Shown here one piece after another: positions 1 through 64,000 of a stretch of 64,000 bases of DNA (position 1 is the first letter of the stretch; every line of letters begins with the position of its first letter). The notes below the pieces were generated by a model. That model was not told the DNA's origin. It saw only the letters and a program-made list of their open reading frames with translations, and made no database searches. This DNA comes from Pelagibacterium luteolum (lineage in GTDB: Bacteria; Pseudomonadota; Alphaproteobacteria; Rhizobiales; Devosiaceae). Both the position numbers and the translations under genes were made by a program. The stretch spans positions 372,001 through 436,000 of the forward strand of contig NZ_FNCS01000003.1 of NCBI RefSeq assembly GCF_900100665.1. Direction: 5' to 3'.

Positions 1-2
1 TG

Positions 3-1631
3 GCCGTTACCGATACCGGGGTTGGCATACCGTCCGACAGCCTCGAGCGCATCTTTCAACCCCTTGAGCGCGGCGACAGCCCGGAAGTGATCGCCAAGCC
101 CGGCGGGGCAGGCCTCGGCTTGACCATAGCGCGCCAATTGGCTGCTGCCATGCATGGCAAGCTCGCGGCACAATCGAAGCTCGGAGAAGGCTCTCGTTTC
201 GCCCTTAAACTGCCCGTGGCTGCCGCAGAAGCGACCCAGGCGGAAATCCTTACCTATGGCGATCGTCAGGACGGGCTGCAGGCGTCCCTTGGAATGCTGT
301 TGGCCGACGCCGCCGAACTGGCGCCGCAAGCGGGCAACGATGCGCCAGTGATTCTGGTCGTTGATGACGAACCGATCAACATTCAGGTCCTGCGCAATGT
401 TCTCGCCCCGCAGGGTTATATCGTCCGCGCCGCTGAGAACGGCATGGATGCGCTGGCGAGCGTCGAGCAACACAAACCAGACCTCATCGTCCTTGACGTC
501 ATGATGCCACAGATGGGTGGCCTGGAAGTCGCCAAGCGCCTGCGCGACCGGCACGGCCTTCTCGATCTGCCCATCATCATGGTCACCGCACGCTCGCGGA
601 CCCGCGACGTGATCGCAGGGTTCGAGCATGGTGCCAACGACTATGTGGTCAAGCCCTTCGTTAAGGACGAGCTTCTGGCCCGCATCGCTACCTTGCTCGA
701 AGCCGGGCGCGCACGCGGCACCGCCCGCGAAAACCTGGAACTGAAATCCGAGATCGAACGGCGCGTTCAAGTCGAAGATGCCCTGCGCCTCTCGCAACAG
801 CGCATGACGCGTCTGCTCGATACGCTGGAGGCCGGGCTCGTCTGCGTGAGCGACACCGGACGGATTACTTACGCCAATCAGGCAGCCTCGGTGCTGGCCG
901 GGAGGGTCATCGACCCCGGGACAACATTGCTGTCGGACCTGCTCACGCCCACAATTGTCGATTCAGCTATGCGAACCATCGCTGAAGACGGGCGGCTTTC
1001 GTTCGATGATGTCCCGTTGGGGCGCATCGGCGCGCCGGTGTTGCTCAATGCTTTCGAACTCGATGCCGATGCGGGGGGTGGTTTTGCCATGATCATCACG
1101 CCCGATACTGCTCAGACCCGTCAATCGAGCGATCATCTGGTGCGCTCTGTCCGTGGCGTTATCGACACTGTGGGGCTGGCGCTCGTTGCGCAGCGCGCCT
1201 CTAACGCCTCTGCGCAAACCGAGGCCGCCGCTTCGACGCCCGATAAACTCGACTACCGTGAGGCAATCGTCGCCGTAATGACTCAGTCGATCGCACTGTG
1301 GAGAAAGGCGAAGGGCGGATCGAAGATCGACTTTGCCGAGCAGAGCGGTGTCTGGCGGGTCAATCTGGACCGATCCTCGCTGCAGGCCCGAACGCTCGAC
1401 AAATATCTGCTGATCGAAACCCTGCCCGCCAACCCCCGCTGGCGCGACGTCATCCAGACGGCCGAGTTCGTTTTGGGCGACATCGAGGATCGGTTCAGAA
1501 CCGACCCAGATATATATCAGCTCTATACCGAACTGCGTGTCGCAACCCAGCGGCTCCGCGACCACGTGCGCGAGCACGTGCTGCCCAAAACCAAGGGCGA
1601 AACCGAACCTCAGAACGCTCCCAGCGTCTGA
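3..1631 (+). CDS. Hybrid sensor histidine kinase/response regulator, 3' part
   Basis: The gene enters from the left edge, so its N-terminus and histidine-bearing part are missing. The frame is open from base 3 and starts inside the HATPase domain: G1 box DTGVGIP, then GGAGLGLTIARQL. A receiver domain follows (VVDDEPINIQ, phosphoacceptor Asp in LDVMMP at about base 495, Lys in VVKPF near base 651). Next come a short coiled coil (bases ~700-800), a PAS-like segment (VCVSDTGRITYANQAAS) and a ~130-residue C-terminal region that I do not recognise. An order of kinase, receiver, PAS and extra C-terminal domain is unusual for a hybrid kinase. The hexosaminidase gene follows after 17 bases, so the pair is probably co-transcribed and the kinase may control amino-sugar use (inference). 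Confidence 0.85.
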   Translation, partial: AVTDTGVGIPSDSLERIFQPLERGDSPEVIAKPGGAGLGLTIARQLAAAMHGKLAAQSKLGEGSRFALKLPVAAAEATQAEILTYGDRQDGLQASLGMLLADAAELAPQAGNDAPVILVVDDEPINIQVLRNVLAPQGYIVRAAENGMDALASVEQHKPDLIVLDVMMPQMGGLEVAKRLRDRHGLLDLPIIMVTARSRTRDVIAGFEHGANDYVVKPFVKDELLARIATLLEAGRARGTARENLELKSEIERRVQVEDALRLSQQRMTRLLDTLEAGLVCVSDTGRITYANQAASVLAGRVIDPGTTLLSDLLTPTIVDSAMRTIAEDGRLSFDDVPLGRIGAPVLLNAFELDADAGGGFAMIITPDTAQTRQSSDHLVRSVRGVIDTVGLALVAQRASNASAQTEAAASTPDKLDYREAIVAVMTQSIALWRKAKGGSKIDFAEQSGVWRVNLDRSSLQARTLDKYLLIETLPANPRWRDVIQTAEFVLGDIEDRFRTDPDIYQLYTELRVATQRLRDHVREHVLPKTKGETEPQNAPSV

Positions 1632-1648
1632 ATTTTCAACGCAAGACC

Positions 1649-3574
1649 ATGTCAGGCCCGATTATGCCCACGCCCTCGTTCCGCCTCGAAGCGGACTGGA
1701 ACCCAGAAATCTCGACCCCAGGCCAGCTCGCGATCACCCTGATCAACACCGGAGACAGCGCCGTGTCGGGCTTTAAGCTCGCCGTCACTTCGCTGTTCCG
1801 CATCAAGCCCGACGCCCCCATAGAGGGCGCGCGCCTCGTGGATCAATTGTCGAATTACCACGTTCTGGCGCCCGAGGACGGGTTCGTTCTGGAGCCCGGA
1901 GCACGGTGGAACATCATTGCACGGCAGATCAGCCACACGCTTCGGCACTACACATATGGCCCGAAATCGGCAGCGGTCACGATGGAAGACGGAACCCTGG
2001 TGGTGCCCGAGGTAATGCCCATGACGCTCAAAGGGGAAGCAGGAGCGCCGACGATCGTGCACCCTGCCCGTCGTCCGCTGGCAAAGGATGCGCAGACCAT
2101 CAGCGTCATCCCCTTTCCGGCCGACGTCGCCGTCAGCGGTGCTGGTGCCGTTCCGCAAGCTATCGGCTTTGCGGATGGTCCCGCGGACGCCCACGCCGCA
2201 TTTAATGCTGCTAAGGCGTTGGCTGGACGACTGTTTGCCGATGAAGCGATTTTCGGAAATGGGCTCGCGGTCACCTGTGCTGCCGATCCAGAACTGTCGG
2301 CCGGTGGCTATCGCATCGCATTTGACGACAAAATTATCCTCTCTGCCGCCGATCTTGACGGCTTCCGGCACGGCTTCATTACACTGGCCCAGATGGTTAG
2401 GGGAGCGCGTCATCACCCTGAAGACTTCATCTTTCCGGCGAGCGGCACTATTGCCGATGCACCCCGCTTCGATTGGCGCGGGAGCCATCTCGACGTTGCA
2501 CGGCAAGTCTACTCAGTCGATGAGATCAATGCCTTCCTCGACACAATGGCGTGGAATAAACTCAACCGCTTCCACATCCACCTCAATGATGACGAAGGCT
2601 GGCGACTCGACGTGCCGAACTACCCCGCGCTTGCGGAAAAAGCAGCCTGGCGTGGGCCGAACGAAATCCTTCCGCCGCTGCTCGGCAGCCCGTTTGAAAA
2701 GCACGGGATGGTCTATCGCGCCGAAGATGTTACAGCGTTTGTCGATCACGGGCTCGAACTGGGCATCCAGACGATCCCCGAAATCGACATTCCCGGCCAT
2801 TGCTATTGTGTGCTGAAGGCGCTGCCGCAACTGGCTGACCCGGAAGAAATGGGCATCTATCGATCCGTGCAATATTTTCCCAACAATGCGCTCAACCCGG
2901 CACTGGACGAGACTTATGTTTTTCTCGAAGCCGTTGTGAAAACGCTGGTCGAGCTGTTTCCCGCGCAATGGATCCATATCGGTGGCGACGAGGTTGCAGA
3001 CGAAGCCTGGGCGGGATCGCCCCAGGCCAACGCGATGCAGGGCCCCAACGGCTGGCAGGGCACATTCGCGCTGCAGTCCTACTTTCTCAAGCGCATTCAG
3101 TCGCTCCTCAAGCAGTACGGCAAGGATACCGGCGCCTGGGAGGAAGCCGCGTTGGGCGGCGGCGTCGATGCCGACCGATCCTATCTTGTAGCGTGGAAAA
3201 AATCGGAAAGCGGTCGCGACTTGGCCCTGCAGGGCTATGACGTGGTGCTGGCCCCTGCCGAACACGCCTATTTCGACATGGCGCAATCGACCGAATGGTG
3301 GGAGCCCGGTGCGAGTTGGGCCGGCACGGTCTCGGTGGAAACCTGCTACGCCTTCGATCCGGCCCATGACTGGCCCGACGAGGTCCAGGATAAGCTGATC
3401 GGCGTACAATCATGCTTGTGGAGTGAAAACCTGGCCGACCGCAGGCTGTTCGATCACCTTGTCTATCCGCGCCTGTCGGCGATCGCAGAAACGGCATGGA
3501 GCCCTAAAGCGGCCAAGAGCGTCGACCGGTTTATGGCTATCCAGACGCTGATGCCGAAGGCGAGTCTGGGCTGA
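1649..3574 (+). CDS. Beta-N-acetylhexosaminidase, GH20 family
   Basis: Predicted 641-residue exo-glycosidase removing terminal beta-linked GlcNAc/GalNAc from chito-oligosaccharides or glycans. The catalytic Asp-Glu pair of GH20 is in HIGGDEV (about residues 447-448), and the barrel begins at FDWRGSHLDVARQ. An Ig-like N-terminal domain and a GH20b-like alpha/beta domain precede it, as in chitobiase-type enzymes. There is no signal peptide, so it should act in the cytoplasm on imported oligosaccharides. ATG at 1649 or 1664 are both possible; neither has a strong ribosome site, which fits reinitiation after the upstream kinase. A longer open frame upstream overlaps the kinase and is not the real N-terminus. 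Confidence 0.9.
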   Translation: MSGPIMPTPSFRLEADWNPEISTPGQLAITLINTGDSAVSGFKLAVTSLFRIKPDAPIEGARLVDQLSNYHVLAPEDGFVLEPGARWNIIARQISHTLRHYTYGPKSAAVTMEDGTLVVPEVMPMTLKGEAGAPTIVHPARRPLAKDAQTISVIPFPADVAVSGAGAVPQAIGFADGPADAHAAFNAAKALAGRLFADEAIFGNGLAVTCAADPELSAGGYRIAFDDKIILSAADLDGFRHGFITLAQMVRGARHHPEDFIFPASGTIADAPRFDWRGSHLDVARQVYSVDEINAFLDTMAWNKLNRFHIHLNDDEGWRLDVPNYPALAEKAAWRGPNEILPPLLGSPFEKHGMVYRAEDVTAFVDHGLELGIQTIPEIDIPGHCYCVLKALPQLADPEEMGIYRSVQYFPNNALNPALDETYVFLEAVVKTLVELFPAQWIHIGGDEVADEAWAGSPQANAMQGPNGWQGTFALQSYFLKRIQSLLKQYGKDTGAWEEAALGGGVDADRSYLVAWKKSESGRDLALQGYDVVLAPAEHAYFDMAQSTEWWEPGASWAGTVSVETCYAFDPAHDWPDEVQDKLIGVQSCLWSENLADRRLFDHLVYPRLSAIAETAWSPKAAKSVDRFMAIQTLMPKASLG

Positions 3575-3580
3575 CATTAA

Positions 3581-3607
3581 GGTGCGCCGCCCCGTTGGTG
3601 GCGCACC
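3581..3607. terminator. Hairpin between convergent hexosaminidase and folD
   Basis: GGTGCGCC and GGCGCACC form a perfect 8-bp stem, extendable to 11 bp with one G-U pair around a CCGTT loop. No clear T tract follows on either strand. It sits between two convergent stop codons, so a bidirectional transcription end is likely, but not a classic intrinsic terminator. Confidence 0.45.
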
Positions 3608-3622
3608 GTCTCGTCGAGGAGT

Positions 3623-4504
3623 TTAAACGCTCTGCTCTGCGGCGCGCAGTGTGTTGGCCATGAGCATTGCGATGGTCATAGGGCCGACACCGCCCGGCAC
3701 GGGCGTGATGGAAGCGGCGCGATCAACGGCGGTGGAAAATTCCACATCGCCCACCAGCCGCGTCTTGCCCTCGCCCTTTTCCCGCGCGGGAATGCGATTA
3801 ATGCCGACATCGATGACGGTCGCGCCGGGCTTCACCCAATCGCCCTTGATGAACTCGGGCCGCCCGATGGCGGCCACGAGGATATCTGCGCTGCGGCAGA
3901 GATCGGGCAAGTCGCGCGTGCGCGAATGGGCTATGGTGACGGTGGCATTGGCATGTTGAAGCAGAGCCGCGACCGGGCGCCCGACCAGATTTGACCGCCC
4001 CACGACGACGGCAGTAAGCCCGGAAAGTCCTTGCGGAAAAACCGTCTCTAGCAATTCCATGCAGCCTTTAGGCGTGCAGGGCACCAGCGTTTTGTCCACC
4101 TGTCCCGAAGCGAGGCGACCGATGCTGATGTCGTGCAGACCATCGACATCCTTGGCCGGATCGAGCGCGCCAATCGTCACCCGTTCGTCCAGATGCCCGG
4201 GCAAGGGTAATTGAACGAGGATGCCGTGGACGGCTGGGTCCGCGTTGAGCGTTGCGATGAGCGCCAGCAATTCGTCCTGCGTCGTGTCGGCGGCAAGCGT
4301 GTGCTGGACCGAGTGGAACCCGCATTCCTTGGCCATGCGGCCCTTGGAGGCGACGTAAACCTGGCTGGCGGGATCTTCACCGACCAGAACGACAGCGAGA
4401 CCCGGCGGAAGACCGTTGGCAGTGCGGAACGCCTCCGAGCCTGCCTTGACGCGCTCGATCGCTGCTGCTGCGACGGCCTTGCCGTCGATGATCGTGGCGG
4501 GCAT
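3623..4504 (-). CDS. folD: Bifunctional methylenetetrahydrofolate dehydrogenase/methenyl-THF cyclohydrolase
   Basis: 293-residue cytoplasmic enzyme interconverting 5,10-methylene-THF, methenyl-THF and 10-formyl-THF with NADP. Visible family motifs in order: [13 protein letters not shown] with the catalytic Lys, [23 protein letters not shown], the Rossmann segment [12 protein letters not shown] and the C-terminal signature [16 protein letters not shown]. Length equals the usual ~285-300. It lies 11 bases downstream of purU on the same strand, so the two form a folate one-carbon operon. Together they set the 10-formyl-THF/THF balance that also feeds methionine synthase encoded just upstream. 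Confidence 0.97.
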
Positions 4505-4515
4505 GGCGGGCTCCT

Positions 4516-5364
4516 TTATGCGAAGACGACGGTCTTGTGGCCGTTGAGCATGATGCGGTTTTCGAGGTGGCTCTTGACGGCACGCCCCAAAACACGGCTC
4601 TCGATGTCACGGCCTACCGCGATGAGATCGTCGGGACTCATGGCGTGGGTAACCCGCGCCGTTTCCTGCTCGATGATCGGGCCCTCATCGAGATCCGGGG
4701 TAACGTAGTGCGCTGTCGCGCCGATGATCTTGACCCCACGCTCATGGGCCTGGTGATAGGGCTTTGCGCCCTTAAAGCTCGGCAGGAAGGAATGGTGGAT
4801 GTTGATCACCTTCCCGAATAGGCGGGTGGACAGCTGATCCGAGAGGATTTGCATGTATCGCGCCAAAACCACGAGATCGGCATCTGCAGCCTTAATGACT
4901 TTGAGCACTTCCGCTTCCTGAGCCGCCTTCTCGCCCTTGGCCATTGGGAGATAATGGAACGGTACACCCTCGGCCTCCGCAATGGAGCGGGCATCCTGAT
5001 GGTTGGAGATGATCGCCGCGACCTCAGCGCGCAGCGAGCCGACCTTGATCTGATAGAGCAGGTGCAGCATGGCGTGGTCGAATTTGGAAACGAGGATGAC
5101 GATGCGCGGCGTGCGGGCCTGGTCTGCCACTGCCGCCTTCATCTCGAAGCGCTCGACCACAGGTTTCAACGCGCGCTCGACACCATCCTTGTCGACGCCC
5201 TCAGGCGCCGTAAATCCGATGCGCATGAAGAATTTGTCGGTATCCTTGTCCCAAAACTGGTTGGACTCGGCGATATTGGCACCCAGCCCGAACAGCTCGC
5301 TCGTAACGCCTGCGACGATCCCAGGCTTGTCGGCGCAAGACAGGGTGAGAATAAAATTGGGCAT
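4516..5364 (-). CDS. purU: Formyltetrahydrofolate deformylase
   Basis: 282 residues. PurU hydrolyses 10-formyl-THF to formate and THF, balancing one-carbon pools. The N-terminal ACT domain (about residues 1-80, [18 protein letters not shown]) is followed by a formyltransferase-fold domain with the active-site run [17 protein letters not shown] and the later Asp region [10 protein letters not shown]. It starts 5 bases after the metH terminator hairpin and is followed closely by folD. The position immediately after the terminator means read-through from metH, or an internal promoter in the 71-base gap, must drive purU-folD. Confidence 0.96.
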
Positions 5365-5369
5365 GGACG

Positions 5370-5400
5370 AAAAAAGCCCCCGAGCTTTGAGACACGGGGG
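5370..5400 (-). terminator. Intrinsic terminator of metH
   Basis: Read on the minus strand, CCCCCG and CGGGGG pair around a 12-base loop (stem at 5377-5400), followed by C and a run of six T (complement of 5370-5375). It lies 36 bases after the metH stop and only 5 bases before the purU start, so it could attenuate read-through into purU-folD. Confidence 0.8.
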
Positions 5401-5435
5401 TTCTTAATGGCTTGTCGCCGCGATGTCGAGACAGG

Positions 5436-8400
5436 CTAGCTTGCCGCCTTCTCGCTGCCCGGAATGTAGTTGAGGACCGGGCCGAGCCAACGCTCGATCT
5501 CTTCGACGGCCATGCCCTTGCGGCGGGCATAATCTTCGACCTGATCGCGCTCGACTTTGGCGACTCCGAAATAATAGCTTTCCGGATGTGCGAGATAGAG
5601 GCCCGAGACCGAAGATCCGGGCCACATGGCATAGCTTTCGGTGAGCTTTACGCCGATTTCCTTTTCGACATCGAGCAGCTCAAAGAGCGTCGTCTTTTCG
5701 GTGTGATCGGGCTGGGCAGGATAGCCCGGCGCCGGACGAATGCCCTCATAGGGCTCTGCGATAAGCTCTTCCGGCGCAAAGTTTTCGCTGGCTGCGTGGC
5801 CCCAGAGTTCCTTGCGCACAAGTTCATGCAGGCGCTCGGCAAAAGCCTCGGCGAAGCGATCGGCCAGTGCTTTCACCAAGATCGACGAGTAGTTGTCGTT
5901 CTCGGAATCGAACCTGTCGGCAATATCGATTTCTTCAAAACCCGCCGTTACGCAGAACCCGCCGATATAATCGGGCGTTCCCTCTTCGGCCATGAAATCG
6001 GCAAGCGCCACATTAGGTTTGTCGCCGGATTTGGACAATTGCTGGCGCAGTGTGAAGAACTTTGCGAGTTCGGTGTCACGGTCTTCAGTCGTAAACAACT
6101 GCACATCATCGCCTAACCGGTTAGCGGGCCAAAACCCGACGACGGCTTTAGGCGTAAACCATTTCTCGGAGATAATGCGCTCGAGCATGGCTTGCGCATC
6201 GGCAAAAAGCTGGCTGGCCGCTTCGCCCTGCCGGGCGTCCTCGAGTATCTTGGGATAGACGCCCTTGAACTCCCACGCCTGAAAGAACGGCGTCCAGTCG
6301 ATATAGCGCGCAAGCTCGGCCAGGTCCCAGTCCTGGTAGGACTTGGTGCCCAGAAACGATGGTGCTTTTGGCGTGTAACTGGACCAATCGGGCTTGAATG
6401 CATTGTCCCGCGCTGCGGAGAGGGACGTACGCTTCTTGTCGGCCTCGCCCCTCCGGTGCTTGTCGGCGACAGTCTCGTATTCCTGCTTGAGCGTTTTCAC
6501 GTAATCGTTCGCCGCTTCCTTGGAGAGAAGCTTGGAGACCACGTTGACGGCAAGGCTGGCGTCTTTGACATAAACCGTCGTGCCGCGATTATAGCGCGGG
6601 TTGATCTTGACCGCCGTGTGAACACGGCTGGTCGTCGCTCCACCGATAAGCAATGGAATATCGAACCCCTCGCGCTCCATTTCGGCAGCGACATGAACCA
6701 TCTCGTCGAGCGATGGTGTGATGAGACCCGAAAGACCAATCACGTCGACCTTCTGCTCGCGCGCGGTTTCCAAAATCTTCTGGGTCGGCACCATGACGCC
6801 GAGATCGATGATCTCGTAATTGTTGCAGGCGAGAACGACGCCCACGATGTTCTTGCCGATATCGTGCACGTCACCCTTGACGGTTGCCATCAGGATCTTG
6901 CCGGCGCTCTGACGCTGTCCATCCGCCTCTGCCTCCATGAAGGGCAACAGATAGGCCACCGCCTGTTTCATGACGCGCGCGGACTTCACCACTTGTGGCA
7001 GGAACATCTTCCCCGCCCCGAACAGTTCGCCGACGATATTCATCCCGTCCATCAGCGGACCTTCGATGACGTGGAGGGGCCGGTCGTATTTCTGGCGGGC
7101 CTCTTCGGTGTCGGCCTCGATATATTCGGTTATGCCATTGACGAGGGCATGGCTGATCCGCTCGCCAACCGGCTTTTCTCGCCATGTAAGGTCCTTGACG
7201 CGGGCTTCTTTGCCCCCCTGCCCCTTGTAGCGCTCGGCAAGGTCCAGCATACGCTCGGTTGCATCCGATCGGCGATTGAGGACCACGTCCTCGCAGGCCT
7301 CGCGCAATTCCGGATCTATCGATTCATATACCGCCAATTGGCCGGCGTTGACGATGCCCATGTCCATACCCGCCTTGATGGCGTGGTAGAGGAACACTGC
7401 ATGCATCGCCTCGCGCACCAACTCGTTGCCGCGGAAGGAAAACGACAGGTTCGATACGCCGCCCGAAACATGCACATGCGGAAGCGTCTGGGTGATTTCG
7501 CGGGTCGCTTCGATAAAATCGACACCGTAATTGTCGTGCTCTTCGATGCCCGTTGCGACAGCAAAGATGTTGGGATCGAAGATGATATCCTCCGGCGGAA
7601 AACCGACCTCATCGACGAGGATGCGATAGGCGCGCGTACAGATTTCCACCTTGCGTTGCTGGGTGTCGGCCTGACCCTTCTCATCGAACGCCATTACAAC
7701 GACAGCGGCGCCATAAAGCCGGCACAGCCGCGCCTGTTCGCGAAACTTGTCCTCGCCCTCTTTCATTGAGATCGAGTTGACGATCGACTTGCCCTGAACG
7801 CATTTGAGCCCAGCCTCGATCACCTCCCATTTCGAGGAATCGATCATCACCGGAACCCGTGCGATATCGGGCTCGGACGCAATAAGGTTGAGGTAATCGA
7901 CCATCACCTGCTGGCTGTCGATAAGGCCCTCGTCCATATTGATGTCGATAATCTGCGCGCCGTTCTCGACCTGATCGCGCGCCACGTCGAGCGCCGCATT
8001 GAAATCGCCGGAGGTGATCAGCTTTTTAAACCGCGCCGAGCCCGTGACATTGGTGCGCTCGCCCACATTGACGAAAGGGATGTCGTCGGTAAGCGTGAAA
8101 GGCTCGAGGCCAGACAGGCGCAGGCGCGGCTCGATATCGGGAATTTCTCGCGGACGATGCTTGGAAACCGCCTTGGCGATCGCCGCGATGTGCTCGGGCG
8201 TCGAGCCGCAGCAGCCACCCACGATGTTGAGAAACCCGTCGCGCGCAAATCCCTCAATCTGCTCGGCCATGAATTCGGGGCTCTCGTCATACTCGCCAAA
8301 CTCGTTGGGGAGTCCCGCATTGGGGTAGGCGCAGACCAGGGTGTCGGCGATATCTGAGATTTCGGCCAGATGGGCGCGCATGGCGTTGGCACCCAACGCG

Positions 8401-9272
8401 CAATTAAGCCCGATGGTGAACGGCTTGGCGTGGCTGAGTGAATACCAGAACGCAGTTGGGGTCTGCCCCGAGAGGGTGCGGCCGGAAAGATCAGTAATGG
8501 TGCCTGAGATCATCACAGGCAGACGGATGCCCTTACGCTCGAACACTTCCTCGGCAGCAAAGACGGCAGCCTTGGCGTTGAGCGTATCGAAAATCGTCTC
8601 GATGAGGATCAAGTCCGACCCGCCATCGATCAGCCCTTCGATCTGCTCGCCATAGGCAACGCGCAATTCATCAAAGCTGGTGGCGCGAAAACCGGGATTG
8701 TTGACGTCAGGCGAAATCGACGCCGTGCGGTTGGTCGGCCCAACCGCGCCGGCGACGAACCGGCGCTTGCCATCCTTGGCCTCCGCGCGAATGGCAGCGC
8801 GCTTGGCGGCCTGCGCCCCAGCGACGTTGAGTTCATAGGCAAGCGCCTGCATGCCGTAATCGGCCTGGGCGATTGTCGTGCCGGAAAACGTGTTGGTTTC
8901 GAGTAGATCCGCACCTGCCATAGCGTAGGCGAAATGGATGTCTTCAATGATCTGGGGCTCGGTGATGACAAGCAGATCATTGTTACCCTGCAAGGGCTTG
9001 GGCCAATCGGCAAAACGCTCGCCACGAAAATTCTCTTCCGAGAGCTTTTCGAGCTGGATCATTGTGCCCATGGCACCGTCAAGGATAAGGATTCTTTCGC
9101 GCGCGGCAGCCGTCAGCGCGGCGAAAATGTCTTTGCCTTCCTGCGCTGTGCGCACCGGCGCGACGCCCGGACGCAGGGCGTCGACGGCCACGCCCTCGAC
9201 CATTCCCCCGCCCATCCGGCCCTCGGCGGGCGCATGCGTGTGACCGTGAGTACATCCGGGGGCGTTGCACAT
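5436..9272 (-). CDS. metH: Cobalamin-dependent methionine synthase
   Basis: 1278 residues; transfers methyl from 5-methyl-THF to homocysteine through cobalamin. All four modules are visible: homocysteine domain ([15 protein letters not shown] near residue 60; zinc cysteines in [11 protein letters not shown]), pterin domain ([16 protein letters not shown]), cobalamin cap and B12 domain ([14 protein letters not shown] carries the DxHxxG cobalt-ligand His), and the AdoMet reactivation domain ([30 protein letters not shown]). Homology to known MetH starts only around residue 47. The first ~20 residues form a Cys/His-rich tail ([12 protein letters not shown]). Because ATG at residue 20 could also be the start, the tail is uncertain. 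Regulation is probably through the palindrome at 9314-9335. Confidence 0.96.
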
Positions 9273-9313
9273 AGTTTGAAGTCCAATTCTAAGGCCGAAG
9301 CAGCGAACAAAGA

Positions 9314-9335
9314 GACATAAAGAAATCTTTATGTC
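9314..9335 (-). promoter_or_regulatory. Palindromic operator overlapping the metH promoter
   Basis: Two perfect 10-bp arms, GACATAAAGA and TCTTTATGTC, separated by 2 bases. A TTGACA-like -35 for metH (complement of 9332-9337) runs into the distal arm, so bound protein would block RNA polymerase. The site ends 42 bases before the metH start. The shape fits the ArsR-type methionine regulators (SahR/SamR) described for Proteobacteria, but the match is from memory and no such regulator gene is in the window. Confidence 0.7.
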
Positions 9336-9529
9336 AATAAATCGACAGTCGCGGGGTTAACTGCCTATTCTGTCGGCGACCATGCAGAACCTGCTGCAAA
9401 ATTACGCATAGGCCCGATGGATGCGATATCACGCCGAAAAATTCTCCCCTGATTATGGGGCCGCATGAGAATGTCTTGATGGCACGGGTTTTGCTCAACC
9501 GCCTGTGAGCGATCGATACGCAGGCCACG

Positions 9530-10213
9530 ATGAGCACGCAAGGCATTGGGGGCAGCTATGCCCCAAAAACCCGTAAGGGCACAACGGTTGATGAAGTTGT
9601 AGAGCAAATGGCCGATGCCATCGTTGCTGGTCGCCTTCGCCCGGGCGAGCGGCTCGATGAAATCGGTCTGGCGGCCCGCTTCACCGTATCACGCACCCCC
9701 ATCCGCGAGGCGCTGGCGCAGCTTGCAACGATGGGGCTTGTCGATCGACGACCCAATCGCGGGGCGGTGGTCGCTGACCTCAGCGCCGAACATATCGCCA
9801 ATCTGATCGAGGCAATGGCAGAACTCGAGGCGGTATGCGCCCGATTTGCGGCCGAGCGCATGAGCGTGGCGGAACGGCAAGCGATGGAAGCCAATCACCT
9901 GCGCGCCGCCGGTTATGTGCGATCGGCGCAGTCGGAAGCCTACGCCCTGCACGACACGCAGTTTCACGCATCCATTCACCAGGCAGCGCGCAACGCCCCA
10001 CTGCAGGAAATGGCCGATATGGCCCGCTCGCGCCTGACGCCTTTCCGTACCGAACTCTTTGCGCATCCCTCAAGGCTGGCACGATCGTTTGAAGAGCACG
10101 AGAGCATCGTCACCGCCATGCTCCAGGCCGATGGCGCCCGCGCTGAAAGCCTCATGCGGGCGCACATTCTCAATTCGGGCAGCGCGACCCTGCCCTATCC
10201 GTCAAGGCCCTAG
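9530..10213 (+). CDS. GntR-family transcriptional regulator, FadR/FCD subfamily
   Basis: 227-residue DNA-binding repressor/activator. The N-terminal winged helix (about residues 18-85) contains the GntR signature RLDEIGLAARFTVSRTPIREALAQL; the rest is an alpha-helical FCD ligand domain with metal-binding-type His residues (LHDTQFHASIHQAARN). The effector is unknown. It is divergent from metH (257-base gap) and its stop codon overlaps the cydX stop on the opposite strand by 3 bases, so neighbours give no firm hint about the target. No strong ribosome site is seen before the ATG. Confidence 0.88.
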   Translation: MSTQGIGGSYAPKTRKGTTVDEVVEQMADAIVAGRLRPGERLDEIGLAARFTVSRTPIREALAQLATMGLVDRRPNRGAVVADLSAEHIANLIEAMAELEAVCARFAAERMSVAERQAMEANHLRAAGYVRSAQSEAYALHDTQFHASIHQAARNAPLQEMADMARSRLTPFRTELFAHPSRLARSFEEHESIVTAMLQADGARAESLMRAHILNSGSATLPYPSRP

Positions 10214-10317
10214 TCACCGGCCTTGCGACGATCTTCGCGCATCTCGAACCACATGGCATTGAGAATGGCGAAAAAGCACGCCAGCCCCACGCCCAGTATC
10301 CATGCAAAATACCACAT
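10210..10317 (-). CDS. cydX: Cytochrome bd oxidase small subunit CydX-like
   Basis: 35-residue single-span membrane protein, MWYFAWILGVGLACFFAI followed by the charged tail FEMREDRRKAGD. CydX-type peptides begin with this M-W-Y-F-x-W pattern and stabilise the haem groups of cytochrome bd. It follows cydB by 20 bases, exactly where cydX sits in other cydABX operons. The stop codon overlaps the stop of the convergent GntR gene. The gene is short enough to be missed by automatic callers. Confidence 0.92.
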   Translation of the reverse strand: MWYFAWILGVGLACFFAILNAMWFEMREDRRKAGD

Positions 10318-10337
10318 CGGAATTGTCCTTTCAGGGC

Positions 10338-11486
10338 TTAGTAGGCGTTGGGATTCTTGCCGAGGCTGCTGTTGGTCACCGGCCCACTCATGACTTTGTA
10401 GACCCAGCTCGTATAGGCGATGATGATCGGCAGAAAGATCGCCGTGGCGATCAGCATGATGAACAACGTCAAATGGCTCGATGTCGCGTCCCAAACCGTC
10501 AGGCTCGCAACAGGATTGTGCGATGAGGGCAAAAGGAACGGAAACATCGACAGCCCAGCCGTCGCCACTATCCCCAAGACGCCCAGCGCGGCCGATATGA
10601 TTGTCAGCGCGCCGGGACGTGCCTTGATGCCGATGGCCGCGCCTGCCATGCCCGCAAAGCCTAGGATTGGGGCGATCATCATCCACGGATATTGCCCATA
10701 ATTGTTAAGCCAAGCCCCAGCCTCACGCATCACCTCTTTTGAGAGCGGATTTGACGGCAGGTCGGTTACGATTGCGCTCGTAATGACGTAGCCCTCAATT
10801 CCGAAGGCGATCCAAAATCCGGCCAGTGCGAAGAGAGCGATCGCTGTGACGGCCGCCCATTGTCCATATCGCGCGGCCCGTTCGGCAACAGCACCTTCCG
10901 TGCGCGCCGCGAGGATAACCGCCCCCATCACGATAAGCATCGACAGGCTGACCAGTCCGCACAAAAGCGCGAATGGGGAAAGCAGACCGAAGAAATTGCC
11001 CAGATAGGATGGGCGGAGCGTTGTATCGAGGTTGAAGGGCGCACCCAAAAGCGCATTGCCCATGGCCACGCCAAAAATCAGCGACGGCACGAACCCGCCG
11101 ATGAACAATGCCCAATCCCATGCGCTTCGCCAACGTGGGTCTGTGATCTTGCCGCGATATTTGAACCCGACGGGACGGAGGATCAGCGCAAAAAGGATGA
11201 CGATCATCGCGAGATAGAAACCGGAAAAGCTCACAGCATAGAGCGGCGGGAACGCAGCAAATATCGAGCCACCGCCAAGAACGAGCCAGACCTGGTTACC
11301 TTCCCATGTCGGCCCCTGGAGATTGAGCATGACGCGGCGCTCGTCGTCCGTCCGCGCCACTGCGGGCAACAACGCCCCCATGCCCAGATCCATGCCGCCC
11401 ATGATCGCAAACCCGATGAGCAGTGTGCCAAGCAACGCCCACCAGATGAGGCGCAGAGTTTCGTAGTCGATTGGAATGAAATCCAT
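10338..11486 (-). CDS. cydB: Cytochrome bd ubiquinol oxidase subunit II
   Basis: 382-residue integral membrane protein; E. coli CydB is of similar size. Family-typical stretches include the N-terminal YETLRLIWWALLGTLLIGFAI, GNQVWLVLGGGSIFAAFPPLYA and the C-terminal LTVWDATSSHLTL. About eight or more hydrophobic segments are visible. Together with CydA and CydX it makes the high-affinity, quinol-oxidising terminal oxidase used at low oxygen. The gap to cydA is 11 bases, so they are one transcript from the promoter at 13130-13260. Confidence 0.97.
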   Translation of the reverse strand: MDFIPIDYETLRLIWWALLGTLLIGFAIMGGMDLGMGALLPAVARTDDERRVMLNLQGPTWEGNQVWLVLGGGSIFAAFPPLYAVSFSGFYLAMIVILFALILRPVGFKYRGKITDPRWRSAWDWALFIGGFVPSLIFGVAMGNALLGAPFNLDTTLRPSYLGNFFGLLSPFALLCGLVSLSMLIVMGAVILAARTEGAVAERAARYGQWAAVTAIALFALAGFWIAFGIEGYVITSAIVTDLPSNPLSKEVMREAGAWLNNYGQYPWMMIAPILGFAGMAGAAIGIKARPGALTIISAALGVLGIVATAGLSMFPFLLPSSHNPVASLTVWDATSSHLTLFIMLIATAIFLPIIIAYTSWVYKVMSGPVTNSSLGKNPNAY

Positions 11487-11497
11487 CTCCGCTCTCC

Positions 11498-13129
11498 TTA
11501 TTCCGCGGGCGCGGGCTTGCCCGCCTTGTCATCGCCATAGCTATCGGGCGATTGCGGCAGATCCGATTTTGGCTCGGGCGTTTCCATGGGATCGGGCTCA
11601 CCATTGAGCAGCGCGACATAGTCCTTGGGGCCGGCCTTGATGGCCTTGACCATCAGGATCACCATGATGACCGCCAGGATAGTATAAACGGTGATGTAGA
11701 AGGCGAGGCTGAGAACGAGGTCGGTGACCGTCAGGCTCGATGCCGCGTAAAAGGTCGGCAGAACGCCCTCGATGGCCCAGGGCTGTCGCCCGTATTCAGC
11801 GATGATCCACCCCGCCTCTGCTGCCATCCATGGCAACGGCATAACCGCAACGGCACCCCATAAGAACCAGCGATGTTTGTCGAGCGTACCGGTCGAAGCC
11901 TTCCAAAACGCGAAGACGAAAAAGCCGATGAAGAAGAGACCGATGCCAACCATAAGTCGGAACGTCCAGAACAATGGCCAGACATCAGGTACCGTATCGG
12001 CCGCCGCCATTGCGATCTCTTCGGGTGTCGCGTTCTCGATGTCGACGCGATAGCGCTTGAGGAGCAGGGCGTAGCCAAGATCGGGCCATGTCTCCGCAAT
12101 CGTCTCCCGCGCGACGGGGTCTTCACGGTTTTCTTCGAGCGCAGCCATTGCGGTGTAGGCGTTGATACCATTGGCTATTCGAACTTCAGCATGCTCAACT
12201 AGTTCGTTGATGCCCGGCACCTCGGTATCGAAGGATCGCGTCGTGATCAGGCCAAGAACCCATGGAACCTTGAGCTCCCACACAGACCCATCTGCGCGTG
12301 GAAAGGCGATCAGGCTTAGCCCGGCCGGTGCAGGCTCGGTGTGATACATCGCCTCGACGGCGGCGATCTTCATCACCTGATGCTCGGTGGCGGCATAGCC
12401 GCTTTCATCGCCCAGAACCACGACCGATAGTGCCGACGCCAGACCAAAGCTCGCAGCGACCACCATGGAGCGCTTGGCCAGTTCGATATGCTTGCCTTTA
12501 AGCAAAAAGAGCGCACTGACGCCGAACACGAACACCGCGCCCGTGACATACCCCGCACTGACCGTGTGAACGAATTTGGCCTGCGCGACGGGATTGAAGA
12601 TCACCGCCATGAAGTCGGTGATTTCCATACGCATCGTGTCGGGATTGAACACCGCACCAACCGGATATTGCATCCAGCCATTAGCGATCAAAATCCACAG
12701 CGCCGAGAAATTGGCGCCCAGCGCGACCAGCCAAGTGACGACAAGGTGTCCGACCTTCGAAAGCCTGTCCCATCCGAAAAAGAACAGCCCGATGAACGTG
12801 GCTTCGAGGAAGAACGCCATCAGCCCCTCGATGGCGAGCGGAGCGCCGAAAACGTCGCCGACATAGTGCGAATAGTAGGCCCAGTTCATGCCGAACTGGA
12901 ACTCCATCACGATGCCCGTCGCAACACCCATGGCAAAATTGATGCCGAACAGGGTGCCCCAGAACAGCGTCATCTTGCGCCAGATTTCACGCCCGGTCAT
13001 CACATAGGTGCTCTCCATGATGGCCATCATGAAGGAAAGACCAAGCGTAAGTGGCACGAACAGGAAATGGTAAAGCGCCGTGGCCGCGAACTGGGCCCGC
13101 GACAGGTTCACGACGAGTTCGTCGACCAT
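11498..13129 (-). CDS. cydA: Cytochrome bd ubiquinol oxidase subunit I
   Basis: 543-residue haem-bearing subunit. Seen directly: the N-terminal ALYHFLFVPLTLG with His21 as the expected haem b595 ligand, the GRQPW motif in IAEYGRQPWAIEG, and a long quinol-binding (Q) loop between the His and Met b558-ligand helices, as in the E. coli-type L-subfamily. The C-terminus ends in a hydrophilic Pro-rich tail. An AAAGGGG-like ribosome site precedes the ATG. Transcribed divergently from cydDC; two FNR boxes lie upstream, one only 25-38 bases before the start codon. Confidence 0.97.
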   Translation of the reverse strand: MVDELVVNLSRAQFAATALYHFLFVPLTLGLSFMMAIMESTYVMTGREIWRKMTLFWGTLFGINFAMGVATGIVMEFQFGMNWAYYSHYVGDVFGAPLAIEGLMAFFLEATFIGLFFFGWDRLSKVGHLVVTWLVALGANFSALWILIANGWMQYPVGAVFNPDTMRMEITDFMAVIFNPVAQAKFVHTVSAGYVTGAVFVFGVSALFLLKGKHIELAKRSMVVAASFGLASALSVVVLGDESGYAATEHQVMKIAAVEAMYHTEPAPAGLSLIAFPRADGSVWELKVPWVLGLITTRSFDTEVPGINELVEHAEVRIANGINAYTAMAALEENREDPVARETIAETWPDLGYALLLKRYRVDIENATPEEIAMAAADTVPDVWPLFWTFRLMVGIGLFFIGFFVFAFWKASTGTLDKHRWFLWGAVAVMPLPWMAAEAGWIIAEYGRQPWAIEGVLPTFYAASSLTVTDLVLSLAFYITVYTILAVIMVILMVKAIKAGPKDYVALLNGEPDPMETPEPKSDLPQSPDSYGDDKAGKPAPAE

Positions 13130-13153
13130 GGGATATTGCCCCTTTATTGTCTT

Positions 13154-13167
13154 TTGACGCTTATCAA
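13154..13167. promoter_or_regulatory. FNR box proximal to cydA
   Basis: TTGAC-GCTT-ATCAA matches the FNR/FnrL consensus TTGAT-N4-ATCAA at 9 of 10 conserved bases. Its centre is only 31 bases before the cydA ATG, too close for a normal class II activator site for a leadered transcript, so it may act as a repression site. Confidence 0.75.
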
Positions 13168-13242
13168 TAGCTAGAGTGGACGCCGCTCTAGCCGGAAACG
13201 CCCCGGATGCCGGATGACTAGCTTGGCACCCTCACGCCCGCC

Positions 13243-13256
13243 TTGACCTGGATCAA
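13243..13256. promoter_or_regulatory. FNR box centred in the cydA/cydD divergent promoter
   Basis: TTGAC-CTGG-ATCAA, 9 of 10 conserved bases. Measured toward cydD, a site centred at -41.5 would put the -10 near 13279-13284, where CACATT stands, and the start near 13291, leaving a 23-base leader. Measured toward cydA, the equivalent -10 falls near 13215-13220. One box could therefore activate both operons. Confidence 0.75.
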
Positions 13257-13313
13257 GGACGACCCGCGTGAAGTCTTGCACATTGCGCGCCAGCCTCAAA
13301 TAGTACTGCCCAT

Positions 13314-15059
13314 ATGAGCCACTCAGCCAAACCCACCCGCGACACGGAAAACACCCGAAAACTCATGGGCTTACGCCGCCGAGGCGGTAGGGCGCTCACC
13401 CTTGCGATCGCTGCGCCCTTGCTCTCGGGCGTCCTTTTGGTCGCCTATGCTGCGCTTTTGTCGCAGGTGCTCGGGCGCGCTATCGAAGGCAATGAGTCGC
13501 TGCCAACGCTACTGCCCATGATCATCGGCATGATTGTAATCGTCGCAACGCGCGCCGCGCTGGGCACGCTGGGAGAATGGGCGGGACAGATCGGTGCAGA
13601 GCGGATCAAGGCATCGTTGCGTGGGGAAATGTTCGAAAGACTCCTCACCCACCGTCACGGTCTGGGCATTCGCCCCGCCTCGGGTGCAATCTCGGCCGCG
13701 CTGGTAGATCAGGTGGAAGGACTTGAAAATTTCTTTGCCAAATATATTCCGGCAATGATCGCGGCTGCGGTGCTGCCCGTCGCCTTTGCGGTGCTTCTTT
13801 TTCCCGTCGACTGGGTCGTCGCGCTACTCTTTCTGCTGACGGCGCCACTGATCCCTGTGTTCATGGCCCTGGCAGGGCTCGGGGCGCAAGCTGCCACCGA
13901 TCGGCAGGCCACCGCACTCTCCCGGCTTTCAGCCCATTTCGCCGATCGGCTACGGGGACTGACAACGCTTAAGCTGTTCGGACGCGAAGCAGATGCTACG
14001 CGCGATGTGCATACGGCAAGCGAAGCGCTCCGGACGCGTACGAATGCGGTGCTGCGCATCGCTTTTCTGTCCTCTGCGATCTTGGAATTTTTTGCGGCAC
14101 TCGGAGTGGCCGGCGTCGCGCTCTATGTGGGCCTCACCTATCTCGGGTTTCTGACGATCCATGCAGAACTGACATTGGTCGCGGGTCTTTTCGCACTCAT
14201 CATGGCACCTGAGGTGTATAATCCTCTGCGCCAGTTGGCAGCCCATTATCACGACCGCGCTTCAGCCAAGTCCGCACTCTCCGAAATCGAACGACAGATC
14301 GGCGCGCTGATCGTTTCGGACCTTACCCCGTCCGGCAACCAGTCTCCCCTCTCGCCCGACGAGCCCCTCAAGATCAAGGATCTGCATGTCACCTCACAAG
14401 ACGGCCAGATCGTACTCGATAATCTGGACCTGATTGTCGCCCCGGGCGAAACCGTTGCCATCATGGGACCAAGCGGGGTCGGCAAATCCACCCTGGCGCG
14501 CGCCACACTGCGCCTGCTCCCCTCGAACGGTGACATTTTCTACCGAGGCATTTCGCTCGGCGATTGGCCCGAAGCCGAATTGCGCCGTAGTACGACCTAT
14601 ATTGCGCAAAAGCCCGGCATTTTCGCAGGCACGATCTTTGACAACATCGCTTTCGCCAATCCCGACGCCGAAGCGATCGATATCAAGCGAGCGGCCGATC
14701 TTGCACACGTCTCAGACTTCACCAGAATGCTTCCTGACGGCTTGCAGACATACGTCGGCGAGGGTGGAATGGGCCTCTCGGGCGGCCAGATCCAGCGCGT
14801 CGGGCTCGCACGTCTTTTTCTCACCGCGCCGGACCTCGTCATCCTCGACGAGCCCACAGCTCACCTGGATCCGGAAACCGAAGCGCTTGTTCTCGACAAC
14901 ATCTTTGCGTTTGCCGAAGGCCGCGCGTTGGTCATCCTCACGCATGCCGATGCAGTGTCGCGACGCGCCGACCGCATTCTGCGCATGGCCGGTGGCAAAC
15001 TCATCCGAACGCCGCACCGTCGAAAACCTGATCGCGCCAAAGCGGGAGAGCGCGCATGA
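13314..15059 (+). CDS. cydD: Cysteine/glutathione exporter subunit CydD (ABC transporter for cytochrome bd assembly)
   Basis: 581-residue fused membrane/ATPase half-transporter. Six hydrophobic segments occupy roughly residues 20-320, then the nucleotide-binding domain has Walker A GPSGVGKSTLAR, signature LSGGQIQRVGLARLF, Walker B LVILDEPTAHLD and an H-loop in LTHADAVS. CydDC exports thiols needed for haem insertion into cytochrome bd. It is the first gene of a two-gene operon, overlapping cydC by 4 bases (ATGA), and is divergent from cydABX, so both partners share the FNR-box region. Confidence 0.94.
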   Translation: MSHSAKPTRDTENTRKLMGLRRRGGRALTLAIAAPLLSGVLLVAYAALLSQVLGRAIEGNESLPTLLPMIIGMIVIVATRAALGTLGEWAGQIGAERIKASLRGEMFERLLTHRHGLGIRPASGAISAALVDQVEGLENFFAKYIPAMIAAAVLPVAFAVLLFPVDWVVALLFLLTAPLIPVFMALAGLGAQAATDRQATALSRLSAHFADRLRGLTTLKLFGREADATRDVHTASEALRTRTNAVLRIAFLSSAILEFFAALGVAGVALYVGLTYLGFLTIHAELTLVAGLFALIMAPEVYNPLRQLAAHYHDRASAKSALSEIERQIGALIVSDLTPSGNQSPLSPDEPLKIKDLHVTSQDGQIVLDNLDLIVAPGETVAIMGPSGVGKSTLARATLRLLPSNGDIFYRGISLGDWPEAELRRSTTYIAQKPGIFAGTIFDNIAFANPDAEAIDIKRAADLAHVSDFTRMLPDGLQTYVGEGGMGLSGGQIQRVGLARLFLTAPDLVILDEPTAHLDPETEALVLDNIFAFAEGRALVILTHADAVSRRADRILRMAGGKLIRTPHRRKPDRAKAGERA

Positions 15060-16720
15060 AGGCGCTACTGTTCTTTGCGCCCTTGCTGCGCCCCCATGTC
15101 GCGCGATTTGCGGGGACACTCGTTCTCGCGCTGGTAACGCTGGCTGCAGGCACGGCGCTGCTTGGCGTCTCAGGCTGGTTCCTCACGGCCACCGCCCTGA
15201 CCGCGCTCGGCGTCTCGTTCAACCTCTTTGCTCCCTCTGCGGCGGTCCGCGGGTTCTCGTTCATCCGCATCCTCTCGCGTTACTTTGAAAAACTGGTGGG
15301 CCACAACGCGACGCTGAGGCTGCTTTCCGATCTCCGTCGTTGGCTGTTCGGCGCGCTGTTCCCGCGATTGCCCCTGGCCAATCGTTCGATGCGGCATGGC
15401 GATCTGGTAACGCGTCTGACGGCGGATGTGGACGCACTCGATACCGTGTTCCTTCTGGCCATCGGTCCCTTCATCGCAGCTATCGTTTTGGGCGGTGGTG
15501 TATCTGCCGTTCTTTTCACTCTACTCCCGGCTGCTGGATGGATTTATCTCGCAGCTATCATCGTCGCAGTCGTCGTCGTGCCGATGGTCCTGCTCTTCAC
15601 CACACGCCAAAATGGTAAGGCGCTCGTTGAAGCAGCAGCAACGCTTCGTGCTAACGTCCTCGATGCCGTCATTGGGCAGGATGACATTGTTGCGTTCGGA
15701 CAGCAGGATTGGACGTCTCGCCGATTTGCCCGGGCCACGGCAGCGCTGGGGAGCCAAAAGACACGACAGGCGCTCGCAACGGCGATTGCCGCCGGCACGA
15801 TTCAGGTGCTCACGGGCGTTTCACTGATCACGATTATTGTTTTCGGACTGGATGCTCTGACCGCGGAGACCATTGAGGGCCCGATCCTTGCAGCTATCGT
15901 CTTTGGCATCATGGGCAGTTTCGAAGCTACGGGCGTCATCGTGCGTTCGATCGGCAAGACCGGTGAGGCAATAGCCTCCGCCGAACGCCTCAAGGACATC
16001 GCGACCGGCCCAATCTCCATCCGCGATCCGCTGAGCCCCGCTTTGCTTCCTGGGGACGACACCGTGCGTTTTGATGCCGTGTCGTTCGCCTACCCCGATG
16101 GTGCGCGCATAATTGATCATCTCGACCTGACGCTCGCCCCAGGGGACCATGTGGCGATTTCGGGCATGAGCGGGGCCGGCAAATCGACGCTGCTGCACTT
16201 GCTGCTCAGGCTCGCCGATCCCACGAAGGGCGCAATCACCATCGGCGGCACCGATATTCGCGATGTTTGCCAGGTCGAGCTCCATGCGCGTCTTGCGCTG
16301 CTGAGCCAGGACAGTCCGGTTTTCCTCGACACGGTTCGCGCCAATCTTACCCTAGCCCGGCCTGGAGCGACCGATGCCGAACTCTTTGCTGCGCTTGCCA
16401 AAGCGCGCCTTACCGAAACAATCCGCGCCCTGCCTTTGGGCCTGGATACGGTAATCGGAGAGACAGGTGCGACCCTATCGGCAGGGCAGGCTCGTCGCCT
16501 TTGCCTTGCGCGCACGCTGCTGTCGCCCGCGACGATCCTTGTTCTGGACGAGCCGACCGCTGGCCTTGATCGGGATACGGAACTCGAGTTCTTTTCCGAC
16601 CTGAAAGCCGCGTTGTCCGGCCGAACGGTCGTGATGGCCACTCATGCCCATCTGCCGCCTGAATTACCGCTGCGTCGTTTGGAGCTTCGGGACGGAGCCA
16701 TCGACGAGTTGGCGTCGTGA
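15056..16720 (+). CDS. cydC: Cysteine/glutathione exporter subunit CydC
   Basis: 554-residue partner of CydD. N-terminal transmembrane domain (for example GVSGWFLTATALTALGVSFN, a CydC-typical run), then ATPase domain with Walker A GMSGAGKSTLLHL, signature LSAGQARRLCLART and Walker B ILVLDEPTAGLD. The order CydD then CydC and the sizes match E. coli (588 and 573 residues). The start overlaps the cydD stop in ATGA, implying translational coupling and a fixed 1:1 heterodimer. It ends convergently with the FNR-type regulator, 79 bases apart. Confidence 0.94.
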   Translation: MKALLFFAPLLRPHVARFAGTLVLALVTLAAGTALLGVSGWFLTATALTALGVSFNLFAPSAAVRGFSFIRILSRYFEKLVGHNATLRLLSDLRRWLFGALFPRLPLANRSMRHGDLVTRLTADVDALDTVFLLAIGPFIAAIVLGGGVSAVLFTLLPAAGWIYLAAIIVAVVVVPMVLLFTTRQNGKALVEAAATLRANVLDAVIGQDDIVAFGQQDWTSRRFARATAALGSQKTRQALATAIAAGTIQVLTGVSLITIIVFGLDALTAETIEGPILAAIVFGIMGSFEATGVIVRSIGKTGEAIASAERLKDIATGPISIRDPLSPALLPGDDTVRFDAVSFAYPDGARIIDHLDLTLAPGDHVAISGMSGAGKSTLLHLLLRLADPTKGAITIGGTDIRDVCQVELHARLALLSQDSPVFLDTVRANLTLARPGATDAELFAALAKARLTETIRALPLGLDTVIGETGATLSAGQARRLCLARTLLSPATILVLDEPTAGLDRDTELEFFSDLKAALSGRTVVMATHAHLPPELPLRRLELRDGAIDELAS

Positions 16721-16799
16721 ACTTTTCATCCCCTTCGGATGACCGCCCATCGCTATCAGCTCCCGTGATGTGATTGCCTGCCAATAAACGAGAACCTTT

Positions 16800-17537
16800 T
16801 CAGCCACAACGGTTGGCAAGACACTTCAGGTCAGGGATTACGAAGGTACGATTGTTGACGACAGAAATGATCTCTTCCTTGCGCAGTCGGGTCAGTTGCC
16901 GGGACACGGTCTCAATGGTGAGCCCGAGAAAATCTGCAATATCTGCACGACTGAGGGGAAGATCGAACCGAGCGTCCGCGTTCTCGCCCTGCTGCCGCTC
17001 AGCTTCGGCCACGGGATCGATGTGCGTCGCGACAAGATAGAGAAAACTAGCGACCTTTTCGCTCGCAGTCTTGCGTCCCAGAGTGACCATCCAGTCGCGT
17101 GCATCGTCGAGCTCGCGTAAGGTTTGTTCGAGCAATCGATGTTCGAGGGCTGGATTGTCGCCTACCATGGCCTCAAGCGCTGCCTTGGGAACCTTGCACA
17201 GCTCGACGTCCGACGCGGCTTGCGCAGAAAGCGTATTCTGCCGACCAAACAGGCGCCCCAGGAAATCGGGAGCGAATTGGAGGCCGACCACCTGCTGGCG
17301 GCCATCGTCCAGCATTTTCGAAAGTTTGACGACGCCCCGCATAACGTTCGCATAGCTGGTGATGTCACTGTCATCAGCGATCAACTCGGTGCCCGCAGGA
17401 TGGCGGACAATTCGGGAGTGCTTTGACAGCATCATTAACTGATCGCCGCTGAGCGCTCCACACAATCCACGATGACGTACTTCGCAACTCCCGCAGAGTG
17501 CCGGAGTTTCGGAATTGTGTATATCGTGTCTGCCCAT
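16800..17537 (-). CDS. fnrN: FNR-type oxygen-sensing transcriptional regulator (FnrN/FnrL)
   Basis: 245 residues from the ATG at 17537, chosen because AGGAAG stands 7 bases before it; a longer frame extends upstream without support. Cys15, Cys18, Cys26 and Cys114 have the C-x2-C-x7-C plus central Cys spacing of FnrN/FnrL, which bind an oxygen-labile [4Fe-4S] cluster. A cyclic-nucleotide-binding fold follows, then the helix-turn-helix LSRADIADFLGLTIETVSRQL with the ExxSR recognition residues that read TTGAT. Neighbouring cyd genes with two matching boxes make it their probable regulator. No clear FNR box was found in its own upstream region. Confidence 0.93.
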   Translation of the reverse strand: MGRHDIHNSETPALCGSCEVRHRGLCGALSGDQLMMLSKHSRIVRHPAGTELIADDSDITSYANVMRGVVKLSKMLDDGRQQVVGLQFAPDFLGRLFGRQNTLSAQAASDVELCKVPKAALEAMVGDNPALEHRLLEQTLRELDDARDWMVTLGRKTASEKVASFLYLVATHIDPVAEAERQQGENADARFDLPLSRADIADFLGLTIETVSRQLTRLRKEEIISVVNNRTFVIPDLKCLANRCG

Positions 17538-17627
17538 CACGGCCTTCCTGTTGGCGTAACTTACTGCATTGCTACCCTCATAACGAGACGGGAAATCGTC
17601 GCATCCAGCGCGTGCCAAGCCGGCTTT

Positions 17628-17677
17628 TGCAAATCATTCGCAACTCCCTTGACGTTTCTGCAAATGATTGTCACATT
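17628..17677 (+). promoter_or_regulatory. Putative Fur/Mur-type metal box upstream of the metal importer
   Basis: Two related elements, TGCAAATCATTCGCA (17628-17642) and TGCAAATGATTGTCACATT (17659-17677), share TGCAAAT-ATT. The second has a Fur-like AATGA/TCAcATT dyad. They lie directly before the importer start at 17685, as expected for a metal-responsive repressor. The element also argues for the ATG at 17685 rather than the in-frame ATG at 17664. Confidence 0.45.
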
Positions 17678-17684
17678 CAATCGC

Positions 17685-18647
17685 ATGAAGAACATCCTGC
17701 CTGCCACGTGCCTTACCCTTATCGTCGCCACCTCTCCCGCCACGGCGCAAGACGGTCCCAATATCGTTTCCACTATCGGCATGATCGGCGACATCGCCCA
17801 GACCGTTGGCGGCGACTGCGTGGCCGTGGAAACCATGATGGGACCAGGCATCGACCCACACCTTTATCAGGCCACGGCTCGCGACGTTCAGACACTCAAT
17901 CGGGCCAGTCTTATTCTCTATTCGGGCTATGGCCTTGAGGGCCAACTGGCAGACGTGTTTGCGCGCTATGGTGAACGGGTATCCACACTGGCTGTCGCAG
18001 AGGCCGGCATTGCTGATACGGAAGTTATCCATACAGAAGGCGCATATGGGATCGATCCTCACCTCTGGATGGACGTGTCCCTCTGGCAGCAGACGGTTCC
18101 AGTTCTTGCTGAGGCGCTGAGCGCTATTGCACCGCAATGTGCCAACGAGATTGCTACGACTGCCGAACGCTACAGCGCCGAACTCACCGCCCTCCATCAG
18201 TGGACGGGCGAGGCTATCGCCTCGATCCCAATCGACCAACGCATCCTGATCACGGCCCACGATGCATTTGCCTATTACGGACGCGCTTACGGCATAGATG
18301 TCGCCGGTATTCAGGGCATATCGACCCAGGCCGAGGCCGCAATTGCCGACATTCGTCAGGTCGCCGCCCTGATAGCGGAACGAAGCGTCCCAGCCATTTT
18401 TGTCGAATCGACAATCAACCCCCGCACCATCCAGGCAGTTATCGAAGCCGCCAACGAGGAAGGGCAACAGGTGGAAATTGGCGGCCAGCTCTATTCAGAC
18501 GCCATGGGCGACACCGGGACCGCAGCCGGCACGTATATCGGCATGATCCACGCCAACACTCTTGCCATCACAGAGGCTTTGGGCGGCACCCCGCCGCCCC
18601 TTCCTGCTGAACTCTCCGAATGGGCCACTCAATGGACGATAGACTAG
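17685..18647 (+). CDS. Metal ABC transporter substrate-binding protein, TroA/MntA-like
   Basis: 320-residue periplasmic protein. A Sec signal peptide ends at ATAQ-DG. Cluster A-I metal ligands can be assigned: His in GIDPHLYQ, His in GIDPHLWMD, His in [14 protein letters not shown] and Asp in LYSDAMG. Three His plus Asp is the TroA pattern (Zn/Mn/Fe), whereas strict Mn proteins such as PsaA have Glu third. The wording [19 protein letters not shown] is typical of TroA/MntA-like proteins beside MntBCD. It overlaps the next gene. Manganese is the likelier metal given the Mur-like upstream elements, but zinc or iron cannot be excluded. Confidence 0.9.
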
Positions 18648-19420
18648 TAACTGCCGGACTGCACGAGCCCGGACTTGCCGTGCATGTGGAAGACCTGACC
18701 GTCTCGTACCACTCCAAACCGGTATTGTGGGACATCGATTTCGATATTCCCCCGGGCGTCATGGCCGCAATCGTTGGACCGAATGGCGCCGGCAAGTCCA
18801 CGCTGATCAAATCGATCCTCGACCTCGTCAGACCCACCGCGGGCCATGTCACCATCCACGGCCTCCCTTATCGCGATCAGCGCCGCAAGGTAGGCTATGT
18901 CCCGCAACGCTCTAGCGTCGATTGGGACTTTCCCACAACCGCGCTCGACGTGGTCACCATGGGACTTTACGGCCAACTGGGCTGGCTGCGGCGCCCCGGA
19001 CGCAAGGACAAAGATCGTGCCCGCGCCGCACTTGCCCGTGTGGGCATGGAGGATTATGCCGACCGCCAGATCAGCCAGTTGTCTGGGGGCCAACAGCAGC
19101 GAGTGTTTATAGCCCGCGCGCTCGTCCAGGAGGCCGACGTCTACTTTCTCGACGAACCCATGGCGGGCGTCGACGCCACCACTGAGCGCACGATCGTCAA
19201 AATTCTGCACGGGCTGCGAGACGCAGGCAAAACCGTGATCGTGGTTCACCATGATCTGCAAACGGTCCGCACGTATTTCGACTGGCTCGTGATGCTCAAC
19301 GTTCGGGTGATCGCGCAGGGGCCGGTAGCCGAAACCTATACCGCCGAAAACCTCAGGCGCGCCTATGGGGGCCAGATCGCTTTGCTGGATTCAGCAGCGA
19401 CACTGACGCCGGTTGATTGA
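18620..19420 (+). CDS. Metal ABC transporter ATP-binding protein, MntB/TroB-like
   Basis: Up to 266 residues; energises the importer. Walker [14 protein letters not shown], signature [15 protein letters not shown], Walker [15 protein letters not shown] and H-loop VVHHD are all intact. The start at 18620 overlaps the binding-protein gene by 28 bases; an in-frame ATG at 18632 is equally possible and neither has a good ribosome site, so translation is coupled to the gene before. The permease gene follows immediately. Confidence 0.93.
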
Positions 19421-19422
19421 CG

Positions 19423-20550
19423 ATGTTGGACATCCTCTCCGATTTCACACTGCAGAACGTGATGATCGGCGCAACGCTTTTGGGCATCATCTCGGGCGTG
19501 CTGGGGACATTCGCCGTTCTGCGAAAGCAGAGTCTATTGGGCGACACCCTGTCTCATGCGGCCCTTCCCGGCATTTGTATCGGATTTCTGGTGGCCGGCA
19601 CGCGCAGTCTGCCATTCATCCTGACGGGCGCATTGCTCGCAGGCGCTGCGGCGGCGCTCGTGGTGGTGTTTCTTACACGGACCACGCGCCTCAAGACCGA
19701 TGCCAGCCTGGGTATCGCGCTGTCGGTGTTTTTCGCCCTCGGCATCGTTTTGCTCACGATGATCCAGAACCAGGGCAACGCCGCGCAAGGCGGGTTGGAT
19801 TCGTTCCTGTTCGGGCAGGCGGCCGCCATCCTGCGGTCCGACCTCTACGTAATGGGCGCGATCACGCTGACCGCAGTTGCACTGGTGACCGGGCTCTGGA
19901 AGGAATTCAAGCTCATCAGCTTTGATCCGTCCTATGCCCGTACTCTCGGTCTGCCGGTGCTCGCGCTGGAGGTCCTGCTGACAACGATGATCGCCTTGGC
20001 AGTCGTTGTCGGCCTCCAAATGGTCGGCGTAATCCTCATGGCTGCAATGATTATTGCCCCCGCCGTCGCGGCGCGGCAGTGGACAAACAAACTTGGCGTC
20101 ATGGCGGCGCTCTCGGCACTGTTCGGGGTCGTATCGGGACTGGTCGGGTCGGTAATCAGCGCCAGCGCCACAGGCCTTTCGACGGGGCCCCTGATTGTTT
20201 TAGCCGCTTCCGTTATCGTTGTTACCTCGTTGGTTTTCGCTCCAGAGACCGGCCTGCTCCCTACTGCTCTACGCGTTAGGCGCGACAAGTTCAGTCTCAA
20301 AAGCCGCCTCGTGCTCGGCACGATATATCGCTTGGCTGCAGAACACGGAGACCCCGCCTACCCTGCCGAACAGGCGATGATCGATGCTTTTCATCGCACA
20401 GACACCTCCGCAGTGCTTTCTCGCTTGGAGCAGCGCGGCCTGGTCAGATCGACCGCTCATCATCCTGAGCCGACTCCCCATTGGGTTCTGACCCCCAAGG
20501 GCCTCGAGCAGGCACAAACGCCCCTCGATCAGTCCGGGGAAACGCAATGA
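19423..20550 (+). CDS. Metal ABC transporter permease 1 with C-terminal winged-helix-like extension
   Basis: 375 residues from ATG 19423 (a TTG at 19417 overlaps the preceding stop). Residues ~1-290 form the multi-span ABC-3 permease domain (LGIISGVLGTFAVLRKQSLLGD is family-typical). The last ~85 residues are soluble and read as a winged helix: DTSAVLSRLEQRGLVRS, then PHWVLTPKGLEQA, similar to the DNA-binding wing of DtxR/MntR-type regulators. Extended permeases of this kind occur in MntC/TroC lineages, but the function of the tail is unknown to me. It overlaps permease 2 by 4 bases. Confidence 0.88.
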   Translation: MLDILSDFTLQNVMIGATLLGIISGVLGTFAVLRKQSLLGDTLSHAALPGICIGFLVAGTRSLPFILTGALLAGAAAALVVVFLTRTTRLKTDASLGIALSVFFALGIVLLTMIQNQGNAAQGGLDSFLFGQAAAILRSDLYVMGAITLTAVALVTGLWKEFKLISFDPSYARTLGLPVLALEVLLTTMIALAVVVGLQMVGVILMAAMIIAPAVAARQWTNKLGVMAALSALFGVVSGLVGSVISASATGLSTGPLIVLAASVIVVTSLVFAPETGLLPTALRVRRDKFSLKSRLVLGTIYRLAAEHGDPAYPAEQAMIDAFHRTDTSAVLSRLEQRGLVRSTAHHPEPTPHWVLTPKGLEQAQTPLDQSGETQ

Positions 20551-21689
20551 ACGCCTTTTTCAACAGCCCCGACGCCATGATCATGCTTACCGGCAGTCTG
20601 GTGGGCATCGCCGCCACCTTGCTGGGTACATTCCTCATTCTACGCGGTTCGGCGATGCTGTCGGATGCCATCTCCCACTCAATGGTTTTCGGGATCATCA
20701 TCGTGTGGATGATTACTGGACAGACCAGCGGCCCCATTCAGATATTGGGCGCGGTGCTGACCGGGCTGTTGACAGTGTCGCTCACGCAATTGCTCACCCA
20801 GACCAAGCGCGTGAAAACCGATGCGGCGATCGGGCTGGTCTTCCCGGTCCTGTTTTCCATAGGTGTTCTGTTGATCAATCTCTACGCTCGGGATGTCCAT
20901 ATCGACGCGCACACTGTGCTCTTGGGCGAAATAGGCTTTGTCTGGCTCGATGCCTACGAGATCGGCGGCGTTTTGGTGCCCGAAGCGGTCGTGTGGATGG
21001 GACTGATGACATTGATCAACCTGGGGTTTGTCACGCTCTTTTACAAAGAACTCAAGCTCGCGACCTTCGATGTCGCTCTGGCAAAAGCGCTCGGCTTTGC
21101 GCCGGCGATCCTCACTTATGGGCTCATGGCGCTGCTGAGCGGCACGGCCGTCGCGGCATTCGACGCCGTCGGCGCGATCCTCTTTATTGCCTTCGTTATT
21201 GTCCCGCCCTCGGCAGCCTATCTTCTAACGGATCGGCTCTGGATTATGCTCGTGGCGGGCAGCGCAATCTCAATCGCCTCGGCGATTTCAGGCTACGGCT
21301 TCGCTTTGCTCTTTAATGTTTCGATCGGCGGCATGATGGCGCTCATGAGCGGCGTTTTCTTCCTTGGCTGCTTCGCCTTCGGGCCACGCTATGGACTGAT
21401 CGCACAGACTTTGCGGGCGCAGGCGCGGCATAGCGAGAATGCCAGTCGCACCCTTGCGGTTCATCTCTTCAATCATGAGGGCCAAACCAATGCCGATGAG
21501 GAAAATGTCGCTGCGGCTCTACGCGAGCACTTGCATTGGACACCCGCCAAGGCGCAGCGCACCCTGGTGAAAAGCCTCGACGACGGCCTGATCACGCGTT
21601 CAGGTCGCCGCCTGGCACTAACGCCCAAGGGCCGCGCCACGGCACGCGAAATCCTCGAGCCCTGGGCACAAAAAGAGCCGGCACCATAA
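20547..21689 (+). CDS. Metal ABC transporter permease 2 with C-terminal winged-helix-like extension
   Basis: 380 residues from the ATGA overlap at 20547; the longer frame starting upstream lies within permease 1. Multi-span ABC-3 domain (LLGTFLILRGSAMLSDAISH), then from about residue 290 a soluble tail with EENVAAALREHLHWTPAKAQ, LVKSLDDGLITRS and RRLALTPKGRATARE, again a winged-helix-like pattern ending in a wing with LTPKGR. Both permeases of the heterodimer therefore carry a cytoplasmic domain of the same kind. Last gene of the importer operon; the stop lies within the hairpin used as terminator on the other strand. Confidence 0.88.
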   Translation: MNAFFNSPDAMIMLTGSLVGIAATLLGTFLILRGSAMLSDAISHSMVFGIIIVWMITGQTSGPIQILGAVLTGLLTVSLTQLLTQTKRVKTDAAIGLVFPVLFSIGVLLINLYARDVHIDAHTVLLGEIGFVWLDAYEIGGVLVPEAVVWMGLMTLINLGFVTLFYKELKLATFDVALAKALGFAPAILTYGLMALLSGTAVAAFDAVGAILFIAFVIVPPSAAYLLTDRLWIMLVAGSAISIASAISGYGFALLFNVSIGGMMALMSGVFFLGCFAFGPRYGLIAQTLRAQARHSENASRTLAVHLFNHEGQTNADEENVAAALREHLHWTPAKAQRTLVKSLDDGLITRSGRRLALTPKGRATAREILEPWAQKEPAP

Positions 21690-21701
21690 AGGCGCCGGCT
21701 C
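21670..21701 (-). terminator. Intrinsic terminator of the tct operon
   Basis: Minus-strand stem GAGCCGGCGCC with GGTGCCGGCTC (one G-U pair), loop TTTAT, then five T (complement of 21670-21674). It overlaps the last codons of the convergent metal permease gene, where the same hairpin lacks a T tract. Confidence 0.8.
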
Positions 21702-21747
21702 ACGCAGGACGTCCCAGGAGGAGCAGGACATGCTGCGAATCTCCGAT

Positions 21748-23277
21748 TTAGTCGCCATCCATTGCAAAGACGGTCTTGGATTTGTCTCTCGCCATCATGC
21801 GCCAGAGAATTGGCCCAATAACGGCCGCAGCCGCGATCGCATAAATGGTGAGCGCGATTGGGGAAGTGACAAGGAACGTCCAGTCCCCGCGATTGATCAT
21901 CAACCCACGCCTCAACTGCTCCTCGGCGAGCGGGCCAAGAATGGCGCCGACCAACACGGGAGCGAGCGGATAGCCAAAGCGCCGCATCACAAAACCGATC
22001 ACCCCAAAAAACAGCAGCAGGATTAGAGCGAATGCTGAGCCTTGAGCACCCACAATGCCCAACGTCGCAAATGTCAGGATACCTGCATAGAGCCAGGGCC
22101 GCGGGATCATCAGCAGCCGCACCCAGATGCCGACGAATGGCAAGTTGAGAATCAGCAGCATAAAGTTTGCGATGAAAAGGCTCGCCACCAATCCCCATAC
22201 CAGTGTCGGGTTGGACGTAAACAAAAGCGGTCCGGGCTGGAGCCCGTATTGCTGAAATCCAGCCAGCATCATCGCTGCGGTGGCGGAGGTCGGCAAACCA
22301 AGTGTCAAAAGCGGAATTAGGGTGCCGGCAGCCGACGCATTGTTCGCGGCCTCCGGTCCGGCAACACCTTCTATCGCGCCTTTATTGCCTTCAAACTCGG
22401 CCTTTGACTGTCCTTTGGCCGCCTTTCGCTCGGTGGAATAAGATAGGAACGTGGGAATCTCTGCCCCGCCGGTCGGCAATGGTCCAAAAAGAAATCCGAG
22501 CCCGGCACCCCGCAGATAAGGGAAGATGCAGCGCTTTAGATCTTGAAATGAAAGCCAGACCGAGCCCTTGATGGCCTCGACGGTCTCGTCGACGTCGATC
22601 TTCTTGGACGCTATGTAGAGGGTTTCACCGATCGCAAAGAGCCCAACGGCCACAATGGCAATCGAGATGTTGTCGCGCAATTCGGGGACACCGAATGACA
22701 GTCGCGGCTGGCCGGTGAGTTTATCGATACCGACCAGCCCGATAGCAAGGCCGATGAATAACGCCGTCAATCCACGCGCAACCGAACCGCCAAATGCCGC
22801 GGACACCGTGACGAATGAGAGAACCATCAGCGCGAAATACTCGGCAGGACCAAACGAAAGCGCGACACTCACCATGAATGGCGAGACCAGCGCGATGCCG
22901 ATGGTGCCCACCGTCCCGCCAAAGAACGAGCCAATCGCCGCCGCTCCCAGCGCTTTGCCACCTCGTCCGGAGCGAGCCATCTTGTTACCTTCGACCGCGG
23001 TCATTATCGAGGCGGTTTCGCCTGGCGTATTGAGCAGGATCGAGGAGATGGCGCCCCCATACATGCCGCCATAATAGATACCGGCAAACATGATCAGAGA
23101 GCCGGTTGCGCCGAACGAAAGTGAGATCGGCAGCAAAAGCGCGACAGTCAGTGCCGGCCCGATGCCGGGCATTACACCAACAGCTGTACCCAGCAGCACC
23201 CCGATCAGCGCAAAGACTAAATTCATTGGTTGGGTTGCGACCGCAAGCCCATCCAGCAGAAGCAGAAAAGTGTCCAT
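21748..23277 (-). CDS. tctA: Tripartite tricarboxylate transporter large permease TctA
   Basis: 509-residue membrane protein with about 12 hydrophobic segments. TctA hallmarks are present: [20 protein letters not shown] with [21 protein letters not shown] and the internal repeat element [13 protein letters not shown]. It forms the sodium- or proton-coupled channel of a TTT importer for citrate-like carboxylates. It is the third gene of tctC-tctB-tctA and ends at the terminator shared with the convergent metal importer. Confidence 0.96.
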
Positions 23278-23298
23278 CAGTTCAAATCCTTGGGCGCT

Positions 23299-23832
23299 TT
23301 AGCGCCGGAACAGGCCATCGATGAAGCGCTCTACCGGGCCCGCCGGGAGCGAAAGACTGAGACCATGGCGAAACAGGACGTAAAGAAAAGCCGAAACGCC
23401 AATGCCCACCAAGATGGCAAACCAGAGCGGTCGCCGGCCAAGTCCGCGCGCTGCAAAGCCGAACAGCGTTCCGGCAGCGACAATGAAACCGACGCCCCCA
23501 TAGAGCAGACCGATCTTGGCAACCAGCGCACCGACGATCCAACCGACCGCGGTGAGATTCATCGGCTCCCGCTCGGGAAAGCTGTTGCGCAGCGCCATGA
23601 AGACGGTGGCGACACCGAATACGGCAAGACCGGCAGCGATGAGATAGGGGAAAATTTCCGGCCCGAACTGGGCATAGGACTGGCGCACCGGATAGGTCGT
23701 CCCATCCCACGCAATCAACGCCGCAAACAGGAAAAGACCGGCCGCGATCGCGAGACCGCCCAGATCGCGTGCCCGATTGGGATCGGAGGACCGGCTTGCG
23801 CCGGCCCCCTCATTTGCGTGCCCGGAACTCAC
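23299..23832 (-). CDS. tctB: Tripartite tricarboxylate transporter small permease TctB
   Basis: 177 residues with four hydrophobic segments, the usual TctB topology (first at LGGLAIAAGLFLFAALIAW). The GTG start overlaps the tctC stop in GTGA, implying coupled translation. TctB proteins are poorly conserved, so the call rests on topology, size and position between tctC and tctA. Confidence 0.92.
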   Translation of the reverse strand: MSSGHANEGAGASRSSDPNRARDLGGLAIAAGLFLFAALIAWDGTTYPVRQSYAQFGPEIFPYLIAAGLAVFGVATVFMALRNSFPEREPMNLTAVGWIVGALVAKIGLLYGGVGFIVAAGTLFGFAARGLGRRPLWFAILVGIGVSAFLYVLFRHGLSLSLPAGPVERFIDGLFRR

Positions 23833-24788
23833 TGGGAAATGCCCAGTTCGGCCAGGATGGCGTCCGTCGCTTCGATTTCGCCAGCCAGATACTCGGCGAA
23901 AGCGTCACCGTCCATGTAGGTGTTAACCCAGCCGCGCGTCAGCAACTCATCGTTCCAGGTGTCCGAATCCGCCATCGTACGGATGACATCGAGCAGTTCA
24001 TTAGTCTGCTCTTCCGAAATCCCCGGAGCGGCCGCGATCATGCGCCAGTTCTGAAGATCGACCTCATAGCCCTGCTCGACGAATGTCGGAACGTCGGTGT
24101 AGTCCTGCGGCTCAATGGCCGTGATGCCGATGCCACGAACGGTGCCAGCGTCAAGCTGAGCGGAGAACTCGGAATATCCCGAGATACCAACAGTCACCTG
24201 ATTGCCCAGGATAGCCGCAAGCGCTTCGCCGCCGCCTGAGAATGGAATGTAGTTGATCAACGCCGGGTCGACGCCTGCCGCCTTGGCGAAAAGCCCAGCG
24301 GCGATGTGGTCCGCACCGCCGGCCGAGCCCCCGGCCCAGGTTACAGACCCGGGGTCTTCCTGCAACATCGCTGCAAGATCTTCAGCATTCTGGATCGGGC
24401 TGCTTTCAGGAACCACGACCATCACATACTCGCCGGTGAGGCGAGCAAGTGGGGTCACGTCGCCGAGCCCGACAGGCGATGCGTTGGCGATGACCGCACC
24501 AACCATCACGTAACCACCAACGATGGTCGCTTCAGGATCGCCCGAGGACTGGTTGATGAACTGCTGCAGACCGATCGTACCGCCGGCACCTGCCACATTC
24601 TCGACCTGGATGTTGGAGACAAGACCTTCAGCCTGAAGTGTGGATTGAATAGTGCGCGCTGTCTGGTCCCAGCCACCGCCGGGTCCAGCGGGCGCCATGA
24701 TCTTGAGACTGTCGATGGCGAGCGCAGGCACACTGAGCGTAACCACCGCAAGTGCGGCACCAGCCAGTTTCATCGAGAGAAAATTCAC
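23829..24788 (-). CDS. tctC: Tripartite tricarboxylate transporter substrate-binding protein TctC
   Basis: 319 residues, periplasmic. GTG start at 24788 with a GGAGG ribosome site 7-8 bases upstream. A signal peptide (LAGAALAVVTLSVPALA) is followed by the Bug/TctC-type LKIMAPAGPGGGWDQTAR and later WAGGSAGGADHIAAGL, both family hallmarks of the ligand-binding cleft. The substrate is probably a di- or tricarboxylate. Expression is probably controlled by the divergently encoded TctDE system across a ~215-base gap. Confidence 0.95.
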   Translation of the reverse strand: MNFLSMKLAGAALAVVTLSVPALAIDSLKIMAPAGPGGGWDQTARTIQSTLQAEGLVSNIQVENVAGAGGTIGLQQFINQSSGDPEATIVGGYVMVGAVIANASPVGLGDVTPLARLTGEYVMVVVPESSPIQNAEDLAAMLQEDPGSVTWAGGSAGGADHIAAGLFAKAAGVDPALINYIPFSGGGEALAAILGNQVTVGISGYSEFSAQLDAGTVRGIGITAIEPQDYTDVPTFVEQGYEVDLQNWRMIAAAPGISEEQTNELLDVIRTMADSDTWNDELLTRGWVNTYMDGDAFAEYLAGEIEATDAILAELGISQ

Positions 24789-25002
24789 GTATAGTCCTCC
24801 TCAAAGGTCTGTTTTTCTTTGCGAAAAGCCCGAAAGGAAGACGTAGCGATTCCGTCGGTGAAACGCGTATATCGCGCACCGCTCCTCCCTCTTGCCAAGC
24901 CTGCCTCCAGTCGGGTTAATGGCCGACACGGTGACCTGGCAGCTCCTCAACACCGACGATAGATCGGCAAGCTGTCACCAACCTGTCAGGAGGGACAGCA
25001 CC

Positions 25003-25683
25003 CTGCGCATACTCGTAGTCGAAGACACCGAAGATGTCGGCGAGGCCGTCGTGCATGCCTTTGAGCGCATGGGCCATGCTGTTGATTGGCAGCGCACCCG
25101 TCGCGGCAGTGAAGACGCGCTGGCGGTGCAGGAGTATGCGTTGATCGTTCTCGATATCAACCTACCCGATGGCTCGGGTTTCGACATCCTCTCAGCGCTG
25201 CGCGAACGCGGAGCGGCAACGCCCGTGTTGGTTCTCACGGCGCGCGCACTTGTCGACGATCGGGTCGATGCGTTGGATACCGGCGCAGACGACTATCTCG
25301 TCAAACCCTTCGACTTCCGCGAGCTCGAGGCACGCGCCCGCGCCCTGCTTCGCCGCCGCCAGGGAAATGCCGTATCGAACTTGTCGGTGGGCAACATCGT
25401 GCTCGACCAGACGGCACGTACGGTCAGGCTTGCCGGACACGGTGTCGAGCTGACCCGGCGGGAAACGGCATTGCTCGAAGTGCTCATGGGCCAGCCAAAT
25501 CGTGTCTTTTCCAAAGCCGATCTGCTCGACCAGCTCTACGGCTTCGATGGTGACGCCGGCCCCAATGCTATCGAGCTCTATATTGCACGTCTGCGTAAAA
25601 AGCTCTCCGGAGCGACTGCCGAAATCCGAACCCTGCGCGGAGAGGGGTATCAAATCCTGCCACCACGGTCTGGCACACCATGA
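25003..25683 (+). CDS. tctD: Response regulator TctD, OmpR/PhoB type
   Basis: About 226 residues with a receiver domain beginning RILVVEDTEDVGEAV (phosphoacceptor Asp in VLDINLPDGSG, Lys in YLVKPFD) and an OmpR winged helix (RETALLEVLMGQPNRVFSKA, LYIARLRKKL). Conserved sequence starts directly at the CTG at 25003, which has AGGAGG at 24988-24993 with 9-base spacing. No ATG, GTG or TTG lies between that ribosome site and the receiver. In-frame ATG 24919 and TTG 24892 would add 28-37 unconserved residues without a ribosome site. I prefer CTG, but this is inference. Co-operonic with tctE; expected to activate tctCBA. Confidence 0.88.
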   Translation: MRILVVEDTEDVGEAVVHAFERMGHAVDWQRTRRGSEDALAVQEYALIVLDINLPDGSGFDILSALRERGAATPVLVLTARALVDDRVDALDTGADDYLVKPFDFRELEARARALLRRRQGNAVSNLSVGNIVLDQTARTVRLAGHGVELTRRETALLEVLMGQPNRVFSKADLLDQLYGFDGDAGPNAIELYIARLRKKLSGATAEIRTLRGEGYQILPPRSGTP

Positions 25684-27074
25684 CCATCACCGGTATACGC
25701 CAGCGACGCCGGTTTTCCCTGTTCTGGCGCTTGTCCGGCATTATCGCAATCGTATTGCTGGCCGGCGCGGGCGCGCTAACCCTCGCGGCGTATGCTTATG
25801 CCCGAACCGCAGCCGACAATGCCTATGATCGGCTCCTGATCGGCGCCGCGCGCCAGATAGCCGATACGCTAGGGGCAGAGGCCGGAGCCGTCAGCGTAGA
25901 CGTCCCCACATCGGCACTGGAAACCCTTTCGATCTCGCGAACTGACCGTGTCTACTATCGCGTGTCCGCGCCGGACGGGTCGCTCGTGACGGGTTATGAG
26001 GACTTGCCGCTCCCTGAAGCGGAGGACCCATCAGATGAGGCCGTGGTGGGGGACGCACGTTATTTCGGTCAGGACATCCGGTCGGCCTCCGTCTGGCGCT
26101 ACCTCTCCGAGCAAGGCGCGACCGGCTGGGTCCGGGTCACAGTTGCCCAGACACGAGAGGCCCGTAATGCGCTGACCCTGGAATTGACGCTCGGCGCGCT
26201 TGTCCCGGTGCTTGCAATGAGCGTCTTGGCTCTGGTGGCGCTGATGGCGGCTGTGCAGATGGGACTGCGCCCCCTACGCCGCGTAGAACGCGCGCTGCGA
26301 CAGCGCGACCCCAACGATCTGACCCCACTCGACGTTGAAACTCCGGTGGAGGTCGACGCCCTGATCGCCGCGATCAATCGGGTGATGGGACGGCTGTCCG
26401 CGCGCTTGGGGGCCATGCAGCGCTATATCGAAACCTCTGCCCACCAACTGCGCACACCACTCACCAGCATCGCGGCCCAAGTCGAAATGCTCGACCGTGC
26501 CAAAGACGATAAGGCACGTGCGACGACCATCGCAAAGCTACGCCGCCGAACGGTTGAGGTCGGCCGTTTGGCCAATCAATTGCTCAGCCACGCAACGATC
26601 ATCCACCGCGCCGAAGCCATGCTCGTCGACATCGTCGACCTGCGTCAGATCGCTCAGCACGCCATTGCTGACGCAGTTCTCGAAACACTCGAACGCGACT
26701 TGACGGTCAAACTGGACGCTCCCAAAAGCCCGGTTTATGTGCGGGGGGATCTCGTGGCCCTGCGCGAAGCCCTGCGCAATCTCATCGAGAACGCCGTGCA
26801 GCACGGTGCCCAATCGCGTGTTACGGTACGCGTCGGCGAAACATTCGGCGGCCCGCAAATCTCGGTCTTCGACGATGGCCCGGGGATTGCGGAATCCCAA
26901 TGGCTGCATTTGCGCCAACGCTTCGTCACCGGCGACATCGGCGGCACAGGTCTCGGGCTGGCCATCGTTACCGATGTTGCCACAGCGCACGCAGCCACCT
27001 TGGAATTAACGCGGGCAGAGACAGGCGATTTTGGAATCACGATGGGATTTCCGCATCCGGAGGGACACTCATGA
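25680..27074 (+). CDS. tctE: Sensor histidine kinase TctE
   Basis: 464-residue inner-membrane kinase. Two transmembrane helices (IIAIVLLAGAGALTLAAYAY and a second near residues 175-200) flank a ~130-residue periplasmic domain, as in the TctE/2CSK-N family. The H-box is ETSAHQLRTPLTSI, the N-box LRNLIENAVQHG, the G-boxes DDGPGI and GGTGLGLAIV. The start overlaps the tctD stop and its own stop overlaps the start of the binding-protein gene, so the three are translated as one unit. Confidence 0.94.
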   Translation: MTITGIRQRRRFSLFWRLSGIIAIVLLAGAGALTLAAYAYARTAADNAYDRLLIGAARQIADTLGAEAGAVSVDVPTSALETLSISRTDRVYYRVSAPDGSLVTGYEDLPLPEAEDPSDEAVVGDARYFGQDIRSASVWRYLSEQGATGWVRVTVAQTREARNALTLELTLGALVPVLAMSVLALVALMAAVQMGLRPLRRVERALRQRDPNDLTPLDVETPVEVDALIAAINRVMGRLSARLGAMQRYIETSAHQLRTPLTSIAAQVEMLDRAKDDKARATTIAKLRRRTVEVGRLANQLLSHATIIHRAEAMLVDIVDLRQIAQHAIADAVLETLERDLTVKLDAPKSPVYVRGDLVALREALRNLIENAVQHGAQSRVTVRVGETFGGPQISVFDDGPGIAESQWLHLRQRFVTGDIGGTGLGLAIVTDVATAHAATLELTRAETGDFGITMGFPHPEGHS

Positions 27075-28129
27075 GAGCGCTCATAGCTATTGCGTTCACG
27101 CTCTCATGCGGCCACGTTCAGGCCCGCGACGAATACGATTTTCCATCAATTGGCGTACACACCGAAACGCTCGTCATAGAGGCTTCAGCCGACCTCGCAG
27201 CGATTGAACCCTTGATTCTCGACTTCCAGCAGACAGAGCTGGGGGTGAGCATACGCTACGCTGACTCGCTGACCAATGAGGTCTTCGCCAGGGCGATCGA
27301 AGCCTGCCACGAACAGACGACGTTCGCCGATATCATGATCACCTCTTCAGTTGATCACGTCGCCAAGCTGACAAATGACGGTTGCGCCACCCGCCATGAC
27401 CTCGCAACCACGGCTGCAGTGCCCGAATGGGCTAATTGGCGCAACGAGGCCTTCGGCTTTTCATTCGAGCCGGCCGTGATCATCTACAATTCAGATCTGG
27501 TCCCCCCGGCCGACGTGCCGCTAACGCGCAATGCGCTGGTGGAACTGCTGCGGACCAAGCCCGACGTCTATAATGGCAGGGTCGGCACCTACGACATAAC
27601 ACGCTCGGGGATAGGCTATCTGTTTGCCTTTTTTGACGCCGAACAGTCGAGCGTTTTTGGTCGCCTGCTTGAAGGTTTCGGACGTGCCGACGCCGTGCTC
27701 GAACCAACCACCGGCGCCATCCTGGAACAGATCGAGTCCGGAGACCTGCTGATCGGCTACAACCTCCTCGGCTCCTACGCCTACGGTCGGCTGCTCGCGG
27801 GCGCACCGATCGGTATCGTCTTGCCGCACGACTTCACTATCGTGCTCTCGCGCGCAGCGCTGATCCCACCCCACGCCAGCAATCCTTCCGGCGCCGCGCG
27901 CTTTCTCGACTATCTTTTGTCGGAGCGCGGCCAGTCGGTCGCCGCCGAACAGTCCTTCTTTTTCGGCTTCGACCGCCCTCCACCCGACGGCGTCATCGCC
28001 TCGGACGATTCCGGCGCGGCGACGTTTTATCGCCCGATCACTATGGGGCCCTCACTGCTGGTCACTTTGGACCAGGCCAAGCGTGCACGGTTTCTCGCCG
28101 AATGGCAGGATGCCATGTCGATCCCCTGA
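27071..28129 (+). CDS. Periplasmic solute-binding protein co-encoded with TctDE
   Basis: 352 residues from ATG 27071, overlapping the tctE stop by 4 bases. Signal peptide RALIAIAFTLSCGHVQARD; the rest has a type II periplasmic-binding-protein fold of the family 1/iron-binding-like group (EPAVIIYNSDLVPPADVPLTR, GTYDITRSGIGYL, LSRAALIPPHASNPSGAARF). No permease or ATPase gene accompanies it. The position as third gene of the two-component operon suggests it is a ligand-presenting partner of TctE rather than a transport receptor (inference). It is convergent with the next gene, with one base between the stops. Confidence 0.85.
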   Translation: MRALIAIAFTLSCGHVQARDEYDFPSIGVHTETLVIEASADLAAIEPLILDFQQTELGVSIRYADSLTNEVFARAIEACHEQTTFADIMITSSVDHVAKLTNDGCATRHDLATTAAVPEWANWRNEAFGFSFEPAVIIYNSDLVPPADVPLTRNALVELLRTKPDVYNGRVGTYDITRSGIGYLFAFFDAEQSSVFGRLLEGFGRADAVLEPTTGAILEQIESGDLLIGYNLLGSYAYGRLLAGAPIGIVLPHDFTIVLSRAALIPPHASNPSGAARFLDYLLSERGQSVAAEQSFFFGFDRPPPDGVIASDDSGAATFYRPITMGPSLLVTLDQAKRARFLAEWQDAMSIP

Positions 28130-28130
28130 C

Positions 28131-30074
28131 TCAATTCCGCAATTGGGGGAGGCCGACATAGAGGGCCAGCGCTTCGGGATTGGCCAGAGCTGCGGTATTC
28201 CTCACTGGCCGCCCATGGATCGTGTCGCGAACCGCAACCTCGGATATCTTGCCGGAGCGCGTGCGCGGGATGGCATCGATTGCGATGATCCGCGCTGGAA
28301 CGTGTCGGGGAGACGCCCCCATTCGGATACGATTGCGTATTGTCGTTTCCATCGCTTCATCGAGCAGCGCGCCTTCGCGCAACTTGACGAACAGGATCAC
28401 CCGTTGGTCGCCATCAATGTCTTGTCCGACAGCAAGCGCTTCCTCGATCGCGTCGATAGTTTCGACCTGTCTATAGATTTCCGCCGTCCCGATACGAACA
28501 CCGCCAGGATTGAGCGTGGTGTCGGACCGGCCATGGATGATGTATCCACCTTGGGGCCGCTTCTCCACGAAGTCTCCATGGGCCCATAGCCCGGGAAATC
28601 GCTCGAAGTAGGCTGCGGTATAACGCGAGCCATCCTCGTCCCCCCAGAACCCGATCGGCATCGACAGATGCGCATTCCGGCACACAAGCTCTCCGGGCGC
28701 ACCCAAGATCGGCTTTCCGTGCTCGTCCAGTATATCCACCTCCATCCCGAGCAACGCGCACTGCAACTCACCACGTCTCACCGGCAGCAATACATTCCCG
28801 CCAAGAAAGCAGGCGCAGATGTCAGTGCCGCCCGAAATCGACGCCAGATGCAAATCGGACATCCAGTCGCGGTAGATGTAGTCGAAGCTGGATGGAATAA
28901 GCGGAGAGCCGGTCGACAATATCATCCTCAACGTTTCCAGCCGGTGGGTTCGGCGTGGCACTACGCCTGATTTCAGGCAATGATCGATATACTTTGCGCT
29001 CGTCCCAAAGACGGAGATCTTTTCGTAATCGATAAGGTCAACCAGCCTCTCAACGTCCGGAAAGAAAGGATTGCCGTCATAGGTGACCAACGTTGCGCCA
29101 ACCGCGAGACCAGAGACCTGCCAGTTCCACATCATCCAACCGCAGGTGGTGAAATAGAAGAAGCGCTCATCGCGTTGCAGATCGCAGTGAAGCACGAGCT
29201 CCTTTTTGTGCTGAATCAGCAGTCCTGCCCCCGAGTGGATTATGCATTTTGGCTTTCCAGTCGTGCCCGACGAAAAAAGGATCACCATCGGTGCCGTGAA
29301 GGGCATGCGGTTGAATGCAATGGTCTGAGGCTGATAGGTCGACATCCAGTCGTCCCAGGTCACCGCGCCCAGATCGGCAAGCCAATTGGGAACCTCATCT
29401 GCAATGAGGACAATAGCGTCCAACTCCGCCTCGGTGGATATGGCCCTTATCGATGCAGAGACATCAATAACTTTTCCCGCATAGCAGTATTCCGCCACGG
29501 CAATAAGCACCTTCGGTGCGACTTGGCACAGCCGGTCGCTCGCGGCGGTCGGTCCAAAATCAGGTGAACAGGACGACCAAATCGCGCCGATAGCCGATGT
29601 CGCGAGATATGCAACGATAGCCTCGATATCGTTGGTGACGATGGCAGCGACGCGATCCCCCTCGACTACGCCGACGGCCCGGAGCGCTTGGTCCGCACGC
29701 GAGACCATACGATAGAGGTCCGCCCAACTGACATCACGCCGTGTGCCGTCGTCGCGATAAGCGATGATGGCCACCCCATCATCGCGGCACCGCAACAGGT
29801 TCTCCGCATAGTTTACTCGCGCGCCGGGGTAAAATTGCCCACTGCGCAGCCCATCACCGGCAACGAACCCGGTCTCCCCCCTGTCGCCGACAATATCCAG
29901 GAAATCCCACAACGCCTCATGGAACTGGTCTGGCGCGTCGATCGACCAGCGATGCAGGCCGTGATAGTCGCCCGGTTCCACCCCATGCAGTGACCGGGTC
30001 GTCTCGGCAAACCGCCAAATCGCGGAAGCCTGCTTTTGTTCAGGTGACGCTTGCCAGAGGATTTCGTTGTCCAT
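28131..30074 (-). CDS. Acetoacetyl-CoA synthetase
   Basis: 647 residues from the ATG at 30074, which has GGAGG 5 bases before it. ANL-superfamily enzyme making acetoacetyl-CoA from acetoacetate, ATP and CoA, used in polyhydroxybutyrate or ketone-body metabolism. Adenylation core ILFSSGTTGKPKCIIHS, the AACS-typical TTCGWMMWNWQVSGLAVGA, the SGGTDICACF segment and the C-terminal PRTRSGKISEVAVRD with the catalytic Lys are seen. The gene is last in a minus-strand series after two glycerate kinases (62-base gap); a metabolic link to those is not evident. Confidence 0.93.
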   Translation of the reverse strand: MDNEILWQASPEQKQASAIWRFAETTRSLHGVEPGDYHGLHRWSIDAPDQFHEALWDFLDIVGDRGETGFVAGDGLRSGQFYPGARVNYAENLLRCRDDGVAIIAYRDDGTRRDVSWADLYRMVSRADQALRAVGVVEGDRVAAIVTNDIEAIVAYLATSAIGAIWSSCSPDFGPTAASDRLCQVAPKVLIAVAEYCYAGKVIDVSASIRAISTEAELDAIVLIADEVPNWLADLGAVTWDDWMSTYQPQTIAFNRMPFTAPMVILFSSGTTGKPKCIIHSGAGLLIQHKKELVLHCDLQRDERFFYFTTCGWMMWNWQVSGLAVGATLVTYDGNPFFPDVERLVDLIDYEKISVFGTSAKYIDHCLKSGVVPRRTHRLETLRMILSTGSPLIPSSFDYIYRDWMSDLHLASISGGTDICACFLGGNVLLPVRRGELQCALLGMEVDILDEHGKPILGAPGELVCRNAHLSMPIGFWGDEDGSRYTAAYFERFPGLWAHGDFVEKRPQGGYIIHGRSDTTLNPGGVRIGTAEIYRQVETIDAIEEALAVGQDIDGDQRVILFVKLREGALLDEAMETTIRNRIRMGASPRHVPARIIAIDAIPRTRSGKISEVAVRDTIHGRPVRNTAALANPEALALYVGLPQLRN

Positions 30075-30135
30075 CGCAGCCTCCGTCATCCACACGCGAC
30101 GCCCCGCCGGAATAACGCCCAACTCTTACCTTGGT

Positions 30136-31410
30136 TTACGAACCGATCAGTATCGCGCGGAAGTCGTTGACGTTCGTCCCCGTCGGCCCAGTGACGAATA
30201 GATCGTCGACCGCAGCAAAAGCTGTCCAGGCATCATGCTTGCATAGGCTCTTGCGCGGATCGATGCCCGCGGCCCGCATGCGAGACATTGTCTTCCCATC
30301 AGCAAATGCGCCAGCATTATCTTCCGAACCGTCGATCCCGTCAGTGTCGGCCGCGAGCACATGAACGTCGTCCATACCCTCGATGCCCTGCGCCAGAGCA
30401 AGCAGAAATTCCGTATTCCTGCCCCCCTTCCCGCCACTCTCGCCGCGCATGGACACTGTAGTTTCCCCGCCGGACAAAAGCACGATAGGACCCTTAAAGG
30501 GCTCGCCATAGCGCACCACATTGCGCGTAATCGCGGCGTGCATGCGCGCGATATCCTTGGCCTCGCCCTCGATAGCGTCGGACAACACTACGCAAGGCAA
30601 GCCCAATTGTGCAGCTTTCGCGGATGCAGCCTGCAATGACAAATGTGCGGAAGCGATCACATGCGCGACGTTGCGCTCAAAGACAGGGTCATCGGGCCTC
30701 GGAGCAAAGGCAGCGGACGATCTAAGATGCGCCATTACCTTTTCCGGTAGCATAAGGTGATGCTCTTCAATGATCTCAAGCGCATCGGCCGGCGTGGTCA
30801 TATCCGGCACTGTTGGCCCGGAGGCGACAATAGCGGGGTTGTCGCCTGCGACGTCCGAAACCAAAAGACTGACGACCCGCGCCGGTGCTGCTGCCTTTGC
30901 CAAGCGCCCACCTTTGATCGCCGAGACATGTTTGCGCAGCACATTCATGGCCGCGATCGGCGCGCCGGAACTCAACAGGATGCGGTTGACTTCAGCTTCG
31001 TCCTCAAAGCTCAGGTCGCCGGTCGGCAGCGGCAGCAACGCGGATCCTCCACCCGACATCAGCGCAATAACTAGATCATCTGACGTGAGCCCGGTGACGG
31101 TTTCGAGCAGGCGCCTTGAGGCGGCCAAACCCGATGTGTCGGGAACCGGATGCGCAGCATGGATCACCTCGATCTGCCGCGTGGCCGTGGTCTTTCCATG
31201 TCGATCGACAACCACCCCCTCGATCGGCCCATCCCAGAGACTTTCGAACGCTGCAGCCATCTGACTGGCCGCCTTGCCGGCACCCACAATGATGGTTCGA
31301 CCCTTCGGCTTTTCCGGGAGATATGGACGCAGGGCGTCCTTGGGATCCGCTGCAGCGACGGCAGCCTGAAATAGTGACTTCAAAAAAGTGCGCGGCTCGT
31401 GTCGCGTCAT
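30136..31410 (-). CDS. Glycerate 2-kinase, MOFRL family (copy 1)
   Basis: 424 residues; phosphorylates glycerate to 2-phosphoglycerate in the cytoplasm. N-terminal domain with KGRTIIVGAGKAASQMA, ALMSGGGSALLPLP and SDVAGDNPAIVASGPT; C-terminal MOFRL domain GGRNTEFLLALAQGIEGM with AADTDGIDGSEDNAGAF. The family was often called TtuD/hydroxypyruvate reductase. A second, clearly different paralogue (roughly 45 percent identical by eye) lies just upstream; 64 bases separate them. Operon order suggests use of glycerate made by the adjacent tartronate semialdehyde reductase. Confidence 0.93.
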   Translation of the reverse strand: MTRHEPRTFLKSLFQAAVAAADPKDALRPYLPEKPKGRTIIVGAGKAASQMAAAFESLWDGPIEGVVVDRHGKTTATRQIEVIHAAHPVPDTSGLAASRRLLETVTGLTSDDLVIALMSGGGSALLPLPTGDLSFEDEAEVNRILLSSGAPIAAMNVLRKHVSAIKGGRLAKAAAPARVVSLLVSDVAGDNPAIVASGPTVPDMTTPADALEIIEEHHLMLPEKVMAHLRSSAAFAPRPDDPVFERNVAHVIASAHLSLQAASAKAAQLGLPCVVLSDAIEGEAKDIARMHAAITRNVVRYGEPFKGPIVLLSGGETTVSMRGESGGKGGRNTEFLLALAQGIEGMDDVHVLAADTDGIDGSEDNAGAFADGKTMSRMRAAGIDPRKSLCKHDAWTAFAAVDDLFVTGPTGTNVNDFRAILIGS

Positions 31411-31474
31411 TCATCCCCCAACGGTTTTCAGACCTCATAGCATGGATGGGGTTCATCGCCTATCCGCACGCTCT

Positions 31475-32740
31475 TCAGCGAACCAGAATCGCGCGAAAAT
31501 CGTTGACATTGGTATATGTCGGGCCGGTTACCACGAGGCGTTTGGCAGCCCGGAAGAATGTGTAGGCATCATTACGATCGAGATAGGCCGCGGGGTCTGA
31601 AGGACCTGAAAAATCGGAAGAAAAATCAAACCAGGCGCCAGCATTTTCTTCGGTGCCATCAATGCCATCCGTATCGCACGCAATTGCTGCCACCTGGGAA
31701 TAGGGCTTAAGCGCAAGATAGAGTGCCAGGAGGAATTCGGTATTCCGGCCACCACGTCCGACGGCTTCGGGCCTGAGCGTAACTGTGGTCTCTCCACCGC
31801 TCAGTAGGACGCATGGCGGCGCAAACGGTGTGTTGTACTGGATGATCGACCGCACGATGCCCGCCATCGCGACCGCGACTTCGCGCGCCTCCCCTTCGAT
31901 GGCATCCCCCAGGATGACGGCCGCAATCCCCATCGCTTCGGCCTCACGCCTGGCAGCGTCCAGAGACATGCGTGGCGTAGCGATCATATGCACCGTGTTT
32001 CTATCCGTCTCGGCTTCCGGCGCTGAATTGGCAACCAGTGATTGTGCTGCATGCTCTGGAATATCGATGCGAAAGCGCCGCAGAATAGCCTGGACGTCGT
32101 CCAGATCGGCTCCAGTAACAATCGATGGGCCTGACCCCACCGTAGCCGGATCATCACCCGGAACGTCAGAAATGATATAGGTCACAACCTTCGCAGGTGC
32201 CGCAGCCAACGCCAGCTTGCCCCCTTTGACCGCCGAAAACGCCTTGCGCACAGCATTCATTGCGCCGATCGGAGCACCTGATCTGAGCAATTGACGGGTA
32301 ATGTTCTGCTTGTCGGCAAGCGAGATGCCGTTGGCTGGCATAGTGAGGAGCGACGAAGCCCCGCCTGATATCAAAACAACCACGAGATCGTTAGGACCAG
32401 CGCCTCGCGCCATCTCGACTATTTCGCGTGTTGCCTTAAGTCCTGCTTCGTCAGGCACCGGATGGGCAGCCTCCACGACCTTGACGTGCCGCGTTTCAAC
32501 CGCGTGACCGTATCGCGTGACGATCAGGCCCTCGAGCGGCTCACCCCATGCGTCTTCGAACGCCCGAGCCATCCGCGCCGAGGCCTTGCCAGCACCCAAC
32601 ACAATGGTACGTCCTTTGGGCCGCGCCGGAAGGATCGCGTCGAATTTTTCATCCGGCAGTGCGGCATCGAGGGCCGCATCGAACAAGCGGCGAAGCACCT
32701 GCTCGGCGTCGAGATCGCCGATCGTTTCTTTGGCCAACAT
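31475..32740 (-). CDS. Glycerate 2-kinase, MOFRL family (copy 2)
   Basis: 421 residues with the same domain layout as its neighbour: KGRTIVLGAGKASARMA, VLISGGASSLLTMP, SDVPGDDPATVGSGPS and the MOFRL domain GGRNTEFLLALYLALK with CDTDGIDGTEENAGAW. The divergence between the two suggests different substrate preferences (for example glycerate against a related hydroxy acid) rather than a recent duplication. It follows the reductase gene by 86 bases on the same strand. Confidence 0.93.
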   Translation of the reverse strand: MLAKETIGDLDAEQVLRRLFDAALDAALPDEKFDAILPARPKGRTIVLGAGKASARMARAFEDAWGEPLEGLIVTRYGHAVETRHVKVVEAAHPVPDEAGLKATREIVEMARGAGPNDLVVVLISGGASSLLTMPANGISLADKQNITRQLLRSGAPIGAMNAVRKAFSAVKGGKLALAAAPAKVVTYIISDVPGDDPATVGSGPSIVTGADLDDVQAILRRFRIDIPEHAAQSLVANSAPEAETDRNTVHMIATPRMSLDAARREAEAMGIAAVILGDAIEGEAREVAVAMAGIVRSIIQYNTPFAPPCVLLSGGETTVTLRPEAVGRGGRNTEFLLALYLALKPYSQVAAIACDTDGIDGTEENAGAWFDFSSDFSGPSDPAAYLDRNDAYTFFRAAKRLVVTGPTYTNVNDFRAILVR

Positions 32741-32826
32741 GCCGGACCTCCCTTACGCCTACCAGGTGCGCGTCCCGCCCGGCTTGTGCCGTGGTTCTGG
32801 TGGACGGGCGCCCGTTACAATTGCCG

Positions 32827-33705
32827 TCAACCGATTTCGTGATTGGCCTGGACTTCAAGGGCACGAATGAGGGCGGAGTGGTCCCATTCCTTGCCGCCCT
32901 GGGCAGCGCATGCGCTGAACAATTGCTGGCACAAAGCTGTGGCTGGCAGCGCCATATCGAGCTTGCGCGCAGAATCGAGAGCGTTGTTGAGGTCTTTCTG
33001 ATGCAACTCGATACGAAAACCTGGGTCAAAGGTCCGCTTGACCATGCGGTCTCCGTGAACCTCGAGAATACGTGATGAGGCAAAGCCGCCCATCAGGGCC
33101 TCGCGCACTTTTGCCGGATCAGCTCCGGCCTTGGATGCAAAGAGCAGCGCCTCGGCGACCGCCTCAATCGTCAGCCCGACGACGATCTGGTTGGCGACTT
33201 TTGCAGTCTGGCCGTCGCCGACCTCTCCGACACGGGTAATGTTCTTGCCCATGGTTTCAAAAAGCGGCCGGACGATATCGAAATCGGCCTGTTTGCCACC
33301 CACCATTATGGACAGGGTTGCTTCGCGCGCGCCCACCTCACCACCCGACACCGGAGCGTCGAGATAACCACAGCCCTTCTCGGCGATCTTTGCAGCAAAC
33401 TCTTTTGTCGCTATCGGCGAAATCGAACTCATGTCGACAATGATTTTGCCTGCTGAAATTCCATCGTAAAGACCGCCGTCACCAAACAACACCGCCTGAA
33501 CATGGGGGGTGTCCGGGACCATGACGATGATGACGTCGGAGCGTTCGGCGACGGCGCGGGAGGACTCGCAGGCATGTGCACCCTTATCGGCCAAAACCTG
33601 AGGAACTTTGACCCGGTCGTAAACGAACAGCGCGTGGCCGGCATCAAGCAGATGCCCCGCCATCGGTGTTCCCATAATTCCGGTTCCGATGAATCCGATA
33701 TTCAT
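32827..33705 (-). CDS. glxR: 2-hydroxy-3-oxopropionate (tartronate semialdehyde) reductase
   Basis: 292-residue beta-hydroxyacid dehydrogenase reducing tartronate semialdehyde to glycerate. NAD(P)-binding GFIGTGIMGTPMAGHLL at the N-terminus, substrate-binding DAPVSGGEVGAREATLS, catalytic Lys in GQTAKVANQI and the C-terminal KDLNNALD are all present. Of the family, GarR/GlxR is favoured over 3-hydroxyisobutyrate dehydrogenase because of the neighbouring aldolase and glycerate kinases; sequence alone does not settle it. Confidence 0.88.
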   Translation of the reverse strand: MNIGFIGTGIMGTPMAGHLLDAGHALFVYDRVKVPQVLADKGAHACESSRAVAERSDVIIVMVPDTPHVQAVLFGDGGLYDGISAGKIIVDMSSISPIATKEFAAKIAEKGCGYLDAPVSGGEVGAREATLSIMVGGKQADFDIVRPLFETMGKNITRVGEVGDGQTAKVANQIVVGLTIEAVAEALLFASKAGADPAKVREALMGGFASSRILEVHGDRMVKRTFDPGFRIELHQKDLNNALDSARKLDMALPATALCQQLFSACAAQGGKEWDHSALIRALEVQANHEIG

Positions 33706-33822
33706 GATTCACTCCTCTAGGCAGCCCTTTGGGCGCTCATTGTGTTTAGGATAGTTTTGGCAAAATAGTCGGGCTGAAGCCTGGCGACGCCTATTGCGCC
33801 GCCAAGCCATTCAGCAAACCGC

Positions 33823-34704
33823 TTATTGCGGCTCGGATGCTTCGCGGGCACTGCGCGAGCCATTGGCCACGAGACCAAGATCGTTCGGGCCTTGGAAGCA
33901 GGAATAGCCTTCGCGACTTGTCCGCCAATCGAGCGGGCCACAGACCGGTTTTCCGTTCGCCTCGGCCGCCGCAAAAATACGATCGACCAGTTCTTCGTAT
34001 TCGGCATCGCCCTGCTGATATCCGGAGAAATTGCCCAGATCGCCTGACGCGATGAATAGCGCATCCACACCCTCGACCGCGGCGATTTCTTCGACGTTCT
34101 CGACACCCTCGAGCGTCTCGATCATCAAGATAAGCACGATGTTGTCGTTAAACGTGGCGCGATAACCGCCCGGAACGTCGGCATAGAAGTTCGAGAACTG
34201 TCCTCCGCCGGCACTATGACGGCCAACAGGCGGGAACATGGTCCACTTAACGGCTTCCTCGGCCTCTTCGGCTGTGTCGATGGTCGGCACGACCAGCACC
34301 ATCGCGCCGGCGTCGAGCGCGTGCTGAATTTCACGCTCGGTCGTTTCGGCAATACGAACACCAGGAACTGCTGCGGCGTCCGGGCACTCACGATACATCG
34401 CGGCTAGCGACTCCCAGCCGGTCTGATCATGCTGCATTTCGACCCACATGAAGTCCCATGCGCCGGATTCCGCCATCGAGCAATATATGCGCGAGTCAGG
34501 CGAACGCACCGTGCCGCCGATGATGTGTTCACCGTTGAGGATCTTCTGCTTCGCAGTGTTCCAAATTTCTACCTCGCCTTCGACGTCATAAGCGGGGCCG
34601 TATTCCCACTCCGACGCCAGGAACGCAGCATCTTGAGCGACCGCGCTACCGGCCATTGAGCAAGCCATAAGCCCCGCAACGATGGTCTTAGTTAGAATAT
34701 GCAT
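33823..34704 (-). CDS. HpcH/HpaI-family aldolase with N-terminal signal peptide
   Basis: 293 residues. The first ~23 residues are a convincing Sec signal peptide (TKTIVAGLMACSMAGSAVAQ), then ~45 residues of linker, then the HpaI-type barrel. By alignment to HpaI from memory, the catalytic His is kept (EMQHDQTG, where HpaI has DGEH), as are Arg (VRIAE), metal ligand Glu (MIETLEG) and Asp (SGDLGN). Aldolases of this family cleave keto acids into pyruvate plus an aldehyde, normally in the cytoplasm. The export signal would place this one in the periplasm beside a TRAP transporter. Preceded by a 135-base AT-rich gap with candidate operators. Confidence 0.85.
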   Translation of the reverse strand: MHILTKTIVAGLMACSMAGSAVAQDAAFLASEWEYGPAYDVEGEVEIWNTAKQKILNGEHIIGGTVRSPDSRIYCSMAESGAWDFMWVEMQHDQTGWESLAAMYRECPDAAAVPGVRIAETTEREIQHALDAGAMVLVVPTIDTAEEAEEAVKWTMFPPVGRHSAGGGQFSNFYADVPGGYRATFNDNIVLILMIETLEGVENVEEIAAVEGVDALFIASGDLGNFSGYQQGDAEYEELVDRIFAAAEANGKPVCGPLDWRTSREGYSCFQGPNDLGLVANGSRSAREASEPQ

Positions 34705-34797
34705 TTTCTCTCTCCCATTTCCTTTTTCAGGAACCTCACTGACAAATCAACATTTTGCCATGAAAGAAATATAGTCAAACTAAATATCTAGTATTTC

Positions 34798-34829
34798 ATA
34801 GTATAAATAATAGATTTATATTATACTAT
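34798..34829 (-). promoter_or_regulatory. Inverted ATAGTATAA repeats in the aldolase promoter
   Basis: ATAGTATAA (34798-34806) and TTATACTAT (34821-34829) are perfect 9-bp inverted copies 14 bases apart, inside a very AT-rich stretch. A third, weaker copy (TCTAGTAT) precedes them. The same core recurs before dctP and before the FadR-type regulator, suggesting its operator. Confidence 0.5.
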
Positions 34830-34839
34830 TATTACATAG

Positions 34840-35133
34840 CTACCCGATTAACTTGCTAAAGAACTCTCGCTCTCGGCGTTCGAGCTTCGGGACAATCCGA
34901 CCAGCGATGATCCGCTCAAAATGCGCTGTGCGGCGATGCCCATCAGCGGCGGGCTCGTCGATATAGACTTCACAGAGCAGAAACTGGTTGGGATGCTCGT
35001 TTGACCCCCAAACCTCGTAACTCACGCAGCCCGGCTCGAATTTTCTGATTTCTTCAGCCATCTCGCTAAGATCGGCGAGCACCTGATCGCGATGGCCATC
35101 TTTTATGAAGTAGCGCGCGGTCATCAAAATCAT
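34840..35133 (-). CDS. Small antibiotic-biosynthesis-monooxygenase (ABM) domain protein
   Basis: 97 residues with the dimeric ferredoxin-like ABM fold pattern: MILMTARYFIKDGHRDQVLADL, EIRKFEPGCVSYEVW and QFLLCEVYIDEPAADGHRRTAHF. Members include quinol monooxygenases and LsrG/rhamnose-mutarotase-like aldehyde or sugar enzymes. Here, at the head of the sugar-acid cluster and divergent from the TRAP operon, a role in processing the imported compound is more likely than antibiotic synthesis (inference). Confidence 0.8.
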   Translation of the reverse strand: MILMTARYFIKDGHRDQVLADLSEMAEEIRKFEPGCVSYEVWGSNEHPNQFLLCEVYIDEPAADGHRRTAHFERIIAGRIVPKLERREREFFSKLIG

Positions 35134-35200
35134 CTCAACACTCCGTTCTTTCGACTATTCGATTGCCAGTTATCTAAATAGTTGTCAAAGTATATTTGCT

Positions 35201-35219
35201 TTATACTATCATGATATAA
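35201..35219. promoter_or_regulatory. Putative FadR-type operator between ABM gene and dctP
   Basis: TTATACTAT-C-ATGATATAA is a 19-bp near-palindrome with two mismatched pairs and shares its TATACTAT half with the aldolase promoter sites. It stands in the divergent gap, 68 bases from the ABM start and 131 from dctP. Confidence 0.5.
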
Positions 35220-35349
35220 TAATACTAATTGTTTTTCTGTTGACCTTTACTTTTGTTTCTTGAAGACTTGCACTCAGCCCAGAGCTAATTCCGCGCATGC
35301 GCTGGAAAGCGGCAAAGAGGCCACATCTTTTTCGGAGGAGTGCAGAGAG

Positions 35350-36339
35350 ATGAATTACTTTGGATTGATCCGCGGCGCGGCAATGACCGGCGTTGCTGTG
35401 GCCGCGCTTACAGCGGGCGCCGCGCAGGCACAGACGGTGATGCGCATCAACGTTTCGATGCCGCAGGATGGTCACCACGGCATCGCGATCGATACGTTCG
35501 CCGAGCAGGTCGAAAGCCTTACCGACGGTCGCTACCAGATCGAAACCTTTTACGCTGGCTCCCTCGGCGCCGAACGGGAATCGATCGAAGGGGTGCAATT
35601 GGGCACGCTGGAATTGACCTTCACCTCGACCGGCCCGGTCCCCAATTTCGTGCCGGAGCTGTCGATTCTCGACATCCCGTTCCTGTTCCGAGACTACGAA
35701 CACGCACGCGGCGTTCTCGACAGCGAGATCGGTGACGAACTGCTCGGCCGCTTCGAAGCGCACGGGATCAAGGGCCTGGCCTGGGCCGACAACGGCTTCC
35801 GCCATATGACCAACGACATCCGCCCCATCGCCTCACCGAGCGATCTAGACGGCCTCAAGATGCGTACCATGGAAAGCCCGGTCCACATCGCAGCCTATCG
35901 CGAGTTCGGCATCCTGCCGACGCCAATGGCCTTCCCCGAAGTCTTCGCCGCCCTTCAGCAAGGTGTCGTGGACGGGCAGGAAAACCCGCTATCGGTGATA
36001 GAGTCCAACAACTTCGACGAGGTTCAGCAATACTTATCGATGACTGGTCACGTCTTCTCGCCCTGCGTCTTCCTCATGAACCTCGATATGTGGAACCAGC
36101 TCTCGGAAGAAGATCAGGGCCATTTCGTAACGGCGGCACAAGCCGGCGCAGAAGCCAATCGCGCCCGCGTCGATGCCGATGAAGAAACGGCGATCGAGTC
36201 CATGCGTGCAGACGGTATGGAAATTATCGAAGACGTCGACCGAGATATCTTCATCGAAGCGCTCGCCGCGGTCAACGCGCAGTTCGAAGAACAATTCGGT
36301 GCCGAAGAAGTTGCCGCCATTCGCGACTGGCAACCCTGA
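35350..36339 (+). CDS. dctP: TRAP transporter substrate-binding protein DctP
   Basis: 329 residues from the ATG at 35350, with GGAGGAG upstream; the longer open frame has no support. Signal peptide AAMTGVAVAALTAGAAQAQ. DctP-type features: LTDGRYQIETFYAGSLG, SIEGVQLGTLELTF, the carboxylate-binding Arg in GLKMRTMESPVH, and the segment QQGVVDGQENPLSVI. It collects a carboxylate-bearing substrate, here probably a sugar acid, for the DctQM permease encoded next. A stem-loop lies between it and dctQ. Confidence 0.94.
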   Translation: MNYFGLIRGAAMTGVAVAALTAGAAQAQTVMRINVSMPQDGHHGIAIDTFAEQVESLTDGRYQIETFYAGSLGAERESIEGVQLGTLELTFTSTGPVPNFVPELSILDIPFLFRDYEHARGVLDSEIGDELLGRFEAHGIKGLAWADNGFRHMTNDIRPIASPSDLDGLKMRTMESPVHIAAYREFGILPTPMAFPEVFAALQQGVVDGQENPLSVIESNNFDEVQQYLSMTGHVFSPCVFLMNLDMWNQLSEEDQGHFVTAAQAGAEANRARVDADEETAIESMRADGMEIIEDVDRDIFIEALAAVNAQFEEQFGAEEVAAIRDWQP

Positions 36340-36365
36340 TCACTCCTCAATCCAACCATGTCTCC

Positions 36366-36390
36366 ATGCGGGCGCTGAGAGCGTCCGCAT
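36366..36390 (+). other. Intercistronic stem-loop after dctP
   Basis: ATGCGGGCGCT pairs with AGCGTCCGCAT (one G-U) around a GAG loop. There is no T tract. Such hairpins after binding-protein genes usually protect the upstream mRNA and lower permease expression. Confidence 0.55.
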
Positions 36391-36420
36391 GTCCGGCAAC
36401 TCTGCTAAAGGACACTCGGC

Positions 36421-36939
36421 ATGCAATCGGCCGTCAGGATGTTCCTGCTCTTCGACAAGGGCCTCAACAGGCTAATCTCAATAATCTCGGTTCTGGCACT
36501 GGCAGCTGCGGCCTGCCTTGGCATGCTGCAGGTCGTTTCGCGCTTCGTGCTCAAGCTTCCGCTGGAGTGGACCGAGGTGATGATCCGCATATTTCTGGCG
36601 TGGATGGTGTTTGTCGGGGCCGCACTCGTGTTCCGTGCCGGCGCCATGATCGCCGTCGATCTCATGCGCCACATGATGCCTGAAAGATTTCGGCGGGCCC
36701 ATGACCTATTCATCACGCTGACGACTCTGCTGTTCCTGGCGCTGCTCGGCTATTGGGGCCTCGTGTACGCGAACCGCAGCGCAACCCAAACGATCCTGGG
36801 CATGCATTATCTGTCGGTCTATTGGGCCTATCTTTCCATTCCGGTCGGCTGCGTCTGTTCGGCAATTGCCGTCATCGCGCGCTTTCTCGACGCCGAGCCG
36901 GTGGTCGATGAGGCCGAAGAGCTCAAGCTCGTACATTAA
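36421..36939 (+). CDS. dctQ: TRAP transporter small permease DctQ
   Basis: 172 residues with four transmembrane helices, the standard DctQ topology; the first is LISIISVLALAAAACLGMLQ and the conserved W after it (LEWTEVMIRIFLAWMVFVGAA) fits the family. It connects the binding protein with the ion-driven DctM subunit. It sits between dctP and dctM, 11 bases before the latter. Confidence 0.94.
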   Translation: MQSAVRMFLLFDKGLNRLISIISVLALAAAACLGMLQVVSRFVLKLPLEWTEVMIRIFLAWMVFVGAALVFRAGAMIAVDLMRHMMPERFRRAHDLFITLTTLLFLALLGYWGLVYANRSATQTILGMHYLSVYWAYLSIPVGCVCSAIAVIARFLDAEPVVDEAEELKLVH

Positions 36940-36950
36940 GGTTTATCGTT

Positions 36951-38228
36951 ATGGCTATCGTCATGCTCGGGGTGATGCTGATCGGCTTCATCGTATCCAT
37001 TCCTATTGCCGTTTCGATCGGCCTGGCGGGCGCTGTTGGATTGCTGATGACCAACACCAACCTCCTGATACTGCCCAAGGAAATCTACACGGCTATCGAC
37101 AAGTTCCCCTTGGCGGCAATCCCGTTCTTCATACTTGCGGGTGCGATTATGGAGCGGGGAGGCATCTCCATCCGCCTTGTCAATTTCGCCAAATCATTGA
37201 TCGGCGGCGTGCAGGGCGGACTGGCTGCGACGTGCGTTCTGACCTGCATGATGTTCGCCGCTATCTCCGGTTCGTCGATCGCCACAACCTTCGCTATTGG
37301 CGCCATCTTGATACCTGCCCTGGTCCGCGACGGCTATCCTCGCCCCTACGCCGCAGCGTTGCAGGCGAGTTCAGCAGAACTGGGGGTGATCATTCCCCCG
37401 TCCATCCCATTGATTCTTTACGGGGTATCTGCGGAAGTCTCGATCGGCGAACTGTTTATCGGCGGCATCGGCCCAGGGATCTTCATCGGCGCCGTAATGA
37501 TGATCTTCGTGCTGCTTTACGCCCGTTGGAAAGGATACGGCAAGGTAGCCAGGGCCGACCGGCTCTCCATTACGCAGTCCGGTATCCAGGCACTGCCCGC
37601 TCTGTGCCTTCCCGTGGTGATCCTCGGTGGCATCTATAGCGGCATCACCACCCCCACCGAAGCCTCCGTTGTGGCGGTATTCGCCGCCTTGTTGATTGGC
37701 ATGTTCGTCTATCGCGAGATCAAGATTTCCGATCTCTTTTCCATCTTTCACAAGGCAGTCATGTCGACCGTGATGATCATGATCATCATCGCAACGGCGG
37801 GCCTGTTCAGCTACCTGATAACCCGGGCGGGCGTACCCAATGCCATCGGCTCGTATCTGAGGGATACATTGAGCGATCCGTTCATGTTCCTTCTGATCGT
37901 CAACATCGTGTTGCTCGTCATCGGGATGTTTGTTGAAACCAATTCCTCGATCCTGGTCCTGTCGCCCATCCTGGTCCCCGTTGCCATGTCCATGGGAATC
38001 GACCCTGTCCATTTCGGGCTGATCATGGTGGTGAACCTCGCGATCGGGATGGTGACACCGCCATTAGGGGTTAATGTCTACGCGGCCTGCACGGTGGGTA
38101 ACGTGAGATTCGACCAAGTCGTGCCAAGATTACTGCCGTTGATTGCGATGATGATCGGGTGCCTCATGGTGGTCACCTACGTGCCCGACATTACCCTGGC
38201 GCTGCGTGATATCGTTTATAACCGCTAG
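36951..38228 (+). CDS. dctM: TRAP transporter large permease DctM
   Basis: 425 residues, about 12 hydrophobic segments. DctM hallmarks: IPFFILAGAIMERGGIS, FAAISGSSIATTFAIGAI, the PSIPLILYGV run and the second-half VNLAIGMVTPPLGVNVY. It is the sodium-coupled transport subunit. The operon ends here; the following hairpin terminates the opposite strand. Confidence 0.96.
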   Translation: MAIVMLGVMLIGFIVSIPIAVSIGLAGAVGLLMTNTNLLILPKEIYTAIDKFPLAAIPFFILAGAIMERGGISIRLVNFAKSLIGGVQGGLAATCVLTCMMFAAISGSSIATTFAIGAILIPALVRDGYPRPYAAALQASSAELGVIIPPSIPLILYGVSAEVSIGELFIGGIGPGIFIGAVMMIFVLLYARWKGYGKVARADRLSITQSGIQALPALCLPVVILGGIYSGITTPTEASVVAVFAALLIGMFVYREIKISDLFSIFHKAVMSTVMIMIIIATAGLFSYLITRAGVPNAIGSYLRDTLSDPFMFLLIVNIVLLVIGMFVETNSSILVLSPILVPVAMSMGIDPVHFGLIMVVNLAIGMVTPPLGVNVYAACTVGNVRFDQVVPRLLPLIAMMIGCLMVVTYVPDITLALRDIVYNR

Positions 38229-38254
38229 GCTTCGAACACCCGCCACAAACCGAC

Positions 38255-38279
38255 AAAAAAGGGCGGCCATGGCCGCCCT
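38255..38279 (-). terminator. Intrinsic terminator of the FadR-type regulator gene
   Basis: AGGGCGGC-CATG-GCCGCCCT is a perfect 20-bp dyad; on the minus strand it is followed by six T. It lies 24 bases after the regulator stop. On the plus strand it may also slow transcription leaving dctM. Confidence 0.85.
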
Positions 38280-38302
38280 ATCTCCTTCAAATCACAAACT
38301 CT

Positions 38303-39127
38303 TTAGTGGTCGACAGGCTGTGCCTTACTAAAGAGATCGAGTGGCAGAGCGATCACAACAGGTTCTTCCGCCAAGCCAAACCGAGCGTTCTCGATGCTCT
38401 CCCGGATAACGTCCGACATCGCCAAGCATGCACCATGCGGATTGCCATCCTTGATGGCCGCCAACACAAGCGCATGGCGGTTGATCGATCGCTTGAACCG
38501 CTCGTCAGTATCGATCGGGGCACTAATGGCGAACGCATGCAGGATGCATGCCTCGATGATCGACGAGAAGGTCTGCATGAACGGATTGCCCGAGGCGATA
38601 AGCACCTCTTGATGGAACACCAGATCAGGCTCGGCGTAGGTCTTACGCGTATGATGGGGCTTGTCCATCAAGTTGAGCGCATATTGCATCCGCTCGATGT
38701 TGAGTGCCGTCCGACGAACGGCAGCCTGTGCAGCCGCCGCAGGCTCGAGCGCCTGACGGACCTCGAAAATCTTCCGCAGAAACCCGTTATCGACCCCGAG
38801 TTCGATCCGCCAGCTTAGCACCTGCGGATCATAGAGGTTCCAGTAGCTCTCGTTGAGAATGCGAGTGCCGATCTTGGTCTTGGAAACAAGCAGCCCTTTG
38901 GCCGCCAATGTCTTGATGGCTTCCCGCAAAGCTGTGCGGGAAACCGTATACTGATCGATCAGATCCCCTTCCGGCGGCAAAAGCGATCCGGGCGGGTACT
39001 CGCCACGCAGAATGCGCATCGCAATATCGCGCGTAATCAGGGCATGAGCGGACTTTATGGGGCCGGTCAGGAGCCTAGGCAGCACAGCGCTGTCATCGGC
39101 GTGAATATCTTTATGCATCACCATCAT
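38303..39127 (-). CDS. GntR-family regulator, FadR subfamily, of the sugar-acid cluster
   Basis: About 274 residues. Three consecutive ATGs occur; the one at 39127 has GGAGG 6 bases upstream and is chosen, with 39130 and 39124 also possible. The winged helix contains YPPGSLLPPEGDLIDQYTVSRTALREAI; the FCD domain follows (IFEVRQALEPAAAAQAA, DLVFHQEVLIASGNPFM, RHALVLAAIKDGN). It stands between the TRAP operon and a divergent Gfo/Idh oxidoreductase, and ATAGTAT-type dyads occur in its own upstream gap and before the aldolase and dctP, so it probably represses the cluster until a pathway sugar acid binds. Confidence 0.9.
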   Translation of the reverse strand: MMVMHKDIHADDSAVLPRLLTGPIKSAHALITRDIAMRILRGEYPPGSLLPPEGDLIDQYTVSRTALREAIKTLAAKGLLVSKTKIGTRILNESYWNLYDPQVLSWRIELGVDNGFLRKIFEVRQALEPAAAAQAAVRRTALNIERMQYALNLMDKPHHTRKTYAEPDLVFHQEVLIASGNPFMQTFSSIIEACILHAFAISAPIDTDERFKRSINRHALVLAAIKDGNPHGACLAMSDVIRESIENARFGLAEEPVVIALPLDLFSKAQPVDH

Positions 39128-39573
39128 CATTCTCCTCCAATCATGATGCGGCTTCAGCGAAGTGCCCTCCCAAGCACAGCGCTGTGTAACGACCGGCGAA
39201 GATGTCCGCCGCTCTGATCCGGCCTCCGTGTTCTGAAGTCGACTGGTGCAAGGAATAGTCAAAGCGGTGCAATTGCGCCGGCTCAAAAACGCCCATATGG
39301 GCGATATCTTGCATCGTAATCACCGGACGACAAATTTGCCCACCGTTTCAGTCACCGGTCAACTCTTTGCGAAATTATAGTATTATTCCCTCAGGCGCAC
39401 CGAGCAATCATGTCAGACAGGTGTTGATATCTGTCTGATAAAAGCGATAGTCTATTGCTGTCTTCACCCTCCCGCACGGCTCGCCATGCCCTCACATGCT
39501 CCATGACACCCGAAACGCTCGCCGATTTTTGCGTCGACGCGTGTCTCCCAATCCCTGACCAAGGACGCTGACT
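39128..39573. promoter_or_regulatory. 446-base regulatory gap with two dyads between regulator and oxidoreductase
   Basis: No gene is supported here. It contains AATTATAGTATTATT (39373-39387), a 15-bp palindrome with one mismatched pair and the ATAGTAT core. Further on, a perfect 8-bp inverted repeat TCAGACAG (39413-39420) and CTGTCTGA (39431-39438) has a 10-base spacer. A smaller dyad, GCGATAGTCTATTGC, is at 39444-39458. The divergent promoters of both genes must lie here. Confidence 0.6.
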
Positions 39574-40881
39574 TTGAAATACGCAATTGTTGGCACAGGC
39601 GCGCGCCATTCTATGTTCCGCGACGCCATAACCCAAATCCATGCAGCAACGGCCGAACTCGTCGCGCTAAGTGACATTAACGACCACCGGTTGGCGCTGT
39701 CAGCGCAAGAGGTTCCGGATCAGACCGGCAACGGCATCGCAACCTACAGGGCAGAGCAGTTCGAGCAGATGATTGCCGAGCAAAAGCCTGCCACCGTGAT
39801 CGTCACGGTGCCCGACTATCTCCATCACGAATATATCGTCGCTGCGATGCGGGCGGGTTGTAACGTGGTCACCGAAAAGCCCATGACCACTGATCTTTCA
39901 CGCCTCAAAGCCATCCTAGATGCGCAGCGAGAAACAGGAAAATCAGTCTCCGTCACCTTCAACTACCGCTACACACCGGCCCGCACCCAGATCAAGAAAA
40001 TCCTCCAGTCCGGTGCCATCGGAGACGTCACTGCCATCGATTTTTCCTGGCACCTCGATCGCGTTCACGGCGCCGACTATTTCCGCCGCTGGCACCGCTA
40101 CAAGGAGAATTCGGGCGGCTTGCTGGTTCACAAATCCACCCACCATTTCGACCTCGTCAATTGGTGGCTCGGCTCGGTCCCCGAGAGCATTTCGGCCCGC
40201 GGACAGCTCGCGTTCTATAAGCCTCGGATGGCCGACCAACTTGGCCTCTCCGCGCATGGCCCACGCTGTCATGACTGCCCGGTCGCCCCCGAATGCGATT
40301 TTCGCATGGACCTTGAAACCGACGACAAGCTGCGCAAACTCTATCTGGAGGCCGAAGACCATGATGGTTATCTGCGCGACAAATGTGTGTTTGCTGATGA
40401 CATCACCATCGAAGATACGATGCAGGTCTCGGTGCGCTACCGTAGCGGCGCCATGCTCAACTACACGCTATGCGCCTACAGCCCATGGGAAGGTCTGGAA
40501 ATCCGTTTCCATGGGACCAAAGGCGAATTAACCCACAAGCATGTGGAAGTGCACGGCGTTTTCGGTGGAAAGCGCGAGCGCCCGGTCGACGATGCGATGA
40601 CAACGACCGTGCATATCGCTGGCCAACAGCCAGAACCAATGGACGTCTGGGAAGGAACTGGCGACCATGGCGGAGCAGACCCGATCATGCTGGGCTATCT
40701 GCTCGACCCGAACGCCATGGAACCCGACCTCTACGGGCGATCCTCGACCCATGTTGATGGCGCATGGTCCATTCTCACAGGCATTGCAGCAAATCAGTCC
40801 ATTGCCTCCGGCGAGACTGTGCACATCGCCCAAATGCTGGAACAGAACAACATTGTGCTCAGAGAAGCGGAGCCACCCTGA
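39574..40881 (+). CDS. Gfo/Idh/MocA-family oxidoreductase with Cys-rich insertion
   Basis: 435 residues with a TTG start; AAGGA precedes it by about 10 bases and the Rossmann motif VGTGARHSMFRD follows immediately, so the start is well placed. The EKPMTTDLSRL motif (catalytic Lys) and the HLDRVHGADYFRRWHRYKE region are family-typical; HKSTHHFDLVNWWL carries the catalytic His. An insertion RCHDCPVAPECDF holds three Cys plus His, suggestive of a metal site. Such enzymes oxidise or reduce sugars, inositols and their acids with NAD(P). Divergent from the FadR-type regulator, so probably a member of the sugar-acid pathway. Confidence 0.88.
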   Translation: MKYAIVGTGARHSMFRDAITQIHAATAELVALSDINDHRLALSAQEVPDQTGNGIATYRAEQFEQMIAEQKPATVIVTVPDYLHHEYIVAAMRAGCNVVTEKPMTTDLSRLKAILDAQRETGKSVSVTFNYRYTPARTQIKKILQSGAIGDVTAIDFSWHLDRVHGADYFRRWHRYKENSGGLLVHKSTHHFDLVNWWLGSVPESISARGQLAFYKPRMADQLGLSAHGPRCHDCPVAPECDFRMDLETDDKLRKLYLEAEDHDGYLRDKCVFADDITIEDTMQVSVRYRSGAMLNYTLCAYSPWEGLEIRFHGTKGELTHKHVEVHGVFGGKRERPVDDAMTTTVHIAGQQPEPMDVWEGTGDHGGADPIMLGYLLDPNAMEPDLYGRSSTHVDGAWSILTGIAANQSIASGETVHIAQMLEQNNIVLREAEPP

Positions 40882-40926
40882 TCGCGCTCGGTTCGGCGGC
40901 TGGGGCGTCAGCGAATGGGCACTCTG

Positions 40927-40942
40927 TGCAAGTTAACTTGCA
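40927..40942 (+). promoter_or_regulatory. RpiR operator upstream of the regulator gene
   Basis: TGCAAGTTAACTTGCA, a perfect 16-bp palindrome, 60 bases before rpiR. The same arms recur before the transporter gene, which points to autoregulation plus control of the importer. A further half-site (CTTGCAAG) lies at 40955-40962. Confidence 0.72.
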
Positions 40943-41002
40943 GCAATAATTACTCTTGCAAGAAATCACGCACCGATCTAAACCTTTGAGCAGGAGGAAT
41001 TC

Positions 41003-41845
41003 ATGTCACTGCTCGAACGCGTCCAATCGGTGGCCGAAAGCTTGACCCGCGCTGAGCATTTGCTTGTGCGCGAAGTCATAGCGAAGCCGCGCGACGTGGC
41101 ACTTGGCACGGCATCGAGCTTGGCACATAGAATCGGCGTCCATGAAGCTACTGCATCCCGTCTCGCCAAGAAATTGGGTTTCGAGAGCTATGCTGGTTTC
41201 CGCGATGCGATCCGCGACGAATTCATCGTCAAGACAGACCCCGCGTTGCGCGTTCGAAACACCCTTGAGGCTGCACAAGGTGGCGATCTGCTGTCAGAAC
41301 TGATTGCGCGCGAGATAGAGGCGCTGGGCGCACTGCCCCGCTATCTCGACGCCGAGCGCATCGACTCTGCCGCGCAGACCCTGATCAAGGCGCGTCGCAT
41401 CTTTATCTTCGCGCGAGGCAACGCGGTCACGCTGGCGGTCATGCTGGAACGGCGTTTGCTGCGCATGGGCCGCGACGTGGAAATGCTTTCAGGCGACGGT
41501 CGCGACCTGGCCGAACAGGTTCTGCGCCTGGGCGAAGGCGACGCGCTGATTGCCTTTGCGTTCCGCCGTCAGCCACGCCATCTCGGTGCGCTATTGGAGC
41601 GGGCGCGCACAGTCGGCGCGCAATCTATGGCGATTTCCGGTTCGCTCGGCCCTGCACTTGCGCCTGCACCCGACATCCTGCTCTCGGCTCCGCGGTCAGG
41701 CTCCAATGACGGATTTCAAACCCTGACGGTGCCGATGGCAATAACCAACGCCCTGATCCTGACAATGGCGCAGAAGGATCAGGCTCAAACGCTCGAGCGC
41801 CTTGAGGCACTGGGCGAACTGATCAACGATTTCGAGTCGCGTTAA
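41003..41845 (+). CDS. RpiR-family transcriptional regulator (HTH plus SIS domain)
   Basis: 280 residues; AGGAGG stands just before the ATG. The N-terminal RpiR helix-turn-helix (VALGTASSLAHRIGVHEATASRLAKKLGF, residues ~32-60) is followed by a SIS domain (RRIFIFARGNAVTLAVMLERRL, GDALIAFAFRRQPRHL). SIS domains bind phosphorylated sugars, so the effector should be a sugar phosphate or similar phosphoester. Matching palindromes before this gene and before the following importer give its probable operators. Confidence 0.9.
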   Translation: MSLLERVQSVAESLTRAEHLLVREVIAKPRDVALGTASSLAHRIGVHEATASRLAKKLGFESYAGFRDAIRDEFIVKTDPALRVRNTLEAAQGGDLLSELIAREIEALGALPRYLDAERIDSAAQTLIKARRIFIFARGNAVTLAVMLERRLLRMGRDVEMLSGDGRDLAEQVLRLGEGDALIAFAFRRQPRHLGALLERARTVGAQSMAISGSLGPALAPAPDILLSAPRSGSNDGFQTLTVPMAITNALILTMAQKDQAQTLERLEALGELINDFESR

Positions 41846-41856
41846 CGAAAATCAGT

Positions 41857-41873
41857 CAGGCGAAATTCGCCTG
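41857..41873 (+). other. Stem-loop after rpiR
   Basis: CAGGCGAA-A-TTCGCCTG is a perfect dyad 11 bases after the rpiR stop. A T tract is lacking, so it is at best a weak terminator or RNA end-stabilising hairpin. Confidence 0.35.
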
Positions 41874-41950
41874 TCGGCTCGGGAGCGGGCCAATGACCAG
41901 AGCGCACCACCAGACGGAGAGGAGGCCGTCGGATCAATGCGCCAACACCT

Positions 41951-41996
41951 TGCAAGCTAACTTGCATGTCACACCACTGTTGCAAATTCATGTGCA
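41951..41996 (+). promoter_or_regulatory. Two RpiR-type operators upstream of the importer
   Basis: TGCAAGCTAACTTGCA (41951-41966) has the same perfect TGCAAG/CTTGCA arms as the site before rpiR. TGCAAATTCATGTGCA (41981-41996) is a degenerate second copy 30 bases further on. The transporter start is at 42046, so the pair covers the expected core promoter. Confidence 0.65.
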
Positions 41997-42045
41997 ATTC
42001 TGAGTGCCAGCGAAGCTGCACTCACCCCAAGGAGGATGATCGAAA

Positions 42046-43167
42046 ATGAAACTCAAGACACTTCTCGCCACCACGGCCCTTGCGGGCTTTTTGGCTGCGC
42101 CTTCACTGGCTCAGGACCTTGACGCCATGTCCGCTGAGGAACTCCTGCCCCTTGCTCAGGAAGAAGGCACCGTGACCGTTTATTCCTTCACTAGCCGCAT
42201 CGCTGCCGTCGAGGCCGCGTTCGAGGCCGCTTATCCAGGCATCGACATGATCGGCTATGACGCAAGCTCTACCGAGCAGATCGCCCGTCTCCAGGCCGAA
42301 GCCGCCGCTGGCATCGCCACCGCAGACGTTATCTACATATCGGACGCGCCAGTGGTGCTGACCCAACTGCTCGATGCAGGTCTGATCGAGGCGTACGTAC
42401 CCCCGCGCGTCGACGGGCTGCTGTCCGACGAGTTCAAAAGCCCCCTGCTCTCTCAGCGTCTTTCGACCAAGGTCCTCATGTACAATGAGGAGGCCCATCC
42501 CGATGGCGCACCCGTCGACAATCTCTGGGCGCTGACAACGGAAGACTGGGCGGGCCGCGTCATCATGGTCGACCCGCTGCAGCGCGGTGATTATCTCGAC
42601 CTGATGGTCGAATTCGTTCTTCGTGCCGATGAAATGGCTGCTGCCTACGAGGCCCATTTTGGTGCCCCCATCGAGCTCGACGCGGGTGTAGACAATGCCG
42701 GACTGCAGTTCATCACAGACTTGTTTGAAAACGACCTCGTGCTCGTCTCCTCGACCGATGACGTCAATGCGGCAATCGGGTCCATCGGCCAATCCAATCC
42801 GCCCATCGGCTTCACGTCCTATTCCGATCGTCGCGACAACGAGGACGAAGGCTGGGCCCTTCAGGTGGCCAATGAAGTCGAACCGTCCAACGGCATCGTT
42901 TTCCCGGCCCTTCTGGCCCTCTCCACCAACACCCAGAACCCCGCTGCCGCCCGCCTTGCCATCGACTTCCTGATGGGTGACGACAGCGAAACTGGCGGCG
43001 CGGGATTTGCGCCCTTCTATGTGGCCGGCGATTGGGCAACCCGCAGCGATATCGCTCCGCACCCCGATGCCGTCCCTCTCGAGGACTTCATCGGCTGGAG
43101 CATCGATCCGGTTGCGACGGCTGAGATCCGCCAAGAGATCGCCGACCAGATCCTGATCCTGCAGTAG
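42046..43167 (+). CDS. ABC transporter substrate-binding protein, Fbp/Afu type
   Basis: 373 residues with a signal peptide (TLLATTALAGFLAAPSLAQ) and GGAGG upstream of the ATG. Type II binding-protein fold of the iron/AfuA group: GTVTVYSFTSRIAAVEAAFE, VIYISDAPVVLTQLLDAG, STKVLMYNEEAHPDG, WAGRVIMVDPLQRGDYLD. The tyrosines that bind ferric iron in FbpA (paired YY near the C-terminus) are not seen; AfuA relatives bind hexose or heptose phosphates instead. With an RpiR regulator and a phosphatase in the same cluster, a phosphorylated ligand is more plausible than iron (inference). Confidence 0.87.
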   Translation: MKLKTLLATTALAGFLAAPSLAQDLDAMSAEELLPLAQEEGTVTVYSFTSRIAAVEAAFEAAYPGIDMIGYDASSTEQIARLQAEAAAGIATADVIYISDAPVVLTQLLDAGLIEAYVPPRVDGLLSDEFKSPLLSQRLSTKVLMYNEEAHPDGAPVDNLWALTTEDWAGRVIMVDPLQRGDYLDLMVEFVLRADEMAAAYEAHFGAPIELDAGVDNAGLQFITDLFENDLVLVSSTDDVNAAIGSIGQSNPPIGFTSYSDRRDNEDEGWALQVANEVEPSNGIVFPALLALSTNTQNPAAARLAIDFLMGDDSETGGAGFAPFYVAGDWATRSDIAPHPDAVPLEDFIGWSIDPVATAEIRQEIADQILILQ

Positions 43168-43183
43168 GCAATAAGCACTTCTC

Positions 43184-43207
43184 GCCCGGCGGCCAGTGTC
43201 GCCGGGC
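43184..43207 (+). other. Intercistronic stem-loop after the binding-protein gene
   Basis: GCCCGGCG and CGCCGGGC form a perfect 8-bp GC-rich stem with an 8-base loop. No T tract. As after dctP, it likely stabilises the abundant binding-protein mRNA. Confidence 0.6.
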
Positions 43208-43229
43208 CTCCACGAAGAGATCCTTCATC

Positions 43230-44978
43230 ATGGCTAGCATTTCCCCATCGGCAGGACAAAAGCGGCGCTTCTCGCTGCCCCAGGGCCTTCCCCTAAAGAT
43301 CGGCGTCCTCATCGCTATCGGCCTGCTCATCGCAGCACCGCTTCTGCGCATTCTGTTCGAGACGCTGGCCCCAAATTCGATCTCGGCCTGGAATGATGTC
43401 GTCCTCAGCCCGCTATCGCGTAACCTGCTGTGGATTCCGCTCGGCAATACGATGATCCTCGGCCTCGGCGTCGCCACCGGTTGCGTTCTGATCGGCGGGT
43501 TCCTCGCATGGCTGGTCGTGATGACCGACATCCCCTTCCGTCGCACCATCGGCCTGATGGCCACCCTTCCCTTCATGATACCGTCCTTTGCCACGGCACT
43601 CGCATGGGGATCGCTGTTCCGCAATGGACGTGTCGGCGGCCAGACAGGATTTCTCGAAGGCTTGGGCCTTTCTATTCCGGACTGGCTGAGCTGGGGCATG
43701 ACTCCCACGCTCATTGTCCTCACGGCGCACTACTACTCCCTCGCATTCACCGTCATCGCCGCAGCGCTCGCCACCATCAATTCGGATCTTGTCGAAGCTG
43801 CCCAGATGACCGGGGCAAAGCGTGGCCGCATCTTTATGGGCATCATCCTGCCCGTCGCCCTACCGGCGATCGTCTCTGGCGCGTCCCTCACGTTCGCCGG
43901 TGCCGTCTCGAACTTCGCAGCACCCGCCTTGCTCGGCCTGCCAGTGCGCATGCAGACCATGGCCACGCGCCTCTTCGGAATGATCGAAATCGGCCAGTCC
44001 GCACGCGGCTATGTCATCGCTATCCTTTTGATTGCCGTCTCCGCCCTGTTCCTGTGGTTCGGCAACAAGATCATCTCGGGGCGCCGTTCTTATGCAACGA
44101 TCACCGGCAAGGGCGGCCGCGCCAAGCGCTTCACCCTCGGCACGGCCAAATATCCGCTCTTTGCTGCGGCAGCGCTCATCTGTCTTTTGACAACCGTTGT
44201 ACCGGTCGTCATCCTCATCGCCTCCTCGGTCGCCCCCAGTTCGTCGGCGCTCTTTTCGAACTGGACGCTGCACTACTGGATCGGCGCCTCCACCCCGACA
44301 ATCGCCCAGGGTCAGGCCGGCGTCTTCTACAACCCGTTCATTGTCTCAGCCACGACAACAACCATCAGCCTTGGCCTCGTCGTCGCCGTCACCGGCTCTA
44401 TCCTCGGCCTTATGATCGCCTTCACGCTGGCTCGTTACCGCACTGGTTTCCTCTCGGGCACGATCAATCAGCTATCCTTCCTGCCCCTGCTTGTCCCCGG
44501 CATTGCCTTCGGCGCCGCCTATATCGCGCTATTCGGTGCCCCCATGGGCCCCTTCCCGGCGCTCTATGGCACCTTCGCGCTGCTGGTGATCGCCGGCACG
44601 GCCTACCTGGTGCCCTTCGCAGTTCAGACCGGTCGCGCCGTGATCCAACAGGTATCTGGTGATCTCGATGAAAGCGCTCGCCTCACCGGTGCAGGATTTT
44701 TCCGCCGCATGACTGCAATCACGGTCCCACTGGCCAGTCGCGGGATCGCGGCCGGTGCGCTCATCATCTTCGTGAAAATCGTGCGAGACCTTTCACTCGT
44801 CGTGCTGCTTTTCACACCCACGACCCCGGTCCTCTCCGTGCTCGCCTACCGCTACGCCTCGGAAGGTTTCACCCAGTTCGCCAACGCGATCACCGTCGTC
44901 ATTCTCGTCATTTCCATCGCAGCGACCCTGCTGGCCAACCGCCTGCAGACCAAGTCCCAGCCCTGGCTCAAAAACTAG
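43230..44978 (+). CDS. ABC transporter permease, fused two-domain (FbpB/AfuB type)
   Basis: 582 residues with about 12 hydrophobic segments arranged as two copies of the binding-protein-dependent permease domain. EAA-like loops are seen in both halves (DLVEAAQMTGAKRGRIFMGI and DLDESARLTGAGFFRRM). This duplicated layout is typical of iron- and Afu-type permeases. It is followed by the ATPase gene after 7 bases. Confidence 0.93.
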   Translation: MASISPSAGQKRRFSLPQGLPLKIGVLIAIGLLIAAPLLRILFETLAPNSISAWNDVVLSPLSRNLLWIPLGNTMILGLGVATGCVLIGGFLAWLVVMTDIPFRRTIGLMATLPFMIPSFATALAWGSLFRNGRVGGQTGFLEGLGLSIPDWLSWGMTPTLIVLTAHYYSLAFTVIAAALATINSDLVEAAQMTGAKRGRIFMGIILPVALPAIVSGASLTFAGAVSNFAAPALLGLPVRMQTMATRLFGMIEIGQSARGYVIAILLIAVSALFLWFGNKIISGRRSYATITGKGGRAKRFTLGTAKYPLFAAAALICLLTTVVPVVILIASSVAPSSSALFSNWTLHYWIGASTPTIAQGQAGVFYNPFIVSATTTTISLGLVVAVTGSILGLMIAFTLARYRTGFLSGTINQLSFLPLLVPGIAFGAAYIALFGAPMGPFPALYGTFALLVIAGTAYLVPFAVQTGRAVIQQVSGDLDESARLTGAGFFRRMTAITVPLASRGIAAGALIIFVKIVRDLSLVVLLFTPTTPVLSVLAYRYASEGFTQFANAITVVILVISIAATLLANRLQTKSQPWLKN

Positions 44979-44985
44979 GCCACCC

Positions 44986-46047
44986 ATGATCACCATATCC
45001 AATCTCACGAAATCCTTCGGCACGTTTGACGCAGTCAAATCGGTTGATATCGAGGTCCCGCAAGGTGCATTCCTTGTCCTCGTGGGCCCGTCTGGCTGCG
45101 GCAAATCGACGATGCTACGCATGCTCGCCGGGCTCGAAACACCAACCGCCGGGACGATCTCCTTTGCGGGAAACACTGTGTCGGACGGCGATCGCGGCTG
45201 GACCATCGAGCCTGCCGAACGCAACACCGGGCTGGTGTTCCAATCTTACGCCCTGTGGCCACACATGACGGTCTCTGGCAATGTCGAGTGGCCGCTCAAG
45301 GTCGGCAAGATGCCAGCAGCCGAACGCAAGACCCGCGTTGCCGAAGTTCTGAAACTCCTCGGCATCGAGAAACTCGCCGCCCGATATCCCAACGAGATTT
45401 CCGGCGGCCAACAGCAGCGCGTCGCCATCGCCCGGATGATCGCACCTCGTCCCGGTATACTGTTGTTCGACGAACCCCTCTCAAACCTCGATGCCAAGCT
45501 CCGGGTCGAGATGAGAACGGAGCTCCTCCGGGTTCACCGCGCCACCGGCGCGACCTCAATCTACGTCACACACGATCAGGTCGAAGCGATGACCATGGCG
45601 AGCCATGTCGCCGTCCTCAAAGACGGTGAAGTCGAACAGTTTGGTACGCCCCAAGATTTGGTGGCCGAACCCCGCACAGCGTTCGTGGCCACGTTTGTCG
45701 GCACCCCACCCGCCAACCTCATCCCGGTCGCGCCACAGGGCGTTGCCACGACGTTTGATGGCAATGTTCTGCCTATAAACCTTAACCTGTCTGGTCCGGC
45801 CCAAGCCATGTATCGCCCCGAAACCCTTGGCGTCTCGGCTGAACCGACGCCCAAAAGCCTCGCGCTCGAATTTGCCGAAGCCAGCCCGGTCGCCGGCCGC
45901 ATCATGATTACCGGCACAAAAGGCGATATGCGTCTGACAGCGGTGGTCGACTCGGCGCCCAAATTTACGCCCGGTGACACTGTCCATTTCACGGTCCCCG
46001 AAACGCCCGACGCGCTGTTTGCCCCCAACGGGGAGCGCATGCCATGA
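44986..46047 (+). CDS. ABC transporter ATP-binding protein (FbpC/AfuC type)
   Basis: 353 residues. Walker A GPSGCGKSTMLRML, signature [15 protein letters not shown], Walker B ILLFDEPLSNLDAKLR and H-loop VTHDQVEAM are intact, followed by a ~110-residue TOBE-type regulatory domain as in MalK/FbpC. It energises the importer encoded just before. Its stop overlaps the start of the phosphatase gene in ATGA, tying the phosphatase to the same transcript. Confidence 0.94.
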   Translation: MITISNLTKSFGTFDAVKSVDIEVPQGAFLVLVGPSGCGKSTMLRMLAGLETPTAGTISFAGNTVSDGDRGWTIEPAERNTGLVFQSYALWPHMTVSGNVEWPLKVGKMPAAERKTRVAEVLKLLGIEKLAARYPNEISGGQQQRVAIARMIAPRPGILLFDEPLSNLDAKLRVEMRTELLRVHRATGATSIYVTHDQVEAMTMASHVAVLKDGEVEQFGTPQDLVAEPRTAFVATFVGTPPANLIPVAPQGVATTFDGNVLPINLNLSGPAQAMYRPETLGVSAEPTPKSLALEFAEASPVAGRIMITGTKGDMRLTAVVDSAPKFTPGDTVHFTVPETPDALFAPNGERMP

Positions 46048-46649
46048 AACGTCTGATGATTGTCCGCCATGGCGAGTCCGAATGGAACGCGAGCCGCCTC
46101 TTGCAGGGCCAGGCCGATATCAATCTTTCGCCCAAGGGCCGCGCGCAAGCCGAGGCCCTGCGCCCTGTGGTCGAGGGACTGACGCCCGACCACGTCATCT
46201 GTTCGGACCTTAAGCGCGCTCACGACACCGCGCTGCTGCTCGGCATCGACGCGCCCAATCCAAACGCTGATCTGCGTGAAATTAATGTCGGGGACTGGAC
46301 GGGACGCTCTATCGCCGATATCCGCGCCCAGACCCCTGACGACTATCAGGGCTGGCGAGCCGGTACCCACACACCGCCCGGCGGAGAAGCCTGGTGCGAT
46401 TTCGTTGATCGCACGACACGTTGCGTCACCAGCGCTCTAGCCGACAGCGAACGTCTGCTCGTCGTCTGCCATGGCGGGGTCATCCGGGCGCTTCTCGAAC
46501 GCCTGATCGACCTGCCGCCCAGACGGATCATTCCGGTCGGCCCGGCGAGCCTCACGATCCTCGCCGAGCGCCCCGCAGGATCGACCAATATGCGGCTGGA
46601 GCTTTTCAACTTCTCCCCGCTCGGTCCCATACTCGACGCACCAGACTGA
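46044..46649 (+). CDS. Histidine phosphatase family protein
   Basis: 201 residues, phosphoglycerate-mutase-like fold. The catalytic RHGESEWNASRLLQG motif is at the very N-terminus; the second catalytic His is in VVCHGGVIRALL, with the acid residue near LREINVGDWTG. No signal peptide, so cytoplasmic. It overlaps the ATPase gene of the importer by 4 bases, implying that imported substrate is dephosphorylated after entry. It is convergent with the hydratase gene, 4 bases between the two. Confidence 0.9.
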   Translation: MKRLMIVRHGESEWNASRLLQGQADINLSPKGRAQAEALRPVVEGLTPDHVICSDLKRAHDTALLLGIDAPNPNADLREINVGDWTGRSIADIRAQTPDDYQGWRAGTHTPPGGEAWCDFVDRTTRCVTSALADSERLLVVCHGGVIRALLERLIDLPPRRIIPVGPASLTILAERPAGSTNMRLELFNFSPLGPILDAPD

Positions 46650-46653
46650 TGCC

Positions 46654-47454
46654 TTATCCGAAGTTGGGCTTGCGCTTCTCCAAAAACGCCTTGAGCCCTT
46701 CTTCGGCATCCGGCCCCGTCTGGCTCAACGCCGCGGCAAGGCTTTCCGCATAAAGACCGGCCTCTGGCGACATCGTCCCGATCCGGGCAATCGCCTGCAT
46801 GATGAACTGGTTGATCGTCGGCGAATTCTCGGCAATCCGACCCGCCAATTCGAACGCTGTTTCAAGCGCCTTGCCTTCGGGCACAGCATAGTGCGCCAGC
46901 CCCAGACGCTCGCCGTCGGTACCCGAATAGGTTCGCCCCGTCAGCATCATTTCGGTTAGCCGATCCGCTCCGATCAGCTTGGCAATCCTCACCGATCCAC
47001 CGCCGCCGACAAAGATGCCCCGCAGCCCCTCAGGCATCCGAAACTTTACGCTCTCCTCGGCCACCCGCACATGGCAGGCGGCGGCAAATTCCAGCCCCCC
47101 GCCCATCACCGCGCCATTCATCGCAGCCACTACCGGCACGCGGCTGAACTGGACGAGTTCCATCACCCGATGCCAATTGCGCGAATGGGCCATTACCTCG
47201 AGCGGCTGGCGGTGCACCTGTTCGGACAGATCGAGTCCCGATGAGAAATGCCCACCCGCCCCGCTGATCACCACCACACGCACGTCGGTCGGTATGTTCA
47301 AAAAAAACGCATCGAGCGCTGCAATCACCGCATCATTGAGCGCATTGCGCTTGGCCGGACGGTCCAGCATGAGATGCGCGATCGCGCCCTTTTGCTCGAT
47401 CTTCAGGACTGCATCGTCCATGCCCATATCCTTCATGTGTCCATGATCGCTCAT
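46654..47454 (-). CDS. Enoyl-CoA hydratase/isomerase family protein
   Basis: 266 residues from the ATGA overlap with the thioesterase stop; longer frames and an ATG at 47421 exist. Crotonase fold: LMLDRPAKRNALNDAVI, oxyanion-hole GGHFSSGLDLS and NGAVMGGGLEFAAACH. Both catalytic Glu positions of hydratases are kept (GGLEFA and MPEGLRGIF), so hydration of an enoyl-CoA is expected rather than isomerisation only. Last gene of the five-gene ligase-thiolase-SDR-thioesterase-hydratase operon. The Gly-rich GIFVGGGGS differs from the usual PGAGG. Confidence 0.88.
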   Translation of the reverse strand: MSDHGHMKDMGMDDAVLKIEQKGAIAHLMLDRPAKRNALNDAVIAALDAFFLNIPTDVRVVVISGAGGHFSSGLDLSEQVHRQPLEVMAHSRNWHRVMELVQFSRVPVVAAMNGAVMGGGLEFAAACHVRVAEESVKFRMPEGLRGIFVGGGGSVRIAKLIGADRLTEMMLTGRTYSGTDGERLGLAHYAVPEGKALETAFELAGRIAENSPTINQFIMQAIARIGTMSPEAGLYAESLAAALSQTGPDAEEGLKAFLEKRKPNFG

Positions 47455-47873
47455 GCGCCCAGCACCGAACGAACGTCGTCTGGCATCGGCAACGGCTTGA
47501 TCGCCCCCTCTACTTCGGGATCGCGCCCCACCCACACCCGCTTTTCGTGCGCCTCGATCGCCTTCTCACCACCGTTGAAGACGGTATGCCGAACGCCAAA
47601 GCTCGTCCGTCCGAGTTCGACAATCTCTGAGCAGATCTCAATTTCGTCGCCAAACCGCGAAGGCTTGAAAAACTGCGCACCGGTGTCGACCATCGGGATG
47701 CCCAATATTCCATGCTTTTCGATCCACAACCGCTTGTGCATCTGAAAAGCCTTCGAGAGCAGCGCCGCCGTCGCATTGTCGAAGAAACGGAAGTAATTGG
47801 GATAGTAAACGATCCCCGCTGGGTCGCAGTCGCCGAACTGAACCTCGACCCTGGTCACATTTGAAAACACCAT
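47451..47873 (-). CDS. 4-hydroxybenzoyl-CoA thioesterase-like acyl-CoA thioesterase
   Basis: 140 residues with a hotdog fold. The signature VQFGDCDPAGIVYYPNYFRF contains the catalytic Asp of the 4-hydroxybenzoyl-CoA thioesterase (YbgC-like) subfamily. It would release a free aromatic or short acyl acid from CoA. It overlaps the hydratase start by 4 bases and lies 6 bases after the SDR gene, inside the hydroxycinnamate-type operon. Confidence 0.9.
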   Translation of the reverse strand: MVFSNVTRVEVQFGDCDPAGIVYYPNYFRFFDNATAALLSKAFQMHKRLWIEKHGILGIPMVDTGAQFFKPSRFGDEIEICSEIVELGRTSFGVRHTVFNGGEKAIEAHEKRVWVGRDPEVEGAIKPLPMPDDVRSVLGA

Positions 47874-47879
47874 GCTCTC

Positions 47880-48641
47880 CTATTTGGGCTGCATGCGCAG
47901 CGCGCCATCGAGGCGTACCACCTCGCCATTGAGGTAATCATTGGCGATCATCGCCAGCACCATTTGCGCGAACTCCTCCGGCCGCCCCAACCGCGCCGGA
48001 TGGGGAATCGCGGCCCCAAGGCTCGCCTGCACTTCCTCCGGCAACCCTTCGAGCAAAGGCGTCGAAAACAGCCCCGGCGCAATCGCCAGTACCCGCACGC
48101 CAAACCGGGCAAATTCCCGCGCCGCCGGCAGCGTCAGCGAAACGATGCCGCCCTTGGAGGCGGCATATGCCGCCTGCCCGATCTGGCCCTCGAACGCCGC
48201 GACCGACGCTGTCGAGATGATCACGCCCCGCTGACCATCTGCTCCGGGCTCCACCCCCTGCATCCTGTCCGCGACCAGCCGCATCATGTTAAAACTGCCA
48301 ACGAGATTGACGCTGATCACCTTCTCGAACGCATCGAGCGCCATCGGCCCCTCGCGCCCCACGATCCGTCCCGCCGTCCCGATCCCGGCACAATTGACGA
48401 GCACGTACGGTACGCCAAGAGCGTCCACTGCAGCAGCCACCGCTCGCTCGGCGCCTTTTGCGTCGGCCACGTCGCAGGCAAAAAACGCGCCTCCGATTTC
48501 CTCTGCGACGCCTTCGCCCTTGCCGGCATCCCGGTCCAACACCGCCACCCGAGCGCCGGACTTGGCCAAAGCCCGTGCCGTCGCCGCCCCGAGCCCGGAT
48601 GCCGCCCCGGTCACGATCGCCGTCTTGCCATCTATGTCCAT
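47880..48641 (-). CDS. Short-chain dehydrogenase, 3-hydroxyacyl-CoA dehydrogenase type 2-like
   Basis: 253 residues from the ATG at 48641, which shares its A with the thiolase stop (TGATG). NAD-binding TGAASGLGAATARAL, NCAGIGTAGRIVG and catalytic Tyr-Lys in AAYAASKGGIVSLTL. The stretch EGPMALDAFEKVISVNLVGS and ARLGRPEEFAQMV matches the HSD17B10/FadB2x type that oxidises 3-hydroxyacyl-CoA. In this operon it would oxidise the hydrated aryl-propanoyl-CoA. Confidence 0.9.
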   Translation of the reverse strand: MDIDGKTAIVTGAASGLGAATARALAKSGARVAVLDRDAGKGEGVAEEIGGAFFACDVADAKGAERAVAAAVDALGVPYVLVNCAGIGTAGRIVGREGPMALDAFEKVISVNLVGSFNMMRLVADRMQGVEPGADGQRGVIISTASVAAFEGQIGQAAYAASKGGIVSLTLPAAREFARFGVRVLAIAPGLFSTPLLEGLPEEVQASLGAAIPHPARLGRPEEFAQMVLAMIANDYLNGEVVRLDGALRMQPK

Positions 48642-49888
48642 CAGAACGCCTCCACGTTCTCGATCAGGAGGGCAATCCCTTGCCCCCCACCGATACACGC
48701 CGATGCAATCCCAAACCGCTCGCCCGACCGCACCAGTTCATTGGCCAGCGTCAGTGCCAAACGGATACCCGTCGCACCCAGCGGGTGCCCGATGGCAATC
48801 GCCCCGCCATTCACGTTGAGCCTGTCTTCATCGAGCCCCAGTTCATCCACGCACGCCAGAATCTGCGCCCCGAACGCCTCGTTGATCTCAATGCGCCCAA
48901 TCTGGTCCAACCTCATGCCCGACGCCTCCAGCACGGCCCGGATCGCCGGCGCAGGCCCGATCCCCATGATCTGAGGCGGAACACCCACCGCCGCAGAGGC
49001 AATTATCCGCACCTTCGGCGTTAGCCCATTGGCCTTGGCATAGGCTGACGACCCGACCAGGACCGCGCCGGCACCGTCGACGATTGCCGAGGAATTGCCC
49101 CCCGTCTGAACACCCCCAAACGCCGGCTTCAATTTGGCCAGAACCTCATAAGCCGAGGGCCGAATATGGCTATCCACATCAACGCTCTCGACCCCACGCG
49201 GCAGCCTGATCCCCCGCCCCTCGACGCGCTCGGCTTCGAATGTCTCCGTCACCACAGGCACGATCTCTTCAGCGAGCCGTCCTGCGTCCCGCGCCGCAAT
49301 GGCCCGCTCAAAACTGCGCGCCGCGAAGCGGTCCACCCGTTCGCGATCGATGCCATACTGCTTGGCAAGGTTTTCCGCAGTGTCACCCATATTGACGCAA
49401 CCGGCCGGATCGTAGAGCGCTTCCCAAAGGAAGTCCTTGAACTCCACCCGGCCCATCGCAAACCCGTTTCGATGCGTATAGGCGGCAATGGGATTGCGGC
49501 TCATCGATTCCGCGCCAGCCCCGAGCGCCAGCGAAACGCGCCCCAGCGACACAGCATCCGCCGCCTGGGCGATCACCTCTAGGCCCGTGCCGCAAATCCG
49601 CTGCACAAGATGCGCCGGCGCCTCGATCGGCGCCCCCGCATAAAGCCCGATATGGCGCGGCGTCATATAGGCGTCGAAAGAGGCCTGCGCCATCGACCCG
49701 GCAATCGTCGTCTCGATATCGCTGGGCTTGATCCCCACACGCGCGATCGCCGCTCGCGCCGCCTTGATCCCCAGGTCGATGGGCGAAATTTCTGCCAGCG
49801 CCCCGCGATAATCGACAAACGGGGTTCGCGCGCCGCCCAGCAACCACGCATCGTCAAATGTCAGCCGCAATCCCTTGGCCATTCTCAT
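48641..49888 (-). CDS. Acetyl-CoA acyltransferase (thiolase)
   Basis: About 413-415 residues; ATG at 49888 overlaps the ligase stop, while ATG 49882 has the better ribosome-site spacing. Nucleophilic Cys in QRICGTGLEV, NEAFGAQ, catalytic His in GGAIAIGHPLGATG and second Cys in ASACIGGGQG are all present, so it is catalytically complete. Degradative thiolases cleave 3-ketoacyl-CoA to acetyl-CoA plus the shortened acyl-CoA. It would release acetyl-CoA from an aryl 3-ketopropanoyl-CoA in this operon. Confidence 0.93.
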   Translation of the reverse strand: MRMAKGLRLTFDDAWLLGGARTPFVDYRGALAEISPIDLGIKAARAAIARVGIKPSDIETTIAGSMAQASFDAYMTPRHIGLYAGAPIEAPAHLVQRICGTGLEVIAQAADAVSLGRVSLALGAGAESMSRNPIAAYTHRNGFAMGRVEFKDFLWEALYDPAGCVNMGDTAENLAKQYGIDRERVDRFAARSFERAIAARDAGRLAEEIVPVVTETFEAERVEGRGIRLPRGVESVDVDSHIRPSAYEVLAKLKPAFGGVQTGGNSSAIVDGAGAVLVGSSAYAKANGLTPKVRIIASAAVGVPPQIMGIGPAPAIRAVLEASGMRLDQIGRIEINEAFGAQILACVDELGLDEDRLNVNGGAIAIGHPLGATGIRLALTLANELVRSGERFGIASACIGGGQGIALLIENVEAF

Positions 49889-51750
49889 GTCCTTTCGCGC
49901 GGAAGGTCGAGCACACCTTCGCCTGGCTCGTCTTTATAAAGGCGCTCGACCAGTTCGGCCCGGGCGGCCAGAACGGCGCGCTGATTGATCGACCCCTTGT
50001 CGGTCACCTCGCCCTTGTCGATATCGGGCGGCGTCGTCAAGACTATGGCCCGCGCCACATGGCTGGAACTTCCCGTTGCCGATCTGGCCAGCGCCGAAAG
50101 ACTTTCGGAGAATTTTTGGGCAACCGACGGCTGGGCGATAATTTCTTCAGCATCGCGCCCCGGAGGCAATCCGGCATGGCGCGCGCACGCTTCCATATCT
50201 GGGAAAATTAAAGCCCCGAGATGATTGCGGTCTGCGCCGGTCAACACAACATCCCGGATTAGCGGCGCACATGCCGAGATCACCGATTTGCGCACGGCAG
50301 CAAAATTGACCCACGTCCCAGTCGAGAGCTTGAAGTCTTCGCTCACACGACCATCGAACACGAAGCCCTTTGACAGATCGTCTGCATCGACAGGCTTGAT
50401 GGCGTCCCCGATTTTGTAAAACCCCTCCTCGTCGAACGCTTCGGCAGTCTTTTGATCATCGCGCCAATAGCCCGGCGTCACGTTCGGCCCTTTCAGCCGC
50501 AACTCGGTCTTGTCGCCATCGGGCACGAGCTTGATGGTCATCCCCGCCGCCGGAAGCCCGATATGCCCCGCCTCGGTCACCGGCCATGTCGTCGTGAAAG
50601 CAAAGGGCGCCGTCTCGGTCGAACCATAGCCGGTGATGATCATCACCCGCTGCCCCAATTCAGTCTGCGCCGCCCGGTCCAGTCCGTCGAACACATGCTG
50701 CGACAGGCTCGCACCGGCATACTGCACCAGCTTTGCCTTCGCGAAAAAATTGCGTCGCACCACCGGGTCCTCATCGAACGCCGCGACAAGAAACTCATAC
50801 GCCTTGGGCACATTGGTGTGCAGCGTCGGCTGCACTTCGCGCAGATTGCGTAAGCTCAGCCCAATTCGAGCCGGCGTCGGCTGACCATCGTCGATATAGA
50901 AGCTGCCACCATTGTAGAACGCGATGCCAGTATTGTGGCTCCCGCCCGCCACATGGTTCCAGGGCATCCAATCGAGCAACACCGGCGGCTCATCGCGCAG
51001 GAACGCCAGCGCTGTTCGAATCATCTCCTGATTGCACACCATCATGCGGTTGGTGGTGATTACCCCTTTGGGCATGCCGGTCGAGCCTGATGTAAATAGC
51101 ACCTTGGCAATCGTATCGAGCGCGATCGCCTCGTGTGCCTTTGCCACAGCGTCCGTAACCGCTGTTGCAGCCAGAGCATCAAACGAAAGCGTATTACGCC
51201 GCCCCGTCGGATTGGCTTTGACCACGAGCGGAACATCTTCGCCAAATGCGGCCTCAACGGCTCGGCCAAACTTCGCGCCGTCCGACACATAGACCATGCC
51301 AGGCGTCAAAAGCCCGGCGATATGCTTGAGCTTTCCAAAATCGCTCGAAATCAGTGAATAGGCGGGCGAAATCGGTGCGTACGGAATACCAACCCACATC
51401 GCTGCCAACCCAAGCAGCAGATGCTCGATCTCGTTGCCCGACAGGATCACCAATGGCCGCTCCGCGGACAACCCGGCGTCGAGCAACCCTTGCGCCAACG
51501 GCGGAAGAGCGGCAATAACCTCGGCATAGCTCAAGCGACGCCACGCGCCATCCGGACCATGCCGATCGGCCACCATCAGTGCATCTGGCGTCTTTTCTGC
51601 CCAACCTTCAATCGCATCGCCGATCGACCGTGGATACGCCCCTAGCGCTTCCACGGAACGAACCACGTGCGCGCCATCCCCACGGGCCTCCGCACGAACG
51701 ACCATACGCCCCATCTGCACCGGGCGTACATGCGCATACTGATCGTCCAT
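49885..51750 (-). CDS. fcs: Feruloyl-CoA synthetase-like acyl-CoA ligase
   Basis: 621 residues from the ATG at 51750, with GGAGG 5 bases before it; a GTG at 51756 is less likely. AMP-binding motif LFTSGSTGMPKGVITTN, GYGSTETAPF, and the C-terminal FKLSTGTWVNFAAVR, which is characteristic of the feruloyl-CoA synthetase group (a variant of the usual GEKV/DR region). It would activate ferulate, coumarate, caffeate or a related aryl-propenoate. First gene of the operon; a strong dyad stands at 51769-51788. Confidence 0.88.
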   Translation of the reverse strand: MDDQYAHVRPVQMGRMVVRAEARGDGAHVVRSVEALGAYPRSIGDAIEGWAEKTPDALMVADRHGPDGAWRRLSYAEVIAALPPLAQGLLDAGLSAERPLVILSGNEIEHLLLGLAAMWVGIPYAPISPAYSLISSDFGKLKHIAGLLTPGMVYVSDGAKFGRAVEAAFGEDVPLVVKANPTGRRNTLSFDALAATAVTDAVAKAHEAIALDTIAKVLFTSGSTGMPKGVITTNRMMVCNQEMIRTALAFLRDEPPVLLDWMPWNHVAGGSHNTGIAFYNGGSFYIDDGQPTPARIGLSLRNLREVQPTLHTNVPKAYEFLVAAFDEDPVVRRNFFAKAKLVQYAGASLSQHVFDGLDRAAQTELGQRVMIITGYGSTETAPFAFTTTWPVTEAGHIGLPAAGMTIKLVPDGDKTELRLKGPNVTPGYWRDDQKTAEAFDEEGFYKIGDAIKPVDADDLSKGFVFDGRVSEDFKLSTGTWVNFAAVRKSVISACAPLIRDVVLTGADRNHLGALIFPDMEACARHAGLPPGRDAEEIIAQPSVAQKFSESLSALARSATGSSSHVARAIVLTTPPDIDKGEVTDKGSINQRAVLAARAELVERLYKDEPGEGVLDLPRERT

Positions 51751-51768
51751 TCCCACCTCCCTGGCTAT

Positions 51769-51788
51769 TTATGTTATATTACATAACA
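51769..51788 (-). promoter_or_regulatory. Operator-like dyad before the acyl-CoA ligase operon
   Basis: TTATGT-TATATT-ACATAA (51769-51786), overlapped by a second reading TGTTAT-N5-ATAACA (51772-51788). It ends 18 bases before the ligase start. MarR-family repressors of hydroxycinnamate operons use AT-rich dyads of this type, but no MarR gene lies in the window. Confidence 0.5.
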
Positions 51789-51847
51789 AAATGAGGTTCA
51801 AGGCGCTCCCATTGCGTTTGAATGCTCGTTGTTAGAGCTGAATCTGC

Positions 51848-52621
51848 TCAATGAAAATCCCGGCTGGGAAACAATTGCTTTGCCTGATCCCTTGGGTGCA
51901 TTGCGCGGGATGGGCGGAATGCCGTGCGCGGCGCGTCGTCCACTTGTGGAGCCGTAATGCCGATAGCGCCGTCAAGTGGGTGTCCGAGATCGGACAGGCG
52001 GAACGAGAGGTCCTCGATCTGATCGGCGATCAGATGCATGACGATACCTTCGCGCTCCAGTTTCCCCGTTACGCGCAGCAATCGCCCCCCTATGACCATC
52101 CTGCGAAATCGTTCATAGACCTTGGGCCAGACGACAACGTTCGATACGCCGGTTTCATCTTCAAGCGTTAGAAAAATGACACCCGAAGCCGTACCCGGCC
52201 TTTGGCGGGTTATAACCAGCCCGCAGACCGATATGCGGCGATGCTGCGTTGTCAGGAGGTCTCCATGGGCAATGATACCCGGTATGCTCGGACGTAGAAG
52301 CTCCATTGGATGCGCCCTCAAGCTCAAGCGCATGGCCACGTAATCCTCCACCACCTCCTCACCCAATTGCATGGTGGGCAGGTTGACCGGCGGCTCATAA
52401 ATGCCCTCTCCGTCTATTGGGTCAGAGAACAGAGGTAGGGGCGTCGGGCCCTTGATAGCGCGCACCTGCCACAACGCATCGCGGCGCGGCAGTCCCATGC
52501 CGGAAAATGCGTCCGCTTCAGCCAGTTTTTCCAACACCGATGGCTTTAATCCCGCCCAAAGCCAGAGACTTTCCGGATCGGGATAGCCATTGCCGCGCGC
52601 GGCCACCATCCAGTCTGCATC
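51848..52621 (-). pseudogene. dnaE2: 3' remnant of error-prone DNA polymerase dnaE2
   Basis: About 258 residues matching only the C-terminal quarter of DnaE2 (full proteins are near 1080): WMVAARGNGYPDPESLWLW, SVLEKLAEADAFSGMGLPRRDALW, then the OB-fold ISVCGLVITRQRPGTASGVIFLT with LEDETG and the normal C-terminus. In the same frame a TAG (52622-52624) stands directly upstream of DADWM, so the coding part ends abruptly and the catalytic PHP and palm domains are absent. This marks a deletion or insertion breakpoint at about 52622, the left edge of the island. It cannot make a polymerase. Confidence 0.88.
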
Positions 52622-52654
52622 CTATCGTCGATCGAAAACGCCATCTGCTATGGC

Positions 52655-53770
52655 TTGGCACTACTAGCAGACCGTTTCGAATTTAGTCTGCAACTGCGGA
52701 TTTTAGCCAATTTAATCGTCAGGAATGGCTTCGTTTGCACCAGCAGAGCTGTTGCCGCTAGGATCGCTACTGCCGGATCAATCGATATCACTTTGGCGTC
52801 GGAGATTGCTGACCTAAACCGCCTATACTCCGTGCAAGATGAGGCTTATGCAATCTACCTAAGCAAGATCCTTCACATGGACGACGTTGAAGCAAAACAG
52901 GTTCTTGTTCCTAATTTCTACCTCAACGCTATAAAATGCATGGACGAAGTAGACCCGCAGGGGAGCGCCACAATCCATTACTCATTGGCTAACTTCCATC
53001 ACAATCAACGCAAACTGTTGAGTGCAATTTCACATTACAACTGGGCTCGCTCATTAGAACCCGGATACGTGGAAAAGGACTACTTTCTAAATGAAGTTGG
53101 TGGAACGCTCTTTTTTGCCGGGCGATATCGGCTCTCCTCACTCGTATATGAGCGGTGCAATCGGCTGAAGCCATTGGCGAGAACTGCTATTTGTGCCGGA
53201 GATGGCCCCCTGTATGCCGGAAAATTCCATCTGGCCGAAAATTTTTACGGCCAGGTACTGGAGATTGGTTCGGAAAATGATTTCGAACTAAACGAGGCTC
53301 TTCTGAAAGCTTGGCTGGCGACCAATGCCCCAAAATCAAATGCCGGTCACATGGTTAGGGGACGACGATCAGACCATGCTGATTTGGAAAAGCATCTCGC
53401 CAAAGCCGCAGAAACTAATGATGCGTACGAGGGCATTGTATCCGCTTTGCTCATAGCGTTTAAGGACGAAGGCTTCGTCGAGTGTTGGAGCAATGCGATA
53501 TCAATAGCGCTCAATTTCGGTGAAGTAGAGCTTACTCTGCTCGTAATGAGCGCGGCGACGTGGCGACATGGCTACGAAGCCTACGCTCCAGTGCGAGAAA
53601 AGCTTAGTTCGGCAGCGGTCCCCTCAGACATTATTTCCGAAATCGATGAGTTGGTGCACTCACTATACGCGCGTCGCAAGGAATTGGCGTCAAAGGGCGT
53701 CACCGTGCGGCTAGCTGGGCAGAGCTATTTTGACACGACAAAACTTGCCCAATCTAATCATCCGGTTTAG
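52655..53770 (+). CDS. Hypothetical protein with TPR-like repeats, probably 5'-truncated
   Basis: 371 residues from a TTG without ribosome site; the frame stays open leftward through the breakpoint, with plausible protein sequence continuing to about 52622 (IENAICYGLALLADRFEFS). The true N-terminus was therefore probably lost with the same event that cut dnaE2. Helical repeats resembling TPR units appear at residues ~100-200 (HYSLANFHHNQRKLLSAISH, AGRYRLSSLVYERCNRL, AGKFHLAENFYGQVLEI). AT-rich relative to its neighbours. I do not recognise the family; a tail of a larger TPR protein is possible. Confidence 0.6.
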   Translation: MALLADRFEFSLQLRILANLIVRNGFVCTSRAVAARIATAGSIDITLASEIADLNRLYSVQDEAYAIYLSKILHMDDVEAKQVLVPNFYLNAIKCMDEVDPQGSATIHYSLANFHHNQRKLLSAISHYNWARSLEPGYVEKDYFLNEVGGTLFFAGRYRLSSLVYERCNRLKPLARTAICAGDGPLYAGKFHLAENFYGQVLEIGSENDFELNEALLKAWLATNAPKSNAGHMVRGRRSDHADLEKHLAKAAETNDAYEGIVSALLIAFKDEGFVECWSNAISIALNFGEVELTLLVMSAATWRHGYEAYAPVREKLSSAAVPSDIISEIDELVHSLYARRKELASKGVTVRLAGQSYFDTTKLAQSNHPV

Positions 53771-53864
53771 CCATCGCTAGAAATCACCGCCAAGCTCCTT
53801 CAGCACCGGCGCTGGCCTTTTCAGGCGGATCGTGCGCCCAGCAAGTTAGATCTATCTTCTCAGC

Positions 53865-53898
53865 AAAACAAAACCCCGCAAACACGGGGCTTGCGGGG
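53865..53898 (-). terminator. Intrinsic terminator of the small secreted protein gene
   Basis: On the minus strand, CCCCGCAA and TTGCGGGG form a perfect 8-bp stem with a 9-base loop, followed by TTTTGTTTT. It lies 57 bases after the stop of the gene at 53955. Confidence 0.8.
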
Positions 53899-53954
53899 TC
53901 TGCCTGGTACTGTTGGACTACCCACGCCTCAGCATAGGGGTCAGTACCCTGCCC

Positions 53955-54206
53955 TTATTCCACGATCGGTGTGCGCTTCATCGACTCCACAATCCGATAC
54001 ATCAACGATTGAAGCAGCACGTCCGATAGCTGCGGGTACATCTCGTCTAGTTCGGCGTAAGTGAAATCGTGTAACTGATCGACGACCTTAAAGGGGTTTT
54101 GCTCCTTGAGCTGCTCGATGACAGCCGGATCATTCTGAAGCGTTTCGGCCGCTGACATTCCGGCCATCGCCAGTAGTGAAAGAGAAGCGAGAAAGGTTCG
54201 TTTCAT
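53955..54206 (-). CDS. Small secreted protein of unknown function
   Basis: 83 residues from the ATG at 54206 (GGAG 5 bases upstream; a GTG at 54212 would add two residues). The first 20 residues are a signal peptide, KRTFLASLSLLAMAGMSAAE. The mature part of about 63 residues is acidic and mostly helical, without Cys, and I do not recognise it. It is divergent from the XRE regulator and shares its inverted-repeat operator, so it is probably under that regulator. A proper terminator follows, which argues that the gene is real. Confidence 0.7.
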   Translation of the reverse strand: MKRTFLASLSLLAMAGMSAAETLQNDPAVIEQLKEQNPFKVVDQLHDFTYAELDEMYPQLSDVLLQSLMYRIVESMKRTPIVE

Positions 54207-54216
54207 GGGCACTCCG

Positions 54217-54244
54217 TGTAATGTCTACAATAATAGACATTACA
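54217..54244. promoter_or_regulatory. Perfect 11-bp inverted repeat, operator of the XRE regulator
   Basis: TGTAATGTCTA and TAGACATTACA are perfect inverted copies separated by CAATAA. The repeat abuts the start of the secreted-protein gene (10 bases) and lies 80 bases before the XRE gene. A second, controller-box-like element GACTATAGT is at 54277-54285. Spacing between the two is as expected for an autoregulated controller promoter. Confidence 0.7.
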
Positions 54245-54323
54245 GTCATGCCGTCAGTGCGTAAACCAGAAATGTCGACTATAGTGGATAGCTGGGAACG
54301 CGCCCTAGTCCGAGTTTGCGGGC

Positions 54324-54530
54324 ATGAGACTGGCGCAAATTTTCGGCAGAAACGTACGGAAAGCCCGATTGGCTAAGGGCTGGTCACAGGAACAGCTTGC
54401 CTTTGAAGCTAACCTGCAGCGCAGCTATATCAGCGAGATCGAGACTGGCAAACGCAACCCCACGCTCGATGTGGTGGAGACCATAGCACGGGTGTTGGAG
54501 GTTCGAGTAATAGAGCTGCTAGCGGAGTAG
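54324..54530 (+). CDS. Small XRE/Cro-type regulator resembling restriction controller proteins
   Basis: 68 residues consisting of a single helix-turn-helix domain: RLAKGWSQEQLAFEANLQRSY with ISEIETGKRNPTLDVVETIA. The LAFEA..L.R.YISEIE pattern and the size are those of C-proteins that time restriction-modification operons, but also of other small XRE repressors. No methylase or restriction gene is nearby. A perfect inverted repeat and a GACTATAGT element upstream are likely autoregulatory sites. The next ORF follows after 12 bases and is probably co-transcribed. Confidence 0.85.
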   Translation: MRLAQIFGRNVRKARLAKGWSQEQLAFEANLQRSYISEIETGKRNPTLDVVETIARVLEVRVIELLAE

Positions 54531-54542
54531 AGGAGCATCGAC

Positions 54543-54809
54543 GTGAAGCGCGATCCCAAAATCATAACATCTGACCTTTCGAAGACAGTGTCAAAGGACG
54601 GCGTTGTCGTTGAAGTTCATATCTTCCGATTAGAAAAAGAAACTGGCTGGGCACTCGAAGTCGTCAACGAAAATAATACCTCCACCACATGGGACGATCT
54701 TTTTCCGTCCGACGAGGCAGCGTTTGCAGAGTTTACGCGGGTTGTTACTGAAGAGGGTATCGAAGCGTTTATGGACGGTTTGAATGTGGTGCCGTTCCAA
54801 CGGCAGTGA
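54543..54809 (+). CDS. Hypothetical protein downstream of the XRE regulator
   Basis: 88 residues with a GTG start preceded by GAGGAG (54531-54536), a good ribosome site. The sequence (VVVEVHIFRLEKETGWALEV, NTSTTWDDLFPSDEAAFAEF) suggests a small alpha/beta protein, strongly acidic in the C-terminal half. I do not recognise a family. Similar two-gene pairs of an XRE protein and a small acidic protein occur in mobile elements. The region between 54810 and 54992 shows no gene. Confidence 0.65.
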   Translation: MKRDPKIITSDLSKTVSKDGVVVEVHIFRLEKETGWALEVVNENNTSTTWDDLFPSDEAAFAEFTRVVTEEGIEAFMDGLNVVPFQRQ

Positions 54810-54992
54810 CGAGAAAAGTCCGCGCTGCGGACCTCAGCGTGATGGATAGGGCGAGTTTTTAATGGAAAGAGCGGGGTGATTTCCTGCCTGTCCGCTGTGC
54901 TGCTCCAATGGTAAGAATTAGACACTAAGGTCGTTTCGACTATCTTGGTCTGCTCCTTCAAGGTCGAGACAACGATATCCTGGAGACAAATT

Positions 54993-55214
54993 TTGAGCAG
55001 CGGTAGAACCACTCGCAAGTACGACCTGAAAGCTTTGCTCACTGAATTGGTGGCGACCGAGCAGGGTATCATTGAGGTGTATCTATTCGGTTCCCGGGCA
55101 TACCGCACCGGAAGCCATCGGTCGGACTGCGACCTAATTGTCCGCATTCCTTCTCTTCGTCATCTACCTAAAGGAGGGCACAGTCGACGTCGACGGTCCG
55201 AAGTGGGGGGCTGA
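54993..55214 (+). pseudogene. Nucleotidyltransferase (MNT-type) remnant
   Basis: 73 residues from a TTG with GGAG 7 bases upstream. The active-site motif of minimal nucleotidyltransferases is clear: VYLFGSRAYRTGSHRSDCDL, i.e. GSRA followed by the metal-binding D-x-D. After LIVRI the frame runs into basic low-quality sequence and stops, so the rest of the fold is missing; a neighbouring frame stays open to a stop at ~55272 and might hold the displaced tail. MNT domains usually pair with a HEPN partner as toxin-antitoxin modules; no HEPN gene was seen. Confidence 0.6.
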
Positions 55215-55421
55215 GTTCTCGTATCAAGCCAGCCTGCCGCGCGTTTTGACGATGGTTGTGCCCGTCCCGTGAGGGCATCTAGAACTTCATCGCCAAGGGT
55301 CGAATACCTGTTCCGTCCCTTGCGCAGTCCTCCGCCTCGCATCACGCTCTTTGTCAGGATCGGGCAAGCGACGACGCTCTCGATAGCTGCGGCAACATTA
55401 TTGCCGGGCAGCTTGTGAGCG

Positions 55422-56120
55422 TTACCTGCAGATCACCGGCGGGTGCGCTGCATCAGCCATCGGTGCGACGGACACACGAATTTCGGTTACCGAGGACCTG
55501 GTTGCAAAAAACTGCCATCCGCTTGGGGCTCCTCTTCCGCCGAAATACACGAGCTGAATGAACGGCAAATTTCGGGTGCCTCGCAGCTCAACCTCAATGA
55601 CGGTTTTTGCGTCGGATCCCGTAATGTCTGTAGCAATACTTTTTCCGAGCTCCAATTTTTCATCTTTGTTCTTGGGCCCTGAGTAGCCGAAACGCTCCCG
55701 CACACGGGTCATACTGACCTCTATGGCACTCGCAAATTCAGCTGCCGTGGCATTAGCTAGATGCGCGAGTTCAATAAGTTCCCCATACTTCTGAACTTGC
55801 GAGCGCTGAACCGCGCCATTGTCGTCCCTGACATCGTCGAATGCGAGGCGAGCAATTCGCTGATAAACGGAGGTTGTACTCTTTACTGTTGCCCCGACCT
55901 CTTTCAGTTTGGCATCCACCAGTGCCGGATTGGCCGCATAGTCCAGGGTGAAAGCGTAAAGGGCTTTACCAAACTCTGCTGTCGACCTTGTGGCCCGAAG
56001 GGTTGCAGCGTCCGCTTTGTGGCGAGCGGCCAGGTGCGAGCGCTCATCAGCGACGGCAGCGCGAGCCAATTTTTTCAGGTCGTTAAACCTGTCTTTCGAA
56101 ATTACCAACGCCCTCTGCAT
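55422..56120 (-). CDS. Hypothetical protein
   Basis: 232 residues from the ATG at 56120, chosen for its strong purine-rich ribosome site (GGAGGGGGAGC). A long helical N-terminal half rich in Ala, Lys and Arg (FNDLKKLARAAVADERSHLA) is followed by a C-terminal beta-rich segment (IEVELRGTRNLPFIQLVYFG). No signal peptide or membrane segment. Family not recognised. Divergent from the next hypothetical gene. Confidence 0.65.
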   Translation of the reverse strand: MQRALVISKDRFNDLKKLARAAVADERSHLAARHKADAATLRATRSTAEFGKALYAFTLDYAANPALVDAKLKEVGATVKSTTSVYQRIARLAFDDVRDDNGAVQRSQVQKYGELIELAHLANATAAEFASAIEVSMTRVRERFGYSGPKNKDEKLELGKSIATDITGSDAKTVIEVELRGTRNLPFIQLVYFGGRGAPSGWQFFATRSSVTEIRVSVAPMADAAHPPVICR

Positions 56121-56284
56121 GCTCCCCCTCCACGCTGCGAATCTGAGGCCTAACGTTCCAGCAGGGGCCTCGATTGGCAATCAGAGAACGGAAATATTTC
56201 CCGAGAAACATTTCGCAGTTGCCCTTGATGTTCAACTGACCTCGGCTATCAATAAGCTTTTGTACGAGAATATGGGTGGCAATT

Positions 56285-57022
56285 ATGAATGTTTTTCAGA
56301 CGCGAGAAGAACTACATCGTGAGTTGGCGCTCGCATCCACCCAACAGGCAGTAGATCGATGGCTCAAACATTCAGAACCCAACATCGAGACGCTTGCCCA
56401 AAATTGTTTCGAACGAAATACTGCGCGTTCATTTCGGTTTAAAAAACTCGACATCACAGACGTCCAGCCTACTGCTGTATTTAGACGATGGGCTGTCCCC
56501 TACCTAACTGGAAATGCTCCAACAATTCTAGGTTTCACTAAGCCATATCAGGTTCGTGAGCTAGTTCACGATGCATCCAGCACGCTCCAGTCAGCCTTTT
56601 ATCGGGACACCCGCGAACGATATGAGATGGACTATGGACGAGCGGCAAAAGTAGTGAACTTGGCTCTAAAACACCTAATATGCCTGGCCCACGTATCTCC
56701 AGCGCGACGCAGCGCACTGTTCGAAATCCTAGATATCCCCCTGGACAAGTACACGCTGGGAATGCTGCGCCCGTTATTGCCTAACGGACTACTTCCTCGA
56801 AACCCATCAATGGGAGACGTAAAAACTCGCGCAAACTATATCTCGATCCAAAAAGCCATACGCCAGTTATGCAACCCAGAATTTTCTCCGATGCATTACG
56901 AAGTATACGCCTACAATATCGGCAGTGCTCAAGCTGCCAAAGCGAAGGCTGCGAAAAAGGCTGCAGCGGCAGGTACAACAACATCAACGGCCGGAGCAAT
57001 CTCTTCTAGCGTCAAAATATAA
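56285..57022 (+). CDS. Hypothetical protein with Ala/Lys-rich tail
   Basis: 245 residues from the ATG at 56285 (GGGTGG upstream; a GTG at 56276 adds three residues). Mostly helical; internal text such as FRRWAVPYLTGNAPTILGF and YEMDYGRAAKVVNLALKHL is not one I recognise. The C-terminus turns into a low-complexity Ala/Lys stretch (AQAAKAKAAKKAAAAG) followed by Thr/Ser. Codon use is AT-shifted against the chromosome, consistent with acquired DNA. Confidence 0.65.
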   Translation: MNVFQTREELHRELALASTQQAVDRWLKHSEPNIETLAQNCFERNTARSFRFKKLDITDVQPTAVFRRWAVPYLTGNAPTILGFTKPYQVRELVHDASSTLQSAFYRDTRERYEMDYGRAAKVVNLALKHLICLAHVSPARRSALFEILDIPLDKYTLGMLRPLLPNGLLPRNPSMGDVKTRANYISIQKAIRQLCNPEFSPMHYEVYAYNIGSAQAAKAKAAKKAAAAGTTTSTAGAISSSVKI

Positions 57023-57148
57023 GAGATTCAGCAGTTCCTGACATCCTTGGCTAAGCCATTGTGTCTAATGACATCCAGAAAACGGTCGCTTCCTGGCCAG
57101 CCTGAAAACATCATTGTTTGTTGGTTCAACCCACAAAAGGTGATGTCC

Positions 57149-57739
57149 ATGAAGCAGGCAAGGGTGCTGACGGACGCGGAATTGAAACGGGTCCTGGCGC
57201 TGTGCGATAGTCACACACAGGGCAAGCGCAATCGACTGGCGGTGCTGCTCTCGCATTACGCGGGCTTGCGGGTAGGAGAGATCGCCAGTTTGAAATGGTC
57301 GGATGTGCTGAACTCGGACGGCACAATCAGAGACCAGTTCTACCTCAAAGCCGAAAACACAAAATCCAAAGAGGCACGCGCTGTGCACCTTAACGATCGT
57401 TTGCAGCGGGAACTTCGGCAATGGAAATCTTGCCTGAGGCAAGTTACGACAGATGGTCCGATCATTCCCTCGCAAAAGCGATCCAAGCACTACAACAGCG
57501 AGCTGGGACATTTCTCCGCTAACAGTCTTTGCCAGCTGTTTGCACGCATATATTCGGCAGCTGGCGTTGACGGGGCTAGCTCACACAGCGGGCGGAGGTG
57601 GTTCATTACCCGGTTGGCGCATTCCGGTGTTTCGCCGAAGGTCATAATGACGTTAGCCGGACACAAAAGTCTCGCCACCACGCAACGCTACATCGACATA
57701 AATGACGAGATGATGGCTAACGCGGTAGGCAGGCTATAG
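57149..57739 (+). CDS. Compact tyrosine recombinase (catalytic domain only)
   Basis: 196 residues from the ATG at 57149 (AAAGG 8 bases before; ATG 57143 also possible). Complete catalytic set: Arg I in AGLRVGEIASLKW, the beta-hairpin Lys region, H-x-x-R in SHSGRRWFITRL, and LAGHKSLATTQRYI with the second His and the nucleophilic Tyr. The N-terminal arm-binding and core-binding domains of ordinary integrases are lacking. Such short recombinases occur on plasmids and genomic islands. It may mobilise part of the island or resolve dimers. Confidence 0.88.
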   Translation: MKQARVLTDAELKRVLALCDSHTQGKRNRLAVLLSHYAGLRVGEIASLKWSDVLNSDGTIRDQFYLKAENTKSKEARAVHLNDRLQRELRQWKSCLRQVTTDGPIIPSQKRSKHYNSELGHFSANSLCQLFARIYSAAGVDGASSHSGRRWFITRLAHSGVSPKVIMTLAGHKSLATTQRYIDINDEMMANAVGRL

Positions 57740-57860
57740 GCGGCTGAATGACATAGCCGAGCCCTGCACCTCCGCAACTTTTCTGTGCCTACTACGACAT
57801 CTTGGGTAGAAAAAGACGACTCATCACCCTAGCCTTAGACAACAACGGCGGGCAGGCGAA

Positions 57861-59204
57861 ATGCTGAAAAACTGGAAGCTGCAAAATTTCAAATCGTATC
57901 GTAACGAGCAAAACATTGAGCTAGCCCCAATTACTATTTTAGCCGGAGCAAACAGCAGCGGAAAAAGCACAATAATCCAAAGTATTCTTCTTCTAAAGCA
58001 GACGCTTCAATACGGCTCGCAAAACCGTCCGCTGACACTAAATGGGCCCTTATTACGACTCGGCAGTTTCAATGACATACGAAGCATAGGCAGCGAGGCT
58101 GAACCTCTCAGGATCAGCTTCACATATGAAAATGAAATCGAGGAAGCTGACGGTATCTACCCGTCCGTTTGGCAAAGTAGTTTTAAGCGCCGCAGCTTGG
58201 GAAGCGGAGACACAGGCTTACGCACGATAGCGCTGGACGTGACTTTTGGGGACGGCTCAGAAGGAGCACCGACACTGCCAGGGACGACGAGCGGCGCCAG
58301 TCTTGCACCAGCAATTGAATCCTCGAAGTTAGTTGTCACCCAGCACACCGACGAAGACATCTTGCAGGATCGATTTGCGGTGCTAACCGGACGCGATACG
58401 GCAGACACATCTCTTCCGAATTTGCCATTCTACCTTAAAGTGGACCCCGATAGCGAGTTGGAAATATTCGATGGGCGGCCAAAGGCATCAATCGTAGGTG
58501 GATTTCCTTCGCACTTTCTTCCCTCATTTTCGGTCGTAAGCTTCGATGCCGGAGCCCAACGAGCAAAAGAACAAGCGGAAGCAATTTTTTCCTTTCACGC
58601 CACCGCCTTGACTATTCGGAGGAGTGCACGCGATGCTCTGGATCAAGAAATAGTTGGTATTGTAAGACGGTGGTTAGAACAGCGAGGAGCTCACTTACCT
58701 GATGATGCTTCCACAATAGGGGAAATCCAACAAGCTTTATTGCCCTTCGCGCCACGGAGAAGAGGCCTTCTCGCATTGGGTGATTTATTTTCAGACAAAG
58801 AGCAAGATTCTGATCTAGCGGCATTGGAACGAGAGGTCACCGCTACAATGGTAGAGTCGGCCGAGTCAGAGAGAACGTTCGATGTCTCTACGCCTAGACT
58901 CGTAAATCTCGCCAGCGATTTTCTCAGGGATTATTTTCAACAAGGAGTGCGATATCTTGGACCCTTGCGGGACAGTCCTCGCCCCGTTTATCAACCGGAA
59001 GCGTTAGAAAGTACCACTGACGTTGGATATCGTGGAGAGCACACCGCTGCAGTTTTAGACCTAAACAGCAACTCAACTGTTCAATATTTCTCGCCACCTA
59101 GCGGAGGCTTTGAGAATGACTACATCGCTATCACGCGGAAAAAAACCGCCTCACTTCATGATGCCGTAGTGCAGTGGATGGCTTATCTAGGTGTAGGTGA
59201 ATAG
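57861..59204 (+). pseudogene. AAA-family ATPase with OLD/DUF3696-like N-terminus, C-terminus lost
   Basis: 447 residues. N-terminal KNWKLQNFKSYRNEQNIELA and Walker A LAGANSSGKSTIIQS are typical of SMC/OLD-like ATPases of the DUF3696 group, many of which are in defence islands. Two-thirds of the protein reads well, but it stops in WMAYLGVGE with no ABC signature, Walker B (D-E before LHP) or H-loop, which such proteins need. The stop codon lies at the point where the oppositely oriented integrase also ends, so the C-terminus was deleted. Very AT-rich for this window. Confidence 0.8.
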
Positions 59205-59768
59205 AGAGCGCAAGAGAGACGCTTCCTTGCGCAAACAGCTTAGCGTGGGCTGTTCATGCTTGGCTGGTCGGCTTAGGCGCTTCCCGCCACGCTCATACTC
59301 GATGTACCGAACGTCCTTGCCCGGTCCGGTCACCCAATAGGCTTTGCGCCAAACCTGGTAGCGCTGAATTTCACCGCTGGTAATGGCATCGATTGGCCTC
59401 TTGCCGAAATAAGCAATGAAATAGCGTTCGATTATCGGTGGATAGTCGCGCTCCACATAAGGCTTGGCCTCCCCTGCCGCCACTTGGGCTTTCAGATCAG
59501 CACTATATTCCCGCGCAACCTTTTCGAACGAGGATTTGACCGCAAGCAGGCCCTCCTCTGCACGCAGAACAGCGCGCTGATGCTCTCTCTGTGCCAATTG
59601 CAGGGCTTCAGCTTCATCAGCTGTCCCTAGCGGCATTCTGATTTGGCCCTGCCCTTTGATCGAAAAGCGCACCCAGTAATTTGGGCTGTCCTTGCGCTGG
59701 AAAACCTTTGGCTCTGTCGCCTCTGTTTTCGCCAATTTCAGCTCCCCCAAAAGCTTATGTTGGTGCAA
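59187..59768 (-). pseudogene. Phage-type integrase fragment, catalytic domain lost
   Basis: 193 residues comprising only the arm/core-binding part: PNYWVRFSIKGQGQIRMPLG, a long helix around residues 70-110, SAM-like domain with DYPPIIERYFIAYFGKRPID and SGEIQRYQVWRKAYW. Homologous integrases continue after LRKEASLLRSLF into the catalytic domain; here three foreign residues and a stop follow, encoded by the antisense of the cut ATPase gene. Its start faces the 3' end of tRNA-Met 166 bases away, the normal position for a tRNA-integrating element. Confidence 0.85.
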
Positions 59769-59783
59769 GCGCGTGCTTGGAGT

Positions 59784-59860
59784 GTGCTAGCACGGCTTCC
59801 CCCGCGCAGCTAAGCCATTGATTTTCAAGAGCTCAAAATCCACGTGCTAACCACGTGCTA
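59784..59860. repeat. GTGCTA repeats between integrase and tRNA-Met
   Basis: CCACGTGCTA occurs twice in tandem (59840-59849 and 59851-59860, period 11), and the dyad GTGCTAGCAC is at 59784-59793. Short repeats spaced by about one helical turn beside an integrase gene resemble arm-type integrase-binding sites. Confidence 0.4.
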
Positions 59861-59893
59861 CTATGCATGGGCACGAACTGGGTGTCACCCGAT

Positions 59894-59912
59894 TTTGCAG
59901 TCCGACTGCAAA
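59894..59912 (-). other. Perfect dyad downstream of tRNA-Met
   Basis: TTTGCAGTC and GACTGCAAA are perfect 9-bp arms around a single base, 22 bases beyond the tRNA 3' end. There is no T tract. It may be a transcript-end hairpin or part of the old attachment region. Confidence 0.4.
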
Positions 59913-59934
59913 GCACTGATTTATATGAGATTTT

Positions 59935-60011
59935 TGGTAGCGGAGGAGGGACTTGAACCCCCGACACGCGGATTATGATTCCGCTGCTCTAACCAGCTGA
60001 GCTACTCCGCC
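59935..60011 (-). tRNA. tRNA-Met (anticodon CAT)
   Basis: 77 bases including an encoded CCA. Acceptor arm GGCGGAG pairs with CTCCGCT (first pair G-U), D arm AGCTCAGCTGGTTAGAGC, anticodon stem GCGGA/TCCGC with loop ATCATAA (CAT at 34-36), T arm GGGGGTTCAAGTCCC. The 5' G-G rather than C-G start and the ordinary anticodon stem indicate elongator tRNA-Met, although a lysidine-modified tRNA-Ile2 has the same anticodon. Its 3' end faces the island and is the likely integration site. Confidence 0.95.
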
Positions 60012-60080
60012 CCAGATGAGGCCGCCGCGCTAAGATTGGCGGCTGGCGCCCGCCGGAAGGGGCGGACAGCACGGCGCTTA

Positions 60081-61556
60081 TTAGGGACCGGCGGTCGTGC
60101 TGTCAAGCGCAACGCTGGCCCCGATTGCGCTTTCCACGTGATCGCGGATCATCGCCAGATCACGCACGAAGCGATCCCGCTCCAAAGCTGCCTTTTCGCG
60201 GTCGGGGAGCCGCAAGAGATAGGACGGATGAATGGTCACGAACACAATGGTCCCATCCTCGATAGGTATCGGCGCCCCGCGCATTTTCGCGATCGTCGCG
60301 CCCGGCCCCAAAAGGCTCCTCGCCGCGGTCGCCCCCATCGCAACGATCACCTTGGGCCGAACCAGCGCGATTTCCTGATCGAGCCAGAACCGGCATGCAT
60401 TGACCTCGCCCGGCTTGGGGGTCTGGTGAATGCGCCGCTTGCCGCGCGGCACGAATTTGAAATGCTTGACCGCATTGGTGATGAACAACTTGGCCCTGTC
60501 GATCCCCACCTCTCCAAGGGCCGCATCGAACACCTGCCCCGCCGGCCCGACGAATGGCTGGCCAGCGATATCCTCGCTGTCGCCCGGTTGCTCGCCTACC
60601 ATCATCACGCTCGCGTCCGACGGCCCGACGCCAAACACGGCTTGCGTCGCGTTCTGATAAAGCGGGCATCTTGTGCAACCCTGAACCGCTTGTGCCGCAT
60701 CGCCGAGGCTCTCGAACCGATCGACCGGTCCACCCGCCTCCGGCACGACCCGCGCGGCCTGCTTGAGATGCCGTGATGGCGGCTGGCTGGCGCCCGATGC
60801 GATCATTTCGGCCTCGCGCGCCTGCGCGGTCTTGATCATCCCGTCGATGAGCCCGGCTTCGGGCAGATTGCGCCAATATTTGCGCGGCATCTCCGAGGTC
60901 ATCGCCGAAACCTTGAGCCGCGCCGGATTGAAGATCGAGGCGAAATAGGTGCGCCACGCGTCTTCGAGCGCATCGTCGGACGGCACGTCCCTCTTCTGCG
61001 CCCCCGGCCCGAAGCTGAGCGTTTTCCTGTCCCAGAACGCCGACCGATAGGGCGTTAAAATCGCCCATTCCATTCCGGCAAACCGCTCGGCAAAAAATGG
61101 CGCGGTGCGCTCGAGGGTAAAATGGTCGGGTTCGAACCATGCGGCGAACCGCTCATTGCTATCGTCGATCGCACGAAACCGAACGAACGCCTTCATCTTG
61201 TGGCTGTCGCGCTTCACCGCCTTCATGAGCCGCGTCAACATCACGATGTCGGGGTCCGACGCGACACTCAACAGCCCCCTGTCATCACCCAGCCGATAGG
61301 CAAGCCGGTAGAGCAGATCGAAACGTCTTGGATCGGCATGACAGAGCGCCCGTTCGGCGGCGGCGATGAAATCCGGCGGCACGCGTACCGGGCGCGTCTC
61401 GTCCGGCAGATCGAGCGCATCGCCAAACAGCGCCTCGGGATCGCCCTCCTGCAACCAGATGACCGCCTCGGGCGCAACCCCTGCCGCCAGCAGCGGCCGC
61501 ACTGTATCGCGCCAGGGCTTGAGTTCGTTAAGCGTCGGAACGAGAACCCGATACAT
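60081..61556 (-). CDS. udgX: UdgX-family uracil-DNA binding/excising protein fused to DUF4130 domain
   Basis: 491 residues. Residues 1-250 are the DUF4130/TIGR03915-type DNA-metabolism domain (MKAVKRDSHKMKAFVRFRAI, NPARLKVSAMTSEMPRKYW). The rest is a family X uracil-DNA glycosylase: GEQPGDSEDIAGQPFVGPAG at 321-340, TNAVKHFKF, and KRRIH at 373-377, where the His of UdgX forms a covalent bond with the abasic sugar. Candidate cluster Cys are C294, C297 and C388. It removes or traps uracil in DNA. Encoded 3 bases after the radical-SAM partner, so under the same SOS-box promoter. Confidence 0.94.
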   Translation of the reverse strand: MYRVLVPTLNELKPWRDTVRPLLAAGVAPEAVIWLQEGDPEALFGDALDLPDETRPVRVPPDFIAAAERALCHADPRRFDLLYRLAYRLGDDRGLLSVASDPDIVMLTRLMKAVKRDSHKMKAFVRFRAIDDSNERFAAWFEPDHFTLERTAPFFAERFAGMEWAILTPYRSAFWDRKTLSFGPGAQKRDVPSDDALEDAWRTYFASIFNPARLKVSAMTSEMPRKYWRNLPEAGLIDGMIKTAQAREAEMIASGASQPPSRHLKQAARVVPEAGGPVDRFESLGDAAQAVQGCTRCPLYQNATQAVFGVGPSDASVMMVGEQPGDSEDIAGQPFVGPAGQVFDAALGEVGIDRAKLFITNAVKHFKFVPRGKRRIHQTPKPGEVNACRFWLDQEIALVRPKVIVAMGATAARSLLGPGATIAKMRGAPIPIEDGTIVFVTIHPSYLLRLPDREKAALERDRFVRDLAMIRDHVESAIGASVALDSTTAGP

Positions 61557-61559
61557 CGA

Positions 61560-62798
61560 TCAAAACAACGACAATTGCGCCGGCTTTGGCGTCAGCCGCG
61601 CCTTGAGATGCGCGCTGTCGAGCGCCTTGCCCGGCGTCCAGTCGATCGTCTGGATGAAAGGCCGCACCTTCTCCAAACTCGCGCATAGCCGAGCCATATC
61701 GTCGAGCCGCAACCCGTGATGCCGCCGCGTCGATAGGATCCGGTCCACCGCCCGCGTCCCAAGGCCCGGCACGCGCAACAGCATGGCGCGATCGGCGCTG
61801 TTGACGTCGACCGGAAACTGCCCGCGCGATTTCAGCGCCCACGCGAGCTTGGGATCGATATCGAGATCGAGCATCCCCGCCTCGCTCGTCCCGGCAATCT
61901 CATCGACATCGAACCCATAAAACCGCATCAGCCAGTCGGCCTGATACAAACGGTGCTCACGCATCAGGGGCGGCCGTGAAATCGGCAGTTTGGCGCTTGC
62001 ATCGGGAATGGGCGAAAACGCCGAATAATAAACGCGCTTCAGCCGATACCCGGCATAAAGCGCCGCACTGCGCCCTAAAATCGTCGTGTCGCTCGAAACA
62101 TCCGCGCCCACGATCATCTGCGTTGATTGCCCGGCGGGCGCAAAGGCCTTGGGCTTGGCGCGCGCCTTTTTCTCGGGCTGCCCCTCTTCCCAATTAGTTT
62201 TCACCCGTGCCATCGCCGTACGGATTTCTCCCGGGCGCTTTTCGGGCGCAAACTGCGACAGGCCCTCATCGGTCGGCATTTCGATATTGGTCGACAGCCG
62301 ATCGGCATAATGGCCCGCCAGCCGCAACAATTCGGGCGCCGCGTTAGGAATGATCTTGAGATGGATATAGCCGGCAAACCCGTGCTCTTCGCGTAAGCTC
62401 TTGGCCACGCGCACCATCTCTTCCATCGTATAGTCGGGCGATCGGATGATCCCCGAGGATAAGAACAGCCCCTCGATGTAATTGCGCTTATAAAAATCGA
62501 GGGTAAGCTTCACGACCTCCTCGACCGAAAACCGGGCCCGCGCCACGTTGGAGGACGATCGGTTGACGCAATAAACACAGTCGTAAACGCAAAAATTGGT
62601 CAAAAGGATTTTCAGAAGCGAGATGCATCGCCCGTCCGGCGCATAGGAATGACAGATGCCGCTGCCCGGCGCCGTGGAGCCGATCCCACCCGTCGCCTTG
62701 GCATTGCGCCGCTCCGATCCGCTCGATGCGCAGGAGGCATCGTATTTTGCGGCATCGGACAAGATTGCAAGTTTACGCGTGAGGGTAAGCTGGGCCAT
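61560..62798 (-). CDS. Putative DNA modification/repair radical SAM protein (TIGR03916 type)
   Basis: 412 residues. The radical-SAM cysteines C70, C74 and C77 stand in TNFCVYDCVYCVNR. TNIEMPTDEGLSQFAPEKRP and the C-terminal helix-hairpin-helix LLRVPGLGTRAVDRIL (DNA binding) are typical of this uncharacterised family, which is nearly always next to the DUF4130/UdgX gene. The reaction is unknown; a role in repair of damaged bases is inferred from the partner and the DNA-binding tail. An SOS box lies 3 bases upstream of the ATG. Confidence 0.92.
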   Translation of the reverse strand: MAQLTLTRKLAILSDAAKYDASCASSGSERRNAKATGGIGSTAPGSGICHSYAPDGRCISLLKILLTNFCVYDCVYCVNRSSSNVARARFSVEEVVKLTLDFYKRNYIEGLFLSSGIIRSPDYTMEEMVRVAKSLREEHGFAGYIHLKIIPNAAPELLRLAGHYADRLSTNIEMPTDEGLSQFAPEKRPGEIRTAMARVKTNWEEGQPEKKARAKPKAFAPAGQSTQMIVGADVSSDTTILGRSAALYAGYRLKRVYYSAFSPIPDASAKLPISRPPLMREHRLYQADWLMRFYGFDVDEIAGTSEAGMLDLDIDPKLAWALKSRGQFPVDVNSADRAMLLRVPGLGTRAVDRILSTRRHHGLRLDDMARLCASLEKVRPFIQTIDWTPGKALDSAHLKARLTPKPAQLSLF

Positions 62799-62800
62799 TT

Positions 62801-62815
62801 GTTCATGCTATGTTC
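62801..62815 (-). promoter_or_regulatory. Alphaproteobacterial LexA (SOS) box
   Basis: GTTC-ATGCTAT-GTTC (GAAC-N7-GAAC on the coding strand) is an exact match to the alphaproteobacterial LexA direct repeat. It ends 2 bases before the ATG of the radical-SAM gene, so the promoter must overlap it and the mRNA leader must be very short. Confidence 0.8.
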
Positions 62816-62972
62816 TAAATTTGATGAACGCAAGCCACTATTTTTTCGCGGCCTCGTACCCACGAAGCGTTCGTCAAAACCGAATGATCAATTCACCCCG
62901 CCCCTGTTTAGCCCGCGGCCGATCGCGCCTATGTTGAAGGCGAACGAACACTCATCCATTGGGAGGCCCCTC

Positions 62973-63926
62973 ATGGCACTCGAACTCACTGGACTGCACC
63001 ACCTCACCGCCGTCACCGCCAACGCGCGGGAAAACCTCAGGTTTTATACCCAGGTTCTGGGTCTGCGCCTGGTCAAGCGGACCGTCAACCAGGACGACAC
63101 CACCGCCTATCACCTGTTTTACGGCGACGGCAAAGCCTCGCCGGGCTCCGACATCACCTTTTTCGATTGGGCCACACCCCGCGAACAGCGCGGCACCCAT
63201 TCGGTGGTGCGCACCGCTTTCCGCGTCGAAGGCGAAGCGGCTCTTGAGTGGTGGAAAACCCATCTCGAGGCCGAAGGTGTCGCCACCTCGGAGATCGCGG
63301 AGCGCGCCGGTCACATGTCGCTCGATTTCGAAGACCCGGAGGGTCAGCGCCTGCGCCTCGTCAACGACACGCGCGCTGGCGGCGCACACCCTTGGGACAA
63401 AAGCCCCGTCCCGGCCAAATTCCAGATCAAGGGCCTCGGCCCCATCACGATGAGCGTGCCCGATCTGCGCCGGTCTGAACCCGTCCTCACCACGGTGATG
63501 AACATGCGCAAGGTCCGCACCCATCCGGCCACCGGCGAACAGGGCGAAATCCACGTCTTCGCCATGGGCGGCGGCGGCGCGTCGGCCGAGCTGCATGTGG
63601 CCGTCGAACCCGACCTGCCCTTCGCGCGCCCCGGCGCCGGCGGGGTCCACCACATTGCCTTCCGCACGCCGGACAAGAAACAGTTCGATCAGTGGGTAGC
63701 CCGCGCCGCCCAGGCCGGCCTGCGCTCGTCGGGCGAAGTCGAACGCTATTATTTCACCTCGCTCTATTTCCGCGAGCCGAATGGCATCCTCTTTGAAATC
63801 GCCACCGACGGTCCGGGCTTTGACGTCGATGAGCCGCTCGAGACCTTGGGCGAACACCTCGCCCTGCCCCCCTTTCTTGAACCGAAGCGGGCTCAGATTG
63901 AGGCAGGATTAAAGCCCATCGATTAA
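62973..63926 (+). CDS. VOC-family ring-cleaving dioxygenase-like protein
   Basis: 317 residues from the ATG at 62973, with GGGAGG 6 bases upstream; the frame is open much further left without support. Two glyoxalase/vicinal-oxygen-chelate modules: GLHHLTAVTANARENLRFYT with LGLRLVKRTVNQDD, and GGVHHIAFRTPDKKQFDQW. Metal-ligand candidates are His in LHHLTAV, His in VHHIAF and Glu in LFEIATDGPGF. The family includes MhqO-type hydroquinone dioxygenases involved in quinone stress. Monocistronic; the 74 bases after it are AT-rich and show nothing. Confidence 0.9.
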   Translation: MALELTGLHHLTAVTANARENLRFYTQVLGLRLVKRTVNQDDTTAYHLFYGDGKASPGSDITFFDWATPREQRGTHSVVRTAFRVEGEAALEWWKTHLEAEGVATSEIAERAGHMSLDFEDPEGQRLRLVNDTRAGGAHPWDKSPVPAKFQIKGLGPITMSVPDLRRSEPVLTTVMNMRKVRTHPATGEQGEIHVFAMGGGGASAELHVAVEPDLPFARPGAGGVHHIAFRTPDKKQFDQWVARAAQAGLRSSGEVERYYFTSLYFREPNGILFEIATDGPGFDVDEPLETLGEHLALPPFLEPKRAQIEAGLKPID

Positions 63927-64000
63927 ATGCAATTTTATCTAACTCATTGATTATACTAACATATTAGTCGTAGTCAAATTAACATAGGTCATAATCGAGG

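Follow-up and report, generated by a model that had tools for sequence, protein, structure and literature searches.

Cells normally take up a sugar acid before they cut its carbon skeleton. Why, then, does a gene for an HpcH/HpaI-type aldolase in Pelagibacterium luteolum begin with what looks like a signal peptide, and what might such an enzyme do outside the cytoplasm? We addressed these questions in a 64,000-nucleotide stretch of the P. luteolum genome (hereafter, the window). The observation that raised them, made in a first-pass annotation of the bare sequence, was confirmed, and by its sequence the aldolase belongs to a conserved clade, predicted to be exported, with its own set of cysteines and a change in the active site. 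Among the matches listed for the open PubMed Central literature, a body of text outside which most subscription papers lie, none described an exported HpcH/HpaI enzyme. If our reading is true, some alphaproteobacteria break sugar acids outside the cell and import only the small pieces. Cleavage outside would perhaps keep reactive aldehydes from forming inside the cell, or make use of the products of membrane dehydrogenases.

A predicted signal peptide precedes the aldolase domain

The aldolase is encoded by an open reading frame of 293 codons on the minus strand (33823-34704) that starts with ATG, and a GGGAG motif resembling a ribosome-binding site ends 7 nt upstream of this codon (Table 1). 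The encoded N-terminus, MHILTKTIVAGLMACSMAGSAVAQ, has one lysine and a hydrophobic core without charge, followed by AVA↓Q after residue 23 (the arrow marks the predicted cut). Signal peptides were called with a simple rule (charge, hydrophobic window, and cleavage motif), applied in two forms, one strict and one loose. At starts chosen with this crude rule in view, all 30 intact rows of the clade described below passed both forms. By contrast, when any start near the domain was allowed, only 2 of 46 homologue ORFs outside the clade passed the strict form and 4 of 46 the loose form; one glycerate kinase was a false positive of the latter. This difference argues that the signal-like start did not arise by chance. 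A small-x-small↓Q cleavage site was present in 30/30 clade rows, mostly after residue 23. Hence the signal peptide claimed by the first-pass annotation stood up to the rule and to the comparison across the clade. The marks of a Sec-exported periplasmic protein (n-region charge, a hydrophobic core, and an AxA-like site, kept in orthologues) were all found, and we consider it almost certain from these marks that the aldolase is exported, presumably to the periplasm.

The use of an internal start that omits the signal sequence, which the first-pass annotation had recognized as fatal to its proposal, was also examined. Within the first 110 codons, in-frame ATG, GTG, or TTG codons occur only at positions 1, 13, 17, 66, 77, 86, 90, and 103. 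Starts at 13 and 17 would fall inside the signal peptide, a scan of codons 17 to 66 found no start codon between them, and a start at 66 would remove W48, N49, K52, and G58, among other residues that are invariant in a six-sequence alignment. Since no start lies between codons 17 and 66, an internal start cannot yield a whole unexported barrel, and no usable one was found. This gap in start codons and the clade-wide signal-like start and cleavage site led us to reject both the use of an internal start and a signal peptide arisen by chance.

Table 1. Features of the aldolase locus, in window coordinates
Feature	Position	Strand	Evidence or remark
Acetoacetate--CoA ligase	28131..30122	-	TIGR01217, 798.6 bits (cut-off 520.9); ends the gene run
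Second glycerate 2-kinase paralogue	30136..31410	-	Profile matches; also in L058
Class II glycerate 2-kinase (DUF4147 + MOFRL)	31475..32740	-	Pfam above cut-off; 6/6 f1 loci
2-Hydroxy-3-oxopropionate (tartronate semialdehyde) reductase	32827..33705	-	TIGR01505, 409.9 bits (cut-off 340.75); 6/6 f1 loci
Mature aldolase, HpcH/HpaI domain	33823..34635	-	Residues 24-293 and stop
Metal ligand Asp222 codon	34039..34041	-	Invariant in 28/28 clade members and 45/45 others
Metal ligand Glu196 codon	34117..34119	-	Invariant in 28/28 clade members and 45/45 others
Arg117 codon	34354..34356	-	Invariant in 28/28 clade members and 45/45 others
Catalytic His92 codon	34429..34431	-	Invariant in 28/28 clade members and 45/45 others
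Predicted Sec-type signal peptide	34636..34704	-	Residues 1-23, predicted cut AVA↓QDAAF; small-x-small↓Q in 30/30 clade rows
Ribosome-binding-site-like GGGAG	34712..34716	-	Upstream of the aldolase ATG
ABM-domain small protein	34840..35133	-	Upstream; PF03992, 64.5 bits
TRAP solute-binding protein DctP	35350..36339	+	Divergent; nearest solved chains 4pdh, 4p9k/4pak, 4pdd
TRAP small permease DctQ	36421..36939	+	Profile match
TRAP large permease DctM	36951..38228	+	Profile matches
GntR/FCD regulator, start uncertain	38303..39286	-	Same cluster in 4/6 f1 loci including the window

The putatively exported aldolases form a clade with four fixed cysteines

To define the clade, we drew genomes at several taxonomic depths. 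In the window's family (f1, 136 genomes), five copies at 56-66% identity were found besides that of the window itself, and the next matches were at 39% or less. A draw from the class (385 genomes) gave one further relative at 53%, the other matches listed being at 41% or less; in the family of this relative (f7, 96 genomes), a match was present in 22 genomes, in one of them only in pieces. In a draw from the order (397 genomes), five sequences passed E 1e-50, namely the window's own copy, one already known, and three from families f177 and f251, and in a draw from the phylum (398 genomes) E 1e-45 was passed only by the window's own copy. Scoring in the large draws was limited to the six best candidates of each genome, so these counts are lower bounds. 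A single-protein scan of a named genome collection, suited to close relatives only, returned a single relative, from a Pelagibacterium MAG. Viral contigs yielded none when scanned, and a plasmid collection gave 180 records, all below 60% identity and at ~29-35% in the 20 listed.

In a tree of 75 rows, the 30 putatively exported rows split off with a support of 100/100 on a stem of length 1.92, at which, as the tree tool warned, long branches meet; the root is for drawing only. Residue counts given below compare 28 clade members that are less than 95% alike with 45 other homologues, a set from which three rows, all pieces of one broken clade copy, were left out. Three further members, L140, L141, and L142 (from f177 and f251), each have the catalytic residues, as judged by eye, and four cysteines after the signal region. 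L141 and L142 pass the signal rule; L140 fails at its called start, though a later Met removes an acidic residue.

Four cysteines, neither more nor fewer, are found in the mature chain of each of the 28 distinct clade members. They sit at C75, C255, and C269 in every member and at C107 in 27 of the 28 (the exception being L109). The same positions (C75, C107, C255, and C269) are Cys in 0, 6, 1, and 0 of the 45 other homologues, respectively, and only one of these 45 has at least two of the four. Other homologues have between one and seven cysteines in the domain, and 11/45 have four somewhere in it. An even and fixed set that appears together with the signal peptide fits two disulphides formed in the periplasm. 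Taken together, the signal peptide and the four-cysteine set strongly support export across the clade. A structure predicted from the window protein and the L001 alignment had a mean pLDDT of 48.4.

Catalytic residues are retained in the putatively exported clade

The aldolase scored 72 bits against the Pfam family HpcH_HpaI (PF03328, cut-off 25). It lies far under all four NCBIfam equivalog cut-offs listed: its best match was the GarL model TIGR03239, at 106.8 bits against a cut-off of 406.75, and the HpaI model TIGR02311 gave 87.1 bits against 368.8. The nearest solved chains were 4tv5, 4tv6, 2vws, and 1dxe.

The first-pass annotation had read the catalytic His and Arg and both metal ligands as conserved, and the alignment bears this out: H92, R117, E196, and D222 are invariant in the 28 clade members as well as in the 45 other homologues. 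The exported protein is probably an active aldolase. Position 89, by contrast, separates the two groups, as it is Glu in 28/28 clade members and Asp in 45/45 other homologues. Asp131, which we take to be the Asp of the catalytic dyad, is replaced by Thr in two clade members, L104 and L105 (both f7), and is otherwise conserved. Activity may be changed or lost in these two proteins; hence, not every clade copy need be active.

Arg70 and His45, together with a metal-bound water, play an important part in catalysis by E. coli HpaI (PMC8560999). The exported clade resembles HpaI (4-hydroxy-2-oxoheptanedioate aldolase) in Pfam family and catalytic residues, but differs from it in the signal peptide, the four cysteines, and the Glu and Gln changes before the His, as well as in the low model score.

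An aldolase, reductase, and glycerate kinase gene order in the window's family

In all six f1 loci found (five if two near-identical genomes are counted once), the aldolase gene is followed by genes for tartronate semialdehyde reductase and glycerate kinase, and TRAP genes run divergently in the order P-Q-M; neighbor genes in the relatives' loci were called with a home-made codon-usage caller. In the window, the TRAP genes (35350-38228) are divergent from the aldolase, with the ABM-family gene between them. An ABM relative is found in five of the six loci, as cluster c27 in four (behind the kinase in L060) and as the window ORF. The first-pass annotation had tied the aldolase to the adjacent TRAP transporter. 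This link held in 6/6 f1 loci but not in f7, where none of these TRAP gene clusters was near the aldolase in 24 loci. The reductase was likewise missing from the f7 loci; TRAP and reductase are not constant partners of the aldolase.

For the glycerate 2-kinase adjoining the reductase, the best NCBIfam match, GlyK_Thmprot, was under its cut-off. The window has class II glycerate kinases in tandem behind the reductase and then the ligase, and in L058, too, the two kinases occur together with a ligase from that cluster. At L059:12557-13951 (f1), a pyruvate kinase, recognized by eye, lies behind the glycerate kinase and completes the path from glycerate to pyruvate in one gene run. A promoter scan gave five weak consensus sites, the single minus-strand one being upstream of the ABM gene. 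On the plus strand, at window positions 39574-40881, a putative Gfo/Idh-type oxidoreductase (by eye) has a cysteine-rich stretch, CHDCPVAPEC.

Neighborhoods of the aldolase in other families

In f7, the most frequent neighbor was different: aldose 1-epimerase genes lay within two genes of the aldolase in 15 of the 24 loci fetched. The signal rule was passed by 24 of the 28 epimerases at these loci, and two were confirmed with Pfam. This arrangement, beside genes named by eye as recA and alaS, is one inherited order and not 15 independent events. Other sugar-related neighbors were seen in single f7 loci. An SMP-30 lactonase (122.9 bits) is directly behind the aldolase in L103; gluconate 2-dehydrogenase subunit 3, a GMC oxidoreductase, and a cytochrome c are near it in L098; a glucose/sorbosone dehydrogenase and a weak SGL match (30.9 bits) in L107; and an Amidohydro_2 protein in L106. 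Signal-like starts were found in the lactonase, the glucose/sorbosone dehydrogenase, subunit 3, and the cytochrome, and in neither the GMC nor the Amidohydro_2 protein. Such genes are not rare in f7 genomes (4-7 SGL matches per genome and 0-7 aldose epimerases, each in nine genomes), so the single neighbors could be due to chance. Among f7 neighbors within two genes of the aldolase, 50/80 passed the signal rule, versus 50/182, and 26/52 passed without the mutarotases; most of these loci share one gene order, and the enrichment is therefore not independent.

Parts of molybdenum hydroxylases were noted near the aldolase in two f7 contexts, a MoCoBD protein at L095:4874-7542 and a 2Fe-2S protein at L103:852-1316. 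The L095 large subunit begins with a twin-arginine-like sequence, and oxidation of an aldehyde product in the periplasm could be its role.

One f251 locus is closer to the window's arrangement: the aldolase is followed by a glycerate kinase (60% identical to two f1 kinases) and a GntR protein (56% to the window's), and a TRAP transporter of another sub-family, by eye, is ~4 kb off on the other side of the aldolase. The f177 loci have no clear pathway context; in one, ~4 kb away, there is a fragment resembling a reductase (53% to that of the window across 152 residues). Three loci with relatives of the TRAP-binding protein from f194, another family of the phylum, had no aldolase in their context, and one of the three, L130, resembles a tetronate operon by eye.

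Candidate substrates and the fate of the three-carbon product

Taking the signal-like start, the catalytic residues, the cysteines, and the neighborhood as seen in the sequence, we infer the following route. The aldolase would be made with a Sec signal peptide, exported, and cut at AVA↓Q, and the mature protein would fold in the periplasm with two disulphides. As a class II aldolase with a divalent metal, it would cleave a 2-keto-4-hydroxy sugar acid to pyruvate or hydroxypyruvate and an aldehyde. The adjacent TRAP transporter of the window's organism would take up the C3 hydroxy-oxo acid, either tartronate semialdehyde or hydroxypyruvate, its isomer; tartronate semialdehyde reductase would convert it to glycerate, and the glycerate 2-kinases would form 2-phosphoglycerate. 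The latter is the product of the class II glycerate kinases characterized so far (PMC2063504). For this proposal as a whole, which we prefer over the alternatives and in which a metal-dependent periplasmic enzyme cleaves a 2-keto sugar acid and the C3 product is imported to enter glycolysis as glycerate, we see the chances of being right and wrong as evenly matched; for the import-and-glycerate route, they fall just short of even.

Where might the substrate of the reductase otherwise come from? The galactarate dehydratase model had no match in the window's genome, and the glucarate dehydratase model gave 28 bits only, which is not a full score. Galactarate dehydratase matches in two other operon-bearing genomes (G074 and G117) reached 407 and 423 bits, under the cut-off of 731. 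Glyoxylate carboligase was over its cut-off in 0 of 13 genomes tested; its best score in the window's genome was 368 bits, with a cut-off of 711. The window's organism thus probably lacks two cytosolic sources of the reductase substrate and, unknown sources aside, the substrate likely comes from the aldolase or from uptake. With regard to uptake, DctP has 4pdh (E 9e-126) and 4p9k as very close relatives. These were reportedly solved with D-erythronate or pantoate, and the ligands of crystallized TRAP binding proteins may not be the native ones. As cargo, a small hydroxy acid of three or four carbons would agree slightly better with the import of a product than with that of a whole hexarate.

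The donor released by the aldolase may be pyruvate or hydroxypyruvate, and we treat these two choices as variants within the general aldolase proposal. A 2-keto-3-deoxy sugar acid is a possible substrate; the alternative is a non-3-deoxy 2-keto acid, raised by the lack of a full-scoring glucarate or galactarate dehydratase and by a Gln and a Ser that the clade has in common with a hydroxypyruvate-using family member. That member is SwHKA of Sphingomonas wittichii, which handles 3-hydroxylated 2-keto acids and has been solved (6r62, 8adq) with hydroxypyruvate and D-glyceraldehyde bound (PMC10099721). The exported protein might accordingly be a periplasmic hydroxyketoacid aldolase acting on a non-dehydrated 2-ketoaldonate that membrane dehydrogenases supply outside the cell; cleavage would give hydroxypyruvate and an aldehyde such as glyceraldehyde, no dehydratase would be needed, and both halves would become glycerate. 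The Gln-His pair of SwHKA (clade motif E-x-Q-H) and the Ser at its S116, a position of the resting-state metal site, are kept in 30/30 clade rows, and its Q43-H44, R69, P92, S116, E145, and D171 all have clade equivalents when mapped by eye. Our use of the Gln and Ser as marks of SwHKA-type enzymes is an assumption; both are also found in 11/45 signal-less homologues, one of which was tested and matched SwHKA best among solved structures. The f7 copies near gluconate 2-dehydrogenase subunit 3, GMC, and cytochrome c, or near glucose/sorbosone dehydrogenase, point the same way, tempered by how common sugar genes are in f7 genomes. SwHKA, however, has Asp in place of Glu89 of the clade, and its R120 (aldehyde contact) and F210 (hydroxypyruvate contact) correspond, by eye, to G168 and L258 in the window protein; the signal peptide and Cys set of the clade are absent from the part of the SwHKA chain compared, and the best family score goes to GarL. 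We regard this alternative as unlikely, though the strongest of those considered.

Somewhat less likely is GarL chemistry carried out outside the cell, whereby 5-keto-4-deoxyglucarate, or a similar 2-keto-3-deoxy aldarate, would yield pyruvate and tartronate semialdehyde. In the E. coli gar operon, the aldolase, reductase, and glycerate kinase follow each other in sequence of roles, with GarR as the reductase, GarK as the glycerate kinase, and a GarP-type carrier as the transporter of the GarL system. The window locus has the same order of roles after cleavage: its adjoining tartronate semialdehyde reductase and glycerate kinase would fill those of GarR and GarK. GarL also gives the best family score, and solved GarL chains (1dxe; 4tv5) are among the best matches. 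Against this, the score is far below the GarL cut-off, the exported protein has a signal peptide and four conserved cysteines, and before the His the clade has Glu for Asp and Gln for Glu. The locus has a TRAP transporter and not a GarP-type carrier. Moreover, with neither a galactarate dehydratase match nor a full glucarate dehydratase score in the window's genome, another source of the substrate would be required. The window also departs from the gar operon in the predicted export of its aldolase and in a genome where no glyoxylate carboligase passes the cut-off.

The first-pass annotation had also allowed that the keto acid is merely bound before uptake. A protein exported for binding or sensing, with the fold retained and catalysis lost, would suit the adjoining transporter and the loss of Asp131 in 2/28 members, but the invariance of the His, the Arg, and both metal ligands in 28/28 disfavors mere binding, and the transporter has its own binding protein; we consider this improbable. 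A membrane-anchored lipoprotein is a shade more improbable still: a lipobox-like LMAC at residues 12-15 occurs in four of the 30 rows, all of the window's genus, and is missing in the other 26, whereas small-x-small↓Q is found throughout. Finally, although 44 of 46 homologue ORFs (strict form; 42 of 46, loose) have no signal-like start, it is highly implausible that the protein is an ordinary aldolase of the cytoplasm whose N-terminus is hydrophobic by chance or whose start was called wrongly, because the signal peptide, cleavage site, and cysteines are conserved through the clade and no internal start is usable.

Implications and variation within the clade

Returning to the proposed periplasmic aldolase, its extension to the whole clade is more tentative, and we think it rather less probable than the route set out for the window's organism. 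Under this extension, an entire clade of class II pyruvate-type aldolases would work outside the cytoplasm with two disulphides and, in some lineages, complete a periplasmic sugar pathway of mutarotation, oxidation, lactone opening, and C-C cleavage, after which only C3 fragments would be imported and phosphorylated. If true, this would amount to a non-phosphorylating Entner-Doudoroff-like route in the periplasm. As the clade is marked by simple sequence features and sits in tractable operons, the idea is directly testable. A disulphide-bonded aldolase of the HpcH/HpaI family could also be of use in biocatalysis.

Copy number and integrity vary among clade genomes. Three diverged exported aldolase copies (L105, L107, and L108) are carried at separate places in one genome, G954, which suggests different substrates. 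In two other genomes, G922 (L110) and G1282 (L143), the copies are broken into pieces in the assembly, and are either pseudogenes or the result of sequencing errors.
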